Assembly: GCA_023375675.1 (NCBI GenBank)
Contig: JALQBC010000010.1
Location: forward strand, 62,001-126,000
Source: Cytospora piceicola
Lineage: Eukaryota > Ascomycota > Sordariomycetes > Diaporthales > Cytosporaceae
Direction: 5' to 3'
Length of the DNA stretch: 64,000 nucleotides
The notes beneath the pieces were generated by a model. It did no database searches. It saw only the letters and a program-made list of their open reading frames with translations, and was not told the DNA's origin. Positions 1-64,000 of the stretch are shown piece after piece. Position numbers and translations under genes: made by a program. How positions within the stretch are numbered: position 1 is the stretch's first letter; each line of letters begins with the position of its first letter.

Positions 1-2099
1 CGAGAGGCGTTATCCCTCCGCTGCTTGGTGTTGTCCCTAGCTACGGTAAGACCCTGACCGCGGAGGAGCAGAACAACCTCGAGCGGCGCAAGCAGGAGGA
101 ACAGCTGGCTATGGCCCGCCAGCGTGAGTTGATGGCGCAGCAGAGCCACTTCCGCAACATACACCCTGCCATTCCTGGCGGTCTCCAGCACCAAGCCAGC
201 CTGCACAGCTTGCAGAGCCAGCCGAGCTTTGGCAGCATGACCTCGCCCATTGGCATGCCTCCACAGCCGCCCATCGGCGCCGCAATGGGGACACCTACTC
301 CAGGCTTCTTTGAACAGCAGCCCAAGGGAGCAGCGGGCCCCCCCAGCGCCGCCATGAGCTCTGGGCCAGATCGTCTCCGAGGAGACCTGAATGAGCAAGA
401 GCGCCAGATGTTGGCTAACTTGCACGGACCTGGTGGCGTCTCCGGTATGTTCCCGCCTCAGCCTGTAGGTGCTCCTCCAACAGATCTCAGGAGCCAACTC
501 CCAAGCGTCGATCAACTTGAGAGGGATCCCGAGGGGTTCAAAGACCGACTGAAGGAATTTCAGGAATACCAGGGCATCCCCACCCAACGCGCCGACGAGG
601 AAGCCCAACCAGGCCCTTCCCAAAGTGGGCCAGCCAAGGGGCAGGCTGACGAGGCCGATGTCACGAACCGCTCCGAAGCCGCCCGGGTGATCAAGGAGGT
701 CGTTCATGAGGCTGCTCAGCCGCAGTCTGAGCTGAGGAAGACTGAGCATCAGCAGTCGCAACAGGCACAGCAGGCACACGGCCTTTCTTTGACTCAACAG
801 GTGCAAAAGGCTCAGGCAGATGCTGCCCAAGCTGCTCAGCGGAAGGCTGAAGAGCATGATGCTTGGGCTAGGCAGTCTGCATCGACGGGTCTTCCGATGC
901 CCTTCCCCCCTCCTGCCCCGTCGTCGAATACGCCTCTTGCGGCGCCAACTGCGCAGCGTCGATCCAACATCGCCGATCAGTACGTCGAGACGCGCTCTCA
1001 GACTCAGTCGCCTGATAGTGCTGCCGCTGCTCCCCCGCCACTGGCACCTTGGGCCCGAGAGCCAGGCACCGATTCGCACAGGGGCCCCAGTCTCAGGGAG
1101 ATCCAGGAGGCCGAGGCCAAGAAGGCAGCCAAGCTCGAGGCTGAACGCCGGGCTGCTCTGGAGAAGGAGGCAGCGCTAGCCAAGGAACGCGAGAAGGTCA
1201 ACCCAATTCTCCCTGGCCTGCCCACCTCCAGCACATGGGGCAGCGGCTCGCCAGCTCCGTCTGCTTCTAGCCCCTGGGCCAAACCCGGGGTTGTCAAGGC
1301 TGTGGCTGCCCCTGTGACGCCAACTGGGGGTGAGCGTAAGAAGACGTTGGCCGAGATTCAGCGTGAGGAGGAGGCACTAGCCCGCAAGCAGAAGGCGGCA
1401 AAGGAACAAGCCGCACAGTCAGCAGCAGTTGTCGGTGTATCCAGCATGGGTAAGCGATATGCCGAGCTCGCCAGCAAGACTGGACCCCCTGGTATTGCTA
1501 CTGCTGCCGGCGCCGCGGCCAACGCCGCAGCTCCGGCGGCAAGTGGCTGGGCTACGGTCGGTGCCGGTGGCAAGGTGAAGGTTCCTACTGGACCCGTCGT
1601 GCAGAATCGTCCGGCCAGCACCTCGATCAGCGCCTCAGCCTCGAGCATCCGGGCTCCTGCTTCACCGGCGGCCAAGCCTGTGACGAAGCCAGCCGCCGCT
1701 CCCGTTAGCAAGGCGCCGTCGACGACTGAGGCTCAGTTGGAATTCCAGAAGTGGGTGAGGTCCGAGCTCGCCAAGGGCCTCAACCCGGGCACCCCCGCCG
1801 ACGACGTTGCGACATTCCTCTTCTCAATGAGCCCCCCCGACAGCCAGCTTATCAAGGACATCATCTACGGAGCCTCGAGCACAATGGATCCGCTGCGATT
1901 TTCAGAGGAGTTTATCCGTCGCAAGAGGCAGGCGGACAAGGGCATTTTTGAGCCTATTCCCGGTAGTGAAAATAAGGCTGGTGGATGGTCTGAGGTGGCC
2001 AAGAAGGGTGGATCATCGAGTCAGCAGGTCAAGGAGGCTGAGATTCCGGGCGCGACAGGGTTCAAGGTCGTCCCAGGAAGAAAGAAGGGCAAGAAATAG
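1..2099 (+). CDS. GYF-domain protein, C-terminal part (5' end outside window)
   Basis: The reading frame is open from base 3 to a TAG at 2097-2099, so this is the 3' part of a gene that begins outside the window. The visible protein is about 700 residues, rich in Gln, Ala, Pro and Ser, with charged coiled-coil-like stretches (E/K/A/R-rich near 1100-1200 and 1330-1420). The best family signal is the C-terminal block (about 1720-1935), with EFQKWVRSEL, a segment on counting SMSPPDS residues, and FIRRKR, followed by a Lys-rich end. This resembles the conserved tail of fungal GYF-domain (Smy2/Syh1/GIGYF-like) proteins, which bind proline-rich ligands in mRNA decay and translational repression. 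The GYF domain would lie upstream and is not seen. A first in-window start at 111 is only an internal Met. An intron ending near base 40 is possible. Confidence 0.75.
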   Translation, partial: RGVIPPLLGVVPSYGKTLTAEEQNNLERRKQEEQLAMARQRELMAQQSHFRNIHPAIPGGLQHQASLHSLQSQPSFGSMTSPIGMPPQPPIGAAMGTPTPGFFEQQPKGAAGPPSAAMSSGPDRLRGDLNEQERQMLANLHGPGGVSGMFPPQPVGAPPTDLRSQLPSVDQLERDPEGFKDRLKEFQEYQGIPTQRADEEAQPGPSQSGPAKGQADEADVTNRSEAARVIKEVVHEAAQPQSELRKTEHQQSQQAQQAHGLSLTQQVQKAQADAAQAAQRKAEEHDAWARQSASTGLPMPFPPPAPSSNTPLAAPTAQRRSNIADQYVETRSQTQSPDSAAAAPPPLAPWAREPGTDSHRGPSLREIQEAEAKKAAKLEAERRAALEKEAALAKEREKVNPILPGLPTSSTWGSGSPAPSASSPWAKPGVVKAVAAPVTPTGGERKKTLAEIQREEEALARKQKAAKEQAAQSAAVVGVSSMGKRYAELASKTGPPGIATAAGAAANAAAPAASGWATVGAGGKVKVPTGPVVQNRPASTSISASASSIRAPASPAAKPVTKPAAAPVSKAPSTTEAQLEFQKWVRSELAKGLNPGTPADDVATFLFSMSPPDSQLIKDIIYGASSTMDPLRFSEEFIRRKRQADKGIFEPIPGSENKAGGWSEVAKKGGSSSQQVKEAEIPGATGFKVVPGRKKGKK

Positions 2100-2845
2100 G
2101 TGCGTGTTGATGCCTGGTTCTTTGCTGGCAGGTCTCGAGGTTGAGCCTGGAGCGCTCTCAGTGTGCCGTCGTGGTATCAAGCATGTGTATTGATGTCCCA
2201 GGGGAGCAAGGCCTTGCGTTGTATGTCTGTTTGGGCTTCATGGCTGGCAGCCTGTTTGGCGAGCATTTATGGGCAATACTTCTAGGCTCTCCAAGATGGA
2301 GACATAACTCTGTGCTTGGTGTCTTCCTGCCGATCGAACAACCCGATGACCCCAAGAGTTCCCCTTACTGAAAATTGCCGGGGGTGGCTGGAGTACGACA
2401 TGGGATGGGAGACACAGTTGTCATGTTCGTTGGTTGGAGTCGATGTGTTGTTGAGATGAGTAGGTGTTTGTTAGTACTAGTGGTAGTGAACGGTTGTATC
2501 TTATGTAGGCCTCACACTATCGTAAGATGTTACTGGATACCTAGGTATCTTGTGAAATTGTTGTGTTTACTCGAGATATTATACCGCCTTCATAATTGAT
2601 ATGTACGGTAGTTGTGTTCTTGGGCAGTAGGTGAGATCAGGGTCCGGGTTAGGGGCCGTGGTAATGCTGCCCGATAAGATAAGAAACAAGAAACCCTGAT
2701 AAAATTTCAAGGTGCCCCTCGATTTGATAAGATATTTGACTTGACGACCCCGCCATGGTTGGTTCATTTACACAGTACGACTCTTCTCACCCTCACCCAC
2801 TCTTATTTACTGCATTCATCATCTCTCCTTTTCTCCCTTCTTCTG
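2100..2845. other. Intergenic region, GYF gene 3' flank and EMW1 promoter
   Basis: No convincing gene. The right end carries clustered GATA-factor-like sites (GATAAGATAAG near 2673-2683, and further GATA cores near 2698 and 2725-2735). It then has a CT-rich leader directly before the ATG at 2846, as is usual for fungal promoters. Short open frames here have no coding character. Confidence 0.5.
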
Positions 2846-5797
2846 ATGGCGATTTCAGTGGCGACAGGCCTTGAAGCCCTCAATGCTTTCCTCCAGGCCA
2901 ATGTCACCGGCCCCGTCCTGACCGATGAACAAACGAAACTGGCAGCGCCCTACAAAGGCAGAAGCAACATCGACCTGAGCCTCGCATCGCTGGACGTAGA
3001 CGGTGTCAGTGTTTATCCATTCATACCGCACATCGAGTTGTTCTGCCTGGCTAGGCATGTCATCGATAATGCAACGCCGGAGGAGTGGGAGGGTGTAAAG
3101 GACGAGGTGGCAGGTGGTGTGAGTCTGGCCTGGATGAAGATGCGCCTTCACGTTTGGCACTACAAGCTGTTCATCCAACCATCTCTCAGCTCGGGGAGTG
3201 TATTCATGAAACATGCTGGCATGAGCGAGGTGCCCAGTCTGGTCGAGAAGATCCAGTCCTCCTTGCAACAAGTGGAAAGCGACGTGGTCGGCGAGGCCTG
3301 GGAGGTTTCCGAGACATCGCAATATCCCACCGAGACGAAAGTATTGTTCCTGGTGGAAAATGCCAGCGTCTGCATAATGCTGGGCCAGGACGTGAAGGCG
3401 AGGGAGGCGCTGAAGCATGCTGCGGATTTGCACGGCTTTGTGTATGCGCTAAGCGGTGCGTTGGGTAAGAGGACGAGGTTTCAGGAGAAGAGCACCAGTC
3501 AGTTGGTCGTGCTTGCGAAGAGCGTGGCAGTACAACAGGACAAATCCGAGAAGGGTGAGGGGGGAGAAGAGGTCCCTGAAGCCCTGGCCCTAAACGATGA
3601 TACCCTACTGGAGGAGATCCAATTTACAAGGGACGGAGAGGGCAAGCACGGCGAACAAAACGGCCCAGCGGCAGGGGCAGTGTCTGAACTCCCAGCCCAG
3701 CTAGCAGACATGGAGCCCGACGAACAGCCACAGCTGTCACCCCTGGATCAGATCATCTTGCTCACAGAGGCTACCTTGAAAGATGCGTTTTCACCGACTG
3801 ATACACTGACATCGGAGGAAATCCTGCCCTTTGCGGTAAGAGTCGTCAATGACAAGTCTACAAACTGGCAGATCTACACGCAGGCCTTGCTGGTCCGGTC
3901 GAGGATCGAGATGCATCGCAGCAGGACGATAGAGAGAGGCGTTTTACAGATGCAGGCTGTCGTGGACCAAGTAATCGCCGACACGACACTAAAGGCCGTC
4001 AAAGACGACAAACCCGCCAATGATGAAGCAAAAGCTGAGCAACTGGATATCCCGCAAATATCGGTCCTAGCAGCCGACGAGGATGCCACGTCGAAGCCAA
4101 GGCACAATAGGGAAGAAGCTGCTCCTGTCAGCGAGCAACCCGGGTCCTTCTTCCCAGCTGCTAAATCTACCGAGTCTGCGCCTGCCCATGTTCGACTCGA
4201 GTACATCCATGCGCTCTCCTCTCCGCCAAGATGGCACCTCGAATCAGAAATGGCCTATGCATGGACTGGTGTCGGATCACTGGTGTCGGCGCTCGAGATC
4301 TTCAAGCGTCTCAAGCTTTGGGCCGAAGTAGCGCTCTGCCTCGCAAGCAGCGCCGCCCTGGACGATCAAGACGGCAGTGGAAGGGGCGGCGGTGGTGAGG
4401 AGAAGGCAAGGGCTATTGTCCGCTGGAGGCTGTTCCACCGCAAAGACAGGCCTGACGACGAGATTGATGAGGACACGGACATCTCGACGCTCAAGGCTGT
4501 GCAATACACTGGGCCTGAGAGGACGCCGGCGCAGCCAAACGCGCCGAGATTGCTGTGCATCCTAGGTGACCTCGAGTCTGATTCCGCGGTTGCACACTAC
4601 GAGAGGGCATGGGAGATTTCAAAGCATCGGTACGCTAGGGCGCAAAAGTCCTTGGGCGAACACTACCTGGCAAGGAGGGATTGGCACAAGGCACGCGAGG
4701 CCTACAATCTGGCAGTATCCGTCAACCGTATCGCCCCCGATCTCTGGAACCGACTGGGAGATATCAACCTACGATTAGGCCAGTTTGGTGATGCGGCCGA
4801 AGCATTTACTCGAGCCATCGGCTCGGCCAACGACACCGCTGGCGGCGAAGACGCGCGGACGTGGAGTAACTTGGGAAGTGCTCTGTACAGTATGTACTTG
4901 GAGGCCCTCAGGGAGGAGATCAAAGAAAAGGAACAGGCCAACGGTGATGACAACAAGGAAACCGAGAACGGTCACAACGCCGATGAAGATGAGGAGGACG
5001 ACGGCCACTCCCCAGTGACATCAGTCAAGACCCGGAGAGACCCGTCTATGCTACTGGCGCAGTCTATGAATGCCTATAAGCGTGGGGCCGCAACAGCAGG
5101 CGACAACTGGCGCATCTGGGACAACGTCATCACCCTCGCGACACGCATGCAGCCCATGCCCTTCTTCGAGGTCATCCAGGCACTCCGATCCATTATCCGC
5201 ATCAAACACTCTGAGTCTTCCCTCGACGCAGATATCCTGCGGCTGCTCCTGGCCGAGGGCGTGCTCTCGCAAGAAAAGAAGAACGATACCGGAACTGGGC
5301 TGTATGACCCGCCACGGGGTAGCGTGGAGAGGAATGTCAACGAGATGATGGAGAAGGACATCGTCCCGCTCATCACGAACCGGAGTGAGCTGTGGGAGCT
5401 GGTGTCGCGCCTACGTGTCTGGAGGAGGGATTACGCCGGTGCCATCGACGCCTCAGAAAAGGCCTGGCGGACAGCAATTGGCGGTGCTACGTCCGGCGCC
5501 GGCTCTATGGGTGGTGGTCTCACCGTCGACTCTGCGAAGAGAGGGGACGGTGCTTCGTCCAAGATCGGGAACTGGCTCGAGGACAAAGACGCGTGGCAAG
5601 CCGTCGTGCAGAGGACAGACGAGCTGGTCGCGGTACTAGAGAACTATGGGCCTGAGGTGCCAGAGGTTGGGGAGAAGTGGAAGGGCAAGGCGAGGAGTGC
5701 GATAAGGAGTGTGATGGGGAAGGGGAAGGAGAGCTGGGAAGGAAGTGACGGTTGGGAGACCTTGAAGGTGCTTATGGAGGGGTTGAAGTCATCATAG
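2846..5797 (+). CDS. EMW1: TPR protein, TTC27/Emw1 family
   Basis: Single-exon gene of 983 codons. I chose the ATG at 2846 (MAISVATGLEALNAF). The 35 residues that could be read upstream start at a TTG, lie in CT-rich leader sequence and look like UTR. The C-terminal half has a TPR array (about 4620-4890), with the phrases SLGEHYLARRDWHKAREAYNLAV, LWNRLGDINLRLGQFGDAAEAFTRAI and a WSNLGSAL segment typical of TPR helices. An acidic Asp/Glu linker (about 4915-5010) interrupts it. Length and layout match the eukaryotic TTC27 family. Yeast Emw1 is essential and linked to cell-wall integrity. The exact molecular role is unknown. Confidence 0.85.
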   Translation: MAISVATGLEALNAFLQANVTGPVLTDEQTKLAAPYKGRSNIDLSLASLDVDGVSVYPFIPHIELFCLARHVIDNATPEEWEGVKDEVAGGVSLAWMKMRLHVWHYKLFIQPSLSSGSVFMKHAGMSEVPSLVEKIQSSLQQVESDVVGEAWEVSETSQYPTETKVLFLVENASVCIMLGQDVKAREALKHAADLHGFVYALSGALGKRTRFQEKSTSQLVVLAKSVAVQQDKSEKGEGGEEVPEALALNDDTLLEEIQFTRDGEGKHGEQNGPAAGAVSELPAQLADMEPDEQPQLSPLDQIILLTEATLKDAFSPTDTLTSEEILPFAVRVVNDKSTNWQIYTQALLVRSRIEMHRSRTIERGVLQMQAVVDQVIADTTLKAVKDDKPANDEAKAEQLDIPQISVLAADEDATSKPRHNREEAAPVSEQPGSFFPAAKSTESAPAHVRLEYIHALSSPPRWHLESEMAYAWTGVGSLVSALEIFKRLKLWAEVALCLASSAALDDQDGSGRGGGGEEKARAIVRWRLFHRKDRPDDEIDEDTDISTLKAVQYTGPERTPAQPNAPRLLCILGDLESDSAVAHYERAWEISKHRYARAQKSLGEHYLARRDWHKAREAYNLAVSVNRIAPDLWNRLGDINLRLGQFGDAAEAFTRAIGSANDTAGGEDARTWSNLGSALYSMYLEALREEIKEKEQANGDDNKETENGHNADEDEEDDGHSPVTSVKTRRDPSMLLAQSMNAYKRGAATAGDNWRIWDNVITLATRMQPMPFFEVIQALRSIIRIKHSESSLDADILRLLLAEGVLSQEKKNDTGTGLYDPPRGSVERNVNEMMEKDIVPLITNRSELWELVSRLRVWRRDYAGAIDASEKAWRTAIGGATSGAGSMGGGLTVDSAKRGDGASSKIGNWLEDKDAWQAVVQRTDELVAVLENYGPEVPEVGEKWKGKARSAIRSVMGKGKESWEGSDGWETLKVLMEGLKSS

Positions 5798-7060
5798 AGA
5801 GATACCCTGGGAGATGCATTCTTCCTTACACCAAAAGACCTTGGAATGAGCACTGTTCGTGTGTGTACAAGAAAGCCCGAAAAGCCAAGTTGAAAAGCCA
5901 CGTTTGATATTGAAATGGAAGATTCATAGCGCGTCCTTGATTTCACTGTCATGGCTATTTCCATATGCCGGAGCATTTGATACTAGTATATCGTTTAATG
6001 GTTGGTTGATATTGCTCAGTATGCATGTAGCTACCGTATATACCCAAGCAGATAGAAACAGTTGATAAAAAGGGTGACCCCTGAACAGTGAATACATGCA
6101 TGCATTAGCATTATACTTGTCATCACCGACCCTCTCCCGCCCCCCCTCCCTGATTGGAGGTATCTTGACACGTTCGATACTACTAAAATCGTTCAAGCCG
6201 CTGGCTCTAAGATAGCAGTTGCCTATAAGGTCCAATTCTACGCAATTCGAGAATATTGCAAACCAATTGATTCACCGAGTAGATGCAAAATTCGACGTCG
6301 CCATTTGACTTAGATTAGGATAATTGTTTTGAATATTGGTCTGAACCACTTGATCGGGCTGTGACCGATGCATCATGCCTATCAATTGACTTGTTTACTT
6401 ATAGCCATCCATCCATGTACCTTAGGGGCTCAACTTCAACATGGCATATACGTACGGGACAACCAGAACAACTTCAGTGTCAACATACCAATAACTATGA
6501 TATCAACAGCAGAGTTCATTGCAACGATCGACAAAAGTAAATCCATTGTGAAAACCGAATTATGTCATCCCATAGGATGCCCAAGTGGGCGGAACCCCGG
6601 CTCCTTCATTGAATGAAACCCACTAAGCGCGATAACGCCATATGGTCAGAATTTTTGCACCACGCTGCACTGCTGCTAACGCCTATATATTCCTCATTAG
6701 GTTTAAGTATCTACTTATGTAGGTGGTGAGGAACTTGTCTCCGGAAACACCAGGACCATCTTCAACGACGGCTCCAATGGACGAGATATCCATTTGAGCT
6801 CACTGACGCTTACTCAACGTTGACCTTGCTCCGCCTTGATGCGTCGAATCTCAAAACACCCCCCGCCCTCCTTCCGAGTCCTTCACGTATCACACAACAG
6901 ACAACCCTGCGCATACCGTACACAAACCTGCTCACCAAAATCTTTTGCCCCCTAAAACCTACCGGTCACATCACTGGCCTCGGATTCAAGGACGTCTCTA
7001 GGCATGATCCAAGCGCATCACGAGAGGAAAGCCAGGCGACCTCCCCCCGAGCCGGTCAGG
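5798..7060. other. Intergenic region and permease leader
   Basis: No gene supported. It contains the 3' flank of the TPR gene and AT-rich spacer. From about 6780 onward there is a C-rich pyrimidine leader without G runs that looks like the 5' UTR of the permease. Open frames here (for example 6368-6616) are short and have no family resemblance. Confidence 0.45.
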
Positions 7061-8837
7061 ATGTCCACGTACCGCGTCCCTGAAAACAAGGGCCTCGTAG
7101 ACAGCGATGCTGTCGACCCAAGCCACCACAACGGAGGAGGCGTCAGCGGAACATACTACGACCCGACCGCAGGGGAAACCCTAGCAGCCGACGACTTCCG
7201 CGTGATCGACCCCCACAGCGGCGTGAAGCGAGGCCTCAAGACGCGACACCTGTCCATGATGGCCCTTGCGGGCATCATCGGGCCCGGCCTGCTCGTCGGT
7301 GCCGGCGGCGCGCTGTCGAGCGGCGGCCCGGCGTCGCTGCTCATCGGGTTCGGGGTCATCGGCCTAATTGCTTTCAGCATAATGCAGAGCCTTGGCGAGT
7401 TGACCACGTTGTATCCCTCCGGCGGGGCCTTCACCGCCCTGGCGGATCGGTTTGTCGACAAGGCGTTTGGCGTGGCTGTGGGCTGGAACTATTTCGTCAT
7501 TTGGTTTGCGGTGCTCGCCAATGAGTACAATACTATTTGCAGCATCCTGGTGTTTTGGAGCGACAAGGTGCCGCTGTGGGGGTATTTCCTCATATTATGG
7601 GTGAGTCTGAGATCCCGCCCCTTTCACTCAGTTGGCCTTCAGCAACCAATGCCGCTGAACAGTCTTGGTACCGTTCATACGCTGACAACTGTGATCATTA
7701 CAGTTTGCCTTCCTCGGTTTTCAGCTCTTGGGAGTCGAGACCTTTGGCGAGGCAGAATTCTGGCTCGCCCTGCTCAAACTCGGCGGTCTAGTTGCCTTCT
7801 TCATTTTTTCCATCGTCTACGCCGCAGGTGGCCTCCACGGCGTCCCCGCCATCGGATTCAAATACTGGCATAATCCATACGACGCTTTCGCCGGGAACGG
7901 CTTCCGGGGCGTCGCCACCGTCTTCGTCTTCTGCAGTACGTTCTATGCTGGATGCGAATCCATCGCTGTCGCAGCTACGGAGACCAAGAACCCCCGTATC
8001 GCGGTTCCTCTGGCCATCCGACAGGTGTTCTGGCGGATCATCCTCGTCTACATGGGCTCGGCCTTCTTCTTCGGCTTGACTTGTCCGGCCAACGCCGAGG
8101 GTTTGATTTCTGGGAGCAGCAAGGCGCTCAAGAGCCCCATGACGATTGCCATCCAGACTGCGGGCTGGGAGGCGGGCGTTCACCTCATCAACGCTTTCAT
8201 CCTGGTGACCTGTCTGTCAGCCGTCAACAGCAGTATATACATCGGCAGTCGGACACTACTATTCATGGGACAGGACGGTAAGGCCCCGCGCATCCTGGGC
8301 TGGACCAACGCCCGAGGCGTACCTATCCCGGCCATCGTCTTCACAAACATGTGTGGCGCGTTGAGCATGATGAATGTGTCTACTGGAGCTGGCGCGGCAT
8401 ATACGTACATCGTCAACCTCTCCGGAGTCTCGACATTCCTCGTGTGGGGCAGCATCAGCTTTATCCACATCAGGTTTCGCACGGCATGGAAGGCTCAGGG
8501 ATATACAACGGCCGATCTACCTTTCAAGTCCCTATGGCACCCATGGAACGCGTACTTTGGGCTCGTGGCAAACATCTTCCTGGCGCTGGTTCAGGGGTGG
8601 ACCAACTTCAGCCCCTTTGTTGCCGGCGGTTTCGTGGATGCTTATATCCTTTTGCCACTGTTTCCTATCATATACTTCGTCTACAAACTAATCTTCAAGA
8701 CGAGATACCGGAGGATAATGGAGATCGACCTGCAGTCCGGCAGGAGACGTGACCTAGAAGAAGACAGAGAAATTGCCGAGGGCGAGTTGGGAAACGACCA
8801 CCTTCCATGGTGGAAGAAATTGATGAAGAGTTTCTAG
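7061..8837 (+). CDS. Amino-acid permease, yeast amino acid transporter (APC) family
   Basis: Two exons: 7061-7600 and 7704-8837, giving 557 aa. The intron has donor GTGAGT at 7601 and acceptor CAG ending 7703, in phase 0. Splicing restores FLILW-FAFLGFQLLGVETFGEAEFW, a continuous transmembrane region. Hallmarks are TRHLSMMALAGIIGPGLLVG (TM1), SLGELTTLYPSGGAF, the ATETKNPR loop and SSIYIGSRTLLFMGQDGKAP, all standard for fungal proton-coupled amino-acid permeases with 12 membrane helices at the plasma membrane. The N-terminus is hydrophilic. An in-frame ATG at 7004 would add 19 residues; 7061 has the better start context (A at -3). Substrate cannot be assigned from sequence. Confidence 0.9.
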
Positions 8838-9039
8838 AGGCGAGCTAAGGGACTCAAGATGGTGTACAATAATTCTTATTGTCTATTTATAATATATATA
8901 CAAGTGAACAGACGCCGAGGCGTCTTAAAATATCAACAGGGGCTGAAGTTCCACATGGGTTTTAGAGTGCTAACCATGGGATATGAAGTTGGCAGACTGA
9001 CAAGCCGGTCAAGTAGTGTGGTGACAAACCAGAGGCTTA

Positions 9040-10330
9040 TTACAGCACGTTACCAGCGTTGGCAGGGATGGTAGTCTCCATGGAGCTGACGGCTGCGGCA
9101 GCTGCGGCGATGTTCTTGCCCGCGAAGTTGGACAGGAAGTCGGTGGTGGAGTAGCTCATGCCGCCGGAGGCGCCGTAGATGTTTTTCTGGCATGCGCGGC
9201 CCAGGTGGGTGTTGCACGCGGCAACAGAGGAGGGGACGGAGAACATGGAGCCAGCGAAGGAGCTGCTCTCGACCTCATTGGCGACGTTCTGGAAGACGTT
9301 GCCCTCGGCCAGGACATAGGCACCGGCGCCGACCTCGAAGCCGTGGCCGCTGGATGTGTAGTCGTACCAGTAGTTGTTGACAGCGTGGAGGAGAGTGTTG
9401 CCCTGGACCTTAGGGGAGCGGCCGGACATGTGGTAGATGTAGTTGTTCTTGAAGGTCACCATGTCGTTGGAACCATCAAAGTACATTCCCCAATAATGAT
9501 GGTTGTCTCCCGTGGCAGACCAGGTGGAGTAACCGTCGAAGTAGCAGTGGGAGATAGTCACACGGCCAGAGGCCTCAGTTCCTAAGACGATGTGCTGGCG
9601 GCCGATGGAGGAGACCTGAGAAAACGGGGGGTTTTGTCAGCTTTTGGGCTTTTGTTTCTTTTCTCTCTTCCCGGAGACGGAGGGGACAGTGATTATTGCG
9701 AGGCACTTACGGTAACATGGTCGACCCAAATGAGATCAGTCTTGTCGAGGGTGATGGCATCTCCACCCCAGACAAACTTCGGGTTGATGTTGGAGATCTC
9801 AACATTCTGGAGGATGATGTTGCTGACGCCGTTCATGCGAAGGCCCTTGCCAATGATCTTGGCACTGTTCTTTCCCACGATGGACTTGTTGCTGCCGACG
9901 GTGATACCGAGGACACCGGCGTTGTCGTACGTGACGGATTGGGTGGGAGCATTAGGCTCGTAGTTGGTGCACCAGTCGTTCTGGTTGATAGCAAGCTGGT
10001 AAGCAGAACCTGTTCCCCAGGGAGCACAACCGGTACTGGTCGTGGTTCCCTCGGTTCCGCGGAAGTCGTAGGTGCCCGAAAGGACGATGACACGGGCCTG
10101 GCTGTCGCCCAGGTAGCTCACGAGCTCGTCGGTTGTCGTGGGGTACACAGCAGCGGCAGAGCCACCACCAGTAACTCCCTTGGCGAAACCCTCAGCGGCG
10201 CCTGTTGGTCAAGATATGATCAGTATGAGTTTATATGGACGTGAAAGTGAGACCGAGGCTTACCAGTGACTCCAGTGGCCGCCGCGATGCGGGCGAGGAC
10301 CGCAACGAACAGAGCGGCATTGGACTTCAT
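9040..10330 (-). CDS. Secreted pectin lyase, polysaccharide lyase family 1
   Basis: Three exons on the minus strand: 10330-10264, 10201-9711 and 9615-9040, giving 377 aa. The two introns have GTAAGC/CAG and GTAAGT/CAG borders in phases 1 and 0. The N-terminus ([20 protein letters not shown]) is a signal peptide that crosses the first intron. Family hallmarks are [33 protein letters not shown], the [14 protein letters not shown] block, [17 protein letters not shown] and [22 protein letters not shown]. These fit pectin lyase (EC 4.2.2.10) rather than pectate lyase. It cleaves highly methylated pectin by beta-elimination outside the cell and suggests a plant-feeding lifestyle. The stop is TAA at 9042-9040. 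Confidence 0.93.
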
Positions 10331-10491
10331 GATGAAATTCGGTTGATAGGTAAGAAGAAAACAGTGTATATCAGGCCAGCCTGGTGTAGATGACCCGAAG
10401 GCTAAAATGAATGACTGGAGGAGAGATAGAGATGGTGATGGTGGATGGTCCAAAAGATCAGCAGTCAACTCGACCGGGCGATGATGTCTGC

Positions 10492-10497
10492 TTTATA
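10492..10497 (-). promoter_or_regulatory. TATA box of the pectin lyase gene
   Basis: Reads TATAAA on the minus strand about 160 bases before the pectin lyase ATG. That would leave a leader of roughly 130 nt, typical of strongly inducible fungal secreted-enzyme genes. Assignment is by position and sequence only. Confidence 0.4.
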
Positions 10498-12402
10498 TCT
10501 ATCTAGACTGAGATGGATCAATGAGTCTCCACGAGGCTTCATCTCCCTCGGTACGGACTTTTCTGATGTATCATCACTCCCATCGTGCCTTGTTTCTTGT
10601 TTTTTTCCCTCTCCCCCTTTTAGTGTACACACTAGATATTGTACATAGGGGCGACAATACAGGGGCATGGGCATGGGAATGGAGGCATGGGAATCCAGGC
10701 AGGACTGCGGTATGAGCCGGATCATCCTGACCTCGGGAGCCCTAATGACGGACGAAGTTTCCAAGCCGGGAAAGGTCAAGTGGATTGTAGATCATGGGGT
10801 CAAAAGCTGGAGCGGATCTCTGTCACTGGCGGAATCCGTCGATTGTTGGTGATGGAGTCAGGTGCCACCCCGTAGCTGTCAATTGGTACCCACTTCCAAA
10901 CCACACCATCGTTTAAGAAACATAGATGAGAGGAATATTCCACCACTGCCGAGGCCCCGACTAATCAATTGATGCATGACAGACATCCGTGCCTTGTTTA
11001 CAGCTGTGGCAGGCTGAGCAGAACAAGAGTCAAGACCACAGTAACTGAGACCAAAACCACAGTAACTAAGACTCACTAATAGCTAGGTAGGTATCGTGGT
11101 TAGTCAGTAGCCGTTGGAATGACAAACCAATACTGTAGTTTGCTTCGTATAGTGACTAAAACCACAGTCTACTATACTCAGAATTTTACTTATTTATAGC
11201 TATCAGCTACCGGTACATACAATGTGGCTAGGAAGCATAGCTACTCGCCCGCATTCTACATTTCAAAGCAGAAATCTTCCGATCTTATCATGTGGCGCAT
11301 ATAATTACTCCGTAGACTAGATTGCATCCAGTCCAGAGACACGGTACATAGTAAGGATCAAATTCCCCTCAGGCTCATGCCAAGTCAGGCTCCACTATCC
11401 ACTCCCTCGGTATCCAATCGCTCTGGCCATGACCCCATCCCAATAATCTGACAGGTTTCAGGTTGACCATCCCTTACAAGGCTCAAGATTCAAACATTCT
11501 CTCCTGTCATTGACGGAAGAACAAGGAAGCACCTAGGTTTTCAGGGTTGAGCCATCCTATTCAGACGCCTGGCCTGGGTGCCTCAATCCCTGCCCGCACG
11601 TGAAACGAATCTGTCTAAAATCGTAGTGATTGATAAGCAATGGCAGCTTAACAAGATGACATCAGATGGATAAAACTCAGCAGTTGAAACTCTCATGCCG
11701 AATCGCTGTTGCGTTGTCCAGGTTGTATATAGGATTTCAGGATATGTACCCTAGGGTAGGAAGTTTTTGTTTTCTTTGCTTCTTTTTTGTTTTTTCTTTT
11801 TTCTTATTAAGCATATCTCGAGACTAAACCCAGTACGGTATGCTATGCACTCCGTCTCTCTCGGGGACTTTCACGGGGCTGCAGGATGCAAGATTGACAT
11901 ACCGGTACGTGGCAAGAGTCTAGACACGGAGTATTTGTCTGATCATTCTACCCTTTCGGCACTTACTGCTACGTGCATCATCCTTACCTTGTAAACCTAA
12001 GCGAATAAGGCCCACTTCGCAAGAAATTACCTAACGTTACAACTTCTAGTGTACCAACCTTCAAACCTGGTCACCGGCGATGGCCGGACTGCTTCGGAAA
12101 TAATAAACAGGCCTCCGCCTACAACTTCAGTATGTGCCCAGGTGAACTCAAGTGTTTCGGGCATGGTCATGTGGATTTCTCGGACCGAAGTCTCGGCTTC
12201 AATGCAATTTGACCGGTAAATTAACTCGAAAGCCCCTGGGAAGTCTATACCGCCTTCGAAATAGGGTCAATAGTGTAGCCGGGGTTTATCAGCCAAGGCA
12301 GCGCGATTTCTTCTTTGCCTTTCAGATCTGCGGGTTTTGTACATCCATCCTCGACTGTGGTGGGAATAGCGCATCCTGCCTGTCTATCGTCACATTTTCC
12401 GT
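10498..12402. other. Long intergenic region upstream of pectin lyase
   Basis: No gene seen in about 1.9 kb. It holds a short imperfect repeat: the phrase ACCACAGTAACT(G/A)AGAC occurs twice around 11035-11072, and a related ACCACAGTCTAC occurs near 11160. There is a T-rich pyrimidine tract at about 11764-11806. The length of the region and its position upstream of an inducible secreted enzyme make it a plausible extended promoter. The right end is the 3' flank of the zinc-finger gene. Confidence 0.4.
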
Positions 12403-14133
12403 TCAACGTCCGTTAGGTGCCCGTTGAAGGGTAAGATCCTCCCGACTACCGTCCTCAAATACCTTGAGAGTTGGTATCTACTCATCGTGTTAGCGACCCA
12501 CTTTCACAACACGAGTGACAGGCACTGGGCAATGGGCACAACTTACCGCGTCCGCATCATGCGTTTCCCTAAAGAAGCACTTGGAGCCCCAGGTGCATAC
12601 ACCATTGTTATAGATATTCTTGCAATGGTGGCCACTCAGACAATACGGATCCTCACACCATAAACCTTCGGAGCAGACGATTCCGCGGCTCTTGTGCCAG
12701 AGGGCAACCCGCTCGGAAGGGGTCAGCTTCGGCTTGACCTCATGCTGGTACTCGCAGCTCTCGCCCTTGTCGCAGGTTCCGACCAGGTGGTAGAAGTTGC
12801 AGAAGTTGGTGCCTTGAGACCGAGCCTTGTTCTCGAGGGACTTGACGGCCGTGGCATCGGCTTGAGGGAGACGCTCATCGACGCGCTGGTTGGACGCGTT
12901 GAAGAGGGCGTACCGTTTGGGTTTGGGAGCGGGCGTCTTCTTGGTGTAGATATCGATGACCGGGCCACTGCTCAGCTTGGCAGTGACGGCCCAAGAAGAA
13001 GACGATGGGGCGGCGCCGTTACTAGTAGTAGCTGTATCTGTGACATTGTCAGATGGGCGAGTGGGAGCACAGAAATTTGAGATACTTACTATTGGAAGGC
13101 TTCGGGGAGTGTGTAGTGGCCCCGGCCGAGGAGCTGGTGGCCGTTATGTCCGAGAGATCGTCGGCTGACTTAGAGTATGGGAGAGGTGCTGGGGGAAACG
13201 GCTGAATGCCGATATCATAGCCCCTGAAAGTGTTGAGGGGTTCAGATCGAAAAACGCTGGGAAAGTTGACAATATTGAAACCGAGGTCGACAAAGCCAGG
13301 CTCGGCGGGCTCGGTCTCAAAAAGAGTAATCTTGTTATTGATGGTCGAATCGTGCTTATACTCCTCCAGCAGGTTCAAATATCCGTTATCGCAGCAGGGT
13401 CCGAAGAAAATGTGGCGGCAGGCCGACAGGTGGAGCATCTGCTTCAACATGGCTTGACACTTATGATCTGCCTTATCCTTGCCGTAACCAACATCGACAA
13501 AGGAAAAGAGGCTGTTGGCGCGGCCGAAGCCAGATGCGAACTTCTGGAGATCGGTACGGGAGCCAAGGATGCGACGGGAGGCGAGAGTCTTGGCCAGGCC
13601 GTCCATATTGGCATAAAAGAAAACCATCAGGTTCCAATTGTCAATACTGGCATCGGGATGAACCTGATGAAGGTGGAGCTTGATCTGAGTCCTTAGCTGC
13701 TGGGCAGCCTGACCGCCACCGTCGTCGCCGGCCCTGAAGTATTCGTCTCTAAATTTGGCGCCATCACCGTCGATTATCACGACGACGAAGGGGTGGGATT
13801 CCTGGACTGAGGTCAGCTTTGTACTGTTGGAAGCGCCTTGGAGCTGAAGTTCGGACTCGTGTGAGTCCCCTGAGATCCTTGGGGGAGAGGGTGGGGGGTT
13901 CTCACATTTGCCAGCTTGGATTGGTTGAGCTCCTTGCGCGACTCCCTGGCCTGCATCTGCCAAACCATGCGGTTCTCCTTTTCGCTCTCAAGCTGGTCGA
14001 CGACACTGTCATACTGCAATTGGAGGTCCTCATAGCTATTGATGAGCTGGGTGATCATGACCTCACGGTCTTTATCGGCGCGTTGAAATTGAATGTAGCA
14101 GGCCTTGAAGGCCTCGGGGGTGATGTTGGCCAT
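12403..14133 (-). CDS. CCCH zinc-finger protein with N-terminal coiled coil
   Basis: Four exons on the minus strand: 14133-13906, 13843-13090, 13037-12547 and 12477-12403, giving 515 aa. All borders are GT..AG and the phases agree. Residues 1-76 look like a coiled coil. A central globular domain follows (HPFVVVIIDGDGAKF ... FVDVGYGKDKADHKC ... HIFFGPCCDNGYLNLL), whose spaced Asp residues resemble a NYN/PIN-type fold (inference). Exon 3 carries a perfect CX8CX5CX3H finger (CNFYHLVGTCDKGESCEYQH) and a second Cys/His-rich cluster ending CTWGSKCFFRETH. The family is widespread in filamentous fungi and probably binds RNA. The last exon (24 aa) is the least certain. Confidence 0.8.
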
Positions 14134-16828
14134 GGCGGGTAAAACGGTGGACTGGCCGGTAGGTGGTCGGGGTTTTTTCTATCTTTCCTTCGTTTTTTTT
14201 ACTTTCGTCGGAGCCTCTCCACTTTCTAGTCCGAGTTCAATTCCCTCGTGGCTGTCTGTGGGATGGATTATTTGGTGAGTGGATGGTCGTGACAGGTCAC
14301 AAACGTGTAGGATAACCCATCAACTTGGTGGGTGGGTGGGGAGGTGGATATTTGGGTTGTGGGGTAATGAGGGACTGCGTTTCGCGTGGAAGGAAGATGT
14401 TGGGTGGAACATGTGTGAGATATGAATTGTGTGTGTAAAAACGGGAAAGAAAGAGAGATAGAGAGCGAAGAATGGTGAGAGAAGAAGGGAGAGAGAAAGA
14501 GACAGAGGTGGTGAGAAAGAAGGAGTGAAGGAAGAGAGGCGATTGTGCTTCTGGTGTATGCACGGAATGGTTGTTGTCGTCCGTTTGCTCAAAGGTGTTT
14601 TGCTTCAATGCACCTAGCTGGCCCGGGGGCAAGACGGGCAAGACGGGCACGACAGGCACCTATGAGCAGAGCCTAAGCAGGAGTAAACGACACTGGCGGG
14701 CGGGCCTAAACCTGGGGCGTCGACCTGAACAGCAGGCCTTGAAGGACCCTGGTCCCAGTTTGATGCAAGTGCAGGTGCAAGTGCAGTAAGAACGAAAAGA
14801 AGCAAGGCAAGGTGACCGCAAGGTTGTGGCAAAGTGCAAACGCCTCAACTGCCTTTTGCTTGGTCGGTCGGTCGTGTTGTCTGTCGTTGCTGCCGTTATC
14901 TGCAGAGTGCAAGTGCAGCTAGGTAGGTAGGTACCCAAGAGAACTGACAGACTGCTGCCTCCTTCCTCCTTAGTGCTTTGGTTGAGCCTCAGAGGTCAAG
15001 GCTTCCAAGGTTGTTTGTTCCTTCCCTTCCTTCCTCCTTCCCTCTGCTTCTGGATGAACGGCGAACTCGTGTGTATATGAGCAGCGGACGGCCGACGGTA
15101 AACAATGAAACAGTGAAACGGTGAAATGGTGAAATGGTGAAATGGCAAACCCAACATGTTGGAAATGTCAAACTGCAGACTGCAAGCGCCCAGGTACTTA
15201 AGAACTTACAGGTTAATGCCAATCAAATCCCGGATCTCATCACCTTCAAGCAGAAAAAGAAAGATGCGGCTGCCCAGTTTTCCCAAAACACTCCCGCATG
15301 TGTGTCTTTTTCTTTCTTTTAGGCCGCAGGTGCGTGCTTGAGACACTTGACACATTCACGAAAAGGGCAAGCGAAGTTTTCTCAATGGCTCAAACAGCCG
15401 CCGCCCAGTGCAAGAAATGTGGGCGCGGCACAGTGCTAGGGTCGTCCCGTTTTCTAAGTACATATCTACCAATTGATATCGTGCCGATGGAGAGGGCCAT
15501 ACCGACGAGGTCAAATCATGCCGCCGGGAGGAAAGAAAAAGAAGAGTTGGGTTTCGATTTTCACCATATCACTCCTATGTCCTCGATCAAATCATTGCGA
15601 TCCTGGTCGTGTGAGTTGGTGATACAGATTACATGCCGCATCTGCCTTAGGTACCAAGGTGGTCACCGTCGGTTGGCCGCAGCTTGAAAGCCTACTTGGG
15701 TACCTAGTTATCTAGGTAGGTACTTAGTAAGTAAGCACTGTCCTTTTGGTTGCGTTTTACTGTACGAGGTGGACGTTTTCTTCACTTGGGCCTCAAACTG
15801 CAGAGACGAGAAACCGTAACACGACCAAACGCTCGACCCTGCATGGTGCTTGCTTTGACAACACATGGAATTGACTTAGACTTAACGTTGGGTAGATCGA
15901 TCACCAGTACTCCACATGCAAGGAAGCAGATCTCAAGTCTGGGAATCTTGGGTACTGAATTGAATGTGTGTGTCTGCATACACTACCTAGGTACTGTAGC
16001 TGAGCTGAATGTCTGCCAGTAAGTGGCGGGTGGTCCTATGCATAGTGTCAGCCCCGGTCAGCCCTATGATGGAGCTTGAATTATATGTAAGGTACACTAT
16101 ATACATGATACAGCATGATTCTTGTGCGTTGATCTTCCTAAAATAAAGAATGCCCAACCATGAAACATGCAGGTGAACTTGAACGTCGCTCAGGCCAGCT
16201 GGCGGCCAGGGGGTCGAGGTGGGGTTGGATTGGTTTGAGATGTGGGGGTGGGGGCACCTTACGTAGGTAGGTACCTAGGTACCTACCAGTAGGTAGTATA
16301 GGCTCCATCGGAGGGTTAGGGTTTATCCGGCCGGGTTATTCTTTATGGGGGACCGGCTTTCCCCATGTTTTGAATTGGCCAATCACAGACTTCTAATTCT
16401 CCATCCGGCCCGCACCCCCGCAACATCAGTGAAGAAGTCGGAGTTCGGTGGGACCCGCCGTGTGGCTACGGGAGACTACCACATGCCACGCCCCAGCCCA
16501 GCCGTGCCAGTGCCCAGCATTAACATTTCCCCTCCGCGGGGAGTTACCGTAATGCAACATGCAGAGTGATTTTGCCGAGGCACCCCGGCTGCCATCGTGG
16601 ACAACTTGCCGACCACATTCACTCGCAATGCCCGCCTCGGAGAATCCATCCTTGGTCACCAGGGAGCCCAGCCCTCTTTTCTTCCTCTTCCTCCTCTTTC
16701 GTCTTCCGTTCTCCAATGTTCTTTTGCTGTTAAGCAATCCAATACCCAGTTCTATATCAAGCTGACTATAGCCCCTTCCTCGATAATCTCGACCACGTAT
16801 CACCTCAGCAAACAACCACAAACCCAAC
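14134..16828. other. Divergent intergenic region between zinc-finger and thiolase genes
   Basis: About 2.7 kb without a supportable gene. The left part is the purine/pyrimidine-skewed leader of the zinc-finger gene (GA-rich on the plus strand at 14440-14540). The centre has several TAGGTACCTA-type motifs (14918-14934, 15694-15730, 16263-16300). An open frame at 15298-15687 is Cys-poor, has no recognisable domain and is probably chance. The right 300 bases are the thiolase promoter. Confidence 0.45.
16575..16640. promoter_or_regulatory. Two CCTCGG elements upstream of thiolase (possible FarA/FarB sites)
   Basis: CCGAGG at 16575-16580 and CCTCGG at 16635-16640 lie in opposite orientations, about 250 and 190 bases before the thiolase ATG. 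CCTCGG is the known core bound by the fungal fatty-acid regulators FarA/FarB (Ctf1-type), which induce peroxisomal beta-oxidation genes. Site identity is seen directly; function here is inferred. Confidence 0.45.
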
Positions 16829-18323
16829 ATGGCCGTGGAACGACTTGGCTCCATCCTCAAGCACCTGACTCCCGGAAGCCCACTTGCCTCCATGTAAGTC
16901 GTCGCCTTGCGGCCAGGAGAAGGGAATCGGACGACCTTCTGCTAATCATCAACGCCCCTTCCTCCACAGCACCTCCAAGAATGCCGACGACATAGTCATT
17001 ACCCTCGCCATCCGGACACCTCTCACCAAGGCGAAGAAGGGCGGCTTCAAGGATTCTAGCCTTGAGTATATTATCTATGCCCTGTTGAAGGAGGTCAAGG
17101 ACCGTTGTTCCATAGACCCGGCACTTGTCGAGGACATCTGTCTCGGAAATGTACGCCCAGCCTACCCGCCCGCCGCGGGGGTGACTATACTTTGCTGGGG
17201 ACACAGCTGACCAATATCCTCGTTGTGTTTGTTTCAGGTCTCCGACGGGAAAGCATCCTACAAACTTCGTGCCGCCTCCCTCGCCGCCGGCTTCCCCAAC
17301 ACAGCCGGGGCCTACTCTATAAATCGATTTTGCTCTTCCGGCCTCAAGGCCACCGCCGACATTGCCAATGCCATTACCGCCGGTAACATCGAGGTTGGAA
17401 TCGCCATCGGTGCCGAGTCCATGTCGATAGGTGGCGACAGGCTCGATCAGCCATTCGACGAGGCCGTGACCTCCCAAAGCCAAGAGGCCGCAGACACTAT
17501 GCAGCCCATGGGCTGGACGAGCGAGAACGTCAGCCGGGACTTCGGTATCAGGAGGGAAGAGATGGATCAATATGCCGCCGAGAGTTTCCAGCGCGCCGAG
17601 AAGGCGCAAAAGGAGGGCTGGTTCGACGACGAGATTGTGCCGATCAAGGCCAAGGTCAAGGGGCCGGATGGCGATTTCAAGGAGGTCCTTCTGACCAGGG
17701 ACGAAGGTATCAGGCCTGGCACCACCGCCGAGGGCCTGGGCAAGATCAGGGTCGCATTCCCCCAGTGGGGACCCACCACTACCGGCGGCAATGCCAGCCA
17801 GGTCACTGACGGAGGTAAGTCTGAGAGTGTGGACTATGCCCTTCCACATCCAGATGTGTCGGTTCAACTTTACTGATCGAATTTTCACCCTTACGCAGCC
17901 GCTGCCGTGCTCCTCATGAAGCGATCCACCGCCATCAAGCTTGGCCAGCCTATTCTCGGCAAATATGTCGGGTCGACTGTCGCGGGTCTTGCTCCTCGCA
18001 TCATGGGGATTGGGCCCAGCATTGCCATCCCCAAGCTGTTGAACAAGTACAGCTTGTCTCTAGACGACATCGACGTCGTCGAGGTCAACGAGGCCTTCGC
18101 CTCCATGGCCGTCTACTGCCGCGACAAGCTCGGCCTTGACTGGGCCAAGATGAACCCCAAGGGCGGTGCCATTGCCCTTGGACACCCGCTTGGTGCCACT
18201 GGCGCGAGGCAGATCGTCACGGGTTTGAGCGAGTGCCGGAGGACAGGGAAGAAGGTCCTGTTGACGAGTATGTGTATCGGCACTGGAATGGGTATGGCGG
18301 GCCTGTTTGTGAATGAGCAGTGA
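16829..18323 (+). CDS. POT1: Peroxisomal 3-ketoacyl-CoA thiolase
   Basis: Four exons: 16829-16893, 16970-17150, 17238-17814 and 17899-18323, giving 415 aa. All introns are GT..AG with phases 2, 0 and 1. It catalyses the last step of fatty-acid beta-oxidation, thiolytic cleavage of 3-ketoacyl-CoA (EC 2.3.1.16). The N-terminus contains RLGSILKHL, a perfect PTS2 signal (R-L-x5-H-L) for Pex7-dependent peroxisome import, encoded in exon 1. The catalytic residues are present: Cys114 in NRFCSSGLKA, His370 in GHPLGATGAR and Cys400 in SMCIGTGMG. Length matches the family. Two CCTCGG sites upstream suggest fatty-acid induction. Confidence 0.96.
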
Positions 18324-18382
18324 GTAGTAAACCGACCAGACACGTATTGGACATCCGTGTCTTGGATACCCAAGTACGAAGC

Positions 18383-19092
18383 TCAAGATGGGCTTAGGGG
18401 TATATAAGAGTCAATATCGCTTTGTGCATTTTGCTTTGAGCGATTCTTGAGTCCTTCTCCTTCAATGTTCATCCACAATTCGAAAGGGCTGCCCGGATTA
18501 TAATGATACTTGTCCCGGAACTCTGGCTTTCTCACATGTTCCTCAAACTGCTCTGGACTGCCCACTGCTCCTGATTTTTCCCAGCTGCTCACATCATTAT
18601 TCTTCAGGAAGCACCAACTTGATGTAAATGATGATACTCCAATTACCAGATTCGTAGCCTATAACAATATTACTCTCCGGACGAAGTCTTCTTTGGGTTT
18701 TGTGGATATCTACCAGTCCTTCAAAGTCCCAATGACGAGAGATTCCACTTCCAAGGTTCCTGTTGAGATCTCACCGTGCTTCCAGACTTGGGAACAGGAA
18801 ATGTTGTGGTGATGTTGGTTCCGAGCAGTCGATATAGATAAATAAGGGGTTTAGCGCGTAGACCTGGAGTGGTCGAGGCCTCAATTTTCACTGAATTTTG
18901 TGACCAATTGAAGCTTGATGCCATTTCTCTCGATTTACAAGGAAATCCACGACCAATATTGGCTTTGCAAAGTAGCGCAAGTTCCCAAGTAACCACATAT
19001 AATGAGCAACACACCGATGCTTGAAGACATATTGTTCCCATGACCTCGAAGTCCTCAGGGAACCTCATGCGGCGAATCTCATTATGTGACAC
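18383..19092 (-). pseudogene. Possible decayed gene, unidentified
   Basis: On the minus strand a 69-residue open end (EKSGAVGSPEQFEEHVRKPEF ... PFELWMNIEGEGL, stop at 18383) has protein-like composition. Upstream, fragments in other frames (for example from 19092 and around 18720) continue with several stops. No splice arrangement that I could find gives an intact protein. I do not recognise the family. It may be a remnant, or chance reading frames. Confidence 0.2.
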
Positions 19093-20170
19093 TATTGGTA
19101 AGCTACCTTAAGCTACCTTGATGGAGAAGATTGGGTTTGTGTTTGTGAACGGGGGGTTGGTTCGCAACTTGCGAAGGTATTCCTTGGGTCCAAACATACC
19201 AGATATAACATTTTGAAGGAGAAGAGTGAAATGATCTGATTTCTACAGCTGAATGTTGACTTCATATTTGTTGCATATCTGAGGCATCCATCAATGATTG
19301 AGCATGTGCTGGTAAATATGTTGAGGGTTGTTACTATACCAGTATCACAGAATTGCGAGATGCTGTGTGATCGTTGTCACCAATGGAAGGGTGAACTTCG
19401 TGTCACTTGAGAAGGGGAGTAAGTACGTACCTACGTATGCTTTTGTGATACACCATATTCTGAATACCTAGCTAGGTAGATACCTGGGCAATGCCTTGTT
19501 TGCATGGAAATACTAGCGTTCTGTAGAATTGGGTCATTGGACATAGAATGGCAAGGAGGATGGAAGAAGGAGGATGGACTCCAGCACCTTTGCTAGGTCC
19601 TGTGCGACCTCTACCCGATTCTCCATCCAAGTACCTGAGTGTACATGATGTGAAAAAGGAGCCTGTACATCGTCATATATAGATCATAAATCTGGGAAGG
19701 CCAAACAGATACGTCACATATCAGAAGACTCAATGAGTAACAATGAACCCCGAGGCAGCCACGAAATGTGGGCACTTCTCTCAGTTTGGCCAGCTCCGCC
19801 TCTGGTCAGCCTTATGTACTTAAGTATGTACGCGTGCGGCGTGCCCACCAGTCGTGACAAATTGGTCACCCCAATATCCACCCAGAATCCACCCGTCACA
19901 TGTGCTGGTTAGTACTTGGACGGGACCGCTCTAGCTGGATCACCTGGTCGATGGCCTAATTATTCGATGTGATGGGGGGTTCATTTGTCTTCCCTTGCTG
20001 TTTCTGGATGGAAAAATCAGCTCGATGGCGCCCATCTTTTCGGCTGGCCGCATGGATGTATATATACCCTAGGGTATATATTAATCATGTCTTGTCCCAC
20101 AGAACTGCTGTGTGTCTCAGTGCCACAATCAATATTTGGTAACCATATCCATGTCCAAGCCCTCTTCAAT
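19093..20170. other. Intergenic region upstream of the P450 gene
   Basis: No gene seen. It contains TAGGTA-type motifs (about 19423-19437 and 19468-19487). Near its right end there is a long TATA-containing palindrome, listed separately. Confidence 0.4.
20060..20081. promoter_or_regulatory. 22-bp perfect palindrome with TATA sequence, P450 promoter
   Basis: The sequence is perfectly self-complementary around the centre CCTAGG (between 20070 and 20071) and contains TATATA in both arms. It ends 89 bases before the chosen P450 start at 20171. It may serve as the TATA element. It also makes the in-frame ATG at 20087 unlikely as the start, because that codon would be too close to the TATA box. 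Confidence 0.4.
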
Positions 20171-21864
20171 ATGTTGCTCCTCTTGGTCTTGTTCATTTTC
20201 GTTGCGGTTTACTTTACTTCACGGATAGTTTTGCAACTTTACCATTCCTTAATCACAGGACAAAGTCACATCCACGACTCCCCACAGAGATATCCTCACC
20301 TTGACCCCTTCTTCGGCCTTGATCTCGCCATTCAGACGTGGCGCGACTTTCACAACGGAGAGCTCTCAGAGGGTCTACGGCGTCGCCATGCTCTCTACGG
20401 GCGCACCTTTCTCACCAACAACATTGGCGCCGACTACATTTACACTGTCGAGCCGGAAAACATACGAAGCATAACCACAGCCCAATTCTCCAACTTTGGG
20501 AAGTCGGCATGGGTGTCCGAGGCTGCGAAGCACGTCGGCAACGGCGTGCTCCTGAATGAGGGGGAGGCGTGGAAGCGGTCACGGGCCATGTTGAAGCCAG
20601 TCTTTGCCAGGACGGCGGTAGATGAGCCTATCTTCATGGAACCCCACGTGAAGAGTCTGGTTGGGAAAATGAAGAATCTGGGAAGCAGAGCTGGTGAGGG
20701 GGTATTTGATTTCCACGGTTTGGCATGCATGTTCACACTGGATGTTGTCACCGAATTCTTGTTCGGCAAATCGACGGGGTGTATGGAAGACCCGAAGGGC
20801 GTGGAAGGCGAAGAGGGATTGGAGTTCCTATCTCTCGTCAAGGACTTCGAGGGACCATCTGGGGAGTTTATTTCTGTTGGGATGCTGGCGTGGCTGGGAC
20901 TCCTTCCTTCGTACAGGCATCTCGTTGGCCTGGTGAGAGGGATGAAGGCTTGGTTCAGTAGAAAGCTGGATGCGATCATGGCGGAGTCCAACACTGTTCT
21001 GGCTCCAAAGACGCCACGGAGTATCTTCACGGCGATGAGGGCGGCGGGCATTTCCGGTGAAGGGATCCAGGGCGAGCTACAGAATGTCTTCTTCGCAAGC
21101 TACGACACTACATCCGCTTTCCTGGCGAACCTCATTTACGTGTTGGCGCGTTATCCGGATGTTCAAGGGAGACTGAGAGAGGAGGTCGATTGCTTGGGCG
21201 GGAGACACCCAACCAAGCAGTACCTGTCGAAAATGGAGTACTTGAGACTGGTCATCATGGAAGGTTCGTGATCCATCTTATAGTTTCTTACGCCTCGTTG
21301 CTGACCTCGAGTCTTATAGCCCTTCGTCTCTACTCACCCGTGAGCTCACACTCACGAACAGCCAAGGTAGACACGACCCTGCCACGAGGAGGAGGGCTGG
21401 ACGGGCGAAGCCCCGTCATCGTCCGGGCGGGAGCGACCGTGATCTGGAGCACCTACACTCTAAATCGGGATCCTCAACGTTACGGTGATGATTGGGCAGA
21501 ATTTAGGCCTGAAAGATGGACCAGTCTGATGCGATCGAGGGACACCATCCTGGCGATCGCTGAAGATCACGGTGGCGTCGTGTGTGGTGGCACAACTTCT
21601 TGTGTCACCGAGATTGGCGCCGAGAAGATGGGTAGGGAGAGCGATGATGAGAGCTGGAGGGGCTTCTTCATGCCGTTTGGGTCGGGGCCCCGTACGTGTC
21701 TTGGCCAGCAAATGGTTCAGGCCGAGGTATCATATGTGATTGTAAGGCTGTTGCAAGAATTTGCACATCTGGAGATGGAAGAAGGGCACAAAGGCAAGCC
21801 CTTTCGGGAGGCCAAGGCGGTCTCGCTCTATAACGCGGATGGGGTCCGAATCATGGTGAAGTAG
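20171..21864 (+). CDS. Cytochrome P450, CYP52-like (alkane/fatty-acid hydroxylase type)
   Basis: Two exons: 20171-21263 and 21320-21864, giving 545 aa. The intron has donor GTTCGT and acceptor TAG in phase 1, with branch sequence GCTGACC. The protein starts with one membrane anchor (MLLLLVLFIFVAVYF), as for ER P450s. P450 motifs in order are I-helix FFASYDTTSAF, ExxR as EALR (restored by splicing), FRPERW and the heme loop FGSGPRTCLG with the Cys ligand. The PERF-like region is followed by an unusually long insert (about 45 residues, GVVCGGTTSC...) before the heme loop. Overall similarity is to CYP52-type terminal hydroxylases of fatty acids and alkanes; the substrate is inferred. Confidence 0.88.
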
Positions 21865-22950
21865 ATTGTGTAAGTGATCGAGCACAACAGAGGGTAGCTG
21901 AGGGATATACAGAAACAGACGTGATAACTATGATGATCTATGAAGACCGCAAGAGGTAACGGATCACCACAAAGTTCGTGTCCTCACTTTCCCGAAGAGG
22001 AGGCCTGGGTCCTGTCACTTGAAGTTGGACGAAACGCGCGGCACGGGCGGCTGCATGGATGGCACGCTGCAGGTGAAAATGTGCAGCGAACTACGAACTA
22101 TCACCTGCAGGATCCAATAGGGTCTAAGATGTGCCTCGTGTCAGCAAATGTGGCTTGCAGAAACGTGCGCCGTTATGTGCCAAGCCAGGACTTGACATAC
22201 TTCGTGGTACACACAGCCTCTTGCTTGCTCGCTTCTTGCAGAGAGAGTGCCAGTGGGAGTGGATCGGGTGTGGTGCAGAATTATATTTGGGTGTGGTGCC
22301 CGATCCACTCTTGACATGCTGTATGCCCAGCCTTACATTTTGGGAAGCTGGACACCACTACATCCTTAGCAGTGAAGCTGAGTGAACGCCTCGTGCAATT
22401 GTTGGTGCCCAAGCCATAAAGATCTACGTTCCGTCACAAAAATCAGCTGACGTTTCCTCTCGACCACACGCATCATGACTCTCTTAGGTGGTGTACTCTG
22501 AGGGGATTACTGTCATCTTATCTCCTCCTTGTCTCGGAGAGATACTGGTCGGGGAAACCTTCTTCAACAGTCAGCAAGTATGTAGGCCTCATGGTGATTC
22601 TCCGCCATCGTCCATGCCCAAGTCAGACTTAGCCACCGGGTACTCACGTCGGATGAAGTTCGCATTCGACTCGAACCGGACAATTAATGCCGCCGTGCAC
22701 AGGAAACGATGAAGACCAAATGTAGTCACACCCGCTGGCCGCTGGGCATCGCCCTACCTGGTAAGGCTCATCTTGCGCGGCCGCCCCCCGCCTCCTCCCC
22801 CACCTGTCACATATAGCCGTCACACTTGGTCTATTGAGGGTGTGGTACCATGCACATGCCTGACTGGATGTCGTACAAGAGAACGATAGCAAGGACATCC
22901 TCGCTCCTGAGTTCTGCCTTCCATGCCTCTGTAGTCAGCCTTTGGTCGAA
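21865..22950. other. Intergenic region between P450 and CFA-synthase-like genes
   Basis: No gene seen in about 1.1 kb. It contains a 12-bp inverted repeat with an internal direct repeat at 22257-22310 (separate entry). The last 100 bases are the leader of the next gene. Confidence 0.4.
22257..22310. repeat. Inverted repeat with nested direct repeat
   Basis: GAGTGGATCGGG (22257-22268) pairs perfectly with CCCGATCCACTC (22299-22310). Inside lie two direct copies of GGGTGTGGTGC (22266-22276 and 22289-22299). The arms could form a 12-bp stem with a 30-base loop, or be a dimeric protein-binding site. Role unknown. Confidence 0.5.
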
Positions 22951-24296
22951 ATGGATTTGTCTTACATCCTGCCCGTCGCAAAACGACTTGTTCTTGGTAG
23001 TTTTTCCGGCGCAATATCGGGAGCGTTGAAGATCGATAGTCCAAATGGTGATTCCACCACGCTCGGGAAGGAGTCCTCTGCCACACCGGCCCCCAAGATC
23101 CATGTTCTTAACGAGTTCTTCTGGCTGAGAGTGCTTGTATTTGGAGACATTGGCTTCGCAGAGAGCTACATGCTCCGTGAGATCAGAACAACAGATCTCA
23201 CGGCCGTGTTCGAGTTCTTCATCCGTAACAGCACAGCTGTCAACACGACCACGACGCTGGGTTTTGTGACGTCGCTGTTTGGTAGCCTGTTTCGAAGGAC
23301 CATCAACAACATTACCGCTTCACACGTCAATGCCGCGGCGCATTACTCTGTCAGCAATGAGATGTTCTCTGCATTCCTCAGCCCAGACATGACGTACTCT
23401 GCACCGATATGGCTGCCACTGTCCGACCCCCTCTCTAAGACCGAGACCCTGGAGGAGGCCCAGCTGAGGAAGCTCCAGTATGCCATCAGACAGACGCGCA
23501 TACGCCAGTCTGACCACGTGCTCGAGATAGGGACAGGATGGGGTAGCTTCGCGATCGCGGCGGCTCAGATGACAGGGTGTCGCGTGACGACCGTGACGCC
23601 AAGCAGCGAGCAGAAACATCTGGCTGAGGAGCGCATCAGGAGGGTGGGATTGGACGACAGGATCGAGGTGGTGCGGGCTGACTACCGCGAGCTGGGAGGG
23701 CTGGGGACGTTTGACAAGGTCGTGAGCATCGAGATGGTCGAACATGTCGGGCACGAGTTCCTGGACGCATATTTCGAGTGTGTGGATCGCTATCTGAAGA
23801 GCGACGGTGGTATTGGGTACTTCCAGTCCATCACGATTCCCGAGGCGAGATACGAGAGGTATCGGCGGAGTGAGGACTTCATCAAGAAGTACATATTCCC
23901 TGGTGGGCATCTGCCGACTGTCAGCGGGCTAGTCGCGAGTATCGATCGGGGTTCGAAAGGGAGACTCATCGTGGAGGAGATCAAGAGTGTGGGAGGTCAC
24001 TATTCCAAGGCGCTGAGATGTTGGAATGAAAGTTTCAAAGCAAACTTCGAGACCAAGATCGTTCCTGCGCTCAAAGAGCGAGACCCTGGCATGACAGCAG
24101 CTGAGGTGGAGGTATTCAGGAAGAAGTGGGAGGTAAGTCAAACGCACACAAGCGTCTCGAACGGAGAAAAGAGCTGACCTTTATATCCCAGTACTACTTC
24201 TGCTACTCAGAGGCAGGATTCAGAACCAAGGCACTGGGTGATGTCGCGATAACTGTCGGGAGAGAAAACTGTGTGGCGTTACTCGAAGAGGTATAA
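22951..24296 (+). CDS. Cyclopropane-fatty-acyl-phospholipid synthase-like SAM methyltransferase
   Basis: Two exons: 22951-24132 and 24192-24296, giving 428 aa. The intron is GTAAGT..CAG in phase 0. I start at the ATG MDLSYILPV; the frame continues upstream only from a TTG. It methylates unsaturated or hydroxylated lipid chains using SAM. Motifs are HYSVSNEMFSAFLSPDMTYS (substrate-binding block), SAM-binding VLEIGTGWGSFAIAAA near residues 190-205, SIEMVEHVGHEFL, YIFPGGHLPT, and the C-terminal RKKW-EYYFCYSEAGF joined across the intron. The position that is Cys in the bacterial Y-(S/T)-C block reads Ala here (YSAPIW). It lies on the same strand just after the P450, which suggests related lipid chemistry. 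Confidence 0.88.
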
Positions 24297-26457
24297 TGCA
24301 TGGCAGTCAGCTTCTAATGCACTTGCTAGCTGCCTATAAAGAAAAGGGAAAATGTAGACAGGATAAAAATAAGAACAGTATGCGGGGAGTCGAACCCTGG
24401 CCCTTAACGTTGCTCATTTAGGCATTAGCACCTGGGGCACTTAAGGATCGTGAGAACATCAGATACACACTTGACATCAACACCACAACATTAGCTGATC
24501 ATTCGGAAAGCAACATAATTCAACAAAACAGGATAATGCAACACAACGTAGGATGATAGGATTGAAATGAAAAGAGAACAAAAAGAAGAAGAAGAAAAAA
24601 GAAAGAAAAAGAGGGTTGCTTGAAAGGGCAAGTCTAGCTTGCGGTCCAGCCAGTTCAACTGGCTAGAAGCGGAGGCCAAGACAACTTGATCATGCGGCAC
24701 TGTTGTCCCTGACAGAGAACTTGTGACACCAGTGGAGAGCAGTACCCATCCGTCCGCCCGTTCGCCCGCCTGTTCAGTTCGACTCCAGCCAAATGCACCC
24801 GGTCGTCAACTACTATGACTTCCAAGGGATGCACCTGGTATCGCTCGCAATAGAATCGGGTAATGGCCACTCCCCAATTCTACGCCTGAGGGCAAAGTCG
24901 CCCCCCTTGACCGCTACACCAAGTTGCCTCGGGATTGTTGAAAGTGTATTGGTTGAATCCCATTATATACCTAGTAGACACTGCAGACCTGGAAACAGGC
25001 TGGCGCTTGGAGCTGCCTCTCCGATCAGGCACCAACCCCTGAGGTCATTTACACCCCCAGGTGCCCTGCCCCAAATAAACTGTTATTGTGCAAGGCTATG
25101 TATGTTTGAGTTCCCCCAAGCCTTCCTTGCCTTCCGTTCGTACCATGTCTATACCTGATCGTATGCACACATTAAAGTTGTTGTTTCTCCCTTTCTATCC
25201 CTTAAACTCCCTCATGTAATTCCCCTTCAACATCGCGCCCTCGAGACATGTGATGCTGTGGCTTCGGCTTACAGGTGTTGTAGTATACAGAGCTACTTCC
25301 CCACCACAGGCAAGGTCCGCCCGCTCGACATCGGCGGTTTTCACATCATAGCTACACTTACTACCCGTAGACATCTGGAAGCCTTCATGACCCGGAAGAG
25401 ACGAGGCGGCCGCATGCATGTGCTTGAGCTTCGCCTATGCATAATTTGAATGGCAGCGATATACTGATGCGGTCGATGAACTTGGCTGGAATGCCGGTCA
25501 AGATATCTTCCCTTTTAAGTGTATCGCTTGGCCGCGGCGTGAATCTCTTCAGGTAAGCCTTCGGGGTTGATGCTGTATAACCCGGCTCGGCCCCCGTGGC
25601 TCTCTATACAAAGAAAATCACGAACACGACCAACCTGTCAAATATTGAAATGTATAGCGAAGCGTTTTCCACTCGGTAACAGCACTATCTGTACTTAAGA
25701 GTCAACTGGTGTGAGTGCACCTGGGCATCATCGCTAGACTCGCAAACTACCTGCTCGCTTTTATAGAACACCAAGTTACTCACAGGAAAGAGACGCGTGG
25801 CCGGTGTGACAAGAATGACTTGTCGCATAGGAGGCCCCGTGTATGCTGTAGTTTTGCCGGGAAGAGGTAGCTGTCAATATTGTTATTCATTCTGTAGAGC
25901 TTACAAGATGATGTACTCAGCCGAGGCAGTCGCTGGAAAGATTATCATCTGAGAACTGAGGGTGCGTGAAATCGAATTTGCAAAAAAGTTCAGCTATTCC
26001 TGGGGCTCTCTGTTTCCAGTGACTTGTAAGTTTGATGCATGTGTGGTATGATATACCTTGAACACATTGAATGAGGAGACAGAACTACGACTATTTCTCT
26101 ACTTAGAGATCCGGGAGCTGCGGAAGACAGACGTGTGGACTAAATGCAAATGATGCCCACTCTGTCACCGTGGCCCTGCCACCCGGGTTGCAAAGCTTTA
26201 GGGACCAAACATCACTGGAAATTCAGCGTATTCTAGTGTTCAGGGCCTGGGAGCAACCGTAGAAGATCAACGGTAAATTGCCGCCTAGTTTCCAGCTTGA
26301 AGTGGTCAATAACAGCTGTCTTGCCCCTCCACTGTCCAATTGGTTGGATCTGCCCTCGAATTTCATCAAACCATCACCGCCAAAGCAACAGCTGCTGTAG
26401 AAACAAGCAAGCGATCTTCACAAATTTTACACAATAATCACCACAATCAATCTCAAA
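24297..26457. other. Long intergenic region
   Basis: About 2.2 kb without a supportable gene. It has an A/G-rich tract at about 24560-24612 and a tRNA-like T-loop on the minus strand near 24378-24395 that I rejected as a tRNA gene. Open frames such as 24793-25158 show no family resemblance. Confidence 0.4.
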
Positions 26458-27399
26458 ATGGCCTCAGGGCAGAATCGCGATAGGCACTGCAACACCCTCC
26501 GCGCCCACTTGCCTCGGGCCGGCTTCAGATGGCCTCCGCACGACTCATTGCTGCGGCAAGAGCGGCAAGACAAAACCGTTAGTAACGCGTCATTAGGCCC
26601 GAGAACACCCAAATGATTGTTCCAGACCGTGAGATTGGCCGTACTGACATGTAGAACCAACAATAGGTCCTCGAAGCTCTCCGCGACCATGGAGGAGCCA
26701 CGCTCCTCCATGCCGGCACTCGAACCAGACCTCGACATTTTCGAAAGCAAGTCGAGCAGATCCTCGCGGACATGTTGGACTTTGCGACGGCCGATGCCAA
26801 TGCTGGGAGGATCGATGAGTTCAACGAGCCGGTGAGTTGGCTTGGAGATCTGCGCACCCAGCTCCGGTGGGCTCAGAACATCGAGGAGAACACTTTCCTG
26901 GAGCTCTTTGTCCGGCTCCGATGTGCTCGCTTTGAGTGGAGCGAAAACCCGCGAGAGCCCTTCGACGTAAGTAGACCTCCCCATTCCAGCCCACCCTTCA
27001 AACCAACCAAGCCCTAACGCAACACGTTTCTCTTTCAAGGTCGATGAACATGGGGTCCTGGCACACGCCCTCGACGGATTTCACCGAGCTACTAGTGATA
27101 GCTTGGTGATCACTTTGGACCAGATTTACCTGATGTCCATAAATCCTGATTTGTCGGTGGGCACGGGGCGCGCGGGCGATGATCCCGCGGCGGCGGTGCC
27201 CCATACGCAGGGAACGAGCGCCCATGCCGCTGCGGGTGAGCCTCACCCACAGATGCCGTCGGCTTTGGACGGCGCAGGGGAGGACGAGGACGGCGACGTC
27301 CAGATGGATGAGGAGGACAGCGAGGATGGTCGTGTGCGGGACGTGCGCCTGCAGCTCGCCGCCACGGACCTGGGAGAGGATATGGAGGTGGATGAGTAG
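26458..27399 (+). CDS. Hypothetical protein with acidic C-terminal tail
   Basis: Proposed three exons: 26458-26577, 26667-26966 and 27040-27399, giving 259 aa. The ATG has an ideal context (CAAAATGG). Intron 1 uses GTTAGT with branch TACTGAC and acceptor TAG. Intron 2 is GTAAGT..AAG, and all junctions are in phase 0. The middle looks helical (VLEALRDHGGATLLHAG, FRKQVEQILADMLDFA, LRWAQNIEENTFLELFVRLRCARFEW). The last 60 residues are rich in Asp/Glu. I recognise no family. A 203-residue open frame runs antisense through the same bases, so the strand is not beyond doubt. Confidence 0.5.
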
Positions 27400-27416
27400 T
27401 GTACGATAATGGGGTC

Positions 27417-27431
27417 GGGGGGGGGGGGGGG
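27417..27431 (+). repeat. Poly-G run
   Basis: Fifteen consecutive G bases, 18 bases after the stop codon of the preceding gene. A likely slippage-prone site. Confidence 0.8.
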
Positions 27432-28245
27432 TCAGGTCATTCGTGTTCCCTTTTTATTTCTTATTTTTATTCAAAACAAATGAAAGGGAACCTCGATAAG
27501 AATATCTTCCCTCCTATGGTCTTGAGCGTGAAGATTGCCCTGATACGTCGACACCTCGACACCGCACAGGACACGGTCGGCCGCACGAAGATGACACCTC
27601 TGCTTTCCACTGTGATATTTAGATAGTTTAAGGCGGGAACCGTCGAGTAGGTCAGTCAGTTATTTTCAACAGGGCAGCCTTTGGGAGATGTGATCTCTAT
27701 TGGCCGATCATGGTCAGGAATGGTCGATCATGGGCAAGAGTGGATGAGGTGTCGTTGGGGCGGAACATGTGATTGGCTCATGTGCTGACAAAGATGGTTG
27801 CTGACAACAGCACGTACACTTCACCTCGGATTCCAAACTCTGCCCTTCCACCTTCACAGCTTGACACGAGACAATAATATGTATTGGCCGAAAAGTACCC
27901 TTCCAAATTGACCTGGAGTCTGACTTTCTCAATGCAGACAACCAGCCTCCTGCGTCCTGCGTTTTGCCTCCAATCGCCCCATATCCTTACCCGTTCCGTA
28001 CAATCGTGCAGCTTCCGGTGCAGCCAAACAGGTACTGCTGCTATGCCGAAGGAAACTATTTTTCATGCAGGCAGCATTACTGTAGGCAGCATCTTGTGGT
28101 TCCTGCGCGCGAAAAGACTCGTCCGGTCTCTTTGGTGTACAAGCCAACGGTTAGCATTGTCATTGGACCGGAGAGAACGAAGCGAAGAGGGATGAAACGC
28201 CAACCAGAATTCCAAGACAAAGAGTGAGTACTTGCAGGTAGCCGT
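27432..28245. other. Region between convergent genes; possible small ORF
   Basis: Mostly 3' flanks of two convergent genes. An ATG at 27932 opens an 87-codon frame (to 28195). Its start is basic and Ser/Thr/Arg-rich like a mitochondrial targeting peptide and is followed by FHAGSITVGSILWFLR, a possible short membrane segment. I do not recognise it and cannot decide whether it is a gene. Confidence 0.3.
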
Positions 28246-29160
28246 TCAAGGCGCAAGGGCCTCGGGAGCGTCAAGCTCCATGATCCTACTACCACTGCCA
28301 GTGCCATTGCTGTTGTTTGAGTAAATCACATTGCCGACCTTCAGGTTTACCAGGACCGCAGCAGGGCCCGAGATCATATCTGCAAATCTGGAGAACGATC
28401 TGTGGCGGTGGTAAGATGCTCTCGCGCGAGCGAAGTATCCGGGAAATGCGCCGACCACTCTGCGTAGAGACATGGTCATCTCGACGCGTGCTCGTGCGTT
28501 GGTGAAGCAGCCCGCTACAACCTTGTTATTCCAGACAGCGTACACACCGGACCCGGGGAACGACCACTGCAAGAGGTAGAAGAGCGTACGTGTGTCCTGC
28601 AGGAATCCCTCACGGCTCCAATGCGTCGATCGCGCTACCTCTGCGAGTTCTCCGTCATCATCGTCATCATCGTCACGGAAGACTTGCCCTTGCCTCTGGA
28701 TCCAGCCGAGCGGAGTCATGTCGATACCAACGCGTCCAATCTGGAGGTCTTGACCTTGTTGGGAGCGTCCGCCAAGTCGCACCAGAGTGAGGTTACTAAA
28801 GGAGCAGCCATTGGATATTAAGCCGAGTCTGTCTCTGTTCTCGCATACGAAAGTGACGACATCCTCCTCGCTAGACCAGAGCTCTCCGCGGCGAAGTGGA
28901 ATGGTCTTCGGCAGCCACATGCGAACGGCGTGGCGCGCTTCGTTGCATGCTAGGGCGAGGTTGCGGGCATCATGGGTCTCGGTGACTGTATCGGGGGTGT
29001 GCTCAATGTCGGCGATCCTCTGGCCTTGCTTGTTGGTAATGATGCCGTGCATGCGCACGTGGAGAACGCGTGGGCCGTTGTGAGCGCTCTCGACAGCAGC
29101 GTCCCATATGGCACAGCGCATCTCGGGCGGGAGGTCACCGAAGAGACTGAATGAATCCAT
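28246..29160 (-). CDS. 2EXR-domain protein (fungal, F-box-like start)
   Basis: Single exon, 304 aa, start ATG at 29160 in a good context (ACCATGG), stop TGA at 28248-28246. The N-terminus, FGDLPPEMRCAIWDAAV, is the signature of the fungal 2EXR family, which resembles F-box starts. It is followed by a segment on conserved hydrophobic and Arg residues (HDARNLALACNEARHAV). A run of Asp residues (DDDDDDD) lies near residue 165. The family is large and expanded in Pezizomycotina; function is unknown. Confidence 0.75.
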   Translation of the reverse strand: MDSFSLFGDLPPEMRCAIWDAAVESAHNGPRVLHVRMHGIITNKQGQRIADIEHTPDTVTETHDARNLALACNEARHAVRMWLPKTIPLRRGELWSSEEDVVTFVCENRDRLGLISNGCSFSNLTLVRLGGRSQQGQDLQIGRVGIDMTPLGWIQRQGQVFRDDDDDDDGELAEVARSTHWSREGFLQDTRTLFYLLQWSFPGSGVYAVWNNKVVAGCFTNARARVEMTMSLRRVVGAFPGYFARARASYHRHRSFSRFADMISGPAAVLVNLKVGNVIYSNNSNGTGSGSRIMELDAPEALAP

Positions 29161-30154
29161 GGTTGCTGATTGATAAGTGGGTAGGTGAGACGAAGAGGAC
29201 TTCTTTGAGAAGGAATGCCAGAGAAAGAGAGATTGTGATGGTAGTGGTGGAGGGAGAAGATGAAACAGTTGAGATGGACTTTTCGAGTTTGAGGGGTGCT
29301 TGGTTGGTGAACGGCGGGTTCCAATGAAGGCGTCAAACGGAAGGAAAACGTCTGAGGGTTGTTTGCAGTCAAAGTTCGAAGTATTCTACTCCAGGTGCCT
29401 AGCCTGGGGGTGTTGCCCATCAAGAGCTGGCACCCTTTCGCAAGCTACAGCTACAACAACTACTACTAAGTACCTTCGAGATATACTGGCAAGCAGCTAC
29501 AGCTACAGCTGTAACCCTTACTAGGGTTTTCAGGTTTACTTGACGCCTGGAAATATCACAGGCAGGTTTGTAGATGAGGTTGGTTTTCAAGGTATGTTCC
29601 GTGAGGAGGGTAGCACACATCTACACTGCCAAGAGCATCAACATTGTATCACAGTCAAGCTAATGGCAATAATTCTCACTACATAGGATTACTCGGAAAC
29701 ACTCTGCTCTTTTTGTTCACGAGTTTGAGGTTGGTCTTGTTACTGATTATCTATTGGGTATAGACCTTCTCAGATAGGTCGCCTTTCTGCCGGTGAAGTA
29801 GACTGGTACCTACATACCTGTACAGTAGCATTTGAGATATTCGGGGAATGGGTCAATACATCTGCTGCTGTCCCTATAGTATGTGTATTTTCTTCCATTT
29901 TCTTCCATCCACCGGATAGTCTGATATTTGGGACAGCCCCGGGTAGGTTGATTATGTATCTAGGGATTTGAGTAGATGGAATGGATGATCATGACAAAGT
30001 GGCATCGTGACACTGTGACATCGCGAGTGGCGGATTGGCGATGACTGATGACTAAGCCGGAAACACTGGGTACTTACTTTTCACTTCACTGGAGCCGCAT
30101 GCTCGGCACGCCATAGGTTCGGTCCACTGTTTGTCCCTATCGTATCGAATTACG
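29161..30154. other. Intergenic region left of the retrotransposon
   Basis: Promoter side of the 2EXR gene and spacer up to the transposon insertion site. Short CTACAGCTACAA-type repeats occur near 29442-29515. No gene seen. Base composition is normal right up to the transposon edge. Confidence 0.4.
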
Positions 30155-30159
30155 ACAAC

Positions 30160-30325
30160 TGTCAGACGGCAGCAGGGGTGCCTACGGAAATACCTCGGTC
30201 CGTATGAATAAGTAAGTCACACAATTAACTTCGGGATATATTTAATATAAAAATTAACGTACCCGAGTAAGCGGGGTACGAAACAATATATTAACAGATT
30301 AATCGAATATATATTACGTATAATA
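30160..30325 (+). repeat. 5' LTR of the copia element
   Basis: 166 bp, matching 36354-36519 along its whole length. I count about fifteen differences and all are transitions. The end that should read GTGACA has become ATAATA here, so the terminal CA is lost by C-to-T change. Confidence 0.95.
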
Positions 30326-32559
30326 ATTAAAAGTCTTATACGCTATAAGAGTTAATCGCGCTATACCGTACGTACACCTACTCGAAAAAGAAATAATAGC
30401 CTATAACACCTTAGCTAGTACTACGGTTATCTATAAAACTCTTAAAGACTAAAACACTTTCGAAAATTAGCTTAAAATTAGGGTAAAACAGGTAAATATC
30501 TAGCTAGCTATAATATAAGAGAAAGCCTAGCTATCTTTCCCGCAGGCACTACTACTAGAAAAGTTCGAATAAGCTGCCTTAACACGTTAGACAGCGGTAT
30601 AGTATAAAACCTTAAGCCCGGCTATTAAGGTCTCGGAACTGTCTATAGCTAGCTGTATAGACTATCTATAGGTATAAAAGGACTACGAGTTTAATATAAA
30701 AAGATAAGATATATATAAAACTCGAAAAGCAGCGGTATAAAGCTAAGTGCTAAATTCGGTTATAAAAACCTATACTTTAATATACTACTATACCGAGGAT
30801 TTAAATAACTAGTATACTAATCTACTAGCGATAGCGTAGCTAAAGATACGAAATAAAGAAGCCGATACCTCGGATAATTATAATATAATATTAGCGGCTC
30901 TAAACTATAGAATAACGTAAAAACGACTTATAACCTAAATTAAGGAGTAGGAAAAGGCAATAGCTATAGGTAACAGATACTAAATCTCTTAAGTCTTTAA
31001 AGCCTATAGCTAAACAGACTATCTGTTTATAGCATTTAGCCGTATAGATTATCTTAAAGGCTAAGTAACTAGCTATAGAATTACTAACTAGTCGAGAATA
31101 AATAACAATAGTTTTAGTTATATCTATACGGTAGTAGACCTTCGTTAAAAACTATATATAATAGTAAAAACGGTTGCCTTATGTAACCGGATAAGGCGTA
31201 GCGTATACGTAGTATATAGTATTTAGTATAATTAAAAGGAAACCTTAGTAAAGGGATCGGTAAAATAAAGTAAAGGTAAGCTAAGAAGAAAACGAGCCCG
31301 GAACAGCTTAAAACGGAAAAAAAGTAAAAAGGAATCCTTACTTAAACGTAGTAAGACGTTATACGAGGTATATAAAAAACCGCACCGCCTATAAGACTAC
31401 TAGGTAATATTCCCTAAAGAAGCCGTTTTATAGTTTAAACTATATTATCCCGACGTTTTAGTAGTAAAGTAAAGGATTTAGCAGGATAAAGACTTAGCCT
31501 ATCGGATCGAAAGGCTTAAGATTTAAAAGGCAGGTAAATAATAACTAGTATAAGGGTATACGTTAGCTGCTTTTTTAGTTAAGGTATAAACAGCGTTCTA
31601 AAATATAAAGATCGAATTTATCTACCTACTTATATAGTTAACCTTACTAGACTTAAGCACGACTATACCTATTTTTAATAATATTTATCGGTTTATAAAC
31701 GCTAAGGTAGCAGACCCTTCTAAGTATATAATCGCTAGAAATAGAGAAGTACCTATCTTTACGTAGAAAGACGTCGATATTAAGGTATAAGAGGATAACG
31801 GCCTAAAGGTGTTTAGAGTTAAAAACGCAGCCTTTTATAAGAGATTCGTATACAATTTAATACTACTTAACTAGTTTTAGGAAAGAAAATACTATTAAAA
31901 CAATAAAAAGGACTAAAATACTATTAAACGGAACTACGATAACTCCCTCTTATATACTTTTTCTATAAAATATAGATAAAATATACTAAAGAGGCTTTTA
32001 AATACCGTAACTAAGGTTACGTTTAAGGAAAGAGCAGCTTTATTTAATATAACGTTATAGAAAATAGGACGGCAGGTTTCGGATAAATTCTAATACTTAC
32101 AGCTAAAACATTTAAAGCTAAAAAGACTTAATAAGGTTACTAGCTTATACCGAAGTACTTAGATAAGGTAGAAGCCCTATATACACGAATATAACGGATA
32201 TACTATAAGAAAGATAAAAAGATAAGTGTTCCGGGTCTTTCGAGAAGAACTATAAAAAATCTAACGCTTCGTTTTAGATTTTACCGATATTATAAAGGAC
32301 CTTAAAGGATATAAAGCGGCAGCCTTTTTTACCTATTATAAAACGGAGGTAATATATAACTATTACCTTTAAAACCGAGACTAAACTACGTTAAAGCGCC
32401 TACTAGAATCCTTTATAGGAACTATAAAGAATAAAAGAGTAACACTTAAGACCCTCGAGTATAATAGAGAAATCGTTAAACTATAACAGCTAAAAGACTA
32501 GCTAGAAAACGATAATAACGTTAAAATTAAGCCCTCGGTACCTTAAATATAAGCATAGA

Positions 32560-32720
32560 ACGGTACTGCCGAACGCTCGGGGGGTATAGTTACTACGAAG
32601 GTAAGGTATATAATAGTTTATATAAAACTTCCGAATTTCCTTTAAAGAGAAGTGATTAAGATAGCTATATATCTGTATAACCGGCTTCCGAAGTATATCT
32701 AAGGGCGATAAAAGACCTTA
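32560..32720 (+). pseudogene. Integrase remnant of the copia element
   Basis: Read in the plus direction, the region gives AERSGGIVTTK and, slightly later, AIYLYNRLPKY, typical of the catalytic-core end of copia integrases (usual form NG.AER....). It is broken by stop codons produced by RIP-type changes. Its position before reverse transcriptase is what separates copia from gypsy elements. Confidence 0.8.
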
Positions 32721-33539
32721 TTAAAAAGATAAAATAAACTTATAGTTAAGTTCTCTACTAATTTCCGCCTTTAAGTATACTATCTGCAGGTATTTAGCTA
32801 TAAAGTATACGTAATAATACCTACGGCATAAAGTAAAATAAAGTAACTAAAGAAGATAAACCTTCGGGCCTAAATAAGCTACCTTATAAGATATAAATCG
32901 ACTAACATCTATAGGATATAAAACCCTTAAACTAATAAAGTATACGCCTTAAGAGATATTATTTTCGATAAAAAAATAACGTTTAGTAGCTAAATAGACT
33001 ACTTATAAGATAATATCCGAGAGGTAAATACTAATATATTATAAGAATACCTATATTAATAGACAATCCTGTAAGAGAACCTAATAAGTGTTTTACCTAA
33101 AGAGGAAAAAGTAAGAGATCTCGAAAGTAGTACCGTCTACGTTAAAGTTAATATAAAAGCGGAAGTATATAAAAGCAGGAATAAAACAGCAGAAGAGTAC
33201 GCTAAAAAGACTAATTACCTTCTAAGTAAAACGTATATATACCTACTAACCTTAAAAGCATCTCCCTTTCCGCTATATAGCTCTATCCTTACAGCCTTTA
33301 TAACGAAGACAGATAAAAAATGCTTAAAAGATAAAACAATACCTTAAACTAATAAGGTACACCTATAGATTTTAGCGTTTAATATAAGAAGACTGTAAAA
33401 CTAGTTAAGATAGTAAGACAGGAAGACTATTATAAAGGGTATAGTATAGAAAGAAATAAAAAAGTTATCCCGAAGGATAAAAAGCGTAGATCCGGGTACG
33501 ATATTATACCGTTTATAAAAAAAAATAGAAGATATATAG

Positions 33540-34260
33540 ACGAGAGCTACCCCTAGCTTTAAAAACGTTTTATAAACGTTACAGACATATTTATAAAGAC
33601 TTATTTAGATAAATAGAGAGGGACTATCTTTAGAGCTATAAGGAAATATAGTTATAAGAAGAAAAAGCAGCAGGCGTAGCAGCTAGAAAGACTTTACTAG
33701 ACTATATATAGGTATATATTTATAAATATAATAAGCACGGGTTTTTTACTAAATATAAAGCCCGGCTAGTTATCCGAGGGGATTAACAATAAAAGGGCGA
33801 TATAGAAGAAACCTACGTAACTACCTTTACTAGAAAGTCATTTAAAACAATAATAGCGATCGTAGCTAGGTTTAATCTCGAACTTATTTAGTATAATACA
33901 GTTAATACCTTCGTTAACGTATTACTTAATAAAGAGATCTATATACGTATACTATAGAGATATCGAAAGCTAAGGCAGGTCCTTTTACTAAGAAAGGCCT
34001 TTTATAGACTCAGAGAATCTCTATTACTATAGTAAAAAGAACTTACTTGTATACTTAAAGAGATCGGTTTTACCTTAGTTCCTTATAAGCCTTATTATTT
34101 TACGTAAAGTAACGTGCTAATCTTCTTCTACGTAGATAATATCGTTATTATATATTAAAGTAAAGATAAGAAAGTAGCTAAAGAAGCTGTTAAGTAGCTA
34201 AAGTTACGATATAGAATTATAGGTAAAGACAACCTTTAATAGTTTCTAAGTATTACGATA
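33540..34260 (+). pseudogene. Reverse transcriptase remnant of the copia element
   Basis: Segments readable on the plus strand include KYKARLVIRGD (near 33750-33785), RKSFKTIIAIVARFNLELI (near 33830-33895) and FFYVDNIVIIY (near 34118-34155), where Asn replaces the second catalytic Asp of YVDDI by a G-to-A change. Stops interrupt every frame. Non-functional. Confidence 0.85.
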
Positions 34261-34609
34261 CTTCGGGATAAAGCTATACGGAAGATCTAGCTTTCTTAAG
34301 CAGACTATATAAACAAAATATCGTCTCTCGTATAGATATAGTAGCGAGCTTTATATAAAACACTAATAGCCTTAGTAGAACTATTGCTATATCCGGACAG
34401 GGCGTCTATTATATTAGCCCGTTTATATTAACGTAAAGTCGGATTAATTCTATACGCGGCAGTAATTACGAAGCTAGATATAGCCTTTATAGTATCTAGG
34501 CTTACGCGGTTTAATATTAATTTAAGGCTACAGTATTATAAAGCAGCCGACCGGGTCTTAATATATTTTACTTAAATATCAGCTTTCGCTTTTAAATTAA
34601 AAGGAGCAG

Positions 34610-35170
34610 ACTTCTTTAAAGTATAAAGCGACTTGTCTTTTACCGATAACAGCTTAAACCGTTAAAGTTCGTAGGTATATATAATAAGACTATTTAATAG
34701 ATATATCGGATAGAGGGCGAATAAGTAAAATACTATAACCACTTCTACTATAAAGGCTAAGTTACTCTCTCTTACCTAAGTATTAAAAGAAGCCCTTTTT
34801 TAGTATCGGCTTATACGAGAACTAAAGGTCTAGTTTAACTAGCAGACTATCTAGCTATAATACGATAATATATAGACGATCAGGCTAGTAAATAAAAAGA
34901 TTACTTAGCTTAATATAAAACTTCGCTATATAGATATATATAATTACTAGCTATAATAAAAAGTTTAATAAAGATATCTACGTGTTAATTACGCTAGCAC
35001 TTTAAATATAATTACTAATAGACTAACTAAAGCACTCTCTGTTATTAACTACTAGAAGTTTATCGTTTAACTTAAGTTAGTTAATATCGAAGATAAAATT
35101 CGAAAACAACAGGTAAAAAACTTAAAAAACGATATAATTAACAAGCTAAAAGACCTGTTAATCTAACACG
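34610..35170 (+). pseudogene. RNase H remnant and polyprotein end of the copia element
   Basis: Contains TTST..AKLLSLT...KEA (near 34740-34795), the copia RNase H block. A Lys-rich end follows (EDKIRKQQVKNLKND, near 35090-35140) with a stop near 35167. Stops within the frame show it is dead. Confidence 0.75.
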
Positions 35171-36353
35171 AATATATAGAAGTATATATTACAGAATCAG
35201 AAAGAAAAAGAGAGTTGTAGAGTACGCCGGCCTACGCGTAAAAGCGCTTAAATTATATTATATTATTTTTAAGTAAACTACTATACTTAAAGTCGGCAGC
35301 CTTTCCTTTACGGCTAGATTACTAATTAAAGGTAAAAGTCTAATAAAGCCCTTTATTTCTATATAGCTTTAACGGCTATAATACTAGTAAGGGAGGTATA
35401 TATATAACGACGTACCCCTTTTACCTTACCTTTATCGGTCTAAATGCCCTCTCGAATTCCCTTATAAAGAGAATCGAAAGTATAAACTTTAAGCTTTATA
35501 CTAACCGGTATAAGAAGATATATATAGCTAACCTATACGTACCGCGTATATACCTTTATATAACCCTTAACTTAGTTATAATAAAAGTCTGTAAACCCTT
35601 AATATACCTGCTAGTAGGCGTAGCGCTGGTAAAGTATAGTACGAATCCCGGCGGATCGTATTACGCGCAGAATACGAGAAGTAGTCGAAGGTTATAGCTA
35701 GCCCTCGACCTCTTTATCTCCTTAAAACAAAAATATTAACAGATAACTTAATAAGAGGAACTGCGGAAAAAGTACTTATAGCAGGCTTTACGCTAGCCTT
35801 ACCCTTACCCTTACCCTTATTCTCGTTCTCTTCCTTGTCTTCGTCTTCGACCTCGTCCTTGTCTTCGTCTATATCCTCGTCCTTATTTTTATCTTTATCG
35901 TCGTCGTTATCGTTTAGGCGGACGATAGTATCGCTAAGCTATATACTAATTAGAAAGAACGTAAAGGATAAAAATATAAGAAGATATATAAAGATAACTT
36001 ACCTTAAAATAGGGCTTAGCTTAGTAAAGAATATATCGTTAGCTATCTCGGCTACTTCCTCTTTAAAATAGAAAAGCATTATACAGACGATAAGGAAAGA
36101 ACGTATAAAGAGGACTACTAAAGCCTTACTAGTTGTTATTACTACTACTACTACGGTAGTAATAATAGTAGTAATAACTATATAACAGTAAATAAAAGAA
36201 AAAGAAACGCGTTTCGTAGGTAACACTATTAAATATAGTTAGCTATATAGCTATAATAAGCCTTACCTACCTTACCCTTCTATAAGGGTCAACACTTTAA
36301 AAAAAAGGCCTACGCAGAGAAACCTATCTATAGATAGCTTCCTTTAAGGGGTA
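35170..36353. other. Extra 1.2-kb segment between RNase H and the 3' LTR
   Basis: RIP-type composition like the rest of the element, but beyond the end of the polyprotein. It holds a CT-rich tract at about 35800-35930 (CCCTTA and CGTCCTCGT-like repeats). On the minus strand the tract would code for Asp/Glu/Lys-rich sequence. Short open frames on both strands (35835-36226) are composition artefacts. Origin unknown: a long 3' untranslated region, a lost extra gene, or a captured fragment. Confidence 0.4.
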
Positions 36354-36519
36354 TGTTAGACGGTAGCAGGGGTGCCTGCGGAAATACCTCGGTCCGTATA
36401 AATAAGCAAGTCATATAATTAACTTCGGGATATATTTAATATAGAAATTAGCGTACCCGAGTAAGCGGGGTACGAGACAATATATCAACAGATTAATCGA
36501 ATACATATTACGTGTGACA
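36354..36519 (+). repeat. 3' LTR of the copia element
   Basis: 166 bp, begins TGTTAGACGG and ends GTGTGACA, followed directly by target duplication ACAAC (36520-36524). It keeps the terminal CA lost from the 5' LTR. Confidence 0.95.
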
Positions 36520-36524
36520 ACAAC

Positions 36525-37119
36525 CGACACGAACTCCTTGGCTTTGCTTGGACCGACGACTCGACCGCCGTGGCAACGTACTACATGTAGAGTGAGAGAC
36601 AGAGACAGGCTGAAAAAGAGCTAGAGCTATTCTCCCTGACACGGCACGGTACACGGCGGCTCAATGAGGCAATCATCACCAGCGCCAACCAAGAGCGCCT
36701 GTCTGTCTTCTCCAAATCCCAGTTAACAGTCCAACTCCACACACAACACAACTCGATACAACACTACACACCATACAACCCAAATCAACCACATCGAAAC
36801 CGCCTTGCTTTGCTTTGCTTTGCTTTGCTAGACAGTCGCTCCTTCACCTATCTTCTCTCTTTTGCCGCATAATCAGCAACATCCAGCGTTAACATCAGCG
36901 TTATCAATTTCATCATCTTTATCCCCGTCCATCCACCCGATTCAACTCAAGTTGGCTACCGATTGTCGTCACATCTCAATCCATATACATATATCTCCTA
37001 CCTACCTACCTACCTACCTACCTACCTACCCACCCTAATTGTAGTCTACCAATACCAACGACTCATGGTCTTCGATACCCACGACCTTTTGGCTTCCCTG
37101 ATGACGATCCATACACATC
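36525..37119. promoter_or_regulatory. Promoter and leader of the M28 peptidase gene
   Basis: Non-coding C/A/T-rich leader between the transposon and the ATG at 37120. It contains two short tandem repeats: TTTGC units at about 36805-36829, and CCTA units at 36997-37030 (about 8.5 copies). The transposon therefore sits only about 600 bp from this start codon. Confidence 0.5.
36997..37030 (+). repeat. CCTA microsatellite
   Basis: Uninterrupted CCTA units over 34 bases in the leader of the peptidase gene. Confidence 0.9.
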
Positions 37120-39912
37120 ATGGCGCCCAACAAGAATAACTATCACCACTACGAACCCCTTCCCCCTATCCCGACCTATGACGAAGCCGTCGGTGGAAGC
37201 AGCCGAACCGCCCTCGACGCACCCGAACATGAGCGCCCTGTCGCATCTCCGTACGACGACGACAACCACCACGCCGACAGCGAATACGACTCCGATGGCC
37301 TGCCGGCCACCAATGCCGCATCGCGCCCGCAGCGAAGACCCGGCGGATACCGACCCCCGACTGTCGAGAGCGAGGACGAGGAGGATAACGACAATGATGG
37401 TTCCGGTTCAGATGATGCGGGCGACGAGGATGACCTCGTGCGGAGGGAGATGCAAGAGCTGGAGATAGAAGATGGCGCAAGCAGTCGCTCCTCAATATGG
37501 GCCAAGAGGATGCCCTTCTCGCTGTCCCTGCCGCGGTGGAGGTGGTCGTGGCCCTGGCGATTACCAAGCATGCCAACCATACGGCTGGGCGAAAGGGGGA
37601 GCACAGATGCTAACGATACGCCGCGGCGACGCTGTTCACCCGCCCTGAACTCGACCGCCGCCTTCCTGATCGTCGGGCGCGTGCTGGCCGTCGTCTTGGT
37701 CATGGCATTCCTCTGGCTCATCTTCATGAGTGATTTGTTCTCTAACATGTCAAGGCGTCTTGGCGGCGGCCAGATGTTCGACCCCGAGAGCGTACGGATA
37801 CACGTCCAGAGCAGCGTCGACCGACAGCAGATACGCGAGAACCTGAGACACTTCACATCATACGCCCACATTGCCGGCTCGGAAGGAGACTATGCATTGG
37901 CCATGGATACCAAGAACCTGTTCTCATTATATGGCCTCGAGGACGTGTCCGTGGACGAATACTACGTATACCTGAACTACCCTAGGCCGAAAGGTAGAGC
38001 CGTCCAGATCCTGGATGCCAAGGACAAGCCAATATGGACCGCGAAGCTGGAGGAAGGGGAGACGGGCGAGGAAAAATCCGGCCACCAGACCCTCGTTTTC
38101 CATGGACATTCTAAATCGGGCACCGTCAAGGGGCCCCTCATCTACGCCAATTACGGCTCGAGGGATGACTTCAAGAAGCTATCCGACAGCGGCATCGACA
38201 CAAAAGGGGCCATTGCGCTGGTGAAATACTACGGCACACAAGGTGACCGGGCTCTTAAGATCAAGGCTGCCGAGCTGGCCGGGTTCGCGGGTTGCATCAT
38301 CTACAGTGATCCCAAGGACGACGGATTCCTCATAGGTGCCGTAGCGCCCGATGGCCGCGCCATGCCTGCGGACGGTGTTCAACGTGGTGGTGTCAGTCTG
38401 ATGAGCTGGGTGGTCGGCGACGTCTTGACTCCTGGTTGGGAAAGCAAGAAGGGCCTGCCGAGGATGAAACCAGAGCAATCTCCCGGACTGGTCAATATCC
38501 CCAGCTTGCCATTGGCTTGGCGCGATGCTCAAGTTCTTTTGCAACACATCAAAGGGTTTGGGCAACGGGCTCCGGACGCGTGGCACGGCGGCGTTCCTGA
38601 CGTTGGCGAGTGGTGGACTGGCAACCTTTCGGGTCCCATCGTGCGTCTGCAGAACGAGCAGGACGAGGTCACAAACCAGCCTATCTGGAACGTGTACGGG
38701 CGGATTGTGGGCATCGAGCAGTCGGAGAAATCTATCATCATCGGCAACCACCGCGACGCATGGTCCTTCGGTGCCACCGACCCCGGCTCCGGCACGGCCG
38801 TCATGATGGAACTGGCGCGGATCTTCGGCGACCTCCTCGAGCGAGGCTGGCGGCCCTTGCGGACGATTGAGTTCATGTCGTGGGATGCCGAGGAGTACAA
38901 CCTCATCGGCTCCACCGAGTATGTCGAGAAAAATCTCGAAGGTCTGCGCAAAGATGCCTACGCCTACATCAACGTCGACACACCCATCGCAGGCGATGAG
39001 TTCCATGCCTCCGGCTCGCCCGTCTTCGAAAAGATCCTCTACCGCGTCATCGACCGAATCTACGACCCCAACTCCAACACCACCCTCCGCGAGCTCTGGG
39101 ACCGCCGCAGCGGACAGCTAGAGGGTCTCGGCGCGGGCTCTGACTACGTTGCGTTCCAGGACATCGCTGGTACTTCGTCGCTTGATCTCTACTTCCAAGA
39201 AAAGGACGGGCTGCCAAGTCACCCCTACCACTCCAGTTATGACAACTTTGACTGGATGGACACTGTCGGCGACCCCGGCTTCGTGTACCACGGGATGCTC
39301 GCGGAGCTCATGGGCTTGCTCATCCTCGAGCTGTCCGACCGGCCCGTCCTGCCCTTCGACATGGCGGCCTACGCCAACGCCCTGTTCAAGTGGACCAATG
39401 AGCTATCAGACTGGGCAGAGGCAAAGCAGGGCGAATCCCAGGATGACCATGCTTCACTAGACATGACCGTCCTCAAGAAGGCGATCCAGAGTGTCATTGA
39501 TGCCGTGGGCAGTTTTCAGGAATGGGAACACGTCTGGCAGAACAGTGTGCTAGCCGCGAACGGTTGGGAACCGGTTGGGCTTGGGGATAAGAGAACCAAG
39601 TATAATGATGCGATGGCGAACTTCGATACTCATCTCTTGGATCTGGCGAGGGATGGCGGTGTAAGTTGCTCTCTTCCAATTTTCTTCCCCCTTACATACA
39701 CTGACCGCATGTGAGAACAGATTCCCAACCGCACACAGTTCCGCCACGTCGTTTTTGGCCCACAGCTCTGGTCCGGCTACGACGAGGCCTTCTTCCCTGC
39801 CATCCGGGACGTCGTCGAGAGCGGCAACTGGACGCTGGCGAACATCACGGTTGAAAAGACGGCCAAGATCATCAAGAAGGCCGCTGCACCTCTGACTCAA
39901 TGGACGACATAG
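37120..39912 (+). CDS. M28-family membrane metallopeptidase (glutamate carboxypeptidase II / transferrin-receptor-like)
   Basis: Two exons: 37120-39660 and 39721-39912, giving 910 aa. The intron is GTAAGT..CAG, phase 0. A long acidic, disordered cytosolic N-terminus (about 170 aa) is followed by one membrane helix (FLIVGRVLAVVLVMAFLWLIFM). Next come a PA domain (KGAIALVKYYGTQGDRALKIKAAELAGFAGCIIYSDPKDDGF) and the M28 catalytic domain. Zinc ligands are all present: His near residue 544 in GNHRDAW, Asp in TDPGSG, Glu in SWDAEEYNLIGS, Asp in INVDTP and His in YHSSYDNFDW. A dimerisation-type C-terminal helical domain ends the protein. Relatives in yeast (Tre1/2, Vps70) act in vacuolar and endosomal sorting. 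The intact catalytic site implies an active peptidase. Confidence 0.92.
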
Positions 39913-40723
39913 AGAGAACGGGTGAGACGGGAGACGTGGGGGGTTTATATATATGTTTATATCTGAAAAAACGGGAGGGGGGGGGGTGGTTGTGTGAGAT
40001 ATCCCGCGAGACAGCATGGCATGGCGTTGGCGGTTCATTTCTTCATTTGTCTTTTATGTAAATAGACTTCTGTGGTTCTGGCTCTTCAGACATTCATCTG
40101 GTTATTCTGGATGAGATGTCAGTAGTAGCGTCCTATATGGGACTAATTCTGATTGAATATCAACCAATTCAAGTAACATCACCACCACGCCGTCATCGTT
40201 CGCTTGTGTATGCGGGGACAGATAGGTACACTCACCAAATTGATAAGCTTATAATCGTCGTTCATGCCTGTTGCCCTGCACCCTGAACCCCAGTCTTTTC
40301 AATAAATCCCCCTCCCAGGCATTTCCGTTCACATCGTGCACATACTAAACTTCAGCGATAGCAGTCGAGATCTGATGTGATTGAAAGTGAGGCATTATTA
40401 CAAAGGATCTTATATTTACAAGCAGGAATATGCGTAGCTATCTCAGCGTTCGCTAGACATGCCATGCTCCGCCTGGGTTGACCAAGGCTGTCGATGTTGT
40501 CGGGGTGTTACTGTGGTCATCCTCATCCCTCTTTCCCCTTCCTCCCCCAGTCAGTGCCACCACCATTGACCTCCATTTCCGCGGCTTTCTTTTCGTCTCC
40601 CAACTTGGAACATCAATGTGGTACCAGTCAAACCGTCGACCTGGTCGAGACGTTGATTTCGTACAATTCATTAGAAAACGGACTTTCCCCCAACTTCTTC
40701 ATTGCTGGCGCTCAAGATCCGAT
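39913..40723. other. Region between convergent genes
   Basis: 3' flanks of the peptidase gene (+) and VPS35 (-). It includes a G-rich run near 39972-39988. The open frames at 40453-40813 have no family resemblance. No gene supported. Confidence 0.45.
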
Positions 40724-43627
40724 TTATTTGGGGTTCAATACGACACCCTCGTACTCCTTACTCCTAATCATCTCCAGTGTGTGATAGAAGTGTTTCTTAC
40801 TGTTCTCAATTGACGCGGAATCTTGCTGGTTGCCGGCAAGGTTCGAGTGGATGAGCTCTATAAGCCCGTTCAGGTATTTGGTCGTGACCTGTATCATCAA
40901 TCAAGTCAGCCAGCCGCTCTTCACACCATGGACCGTCAGAAACAATAAGAACGTGGGAACGTACCGATTCATTGTGCTGGTCAAAGTAGTAAACATATCT
41001 GTCTAGAATCTCAACAAAGAGCTCAATGGACGTAGCCGTCTCCATGCAGGAATCAGCCACACGGAGAGCGCGCTGGAGGCATTCAAGGACTCGCTTGCCA
41101 TCGCGGTATAGCTGCAACAGTCCATTAGTACACGTTGCTCCATCCATCTCAGACACTGGGCATTTGCGACTCACATCTTTCTCATCCTCCTCGCCCCTCC
41201 CAGGGATCGGCGTCGCCCACCAGAGATGACTGGCCAGATACACCGCACGACACTGATCCGGCTTCCTGAGCAATTTACTAGCGTGCAGCGCGCACTTCGT
41301 GATCAGGGTGTCATAGTTTTCCTTGCCAAAGTTGCGCGTGGTGTGCAGAGCCGAGGCGATGACGCAAACAGCCTGGAACTGCGCCTTGGAGTCGCTAACC
41401 GCCTCCTCGTAGACAGTGAAGGCCTGCGCAAAGAACTCGTACGCAACCTCCTCATGGCCCGTTTGGTCCGCCGTCTGGCCGCATGCGCAGAACAAACGCA
41501 GGGCAAGCTCCGAGGCGCCAGCGCCGTTGACACGCGTGTAGAGCTGCGAGAGCGCGGAATGCATGAACTTATACAGCGCAGAGGACTGCGTCGACCAGTT
41601 GTCCTCGAAGTGTTCGCGTGCCTTGTAGCGACGTGCGAGCTTCATCCCAGCTGTGATCAGAGGCGGTGTCGTAGTGCGGATGCGCTCGTTGCCTTCTGCG
41701 TAGGCTTTTCGGGTCATCTGGAGAAGCTTGAACTGTGTGTCGTTGTCCTTGGCCCGCAACAAGTGAATCAGACGAGCCAGCCAGCCTTGCTCCTCCATGG
41801 TTTCGTCGGTCTCCATGGCACGGGCTCGTGCAGGCGCCACACCGGGGTAGCCTTGGGGCTGGGAGCCTTCTTTTACCAAGACAGCCAGAACACCCATAAC
41901 GTTCTCCAGGTGTGCTGTCGTGGATATTGGCGTTTGGTTCTTGAGGAGGGTGCGGGCAACCTCACCAGCGACCGCACGCCTAGTAGGGTACGTCTGGGAC
42001 TGGAAGAGAGGCACATAGAATGGGAGGGATAGTGCGGTAAAGATGGAGACGTATCGCTTGAGAGGTGCCTGTAGGAGGGCAAGGAGGCTCTGCTGAGCAG
42101 GTGGAGCGTGCAAATCGGGGCTGTTTGCGTGCTCATAGACTTTCGCGTTCGCGTAATCCAGGACTTGGTCGACATAGTCGAGGCGCTCGGGGTAAATGTT
42201 GAGAGCCAGGTTTGTAAGTGATACGAGCAGCGCTATTGTATCCTGGATAGGCAGACGTTGAGCCTCGACAAGGTGTTGGACCTGTCCGAAGAAAATGTCG
42301 TAGAGCGGAACGTTGTCTGGTATTCCGCGGTGCTTCACCGCCGGGCCAGGTTCGTCGTCGTTTACGACTGTTGTGTCCGTCTCTGTTGCCGAAGAGGCGG
42401 GTTCTGACTCCGCAGGGGCAGTCTCAGCTGCTGGGCTAGCCTCGCCCTCGGGATTGTCTCCATTGGTGCTCGACGGTTGTCCAGGCTCGTATTTGGTCGG
42501 TTGTGGCTCCTCGGTCCTGATCTTGATCTGGTCCAAGAGCTGTGCCAATGCCTCCTCTTCGAGCTTGGCCTTGTCCTCGGCAGTCTCGCCTTCTGCTTCC
42601 CGCTCAGCATAGTCAGATAGTCTATCCATCAGTCCGATAACAATGGCCTTGACGTTGACATGTGGGTTCAACCTGGAAACGGCGGCAAGGAACTGGTCGA
42701 GAGTATGAAGATGGTATTCGTCCGGGAAGACCTGAGTGATGACCTCGAGGAGGTATTCCTGAGCAAGCACATCGCGACATTGTACGACCTGCTCTAGCAG
42801 AGGTGCAAGTATGCCGTGCTTGTAAGCCTCCAGATCGACCAGTTGACTCAAGCGGACGATGTTGCTACCGACGAGAAGCTGCAGCTCCTTGCGCTCTTGG
42901 GTGCGCAGGTCGCGTTCCCTTGAATGGCCCTGATGTTGGAGGCGGACCCAGAGCTTGTTCATCTCGACAAAGTTCGTGAGGACGAAGTTGATAGAGTCCT
43001 GAAGGTTACCCTCTGGCCCGTCGCCCTCGCCTGTTGGCAGATACTCTCTGGCTTGACCGGACAGATAATAGCGCAGGAACAGGCCTCGTATGGGGTGCTG
43101 GACACCCCTGCTCATATCCATCATGTCCTTCATCAACTCCTTGACCGGCGCTCCCTCGATGGACATGTAAGCGGTGCCGACGGTGATCATCAGATAGAGT
43201 CGGGGGACGATGTTGCCGGCATATTGGACAAGTTCGTAGAGATCGGCGAGGTGGTTGACGGGGTGGTTCTCGCGGAGGTGGACGGAGAGGTAGCGGAGAG
43301 CATCGAAGACGGCCATGTAGAGCTCGTAGTACTGTTTCGGGCCGAGACTGGAGGTTCGGAGCTCAGAGACGAGGGTGGAACTGTTCAAGGACAAAAGCAG
43401 TGTGTCAGTTCGAGAAATCCACCAGCACAGACAACCAGGACGACGGGGAGGCGTGTGGAGGGCGTATGGACGCGGTGTTACGAGACGCACCAGCACTTGA
43501 GAGCATCCATGAGCTTTCCGGGCATATCCAAACACTTGCGCATCAGGCCAGTCTGGTGGCGCACAGCCTCGAGGGCATCGCTCAGAAGACGAGCCTGGTC
43601 CTCGGGCAGGGCCGGAGTAGCCATCAT
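40724..43627 (-). CDS. VPS35: Retromer cargo-recognition subunit Vps35
   Basis: Four exons on the minus strand: 43627-43491, 43380-41175, 41111-40965 and 40888-40724, giving 884 aa. Introns are GTGCGT..CAG (phase 2), GTGAGT..CAG and GTACGT..CAG (phase 0). Splicing restores LMDALKCCSTLVSELRTSSLG and YVYYFDQHNES-VTTKYLNGLI. The conserved N-terminal block NHPVNHLADLYELVQYAGNIVPRLYLMITVG and LFLRYYLSGQAR (the PRLYL motif that binds Vps26) is intact. The rest is the alpha-solenoid, with an acidic Glu/Pro/Ser linker near residues 450-510. It recycles cargo receptors from endosomes to Golgi. The start could be the Met at 43627 or the next codon (43624). Confidence 0.95.
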
Positions 43628-44560
43628 GGCGTCGGACAAGCTCCTGAACCTGCGGATTGATTGTTTTCTCTGTTCGAGATATGGTCCTCCTATCAAGGCT
43701 ATGACGGCCTCGCCGTATGGGAGTGTAGGCGCAATGGCTTCCTTGGTGTTGTTGTTGGAAGTATGTTGCTGTGGTTCGGCACCGGTCGCAGTCGTTCCCG
43801 CGGTCGGCGTATGTGTCTTGGGTGTCCTGGGTGTCTTCGGTCTCGTGTCGAGAGGATGTGACACTTCGGAGGCGGAGGGTGGAGCGTGGGGAGGGGAGGG
43901 GAGGGGTGAGAGCAGGTTGCAAGAAAGTTAGAGCAGGAGAGCAGGGAGCATAAGGCAGATAGATGGATGAATGCGATATGGCAACCAGGCAATGGGAATA
44001 ACAACAAGGGCTTCTTCAACACACTCTCCAACAGAGGGTTCAATACATGGGGGGGTGGACGGGGGGGCGGGTATTATGACAGACAAGCTACCTCGCGTCA
44101 CCCGTCGCATTGGTCCCAAGTAATCCGCAGTAAGGCGAGGAGGTGCAGCTAGAGCACGGACCACCACAAGGGGTTGGGGGCCGAGAGCTGTGTTGTTGTG
44201 TTATGTAAGCCTTATTCTTGGTACTCCAGTCCAGTACTTTGCAGGTCATGACCATTCCCTGTGAAGCACCATCATGTGCCCTCTTCACCCTTATGTCTAT
44301 GCTGAGCTAGCTGGACTCTACATCTAGGTACGTCAGACAGAGTGTCTCATGGAAAAGGAAGGCTCATAAACAACCTTGGAATCTTATATCACGGAAACTG
44401 GGCATTCAGAAAGCTCCGTGTTTCTTCGTCTTACACATAACATTGCATTGCCACAACAACATCATCAGTCAAACACAAATAGCAACCGACCATCTGATTT
44501 TGACTGCGATAACCACCTGCCCCTCTTTGACCACCGCCTCTGATACTACCAAATACCGTG
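43628..44560. other. Divergent intergenic region
   Basis: Promoter of VPS35 (leftwards) and spacer before the BTB pseudogene. An open frame continues upstream of VPS35 to 43922 but in the wrong frame (see rejected items). No gene seen. Confidence 0.45.
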
Positions 44561-45673
44561 ATGGCGGACAACCCTCAGCATGAAATGGCTGGTTACCCCA
44601 ATCCCGCCATCCAGATCGACCAAAGTGTCGTCTTGATTATGGGCAAATACGGCCAACGGCGAACCTTTCGAGTATCACCTCGATCCATGGGATGGGTCTA
44701 GGAGGCCTTTGAAGCCATGCTGATCAGTCAAAACTCAACGGATGCAAGACCACCAGATGGCGTCGAGTGGATTGTCTACCTGCCCGACGATGACCCGGAA
44801 GCTTTCGGGATTCTTGTCAACATCATCCATGCGAAGCTCGACCAACTGCCTGACATTCTGATGCTACACAAATTCTACAACGTCTGCGTTCTGGCCGACA
44901 AGTATCTCTTGTTGCCCTTCTTGCGCAAGCTCGTTCCTCGGTGGTACGACTGCATGTGGTGGAGCTTTGATCGACCCAAAGGTCAGATTAGCCCGATCGA
45001 AGTTCTGGAGCGCACCTCAACCGCATACATCATGGGAGACTGCAAGGCTCTATGGGCTGGGCTAACATACTACGCCTATGCCTGTCGTCTTATTGACAAT
45101 AAGCTCATACTCTGCCGCGTGTATCCAGATGGGCCTGACTCTAGCGAAAGAACTCAGTCTGAAGTCGCCGAGCTGTCCGAGGCCATGGTTCTGGTTTGCG
45201 AAGAGATGCCGTCTCTTCCAGCTGTTTTTATCGGTAGGATATCCGCCCCACAGAATATATGCCTTCGGTGCGGTACAGGGCACAAGTGCTAATACCTGGG
45301 CTCAGAAGTTATCCAGGCGCTACGTATGGAAGTGCTGGTGGGAATAGCGGGGTCGAACACATCCTTGGGCTGGATCGGCTCCGTCTTCCCCTTTGGCGAA
45401 GGCGACCACAGTCCGGCCTGCCAGGTCGGTGATATACCAGAGCATGACTGTGAGATGGTGGTCTTTGACCAGATCACTGATGTTGTTGCAAGACATGGAG
45501 TTACGAGGCAAATCCCCTTTCCGTCGGCAGAGGACTGGATGGCAAGTGTCAACGAGCTCGTCGAGGGAATCACTGCGGTGCCTCCTCAGTGTTGTGTCCG
45601 GTCCTGCAAAGGAGGTTTATGTGAACCATTTCCCTTGTTTCGAATACAGCGACCTGCGCCCGGGCCATCGTAG
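44561..45673 (+). pseudogene. BTB/POZ-domain protein gene with in-frame stop
   Basis: Reading from ATG 44561 gives 46 codons (QSVVLIMGKYGQRRTFRVSPRSMGWV), then TAG at 44699-44701. The same frame goes on as EAFEAMLISQN ... WIVYLPDDDPEAFGILVNIIHAKLDQLP ... LADKYLLLPFLRKL. This is the normal order of a fungal BTB/POZ domain (V..vSp.sl...F.aML ... dDp.AF..lL ... vAdKY). A likely intron (donor GTAGGA at 45234, branch TGCTAATAC, acceptor CAG ending 45305) joins a second exon ending at a TAG at 45671-45673, without further stops. The stop falls between two well-conserved blocks, so it is probably a nonsense mutation. A CAG-to-TAG change (RIP type) would explain it. No intron avoids it. Confidence 0.65.
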
Positions 45674-46181
45674 TATTGGAACGGACAATTTCAGAGAATC
45701 GAACCAACGCTACTAGAAGAGGAAGTAGATGTACGTTCTGATTCTCTTGTTGTAAACCAATACAAGGGGGAGATTGGTCGCCTTCTCCAGAAGCAAGCGG
45801 AGTGGTGGCTGGATTAGACCACTCAGCGAAGAATTCTAGCAACGCGGATGCCAAAGGATTGTTGGTATGACACCCTTCGGAGCGTGCACCCAGAAGGTAT
45901 AGCGAAAGTTCAAACGAGTCTGTTTGCTACCGGGATCCACCAGCAGCTACTATCCTTGAATGTATGCCCTCCAAATTTGCCCACGTTTGTCATTTTGGGT
46001 GTTTTCTGTGTACAGTTCAGAGCCCCGACACGCTTCCCGTGAACATTTAGGTGCCCATTTTTGGCACTTAGATGTCAGGAACATCAGCACAGCAAACCTT
46101 CGCACCAGCAACCACGATGCTCTACCACCCAGCTATCTCTTCCTCATTCCGCGAGGCATATATGAAACTATAAATCCACGG
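45674..46181. other. Intergenic region in a decaying stretch
   Basis: No gene supported. Only short open frames on both strands without recognisable features. Confidence 0.35.
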
Positions 46182-47000
46182 CAACATCCCCCACGCCGCT
46201 AAGCCTGTGCCGCCTGCCCCTACCCAACTCAATGACACTCTTCTGGCCCGCCAGGGCGGGCAGCAATTGAGTGCTACCATCGGGCGGGTGGATATGACAT
46301 ACCCACCCCTCGTGCGTACCAGGATCTCCGGCCTGCTTGCCTAGGGCAGAGACTCGGAAGTTCTTCATCTCCATCGCAGGCACAGGTCCTTGTAGTACGG
46401 AAAACTGCGTCTGCAGCGCGTCCGCAGCGTGTCCGGGATCGCAGCTACCAGGGCGTCGAGGTAGCCGAACATGGTCTCCTTGGTCTCACTACTAGTGGTG
46501 TCAGTCGTCTGCCTCTGTGGCGCGACCAAACCCAGGGACATGCGGCGCTTTGTTCCCCGGACGCCAGCTCAGGCCTTTGGCAGCGGTTTTGGGGAGGATT
46601 GTCTTCCTGTCGTGGAGCCCGACCACCGAGTCAATGTCATAGGGAGCAGCTGGAATGGTGGTGTCCTTGCGGGACTTGAGGGCTATGCGCAGTTGTTTGT
46701 GCCACCCCCAGAGAGTAACGGGGAGCCCGTGAGGGCCCAGTGCGATGTAGGCACGCTAGTATAGTTATGCGACGATGGCTGCTCCCACGACCAGAAAATT
46801 GCTTAAGCTGAGGAGCGACTGCTCTTTGGTGAAGGCTTCATACATTGGAGGGTGTCCATCTTGCAGGAGCCGTGGGATCTGTAGAAGCCCTGGAGGGATT
46901 GGCGACTGCTCAGTCGAACGGTGACCGACTCCATGGCCTGTCGGTATCTTGAGCTTGGGATACTTATAAGAAATGCGGCCTAGATTGCCTTCGACTCAAG
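46182..47000 (-). pseudogene. Frameshifted, unidentified gene remnant
   Basis: On the minus strand a protein-like frame runs down from about 46975 (IPPGLLQIPRLLQDGHPPMYEAF, SLSNFLVVGAAIVA) to two stops near 46762-46775. It continues in the same frame with RAYIALGPHGLPVTLWGWHKQLRIAL to about 46500. It then shifts frame (VPAMEMKNFRVSALGKQAGDPGTHEGWVCHIHPPDG) and stops near 46184. Composition and continuity suggest one decayed gene. The phrase ALGPHGLP feels familiar from a fungal family I cannot name. Confidence 0.35.
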
Positions 47001-47874
47001 CTATCCTGTCATCTTCACACGTTGGAAAACCTTCTCCACTGGGGTCATCCTCACTCGAGTACGAGCTCGAGGATTGACCAGATTCGAGACTACCGAAGTA
47101 TGGCAGCCGTCTCCCCGTAGTACCAAGCATGTCATTAGCGTACAGTAGTGTCGCTGATCTCCCATGTAATCCATGGATGGCCCCTAAGCTCGGCGATATT
47201 GTCGGACCTCCGAGAAAGGCCTGAAAGGGTGGCAATGTCACGAAGAGCCGCTTCCCAGCTCCGGATGCTTTTCCGAGCTGCTCGGTGACGCAACAGTCGT
47301 TTCACCAATGAGGCACTGCATGAGTTCGGCTTGGTGGTTCTCTCCAGGTGTCCACGAATTGGGGTTTTCTGTAAATGTCAGACTGGTATATTCCTCGGAA
47401 GGCCAAGAGCATGGAACGCGTTAAATCATGTAATGACGCGTTGAGGAGGGGCTTCGAGGATAGATCACTCCAAAGCGCTCAAGAGACAGACAGGCAGGCA
47501 GGCAGGCAGGCAGGCAGACACATTTCGTTCCTGTTGATCAATCGGGTGCAGCTCTGTCCGGTAGAACAGGACACGTAGGTGTGTGTGTATATCTAGGTAT
47601 ACTATACCTACTTAAGTACTTACTTAAGTAAGTATTCAAGGTGAGCAATGGTAAGGGTTAGGGGTATGAAGCGTCACATAGCCACTACGTCATCACAACA
47701 TCTAACACCCACCATGTAATGTAATCTCTATGCCACTCGTTTCCCTTTTCAGTGTAGACGACGAAGTGAAATTATGAAACACCCTGCGTGAAGCCAATGA
47801 ATCATCCAGATCCGACTGACCTGACTTAACTGACCTTGACTGACCTTGACTGACCTTGACTGACCCATCCCGCC
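47001..47874. other. Intergenic region with short repeats, TENA promoter
   Basis: No gene supported; an 81-codon open frame at 46996-47241 (-) may belong to the neighbouring remnant. It contains CAGG units (47491-47517), a palindromic TACTTAAGTA-type cluster (47605-47633), and three perfect TGACCTTGAC units (47831-47860) ending 14 bases before the next ATG. Confidence 0.4.
47831..47860 (+). repeat. Three tandem 10-bp units just before the TENA-family start codon
   Basis: TGACCTTGAC is repeated three times without change, with partial units (TGAC) on both sides. It lies in the presumed leader of the gene starting at 47875. Confidence 0.85.
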
Positions 47875-48690
47875 ATGGCCCCCTCAACATTCTCTCTCAC
47901 GACACACCTTCTCGGTGTCGACACCCTCGGTTACAAGGCCGCGACAGAGTCCTCTTTCCTCACAGCCGCGGGCGAGGGCCGTCTCAACAAGGAGGTTCTG
48001 GGGAAATGGCTCGCCAACGATCGCTTTTACATCCACGCATACATCAAGGCAGTGGGTCGGACCCTTTCCATTACAGACCTACCTCAGACCACCCCCGAGC
48101 CAGCCACAGAAGCTGCCCCCGAGACACAGTTCGTCGACTGGCTCTTCGCGAGCCTCACAGCTCTGCGGAGGGAAGAGCGCCTCTTTATCGACGTCGCACG
48201 GAGGTATGGCATTGCTATTGATCTAGAGACCATGGCCACGACAGAGGGCGGGAGGGACGTCCAGCGCGTCCCTGGCACGGCGAAACTGCCCGGTCTGGTC
48301 ATGTTCGAGAAGCTGTTCGGCTCGTTGCACCCTGCTGCCAGCGTTGACAGGAGCTTGCCCCTGCCCTGGTTGGAGGCCGCGGTGGTGTTCTGGGGCACGG
48401 AGAAGGTCTACTCTGACGCGTGGGTGTGGGCCAAGTCGAAGCAGATTGGCGCTTCCCAGAGGACGGAGGATGCAGACGGTGGTGCTCTAAGGAAGGAGTT
48501 CATTCCGAACTGGAGTAATAGCGAATTTACGGGTTTTGTGGAGCAGCTTGGAAGAATTATTGATCGGGCTGTCGAGGACACGGTGGGTGTTTTAGGGGCC
48601 GATGCTAAAGCCTCCCTGATTGGGAGGACCGAGAAGGTGTGGAAAGAGGTTGTTGCTGCCGAGAAGGGCTTCTGGCCGGAAGCCGAGTAA
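47875..48690 (+). CDS. TENA/THI-4 family protein (thiaminase-II-like fold)
   Basis: Single exon, 271 aa, ATG in a strong context (CCGCCATGG), stop TAA. The helical heme-oxygenase-like fold of TENA proteins shows as LNKEVLGKWLANDRFYIHAYIKAVGR (start), a middle Glu/Arg helix (LTALRREERLF) and the final block WLEAAVVFWGTEKVYSDAWVWA. No Cys occurs anywhere in the protein, so it lacks the catalytic Cys of classical thiaminase II. It would belong to the Cys-free (Glu-type) branch. It probably acts on thiamine-related pyrimidines or another small substrate; the activity is not established. Confidence 0.85.
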   Translation: MAPSTFSLTTHLLGVDTLGYKAATESSFLTAAGEGRLNKEVLGKWLANDRFYIHAYIKAVGRTLSITDLPQTTPEPATEAAPETQFVDWLFASLTALRREERLFIDVARRYGIAIDLETMATTEGGRDVQRVPGTAKLPGLVMFEKLFGSLHPAASVDRSLPLPWLEAAVVFWGTEKVYSDAWVWAKSKQIGASQRTEDADGGALRKEFIPNWSNSEFTGFVEQLGRIIDRAVEDTVGVLGADAKASLIGRTEKVWKEVVAAEKGFWPEAE

Positions 48691-49229
48691 AACCAACAGA
48701 AGCACCCAACGAGAAAGAAAATACGGAGACGGAACTTGAAGCCGCAGCATCGTCTGCTGTACCTACCAGCACACGCGTTATCATCGACGCAAGCGGTGTG
48801 GAGCGGCGAGGCAGCGTGACTGACAGTTAAATATGACATGTTCTTGTATTGACACTGACTTACTCGTACTGTGTAGAGAAGAATAAAGTAGGGGGGAGGG
48901 GCGCACCTCTAATTCGCCCCATCTTCCCATCATCATCGACACCGCAAACTAGAGTTTTCTCTGGTCCCGTTACATACCTCGGCATCTCAAGGTTGATTTA
49001 TAATGGTGGGGGCGTACCTAATGGTGACTTCACCGCATTATTGTCTGGCGAGTTTCATGAGTCGTCAGTTGATAACTTATATAAAGTAGCGACCTTCCAA
49101 ATGTCTACTTTCTGGTAGTCGAAAATATATATCAATATCAAGCCTCCGCCCACAAAACATCACATTGACAAGGTATATCTGCAGTCCATTAAATAAACCA
49201 AGCTTAGTTTTTCTCCGAAGAATTGGATT
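48691..49229. other. Intergenic region
   Basis: 3' flank of the TENA gene and promoter of the flavin oxidoreductase gene. No gene or notable motif seen. Confidence 0.4.
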
Positions 49230-50676
49230 ATGGCACCAGCACGTTTTGCCGCCGAGGATGTCGATCCCTCTCCTCTAGGCCAGCCCCTGAAATTCGAGTT
49301 CAGCGGAGTCACGGCCAAGAACCGCTTCATGAAGGGTGCCATGACAGAGCGTCTATCATCATGGGACCCCAAGAACCTCGAGAAGCGTGGTATCCCGTCC
49401 CCAGAACTCATCAACGTGTACCGACGATGGGGCCAGGGTGGATTCGGAGTGCTTCTTACCGGAAACGTCATGATCGAGCCTGACCATCTCGAGGCCCCTG
49501 GCAACCCCATCATCCCCATCGATGAGCCCGCTGAGGGAAAGAGGTTCGAGGCCTTCAAGGAGCTCGCTACCGCCGCGAAGGAGGAGGGCAGTCTGATCGT
49601 GGCCCAGCTGGGCCACCCGGGCCGTCAAGTTTCCGAGAACGTCCAGCCGCACCCCATCTCGGCGAGTGATGTCCAGCTGGAGGGCAACCTCATGGGCATG
49701 ACCTTCGCGAAGCCCCGCGCTATGGAGCAGAAGGACATCGACCGCGTTGTCGAGGGCTTTGCTCACGCCGCCGACTACGCCCAGAAGGCCGGGTTCGACG
49801 GCGTCCAGCTGCACGGCGCTCACGGATACCTCCTGGCCCAGTTCCTGTCGCCGACAACCAACAAGCGTACCGACAAGTACGGCGGCTCTCTCCTCAACCG
49901 CGCACGCATCATCCTGGAGGTCGCAGATGCCATCAAGGCCCGGGTGCAGGACAAGTCGTTCAGCGTCGGCATCAAGATCAACAGCGTGGAGTTCCAGGCT
50001 GGCGGTTTCTCCTCCGAGGACTGCGCTACTCTCTGCGAGGTGCTCGAGCAGCACGGTTTCGACTACGTTGAGCTTTCGGGTGGTAACTACGAGCAGACGG
50101 CCTTCGTGCACAAGCGGGAGTCGACCAAGGCCCGTGAGGCTTTCTTCATCGAGTTCGCCGAGATGATCACGCCCAGGCTCAAGAAGACAAAGGTGTATGT
50201 TGTTGGTGGTCTGAGGACTGCCAAGGCCATGGTGAAGGCCCTGGACAGTGCCCATGGTGTTTCAATCGCAAGACCAGCCGCGCATGAGTTCGATCTGCCC
50301 AACAAGATCCTAGAGGGCAAGGTCAAGAGTGCTGTCCAGAGCAAGTTCGACGAGCAGAACTTTGCCGTTAGCAACATGGCTGCTGGAACCCAGTAAGTCC
50401 CGAGGTCCCCCACACTCCACGACTCTGCTCGAGTGGTCCCCTCCCCCCTCTTCCCTATTTCGTTCGACAGTCTACTGACATTCTGGCAGGATCCGCCTCG
50501 TTGGCAAGGACAAAGAACCACTGGACTTGAGCCAAGACAAGTATAATGATATCTTCATGGCATCCGTGCAGAAGTGGTCTGAGAAGATGGCTGCTAACAA
50601 GGATGGTTCTATGTACGGGTTTGTCGACATTGATGGGTTGGAGTTGGAGCCTTTTGGTACGCCGTATATGATATAA
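49230..50676 (+). CDS. Old yellow enzyme family NADH:flavin oxidoreductase
   Basis: Two exons: 49230-50392 and 50490-50676, giving 449 aa. The intron is GTAAGT..CAG, phase 2. The FMN-binding TIM barrel shows the usual blocks: TAKNRFMKGAMTE at the start, SLIVAQLGHPGRQ, FDGVQLHGAHGYLLAQFLSP followed by NKRTDKYGGSLLNR, a glycine-rich YVELSGGNYE, and a phosphate-binding YVVGGLRTAKAMVKAL. It should reduce activated C=C bonds using NAD(P)H, in detoxification or secondary metabolism. The barrel motifs are of the bacterial-like (YqjM/NADH:flavin oxidase) type rather than yeast Oye type. The short second exon carries a helical tail. Confidence 0.9.
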
Positions 50677-51927
50677 GCTCAGCGTACCTACATACGTAAA
50701 TATCTGTACATACCTAAGTAAGTACCTAAGTATATAGAGCAGGGTCCCTACCGGAGACCAAGTACATAAGAAAGAAAACAAACAGAAGCTACTGCAGGGC
50801 TTAAGTACTGATGGATCATCCTTCTTGAGAAACTACCATTTTTGGCTTGTTACAGCAAACACTGTTATATCCATTGCCTTAAACCTTCATGCGCTGTAAG
50901 GTTCGGCCAAGTTCCCTCCGCCTCTTCTCCAACTAACGTACACGTTCAAAATCAGCTTAATTGATGTGGAAATCATCTGGGCCACTCCGGGGGCCAGCAT
51001 TCTTGGTATTTTTGCTGGCTATGGCTATATAGACCGAGGAAGCTGTAGCATTTAAAGACAGACTTTGCTTCGTACTAAACTCGACAACGCCACAACACGA
51101 CTTTGTCCCTTTGAACATTCAACCCTAGTGCCTTAGCATAGTACTACGATTACACACCCTCGCTCTTGCATGCCTCCTCCAACCTAACCCAAGACGAATT
51201 CGAGTTCGTTCCTCAATATATCCCTTGAGCGGGTCCTGACATAAACCTCGTAATGCACCCGGAACTCCATGAAGGGTATTAGTCGGTTAGGGTGTCCAGT
51301 TCGTGCTATGCGCATCCCTTCCAAAAAAACCATCGCACATCAGGTGATCTAAAATAAGCAAATTATTTAGTAGCTCCGGTCTCTTTTTTTTTAGTTGGGG
51401 AGTACTCCCGAGAACGTCAACGATACCACCTTTCTCGACAGCATCAAGGTAACAGTGTAAAACGGGACTTATATTGGCAAAATTCTGACATTTCACGAGC
51501 CAGAGCCAGTCATTTCTCAATGGGGAGACAGCCCAGTTGATGCTACCTTCAGTGCTCTGGTTTGGGTCAATAGTATTCTTCCACCACAGCACATGGGCAT
51601 CTGTCATAGCTGATTGGATTTGTATGGGGCAAATGAATGTATTGATCGCGGTGACAGAAAGGAAAGAAAGTTCATGGATCCCCTCAAGGTTGAGCCTTTA
51701 TGTGGACTATCAATATAGTATGATGTTTCGTCTGACCACCGGCTTCTGCGGCTATCTGGGTAACATCACATAGTGGACATATTCGCCAAATAACTATGAA
51801 AATGTCTGTGCAGAGAAATAGGGAATCATCGGCAGCACCAGGGCAGGTCTGGCCGCACTATTGAGTTAACGGGTGGTCTGACTTGGACCAGGAAAATCCT
51901 GGGAAACTGCTTCGAGATTATTGAGAC
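50677..51927. other. Intergenic and decayed sequence
   Basis: TAGGTA/TACTTAGGTA-type motifs at about 50686-50735 and a TATATA near 51027 are visible. A 106-codon frame on the minus strand (51607-51287, WWKNTIDPNQS ... WLWLVKCQN) has a real ATG but no family I recognise. Part of the stretch may be the lost 5' end of the GH128 gene that follows. Confidence 0.35.
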
Positions 51928-52481
51928 TGCGTATACGACTTTGTCACGCTGCACTGGTATAGTAACTACGAGGGTCTAGCGAGTTTCATCCGGGAGCATG
52001 TCGCCTCTTAAGTATCATCTTCATGTTCCAGCTCAATTCGGATGGACCCATGGAAGTACTGATTCCCTCATATCTCCCAATATAGGTGACCGAGTACGAC
52101 ATGGACCACGCGGCCCTGCGGGATACCCAGTGGCTCTACAAGACCTCGGCCGAGTACCTGGACCGCCTACCCTACATAGAAAAATACTTACTCTTCGGTG
52201 CTTGTCAAGCTACTGTTTCTATTGTAGGACCCAATGCAATTATGTGGAGACCCGAAGGAAAGCTCACGGACACCAGAAAGTGGTACCTTGGGGGAAATGA
52301 CTACTCCAACAGCCATGCTCGAAAGGGCATAGCACCTTCTGTGGTATACACCGCTGTATGGACTGTATCTGTCAGTTTCGCTACCAGTAGTATTATATCC
52401 ACATATTTTCGAGGTTGTAATACTGGGTGCTGGAATTCGGGGCGGGGTGCGAGCAAGGCGGCGTCGTTCCAGGAGGTGTAA
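51928..52481 (+). pseudogene. GH128 (Asl1-type) glycosyl hydrolase remnant
   Basis: Two separated pieces on the plus strand give the second half of a fungal GH128 catalytic domain. The first is YDFVTLHWYSNYEGLASFIREHV (51931-52002). The second follows a possible acceptor TAG at 52083-52085 and reads VTEYDMDHAALRDTQ, EYLDRLPYIEKYLLFGACQA, VGPNAIMWRPEGKLTDTRKWYLGG. The family normally has W-V-T-E at this catalytic Glu and a VGPNA...G.LTD.G.WYLGG end. The first piece is preceded by an in-frame TGA, and no N-terminal half, signal peptide or good donor is found. I read this as a truncated pseudogene; a heavily split intact gene is less likely. GH128 enzymes cut beta-1,3-glucans. Confidence 0.65.
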
Positions 52482-52807
52482 TTCGAGGTATGCATGAAGG
52501 TCCATCCGAGCCACTCGAGGAACTTACCCCTGATTACTGAACATGTATAAGACTTGTCGTGTAGGTCCTGTCCCAGGACGAGGTAGTCAACCTTGACAGG
52601 ATTTATTCACAACTCGAAGCATGGTCTTGAGACATTTCAAGGTAGAAGGTTGCATATTGCAAAATTAATACCAACTACTTGAGCCTCATCGGCAATGCTA
52701 ACATTGCCCCAAGGGTGAGCACCAAGTCAGACCTACTTGGACTTACGACTTGATTCGATGCAAGTAGGTATGATAATCAATGATGTGGTGCAGATGCCTT
52801 TCGCATC
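52482..52807. other. Intergenic region
   Basis: No gene or notable structure seen. Confidence 0.35.
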
Positions 52808-53041
52808 CTAACCATCGCGATGGACTCCCGACGTTCGTGCCTCAGTATCGGTAGCAACCAAAGGAAAGTAGCATGAATGTTGTGGATCATGTTCAATTTT
52901 CTTGATCACCCTGACCTCGGTACCACGGGGGACCTGTTTGTTGCACGAGCGCCTGAGGCAGTCACGCTTCTTAACGGTGGTGGTCCGGAGGTAACCGCCA
53001 CATCCGTCGCAGTAGAATTTTATGCACGCGTAGAAGCACAT
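52808..53041 (-). CDS. Small Cys-rich hypothetical protein
   Basis: 77 codons, ATG at 53041, stop TAG at 52810-52808. The protein begins MCFYACIKFYCDGCGGYL and has further Cys in RDCLRRSCNK and HSCYF. The spacing (CDGCGG ... DCLRRSC) suggests metal binding or disulfides. There is no signal peptide. Codons are G/C-rich in third positions, unlike the surrounding decayed sequence, which favours a real gene. Family unknown. Confidence 0.4.
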   Translation of the reverse strand: MCFYACIKFYCDGCGGYLRTTTVKKRDCLRRSCNKQVPRGTEVRVIKKIEHDPQHSCYFPLVATDTEARTSGVHRDG

Positions 53042-53569
53042 GATTTTTTTATGGTGATGATATCGATGTCGCTAACAGTTCGTAGTTCGTGGTTTCGATG
53101 TCTCTTGAGTTCGTAGGTTGTGGTTTCTTCCCTTGATCGAAAAGCAGTTCGGCTTGTGGTAGTTGCCTTGAGGTTTAAATACCTTATGGGTTGCGCTGTG
53201 AGTGGTCGGCGCGAATGATGAATTCAAAAGTGTTCGTACCATTTAATTTTCATAACTTTATGGTCCAAGGACTGGGCAGAACTATTACTGGAAAGCCTCC
53301 GTTCTGGTTCTTTGCTAATTCATATATTCACTGAATCTCCAGTCAGTGGCCCGCCCATTAGGGTCCGAAGAGGCATCACCAAACGCGTTGGTTGAGTCTA
53401 CAGAAGACTAATTAAGATTTTGAAATAGGGAGTTGTGTCGGTAAGTGCGACATTTCCAGAGAAACTGGGACGTAGCTTGCGTAGAATTATACCGTCAGAG
53501 TAAAACTTAGCATTCACGGATTCTGGACTGACTCTGTTAATATCAAGAGAACCTGCATTTAAGCTAACA
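53042..53569. other. Intergenic region
   Basis: No gene seen. Short direct repeats with GTTCGTAGTTCGTGG-like sequence occur near 53078-53120 in the presumed promoter of the small Cys-rich gene. Confidence 0.35.
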
Positions 53570-54634
53570 TCATCTCTCAAGGGCTGTCTCAAATCCTGTT
53601 ATGCCCTCTTCCTCTTCAACGCTCAACGTGATTTGAAAATGGTTCTTCAATGCTCGTATCCTCTCACCTTCAGTTCGACACGCCTCTACCTGCTCCGTCT
53701 TGCCGCCCATGTTCTTCTTTACAATTCCACCTGCAAGCATTATCTTGCCCGCAACTTCCACCTCCGGTATTATTTCCTCGTCCCTGCCGTCTCCATTCGA
53801 AGCCCCTCCCACTTCCCCAGAGACGAGCTGTGCTCGCCCAGAAGCAGCCGGGAGAAACTTTACCACCAGAATCTGCTTTCGTTGGAAGCTCTCTGGGTGT
53901 GATGAGACCCAGTAGTTTGCACATTCCAGATCCCAACTCGTAGCTTCATGGTCTCCGAAGGCGTAATACCGACTCCATTCCTCTCCTGGACGATTTCGGT
54001 ACTCATAAAACCAGACCTGATTCCCCGTTCCACCCCGTGCAAATGTACCCGGAAGAGAACCCTTCGTGATTCTCACCTCCTGGGTGCCCAGGTTCCTGTG
54101 CACAGGATAATGGCCATTCTCAGGAACGTCGATGAGCGGTAGCGCTGCGGTCATTCCGTCACCCCCAAAACCAACATCAGTCACCCATCGGTTCTCACCT
54201 TCAAACTCGACGATGGTGACAACATGCCGCGGCCCAACGAAGTCCCCTCTGGGTACCGGCCCATCGCGCAGCCGGATCGAGGCCTGGCTGTGGTATGCCG
54301 TGAAACCAAGGCCGCGCAGGATGTTCAGCCAGAAGATGGATGTCTCGAAACAGTAGCCTCCCCTGCCATGGGGACTTACGAACTTCTCGTATAGAGCCTG
54401 CGGGTCGATATCGTTGATGTGCTGGTGGTGGTAGTGTAGCGATAGGTTTTCGTACGGGATGGCGCAGATCTGCAGGCGGTGCAAAAGAGTAAGGGTTTCT
54501 GGATTGCGGGGGAATGAGAGCGGCAGGGGAAAGGAGATATGGTGCAGGTAGGAGAGGATTTGCGAGGGAGTGTAGGCCGAGGGAGTGGCTGTGTGGCGGA
54601 GGGTAGAGAGGCCGGGGATGAGATGGTTTTCCAT
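53570..54634 (-). CDS. Arylamine N-acetyltransferase family protein
   Basis: Single exon, 354 aa, from ATG at 54634; the frame extends upstream only to a TTG. The catalytic triad of the family is complete: Cys95 in GRGGYCFE, His137 in GPRHVVTIVEF and Asp153 in RWVTDVGFGG. The motif IPYENLSLHY near the N-terminus is also typical. These enzymes transfer acetyl (in some fungi malonyl) groups from CoA to arylamines, including plant-derived aromatic amines. A C-terminal stretch with GASNGDGRDEE is a fungal-type insert. It is the nearest intact gene left of the RiPP-like genes; whether it belongs with them is unknown. Confidence 0.9.
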   Translation of the reverse strand: MENHLIPGLSTLRHTATPSAYTPSQILSYLHHISFPLPLSFPRNPETLTLLHRLQICAIPYENLSLHYHHQHINDIDPQALYEKFVSPHGRGGYCFETSIFWLNILRGLGFTAYHSQASIRLRDGPVPRGDFVGPRHVVTIVEFEGENRWVTDVGFGGDGMTAALPLIDVPENGHYPVHRNLGTQEVRITKGSLPGTFARGGTGNQVWFYEYRNRPGEEWSRYYAFGDHEATSWDLECANYWVSSHPESFQRKQILVVKFLPAASGRAQLVSGEVGGASNGDGRDEEIIPEVEVAGKIMLAGGIVKKNMGGKTEQVEACRTEGERIRALKNHFQITLSVEEEEGITGFETALER

Positions 54635-55601
54635 TGCTGCTGACGATTGGTAGTAGAGACCCAAGAACGATGGCTCAAGTGAAGAAGACAATCACGCGAT
54701 CTTTTCTGCTTGAGTCGGCTCGAAGTAGTGATAAACTCGCTCGTCGCTCAAATATGAGAGATGACTCGCACTAATTGGGTTTAATCACGCAATCACAGGT
54801 CTGTGGAGTCACACCGAGACCGAAGCTGAAATACTGGTTACTTCATCCGCTCATGGCCACTATCATTCTTTGATCTACGCAAGCTCTATCATATTTTTCT
54901 GTTTAGTATATAAGCACTTTTCGACTACAAAACGCCCAGATGTCTGTATACTATGTAATAAATCGCTTATAAGCCAATAAGAGTTTTTCTTATAAAACCG
55001 CTTAATACTATAAGAAATATATATAGACTACCCTGTTGGTTAGAAATATATTCAGGTAAGGGTTCTCTAAGTTTTAAAATGATACAGGGGAGGGGAGGTA
55101 GTAAGTAAGTAACCGACTAACTGATTAAATAGGTAGGCAAGTAGGTAGGTAGGTAGGTAAGAAGGTAAGTAAGTGTGGTTTAATTATATTGATTATGTTA
55201 GAGATTTCGTGTTTGGTCCAAAAGCGGAATACCTACGCCTGGCACGCTTGCATGCACATAATCGTGCCTATCAACCTGTTCCATTGCCCAGGTAGCGATG
55301 AAGATATGCCTGAACATGTTGAGTATGTATTCCCTGATATGTTCGTACCCGCAATTTTCTGAATATCGTACATGAGGCTGCTGCTAGGTTCGAGCCAATT
55401 TCAACACATGTTAGCATCTGAGTATAATTATGGGGCATCCAAGCTTGTCGTAGATAATTCAAAGCTCTCAGTATACTACCGTAATGCCTACTGCATAAAA
55501 GAAGAATCGTATCTGGACTACCTACAGGATGTGCGATTGCTATAGGTAGCAGGAATACACCTGACCAAAAGGTATATCTCCTTGGGGTTTATAACCCGCA
55601 T
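54635..55601. other. AT-rich spacer left of the RiPP precursor
   Basis: About 54890-55070 is AT-rich with few CpA/TpG steps and may be a small RIP-mutated repeat fragment. It is followed by GTAG/GTAA-type microsatellites (about 55098-55170). No gene seen. Confidence 0.35.
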
Positions 55602-56087
55602 CTAAGCCTCCTCCCCACGCTTCGAGGCAGCTTGGACCCAGGCCTCATCTTCCTCCCCACGCTTCGAGGCAGCCTGGACCCAGGCCTCATCTTCCTCCCC
55701 ACGCTTCGAGGCAGCCTGGACCCAGGCCTCATCCTCCTCCCCACGCTTCGAGGCAGCCTGGACCCAGGCCTCATCCTCCTCCCCACGCTTCGAGGCAGCC
55801 TGGACCCAGGCCTCATCCTCCTCCCCACGCTTCGAGGCAGCCTGAACCCAGGCCTCATCCTCTTCCCCACGCTTGTTCATGCTTTTGGCCCAGACCTTCA
55901 AGCTGTCATCATTGCTGCGAGCGACAGTAGCTTCCTGTATGGCAGAACCTGGATGGCCAAGTAGCTGTTAGTCCTAGAGAATCTATGGTGTTCAGTATCA
56001 TCTATCTCAATACTCACCGGTGGTGGGGAGGGCTATGGCTCCAATGGCCAGGAGCGCCATAGTATAGATAAAGCCTTGTTGATGCAT
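55602..56087 (-). CDS. RiPP precursor-like secreted repeat protein (Kex2-processed)
   Basis: Two exons on the minus strand: 56087-56018 and 55948-55602, giving 138 aa. The intron is GTGAGT..CAG, phase 1. Residues 1-20 (MHQQGFIYTMALLAIGAIAL) are a signal peptide. A short leader ends in NKR. Then come six identical 14-residue units, GEEDEAWVQAASKR, and a final GEEA. Every unit ends with Lys-Arg, the Kex2 cleavage site, so processing would release six copies of a 12-residue acidic peptide with one Trp. Signal peptide, Kex2-bounded tandem cores and nearby UstYa genes match the dikaritin (UstA-type) precursor architecture. An alternative is a non-RiPP Kex2-processed peptide or pheromone. It has no Cys, which argues against alpha-pheromone. 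Confidence 0.85.
55617..55868 (-). repeat. Six 42-bp tandem repeats in the precursor gene
   Basis: Six consecutive 42-bp units in frame. The few base differences I can see (GAA/GAG, GTT/GTC, CAG/CAA) are all synonymous, so all six units code for the same 14 residues. Confidence 0.95.
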
Positions 56088-57052
56088 TATGGCAAAACGA
56101 AAAGGTGATACCAAGAGATAAATTCTTTTGACTGAAACAGGATGATGCCTCGCGAGGAAGTTTTGATGAAGCTTGGAGGTGAAGTTGTTTTGTGGTCTGT
56201 AAATAACAGTTTGATATTTTGGCAAGACTTGGCTCTAGACGCCGTATTTATACTTCCAACTTACCTTGACATCCAGCCTGTCTGTCTGCTTGATGTGGGG
56301 GGCGGTGTGAGAATGACTGCCTCTGGCCCGAAGACATAGAGGTATGAATTGATTCTTCTCATTCTGGACCTTGGAAGCAATCCTACATGCATCCCAAAAT
56401 CTCGTCATACCAGTCTAGGCCCATCTCAGTATTCCAGCCCGAGGGAGAGGCCTCATGTGATGCTGTCCACCACTGCATACGCCTCTGACGTCTCTTGCAT
56501 GTGCTGTTCTGCATTTGGGAGATATCGCGGTACCATGGTAGAAGTTGATACATGTAGGCACCAATGTATACAAAAGCACTTGAATACACTGGTCCCTCGC
56601 TGGCGATGTCAAGTGGGTACCTGATAGGGATCTTCTGTTGACGAGGTTACATGAGCTGAAACGGTTTCTGAATGCAGTACTATATTGGACCAGAATAAGA
56701 AGAGACCTAACAAACTCATTGTATATCATTCAGCTCCACTACCGCTCTGAGAAGTAATGTCTTGTGTTCCATATACTGTGTACTTCCTTCATGCATGAGC
56801 ATGGGTAGGGTAATTATTCCTTTCTTGGGTTGCATTCAGCTTCTTAGCAGCAGCCCCATGAGATATTGCATAAGTGACCAAATAGCACCCCGGACCACTT
56901 GACGCATATTGATCATTTTCCCCTCAGCAATATGCAGCATGAATTCCTTGCCCTATCCGTCCCAGCTTTTCCGTTCCCAGGTTCTCTCTTCTTTCTCTTC
57001 AGATCTGGGAAGCCATCAATGATTCACACTTGGAATATCTTTGAATCTCAAC
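56088..57052. other. Divergent promoter region between the precursor and first UstYa gene
   Basis: About 1 kb with no gene. On the minus strand TATAAATA (56252-56245) lies about 160 bases before the precursor ATG and is its likely TATA box. The region is shared by two divergent genes and could coordinate their expression. Confidence 0.45.
56245..56252 (-). promoter_or_regulatory. TATA box of the RiPP precursor gene
   Basis: Reads TATAAATA on the minus strand about 160 bases before the start codon at 56087. Assigned by sequence and position. Confidence 0.45.
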
Positions 57053-58340
57053 ATGGCAGGCTACTCCCCACTGTCGGGTCCTGAAAAGGATGTGGCCACT
57101 CCCAGGCTCTCAAAAGACGACGATGAAGATGAACCACTTGTGGGATGGGCAATCTCGCCAACCCTGCGACGCTCCTGGCTTAGAGCTCACTGGCAATCTA
57201 TTGCCGTCCACGGTCTGCTAGCTTCTGTCAACGTTTTAATAGCCACTGCCTTCGTTGCTGGATTATGGACCAACAACGATCCCCAGCATGCACCAAGTGA
57301 GTGATGACCCAACCAAATTCTGGAAAGAAATGGGTCAAGCTTACAGACTTGATCCAGCTCCGTTACGGAACGCCATACATTACGAAGGCCGTCATTTCGA
57401 CACCTCCCTCATCTACCTTGACGAAGAGACGCTGAATCCTCAAAAGACGACTTCTTTTAACGGGCCCCCACGACCTAATCTTGATGAAGCATGGCATGAT
57501 CTCCTAAAGTGTGAGTGTCCAGGAGATACGTGCATTCCAGATGCGGCTTTCAATGCCCTTTCAATAGAAAATACACTGTAACTATGTCTCCCGTATTGTC
57601 TCAACGGCTAACTGGGTGTCAGATCAGAATGTTCGAGTCAGCCAGAACGAGCTTGGCCAGTTCGACGGAGATGACAGCATAATCAAGTTGACCGACGGTA
57701 GTGGGTACTATACAACAGTCGCTGTTTTCCATGGACTGCACTGCATTCAAAGGGTCCATCACTACCTTTACTTCGAGCATTACTACCCGGATGTGACGGA
57801 TGCGGAGGCCTTTGTGCTGAAGCGACATACAGGTATGTTCAACAGGTGATCTCGCTTGAGGATATAACTTTAAGGTGCCGGTATGCGTGATTCTCAATTA
57901 CTCACATGAAGCGTGTCAGAACATTGTCTGGACTGGTTGAGGCAGTACGTTCAGTGTAACGCTGATACAACTTTAATTCCCATTCACTGGGCTACTGAGT
58001 AAGCAAATCCAACATCGGCTCCAAAAGCCAAAAGAAGAACGTACCTTTATGCTGATAAACCCATATAGTGAGCCGGGTCCAGTATCATCGGATGCAGGAA
58101 ATCACCAGTGTGTTGCTTGGGAGAGGATTGACAAGTGGATGGAAGGACACTCCTTCAACCCTTTTGAACCTGGACTGCTTATCCACCCAAAATATGGTAT
58201 GTCTCCGCGTCAATCCCGGTGAACAAGCCGCTGATTTATCTACAGGAAACCCATATGAAGGAAACCGAACAGGACCAGGGCATCATAACCTAGGGATTAC
58301 TGTTCTGGGAGACGGTGGTCTGCTACATGGTGGGCATTGA
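57053..58340 (+). CDS. UstYa-family (DUF3328) membrane oxidase, member 1
   Basis: Six exons: 57053-57296, 57358-57510, 57623-57832, 57920-57998, 58069-58196 and 58246-58340, giving 302 aa. All borders are GT..AG and the phases agree. A cytosolic N-terminus is followed by one membrane helix (about 52-72, SIAVHGLLASVNVLIATAFVAGLW) and a lumenal domain with FNGPPRPNLDEAWHDLL, the family start block. The two copper-type motifs are complete: HGLHC (169-173, in TVAVFHGLHCIQRVHHYLYF) and HTEHC (201-205, restored by splicing, then LDWLRQYVQC). The C-terminal LLIHPKYG is typical. UstYa proteins oxidise or cyclise RiPP cores in the secretory pathway. The first intron border and last exon are the least certain. 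Confidence 0.85.
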
Positions 58341-59167
58341 CTCTGGAATTTTGTTCCCAGATCTTGAAATTGTGTTAGTCTCACGAGGAATAGTTTTGTG
58401 TCCTGGTGAAGAGCACATGTAGAGGGGAAAACAAGATAGTCATTCCAAATCTGAGAATGAGATTTTATCCGATGGATGTGCAGATTGTGATCTTTAAATT
58501 GTAGGATGCCGGTTTTCACAGTGAAGTGCTACTCCTCCCCTAGGGGGCTCCAAAGCACTCCACACCGTTTCTCTATCTATAATCTTCATCATTTTGCCCC
58601 CTCGAGGACCGGACTGCTTATTGCGGCAGACTTCTTTATCTGCTCTTGCGTGACTATGATAAAGATTGCGTGCGAATCACACGCAAGGTAAGGAGGAACT
58701 ACACACATACGTCGCACAACTCTAGCACCTAGTTAAATGGTGAGCTTATGCAACATGTAATAAAGCGAGCACGACCGGGATTCTCTCACAAGAACTGCAT
58801 TATGCATTAAGCTTGCAACAGCATGCTCACCGGTCCCATCTTCCAGCATCTCCGGGGCGCCACATCTTCAGGATGGACATGTGGACGGCCACGTAAATAG
58901 GTTAGGTCGGGCCGTATAATCATATCCCTGGCTTTACCTACTTTTGATGTACCGAAGCCCGTGGGACCCATCTTCCTTGAATACGTTAGATCACTCGTTG
59001 ACTTAGTATGCTTTACATGGTGGTTCCGAGTCAACCTGGCGACCCAAGTGCTTCTCCTACTCTATTTTCCATCATTCTTCTGCTTCATTTTCCATAATCC
59101 TCACCATTCGACACGATACACCAAGTCATCCTCGGGAATATTGGTCAAAATCAGTGCTTCATACATC
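58341..59167. other. Intergenic region between the two UstYa genes
   Basis: No gene supported. An open frame runs 69 codons upstream of the next start (from 58961) but looks like leader sequence. Confidence 0.4.
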
Positions 59168-59929
59168 ATGACTTCCCCCAGTACCCCTTTTCTCACTGAA
59201 TATGATGCGCCTGGGCTCGAGAAGGCATTACAACAGCGAAAACCGATCAACGAAGGCAAAGAATTCATCACGAAAAAGCGAGTTCGCATGGAATTGTTTA
59301 CCAAGAGTATACTTTACTTCCTGGTAGCCAGTTGCCTCGCTTCCCTCGGCATTATTCTGGGACGAACAGTCTTTCAACCTCACTTTGACCCAAGCCCCCG
59401 TCCTGAAGGCCCCCCATCGAGACAGGTAGCTGATGTCTATCGTCCGGCGACACTTGAACCAGGCTTCAACATATGCGATTGCGGCAATACCATCCAGGAG
59501 GCGCTGGACCGAGACTGCGTCTATGACAGCATGGCCACAGCTTGGCTGCCACCATACTGTCGTGACGACGAGTTAACGGCCGAATTTGACCGAGCTGGGC
59601 CTGGAGAACACGGCGAATGGGCTTATTTTGCAGATGAACAGGGCAGAGTGCCTCTGACCAAGGCTGACCTGGGTTTGCTTGGGGACACAGGTGGCAAATT
59701 CTGGGTATCCCGGGACTGGCATATTGCTCACTGCCTATTTTACTGGCAGAAATACCATCGAATGCGCCAGACTGGAGCTGTCATGGAGGATCGCTACGAC
59801 AGGATCTCACATATCAAACACTGTACGCGACTGGCGATGAACCCTGTTCCGAACCATAGCTTTCTCATCGAAGTCCCTGTAACGATGAATTCCAGCATCT
59901 CTGCTGGGAAGCTTATGACTGGCCACTGA
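59168..59929 (+). CDS. UstYa-family (DUF3328-like) membrane oxidase, member 2
   Basis: Single exon, 253 aa. I start at MTSPSTPFLTEYDAPG; in-frame upstream codons lack the family pattern. One membrane helix (about 46-66, ILYFLVASCLASLGIILGRTVF) precedes a lumenal domain with paired motifs HIAHC (185-189) and HIKHC (215-219). It belongs to the subgroup whose lumenal half begins with a Cys-containing CDCGNTIQEALDRDCVYDSM ... AWLPPYCRD block, unlike the first UstYa gene here. Pairs of distinct UstYa/UstYb-type proteins are common in dikaritin clusters. The protein ends soon after the second motif, as is usual for this subgroup. Confidence 0.82.
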   Translation: MTSPSTPFLTEYDAPGLEKALQQRKPINEGKEFITKKRVRMELFTKSILYFLVASCLASLGIILGRTVFQPHFDPSPRPEGPPSRQVADVYRPATLEPGFNICDCGNTIQEALDRDCVYDSMATAWLPPYCRDDELTAEFDRAGPGEHGEWAYFADEQGRVPLTKADLGLLGDTGGKFWVSRDWHIAHCLFYWQKYHRMRQTGAVMEDRYDRISHIKHCTRLAMNPVPNHSFLIEVPVTMNSSISAGKLMTGH

Positions 59930-62160
59930 ACATTACATCTCAAGTCGCAAGGATTGGATCATTGTGTAGCAACTGTAACGGAGGAGGGCTTTGGGCCTGT
60001 GGAGGTCTGCTACGTTCTGGTGTTTTTGGAGTGGCTTGCGGTGAGGATATATTGGTAATAAACAGCATTATTACTGATTAGATGGGCATACCGTCAAGAA
60101 CAAACGACATCATTGATACTCAGCCTGTGAGTCCAAACCCATGGACGCCACGTACCTAAGTAGATCCTAGCCATACAGTAGAAATTAGTTTTTAGGGGCC
60201 CCCTCCGCCTCAAGGGCGCACGGGTTTGAATGTGCGTGTTGCATTGGCTAGATCATAATGGAGAAACCTACCCAAGTATGCTGTTCATGCAAATATCGGG
60301 GGAGAGTGTGTAGGTGTGTTTCATACAATGCATGCCCTCTATACATGGTTAGCTCGTAGGAGACTCTTCGCCGATCTTAGCTACGACTTGAACCATGGCC
60401 TAAAACACGCGGTCAGGGGGTGGCAATATGCAAACTATAAAAAATGTATTCCTGCAGTTTATTTAATGAAATGGACCCATAATCCGTCCGGAATCAATTC
60501 TCCTTCGACAGCATTCGCAGATGGCTGTCACTTGCATTGACTGCACTAGAACCTGCTCCTAAAATCCACTCGCCCGCAATCGCAGGATCGGTATGTGCTG
60601 ATGACTGCAGCAATAGTTCACAACGACTAACCCCGCTCCGAAAAGAACTCAGGTATGTAATAAGAAGGGTAAATTCACTTCCGCGCCACAGGTAACCTGG
60701 TCCCGGGGCCATATTGGAACTACCAGGAGCGCAGCCCCGCACACCGTTGTTTTAGAACGAATATGGGTGGTGATAGTTCAAAAAGTCCATCCACACTTCC
60801 AAGAATACGTGGCAGAGGAAGCGTTAGAATGTAACCGGAATTTTTCCGCTTTTAGGCACAGAACACCAAACAGCGCATGGCGTCGATAACCCCACAATTC
60901 AGGGTTTAAGAGGGAAAGATATGGGATAACATGCATGAATATTCGGTAAGTACGGCAGTATGTGAGGAAGGTTACAGCCTGGGCATTCCATTCCATGTAT
61001 ATTACCAGCAGGCGTAGCAAGTTCGAAAAATGACCACCCTACTTCTGTAGATGAGAAAACAAGCAGGCAATGTGTAGTAGCACTTTGGGTATGATGCTAT
61101 TGCATTGGTAGTTTTCTCTGTGTTCGTGTGTGTGTTGCTTATTTCTATGGAAGGGCCTAAACGCCCGATAGATATTCATACAGAAAAGTGGGGCCGAGGA
61201 ACCCACCTAAACGGTGGCCCCCTATTGGCCACCACACAATGTGGATTGTGATACATACTAAGTACCGAGCCATACTCCTTCTGCTCAATATAAACGGAAT
61301 TGACCACGATCTCAGTACCCACCGGCCCTGTCAAGCTTGCACCGATAGTACCATGCAGTTGTTAACTATCTACGTATGTAATGGACGGACTAAGCAGAGG
61401 CTACACCGGAATTGGTATGGAACCTGACAGGGAGTGAGGAGTTACAGGTTGTTAGGGGCGTGTCCAGGTGGGAAGTTAGAACGCCAGCACTGATAACACT
61501 CGCACCGGGGGATATATCCTGCATGTGCGATCCTACGTCCACTGCATTATTAGGTAGTCAGCTGTTCGGGTGCATGTGGCTCGAATGGGTCGGACCGCCG
61601 GCACTTGTAGACAATAGTACAAGCCCATTCCAAGGCAGTGCGCCCGGATACAGAAATCCGGGAATCTGGGATAATCTCAGGGCAAGGTGGCGTCGAAATC
61701 GACCCAAGTTGAAACAATATCAGCACGTGAACATCGATCATCAGCTGCATGCTTGGCGCATATGCACAAGAGTTACAACAAACATTACTTACTGTGTACA
61801 TAATACATTGAGGCACGGAGAGGCTATTGCTGAGTTGCATTAGTTTTTGAGCAGGCGATAGGTTCTTATACTTGCTACCCTTGAGGTTTTAACGTCATTG
61901 GCTCCTGGTCAACAACGCCTGGAGGAGGCAACGAAGTCTCAAGCGGTGAAGACATGACCACGCGGCCTTCTGTTATCTCCAAACTTCATAGATGCTCGAA
62001 GTCACGCAATCAATCAAGCCATCGAATGAACATATTACGGCATATAACTATCCCGGAACACCGAGGTAGGCGAGAGTGATAACGTACGTAAAGCAGGATA
62101 TGTTTTGTTCCCAACACTATAGACATTACCAAGCCAGGACTGACCTGGTAGGGGGTCAAT
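59930..62160. other. Gene-poor region inside the RiPP-like locus
   Basis: About 2.2 kb without a supportable gene. The longest frame (61412-61843, +) has no recognisable motif and an antisense frame of similar length. Sequence may be decayed cluster genes, but I see no convincing remnant. Confidence 0.4.
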
Positions 62161-62400
62161 ATGACGCAGTCTTCCCTGCTAGCTAGCGACTTGGGCACCC
62201 CAGAGATGCTGTCAGCTTGCCTCGACGACCAACGTGAGCCGAAGCACAATGTTCTTTCAATATACCCCCACCAGCAGGTGATCAAAGCCTGGGGTATTCC
62301 GGCAGATTTCAAGGTCTTGGAAATTGGACCTTGCCCATGTGTATGCAAGCTGCCTCCTCCCGAGGCCAAGACCAGTGCTTCACACCACCCGAATCATTGA
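62161..62400 (+). pseudogene. Truncated SAM-dependent methyltransferase remnant
   Basis: ATG 62161 opens a frame whose first 60 codons read like the N-terminus of a fungal class-I methyltransferase. ...YPHQQVIKAWGIPADFKVLEIG corresponds to the usual (I/V)xxWGI..g..VLEIGCGQGD block. After LEIG the similarity stops (PCPCVCKLPPPEA) and the frame ends at 62400. No continuation with the rest of the SAM domain is found in the next 400 bases in any frame, and no good donor is present. Methyltransferases are regular members of dikaritin clusters, so this may be a lost tailoring gene. Confidence 0.5.
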
Positions 62401-62807
62401 CCAAATAGCCTAGGAAGAGGCTAGAAGTGGAAGTAGTGATTTCGTGGAGGTATCGCAGGTGTGCCAAAAAAGGAGAGGTAACAGCCCGTGGACGCGTTCG
62501 GATGGCTTGCACATGTAATTAGCAGATCACAGCCAGTGTTAGCACCTAAAATGATGGCTATTTTCGAACCAATATCCATTCCTTATCCTGCTGTGATAAA
62601 CAAAAATAAGTCCTTCACAACAGGTCCCTAAAGATTCATAGGCAACGAGTCGTTGGACGTTCTGAGGCCAGCGCAATTGACTATTTTGTGTGTAATACAC
62701 GACTGGCACCTTGTCGCGAGCTGATGAAGCAAGCTGTTTAACACAGTCACACCCAGCTCCACTCTAACCATATGCCAGCCGTCTTCCGATGTGTAAATCT
62801 TCCATTC
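62401..62807. other. Intergenic region
   Basis: 3' flank of the MFS gene and spacer. No gene or notable structure seen. Confidence 0.35.
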
Positions 62808-64000
62808 TCACTTGTTCGGATTCAAGATAGAAACGACAAGTAGTGCGAATGCAAAGCATACACCAGAGACAAGGAAAGGCATACCCATCCAAAAATCACC
62901 GAGTCTCATCCCCCATTGGAACATGGCGGCCAGCAGTGGCCCGCCAGCCAGCAACCCCATGTAAGTCATGACCGAGACCAAAGTGAACACGGTGCCGAGG
63001 TGCGCCTGGTCTACCATGCTTGTTATCAAACTTCTGGCGGGGACAGCAAAACCGTGTCCCAAACAAAATAATACTTGGCCACAGATGAGAGGAGCCGAGG
63101 AAGATGCGAAGAATATTGCTACAGATCCCGCCACAAGAAAGCATCCGCTTACTTGAGCAATCCTCTTATCCTTTAGTGTCTTATGAAGATGCAAGTAGTG
63201 CAACATAAAGCCAGACAGAACGGGAATACCGACTGCGAGCACAATCAAAATTACCCCTGCCCTGAGAGACAGGAGATATGATGCCTGGAGCACGAGTATT
63301 GTAAGCTTTTGGAAAAGGGTCCATTTGGCATTGGGTGAACTCGCCTTTGCAAGGGACCAACCCAATCGCTTGGAAGTGTACTGTAAGAGTAGGGTTCCAT
63401 CGGATTGCTCTCCTAGATACAGGGCTAGGAAACAAGTCAAGACCATGGCAATCTTGGCATTCTTTGACGCCCATGAGCTCAATCGGCTCCAACGAGTACA
63501 AAAAGATCTCCAGCCCGCCCGGAAGGTCTGTGGGAGTCCCCTGGCCTCTCCTCTATCGATCAAGGGGCTAGTCTCATGTCCAGAACTTGTGCTGGCTCGG
63601 TTTGACGACAGAGTCTCAGGTACCAGAAGAATTGCCACCACAAATCCAACGGCCTCCACGGCCACTGAGACCATCATGGGAGTCCAAGGGTTTCTCTCCA
63701 TCATAGCAGCCCCAACTGGGACGAAGATGAGCTGCGACAGCAAGGGGCCTGATTGCATCAATGAGAATGCAGTGGTTCTAAATTTCGTTCAGCGTCTAGT
63801 TCGTCAAAGACATTATACGAACATATCTTCAGGTCAGGATTGATACGAACCTCTGGTCGGCAGGGCAAACATCAGCAACCTGGGCATATACAACAGAGGA
63901 CAGTGTTGCGGGGCCTGATCCAATGACTTGCCAGAGGCCTCCGATCCAGACGACGCGAAGAGGGAAAGTCTCCGGAAACCAGTCTTCATGTACGGGTCAG
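62808..64000 (-). CDS. MFS transporter, C-terminal part (5' end outside window)
   Basis: Partial gene on the minus strand with exons up to 64000-63851, 63777-63345 and 63284-62808 (stop TGA). The first intron is GTTCGT..TAG and joins VADVCPADQR-TTAFSLMQSGPLL. The second (63344-63285, 60 nt) begins with GC: donor AAG|GCGAGT, branch CTTAC, acceptor CAG. It restores RLGWSLAKASYLLSLRAG. The region FPLRVVWIGGLWQVIGSGPATLSSVVYAQVADVC is the TM4-TM5 part of fungal MFS exporters; at least seven more helices follow. Likely a plasma-membrane exporter of the small-molecule or peptide product of the neighbouring RiPP-like genes (inference from position). Confidence 0.88.

What the first reader, a model, noticed from the sequence alone, without database searches (positions are those of the whole stretch)
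55602..64000. Candidate dikaritin-type RiPP cluster with an unfamiliar core
A signal-peptide precursor with six Kex2-bounded repeats, two UstYa-family oxidases with intact paired HxxHC motifs, a methyltransferase remnant and an MFS exporter lie within 8.4 kb. This is the gene set of ustiloxin/phomopsin-like RiPP pathways. The repeat unit (GEEDEAWVQAASKR) does not match any core I know, so the product may be undescribed.
Basis: partly seen in the sequence, partly recalled or inferred. Interest (0 to 1): 0.92.

Follow-up and report, generated by a model that had tools for sequence, protein, structure and literature searches.

The report
Fungal copper-oxidase-modified peptide gene cluster
This stretch of a fungal genome holds genes that look set up to cut a small secreted peptide out of a repeated template and oxidise it with copper enzymes, a known kind of pathway, here with a template whose only aromatic residue is tryptophan instead of the usual tyrosine.

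Summary
The core observation holds. A two-exon minus-strand gene (56087-55602) encodes 138 aa: signal peptide, leader, six identical GEEDEAWVQAASKR units, GEEA tail. The four variable DNA sites among repeats are all silent. Head-to-head lies a UstYa gene (57053-58340; PF11807, E=1.2e-49), then an intronless gene (59168-59929) that also has two HxxHC motifs but does not itself match the Pfam model. The pair is conserved: in 19 of 22 named species found with both, they sit on a contig of the same listed length; eight pairs have consecutive locus tags; three gene models carry both. The cluster continues past the window: complete MFS, ABC transporter, intact O-methyltransferase, three more UstYa genes. 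Two other loci in this genome repeat the layout (repeat precursor head-to-head with UstYa, MFS nearby) with Tyr-containing units. The 'methyltransferase remnant' is not supported. No tyrosinase match lies on this contig, and no S41 peptidase match in the genome. Best reading: a UstY-dependent (dikaritin-like) RiPP cluster with a Trp-only unit; a new member of a known kind (1758 such precursors were counted in 2020). Product and chemistry are untested.

The parts
55602..56087 (-). Precursor gene: exon 1 56087-56018 (signal peptide), intron 56017-55949, exon 2 55948-55602 (leader, six GEEDEAWVQAASKR units, GEEA)
   Evidence: Splice model; repeats; silent-only variation; unique in the genome
57053..58340 (+). 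UstYa-1, PF11807 oxidase, 307 aa, five introns, HGLHC and HTEHC; head-to-head with the precursor, 965 bases between the two ATGs
   Evidence: Splice model; Pfam E=1.2e-49; homologues; gap
59168..59929 (+). UstY-2, intronless, 253 aa, HIAHC and HIKHC; partner of UstYa-1 in many fungi; below detection by PF11807
62161..62400 (+).
   Evidence: No Pfam or NCBIfam match at E<=10
62808..64000 (-). 3' part of an MFS transporter gene; its start lies beyond the window at 64598 in window numbering; 536-aa splice model
   Evidence: PF07690 E=4.2e-16; related to the MFS genes of L017 and L018

Best explanation
This is the left part of a RiPP gene cluster of up to about 26 kb. The signal peptide sends the precursor into the secretory pathway; a Kex2-type protease cuts after each KR, and exopeptidases trim, releasing identical acidic peptides GEEDEAWVQAAS. 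Membrane-anchored UstY proteins, binuclear copper oxidases by analogy with CctR, oxidise the unit. The conserved UstYa-1/UstY-2 pair acts on it, perhaps as a heteromer. The most likely target is the only aromatic residue, Trp7, giving either a cross-link to a neighbouring side chain (loss of 2 H) or a hydroxylation. The right-hand UstYa proteins and the O-methyltransferase may add steps, and MFS/ABC proteins export the product. Shown here: gene structures, repeats, motifs, the conserved oxidase pair, the recurring layout. Inferred: cleavage, copper chemistry, target residue, order of steps, membership of the right-hand genes, any bioactivity. My odds: UstY-modified RiPP 0.75-0.8; Trp as the modified residue about 0.5; a Trp cross-link in particular about 0.35.
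For: Precursor anatomy and silent-only variation between units. UstYa-1 and four further double-HxxHC genes within about 26 kb. Two other loci of this genome, of 20 other UstY loci scanned, repeat the layout of precursor head-to-head with UstYa and MFS nearby; the L017 precursor has its intron at the same position and phase after the signal peptide. Models of UstY-2 and of a UstYa-1 orthologue both put the two HxxHC motifs on neighbouring helices after one long N-terminal helix, as described for the copper enzyme CctR (PMC12435403, parts 1 and 2 of 3 read). DUF3328 genes are enriched next to Kex2-processed repeat genes (PMC7329392, section 7).
Against: No expression, product or activity data. 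No tyrosinase match on the contig and no S41 peptidase match in the genome. The unit has no Tyr, and in PMC7329392 the share of repeats with Trp is no higher with DUF3328 neighbours than without (20.5% and 24.5%), so Trp gives no special support for modification. Of 20 other UstY loci scanned, 18 had no clear precursor within 10 kb, so a UstY gene alone does not imply a RiPP. Whether the right-hand genes belong to the same pathway is not shown. Profile comparison of the UstY-2 and UstYa-1 families is insignificant (0.5% probability, E=0.13), so their kinship rests on motif, layout and weak Pfam hits.
Confidence: 0.7

Rival explanations
1. The precursor yields unmodified linear secreted peptides (signal, pheromone-like or effector), and the UstY genes beside it serve another substrate.
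For: Most Kex2-processed repeat proteins (78% of 7878) have no DUF3328 neighbour and many are linear (PMC7329392). The unit lacks Tyr. UstY proteins also work in non-RiPP pathways (PMC12048977 passages; PMC12435403).
Against: Head-to-head layout with UstYa seen at three loci of this genome; no mating-factor family among the Pfam rows up to E<=10; pheromone genes almost never have DUF3328 neighbours (PMC7329392 passages).
Confidence: 0.15
2. Two clusters lie side by side: a minimal RiPP cluster (precursor, UstYa-1, UstY-2, MFS) and a separate right-hand pathway (O-methyltransferase, UstYa R1-R3, ABC, second MFS) with another substrate.
For: The L017 and L018 loci show that precursor, UstYa and MFS are a unit by themselves. 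About 9 kb with an ABC transporter gene and a fungal-rhodopsin gene lies between the two halves.
Against: No second repeat precursor was found in L009-L012, and I saw no synthase-type gene among the listed ORFs there (by eye only). Known clusters can hold five UstY genes (phomopsin, PMC7329392).
Confidence: 0.4
3. The array is a non-coding or chance open tandem repeat.
For: Tandem repeats of 42 bases keep frames open; two other frames over the array are open too.
Against: Signal peptide, intron and stop fit one frame; silent-only variation in that frame; the L017 gene shares the exon layout.
Confidence: 0.02

Closest known systems
Ustiloxin and phomopsin clusters (dikaritins)
   Same: Signal-peptide precursor with KR-bounded repeats, UstYa-family oxidases next to it, transporters, a methyltransferase in reach; phomopsin also has five UstY genes (PMC7329392 passages)
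   Different: No tyrosinase match on the contig, no S41 peptidase match in the genome, Trp-only unit instead of a Tyr core
Asperipin-2a cluster
   Same: Repeat precursor plus UstY without tyrosinase or peptidase (as told in PMC12048977 passages)
   Different: One UstY gene and a Tyr core there; five double-HxxHC genes and a Trp-only unit here
Victorin and epichloecyclin pathways
   Same: Multi-core Kex2 precursors, UstY-type modification; victorin is not linked through Tyr (PMC9233826 passages)
   Different: Other core residues; not compared by sequence here
Uncharacterised Kex2-processed repeat proteins with DUF3328 neighbours
   Same: Same gene arrangement; 1758 of 7878 counted, 20.5% of them with Trp in the repeat (PMC7329392 section 7)
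   Different: This unit was not found in the capped protein search; the survey's own table could not be consulted
CctR, copper-dependent DUF3328 hydroxylase
   Same: Membrane helix and double HxxHC on paired helices, by model (PMC12435403)
   Different: Acts on a non-ribosomal cyclic peptide as a homodimer; here a conserved pair of unlike proteins next to a ribosomal precursor

Membership tests
Dikaritins (2021 criterion as cited in PMC12048977) | DUF3328 protein with two HxxHC motifs as class-defining enzyme | tested here: met
   UstYa-1 PF11807 E=1.2e-49 with HGLHC/HTEHC; three more PF11807 genes to the right
Dikaritins (2021 criterion as cited in PMC12048977) | Precursor with signal peptide and repeated Kex2-bounded cores | tested here: met
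   signal peptide judged from hydropathy and position, no dedicated predictor run
Dikaritins (2021 criterion as cited in PMC12048977) | UstY-made side-chain cross-link or oxidation in the product | not testable with these tools
   Needs mass spectrometry or enzyme assay
Ustiloxin/phomopsin type (five gene classes of 2015) | Tyrosinase in the cluster | tested here: not met
   Five PF00264 matches in the genome, none on contig C2
Ustiloxin/phomopsin type (five gene classes of 2015) | Methyltransferase in the cluster | tested here: inconclusive
   Remnant unsupported; an intact O-methyltransferase lies about 9.3 kb beyond the window, pathway membership unknown
Ustiloxin/phomopsin type (five gene classes of 2015) | Transporter or peptidase | tested here: met
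   MFS PF07690 E=4.2e-16, ABC pieces; S41 peptidase absent at E<=0.001
Ustiloxin/phomopsin type (five gene classes of 2015) | Tyr-containing core | tested here: not met
   Unit GEEDEAWVQAAS
DUF3328/PF11807, for UstY-2 | Match to the Pfam model | tested here: not met
   No family at E<=0.1; 10 of 50 relatives match weakly, best 4.4e-5
DUF3328/PF11807, for UstY-2 | Two HxxHC motifs on paired helices behind a membrane-type helix | tested here: met
   86 of 90 family members have the pair; model pLDDT 82.9
DUF3328/PF11807, for UstY-2 | Common fold with UstYa | tested here: inconclusive
   Profile comparison insignificant; fold look-ups gave nothing useful
Fungal mating pheromone precursors | Mating-factor domain | tested here: inconclusive
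   No mating-factor family among eight rows up to E<=10, but Pfam covers ascomycete pheromones poorly (recalled) and no pheromone was compared

The most novel reading that the evidence does not exclude
UstYa-1 and UstY-2 form a two-protein binuclear copper oxidase, conserved across many Pezizomycotina, that cross-links tryptophan in Kex2-released peptides; UstY-2 stands for a branch of DUF3328-type enzymes that the current Pfam model mostly misses, so that a set of fungal RiPP clusters goes half recognised.
Probability: 0.22. Interest if true: 0.7.

Novelty: new member of a known kind. Interest (0 to 1): 0.45.

Why it matters
Few dikaritins are characterised against 1758 catalogued DUF3328-linked repeat precursors (PMC7329392). 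A cluster with a Trp-only unit, no tyrosinase on its contig and a conserved pair of unlike oxidases makes it testable which residue and bond such a pair chooses. The pair itself, findable as neighbouring genes in many genomes, is a search handle that a Pfam scan alone would half miss.

Tried and rejected
Precursor homologues: the 7998 candidates sharing most words were scored and none reached E<=0.001.

Pfam PF20165 (KBTB W-type LIR motif) hits the six units (E=7.3e-12 for the whole protein). I take this as a short-motif coincidence multiplied by six: the residue three after Trp is Ala and not Leu/Ile/Val (consensus recalled), and the peptide is predicted to be secreted. PF19075 also appears at E=7.9e-5, below its cut-off, with no stretch passing on its own.

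No Rfam match at gathering scores in 54000-64000. No paper with any of four letter strings of the unit. In the passages of PMC7099791 that I saw (Trichoderma RiPPs) this cluster was not described. Other paper searches, seen as listings. Asperigimycins, which I recall as Trp-containing fungal RiPPs, do not occur in the five papers listed (papers needed three of five terms).

The count of 19 of 22 species compares longest-contig lengths and names as printed; no other genome was opened. Named entries only (40 and 53 species, 22 in both); unnamed rows were left out. The three that do not share a length are Nemania serpens, Cladorrhinum PSN259 and Pyrenophora tritici-repentis. JGI-style tags need not be positional. 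Same contig does not mean adjacent on long contigs.

Control for precursors: 22 other UstY loci were merged by eye from the 36 rows (four rows belong to this cluster); 20 were fetched and scanned. The other two, and all planned random control windows, could not be fetched; the background is therefore window 1-54000, L009-L012 and shuffles only.
Full report
Place. The window is G000:C2:62001-126000 of an unnamed 43.6 Mb genome in 99 contigs, fungal by its introns and protein relatives; the species was not determined. C2 coordinates are window + 62000; L009 starts at C2:125001 and L010 at C2:134501.

Precursor. On the minus strand an ATG at 56087 opens a signal-peptide-like stretch; a 69-nt GT-AG intron (56017-55949) follows; exon 2 encodes SAIQEATVARSNDDSLKVWAKSMNKR (its first codon spans the splice), six identical GEEDEAWVQAASKR units and GEEA, 138 aa in all. 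Four of 42 positions vary among the units, all silent third positions. Compared over five units, the other two forward frames change an amino acid in each of three varying codons; the three reverse frames change 1, 0 and 2 of two varying codons, so this is support and not proof by itself. Tandem Repeats Finder scores the array at 501, the best of three rows in the window. A protein search of the genome hits only this array, on its two strands.

Oxidases. UstYa-1 (57053-58340, six exons, 307 aa) matches PF11807 at E=1.2e-49. UstY-2 (59168-59929, no intron, 253 aa) has a membrane-type helix and two HxxHC motifs but matches no Pfam family at E<=0.1; of 50 family members scanned, out of 90 found, 10 match PF11807 at E<=0.1. 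The homologue lists hold 90 proteins for UstY-2 (P0001 being the window's own) and 61 for UstYa-1 (the searches only reach relatives sharing exact words). Paired HxxHC occur in 86 of 90 and 53 of 61; the rest have one motif (3 and 8) or none (1 and 0). In the own genome UstY-2 has five weak relatives (26-35% identity).

The pair is conserved. Consecutive locus tags: Hirsutella rhossiliensis HRG_005162/005163, Ophiocordyceps camponoti-floridani GQ602_003861/003860, O. unilateralis XA68_11634/11635, Apiospora kogelbergensis PG998_006848/006847, Xylariaceae sp. FL1651 459851/459850, Trichoderma velutinum 464020/464019, Talaromyces rugulosus 02455/02454, Tolypocladium paradoxum TPAR_08443/08442. 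In 19 of 22 named species that appear in both lists the two sit on a contig of the same listed length (20 contigs). Three gene models, P0019, P0093 and P0103, carry UstYa-1 and UstY-2 features in one protein (P0103 lacks the second motif pair). These may be annotation fusions of neighbouring genes, which would still show adjacency. Whether repeat precursors stand beside the pair elsewhere was not tested.

Structure. A UstYa-1 orthologue (P0091; pLDDT 78.6 for the best, 61-69 for the other four models; 39 sequences) and UstY-2 (pLDDT 82.9, all five models 81-83; 50 sequences) were modelled. Both have one long N-terminal helix and two neighbouring helices carrying the motifs (172-176 and 204-208 in P0091; 185-189 and 215-219 in UstY-2). 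PMC12435403 (parts 1 and 2 of 3 read) describes this arrangement for CctR, with copper dependence, two coppers per monomer, O2 dependence, a homodimer, and loss of activity when the motif residues are changed. Transfer of that chemistry to this cluster is inference.

Beyond the window. MFS: 536-aa splice model, start at 64598 in window numbering, PF07690 E=4.2e-16. ABC transporter pieces in C2:127380-132013 (intactness not established). A fungal-rhodopsin-domain gene at C2:134041-134763. O-methyltransferase C2:135311-136864, 395 aa, PF00891 and PF08100. UstYa R1 C2:138227-137016 on the minus strand (HSLHC/HVDHC), R2 C2:138494-139377 (HQLHC/HMRHC), R3 C2:140799-141740 (HNLHC/HALHC); PF11807 at 7.6e-42, 3.4e-22 and 1.7e-25. 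A second MFS up to C2:143732, known by one exon (PF07690 5e-10). From about C2:145.5 kb the ORFs look unrelated (by eye). Left of the precursor is an N-acetyltransferase gene (53570-54691, PF00797), taken as outside. If both halves belong together the cluster spans C2:117602 to about 143732.

Recurring layout. Scanning about 10 kb around 20 of 22 other UstY loci for KR-bounded repeats found two precursors at 50% identity, and none in window 1-54000, L009-L012 or 100 shuffles. L017: 120-aa precursor with units such as SDSEDAVQKGYKR; its exon 1 is also 70 nt long, with the intron at the same phase (letters). L018: 292-aa precursor, 13 units such as DPEAAKQYFHVAGDVLDKR. Each stands head-to-head with a UstYa gene and near an MFS related to the one here (33% over 495 aa; 36% over 136 aa in the best piece). 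At looser settings weak single pairs also appear in L018 (other strand), L022, L029 and L032 and were not counted. So 3 of 21 examined UstY loci, ours included, have a clear precursor, and all three have the divergent layout. All three repeat types carry an acidic stretch ending in Ala before the more hydrophobic part (EEDEA, DSEDA, PEAA), which may mark recognition or trimming; this is an observation on three cases only.

Against known families. By the 2021 criterion cited in PMC12048977 (passages), a double-HxxHC DUF3328 protein with a repeat precursor makes this a dikaritin-type cluster. It is not of the full ustiloxin/phomopsin type: no tyrosinase match on C2, no S41 peptidase match in the genome, no Tyr in the unit; but the same passages say that working clusters without one or more of these genes are known. 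PMC7329392 (passages and section 7) counted 7878 Kex2-processed repeat proteins, 1758 with DUF3328 neighbours; 65.6% of repeats in those have Tyr and 20.5% Trp, against 38.2% and 24.5% without DUF3328 neighbours. A Trp unit is therefore a minority case and not unprecedented, and Trp itself does not predict modification.

Verdict. In all likelihood a real UstY-dependent RiPP cluster of a known kind, with an undescribed Trp-only unit and, as the more useful result, a conserved oxidase pair whose second member escapes the Pfam model.

Noticed in passing
L017 6704-7124 + strand (C27:454303 onward): Another Kex2-repeat precursor (120 aa, units such as SDSEDAVQKGYKR), head-to-head with a UstYa gene and followed by an MFS gene.
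   Followed up: partly
L018 2429-3307 minus strand (C1:230228-231106): A third precursor (292 aa, 13 units such as DPEAAKQYFHVAGDVLDKR and DLEAAKQYIYDDSTVLDKR), head-to-head with a UstYa gene; MFS gene pieces nearby.
   Followed up: partly
G000:C79:16802-18801: A UstYa match (minus) and a UstY-2-like match (plus, 32% identity) lie about 1.2 kb apart, so a distant copy of the pair may exist in the same genome.
   Followed up: no
window 59168-59929; homologues: The UstY-2 family (86 of 90 with paired HxxHC) is mostly invisible to PF11807: 10 of 50 scanned match at E<=0.1.
   Followed up: partly
window 55602-55948: Pfam PF20165 (KBTB W-type LIR motif) hits all six units; probably a short-motif coincidence.
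   Followed up: no
C54:22497-38126, C33:45484-48320, C37:215777-226029: Other places in the genome with several UstYa matches close together; no clear repeat precursor at 50% identity in the 10-kb stretches scanned there (L020, L025, L034-L036).
   Followed up: partly
window 53570-54691 minus strand: N-acetyltransferase gene (PF00797) next to the precursor; whether it belongs to the cluster is open.
   Followed up: no
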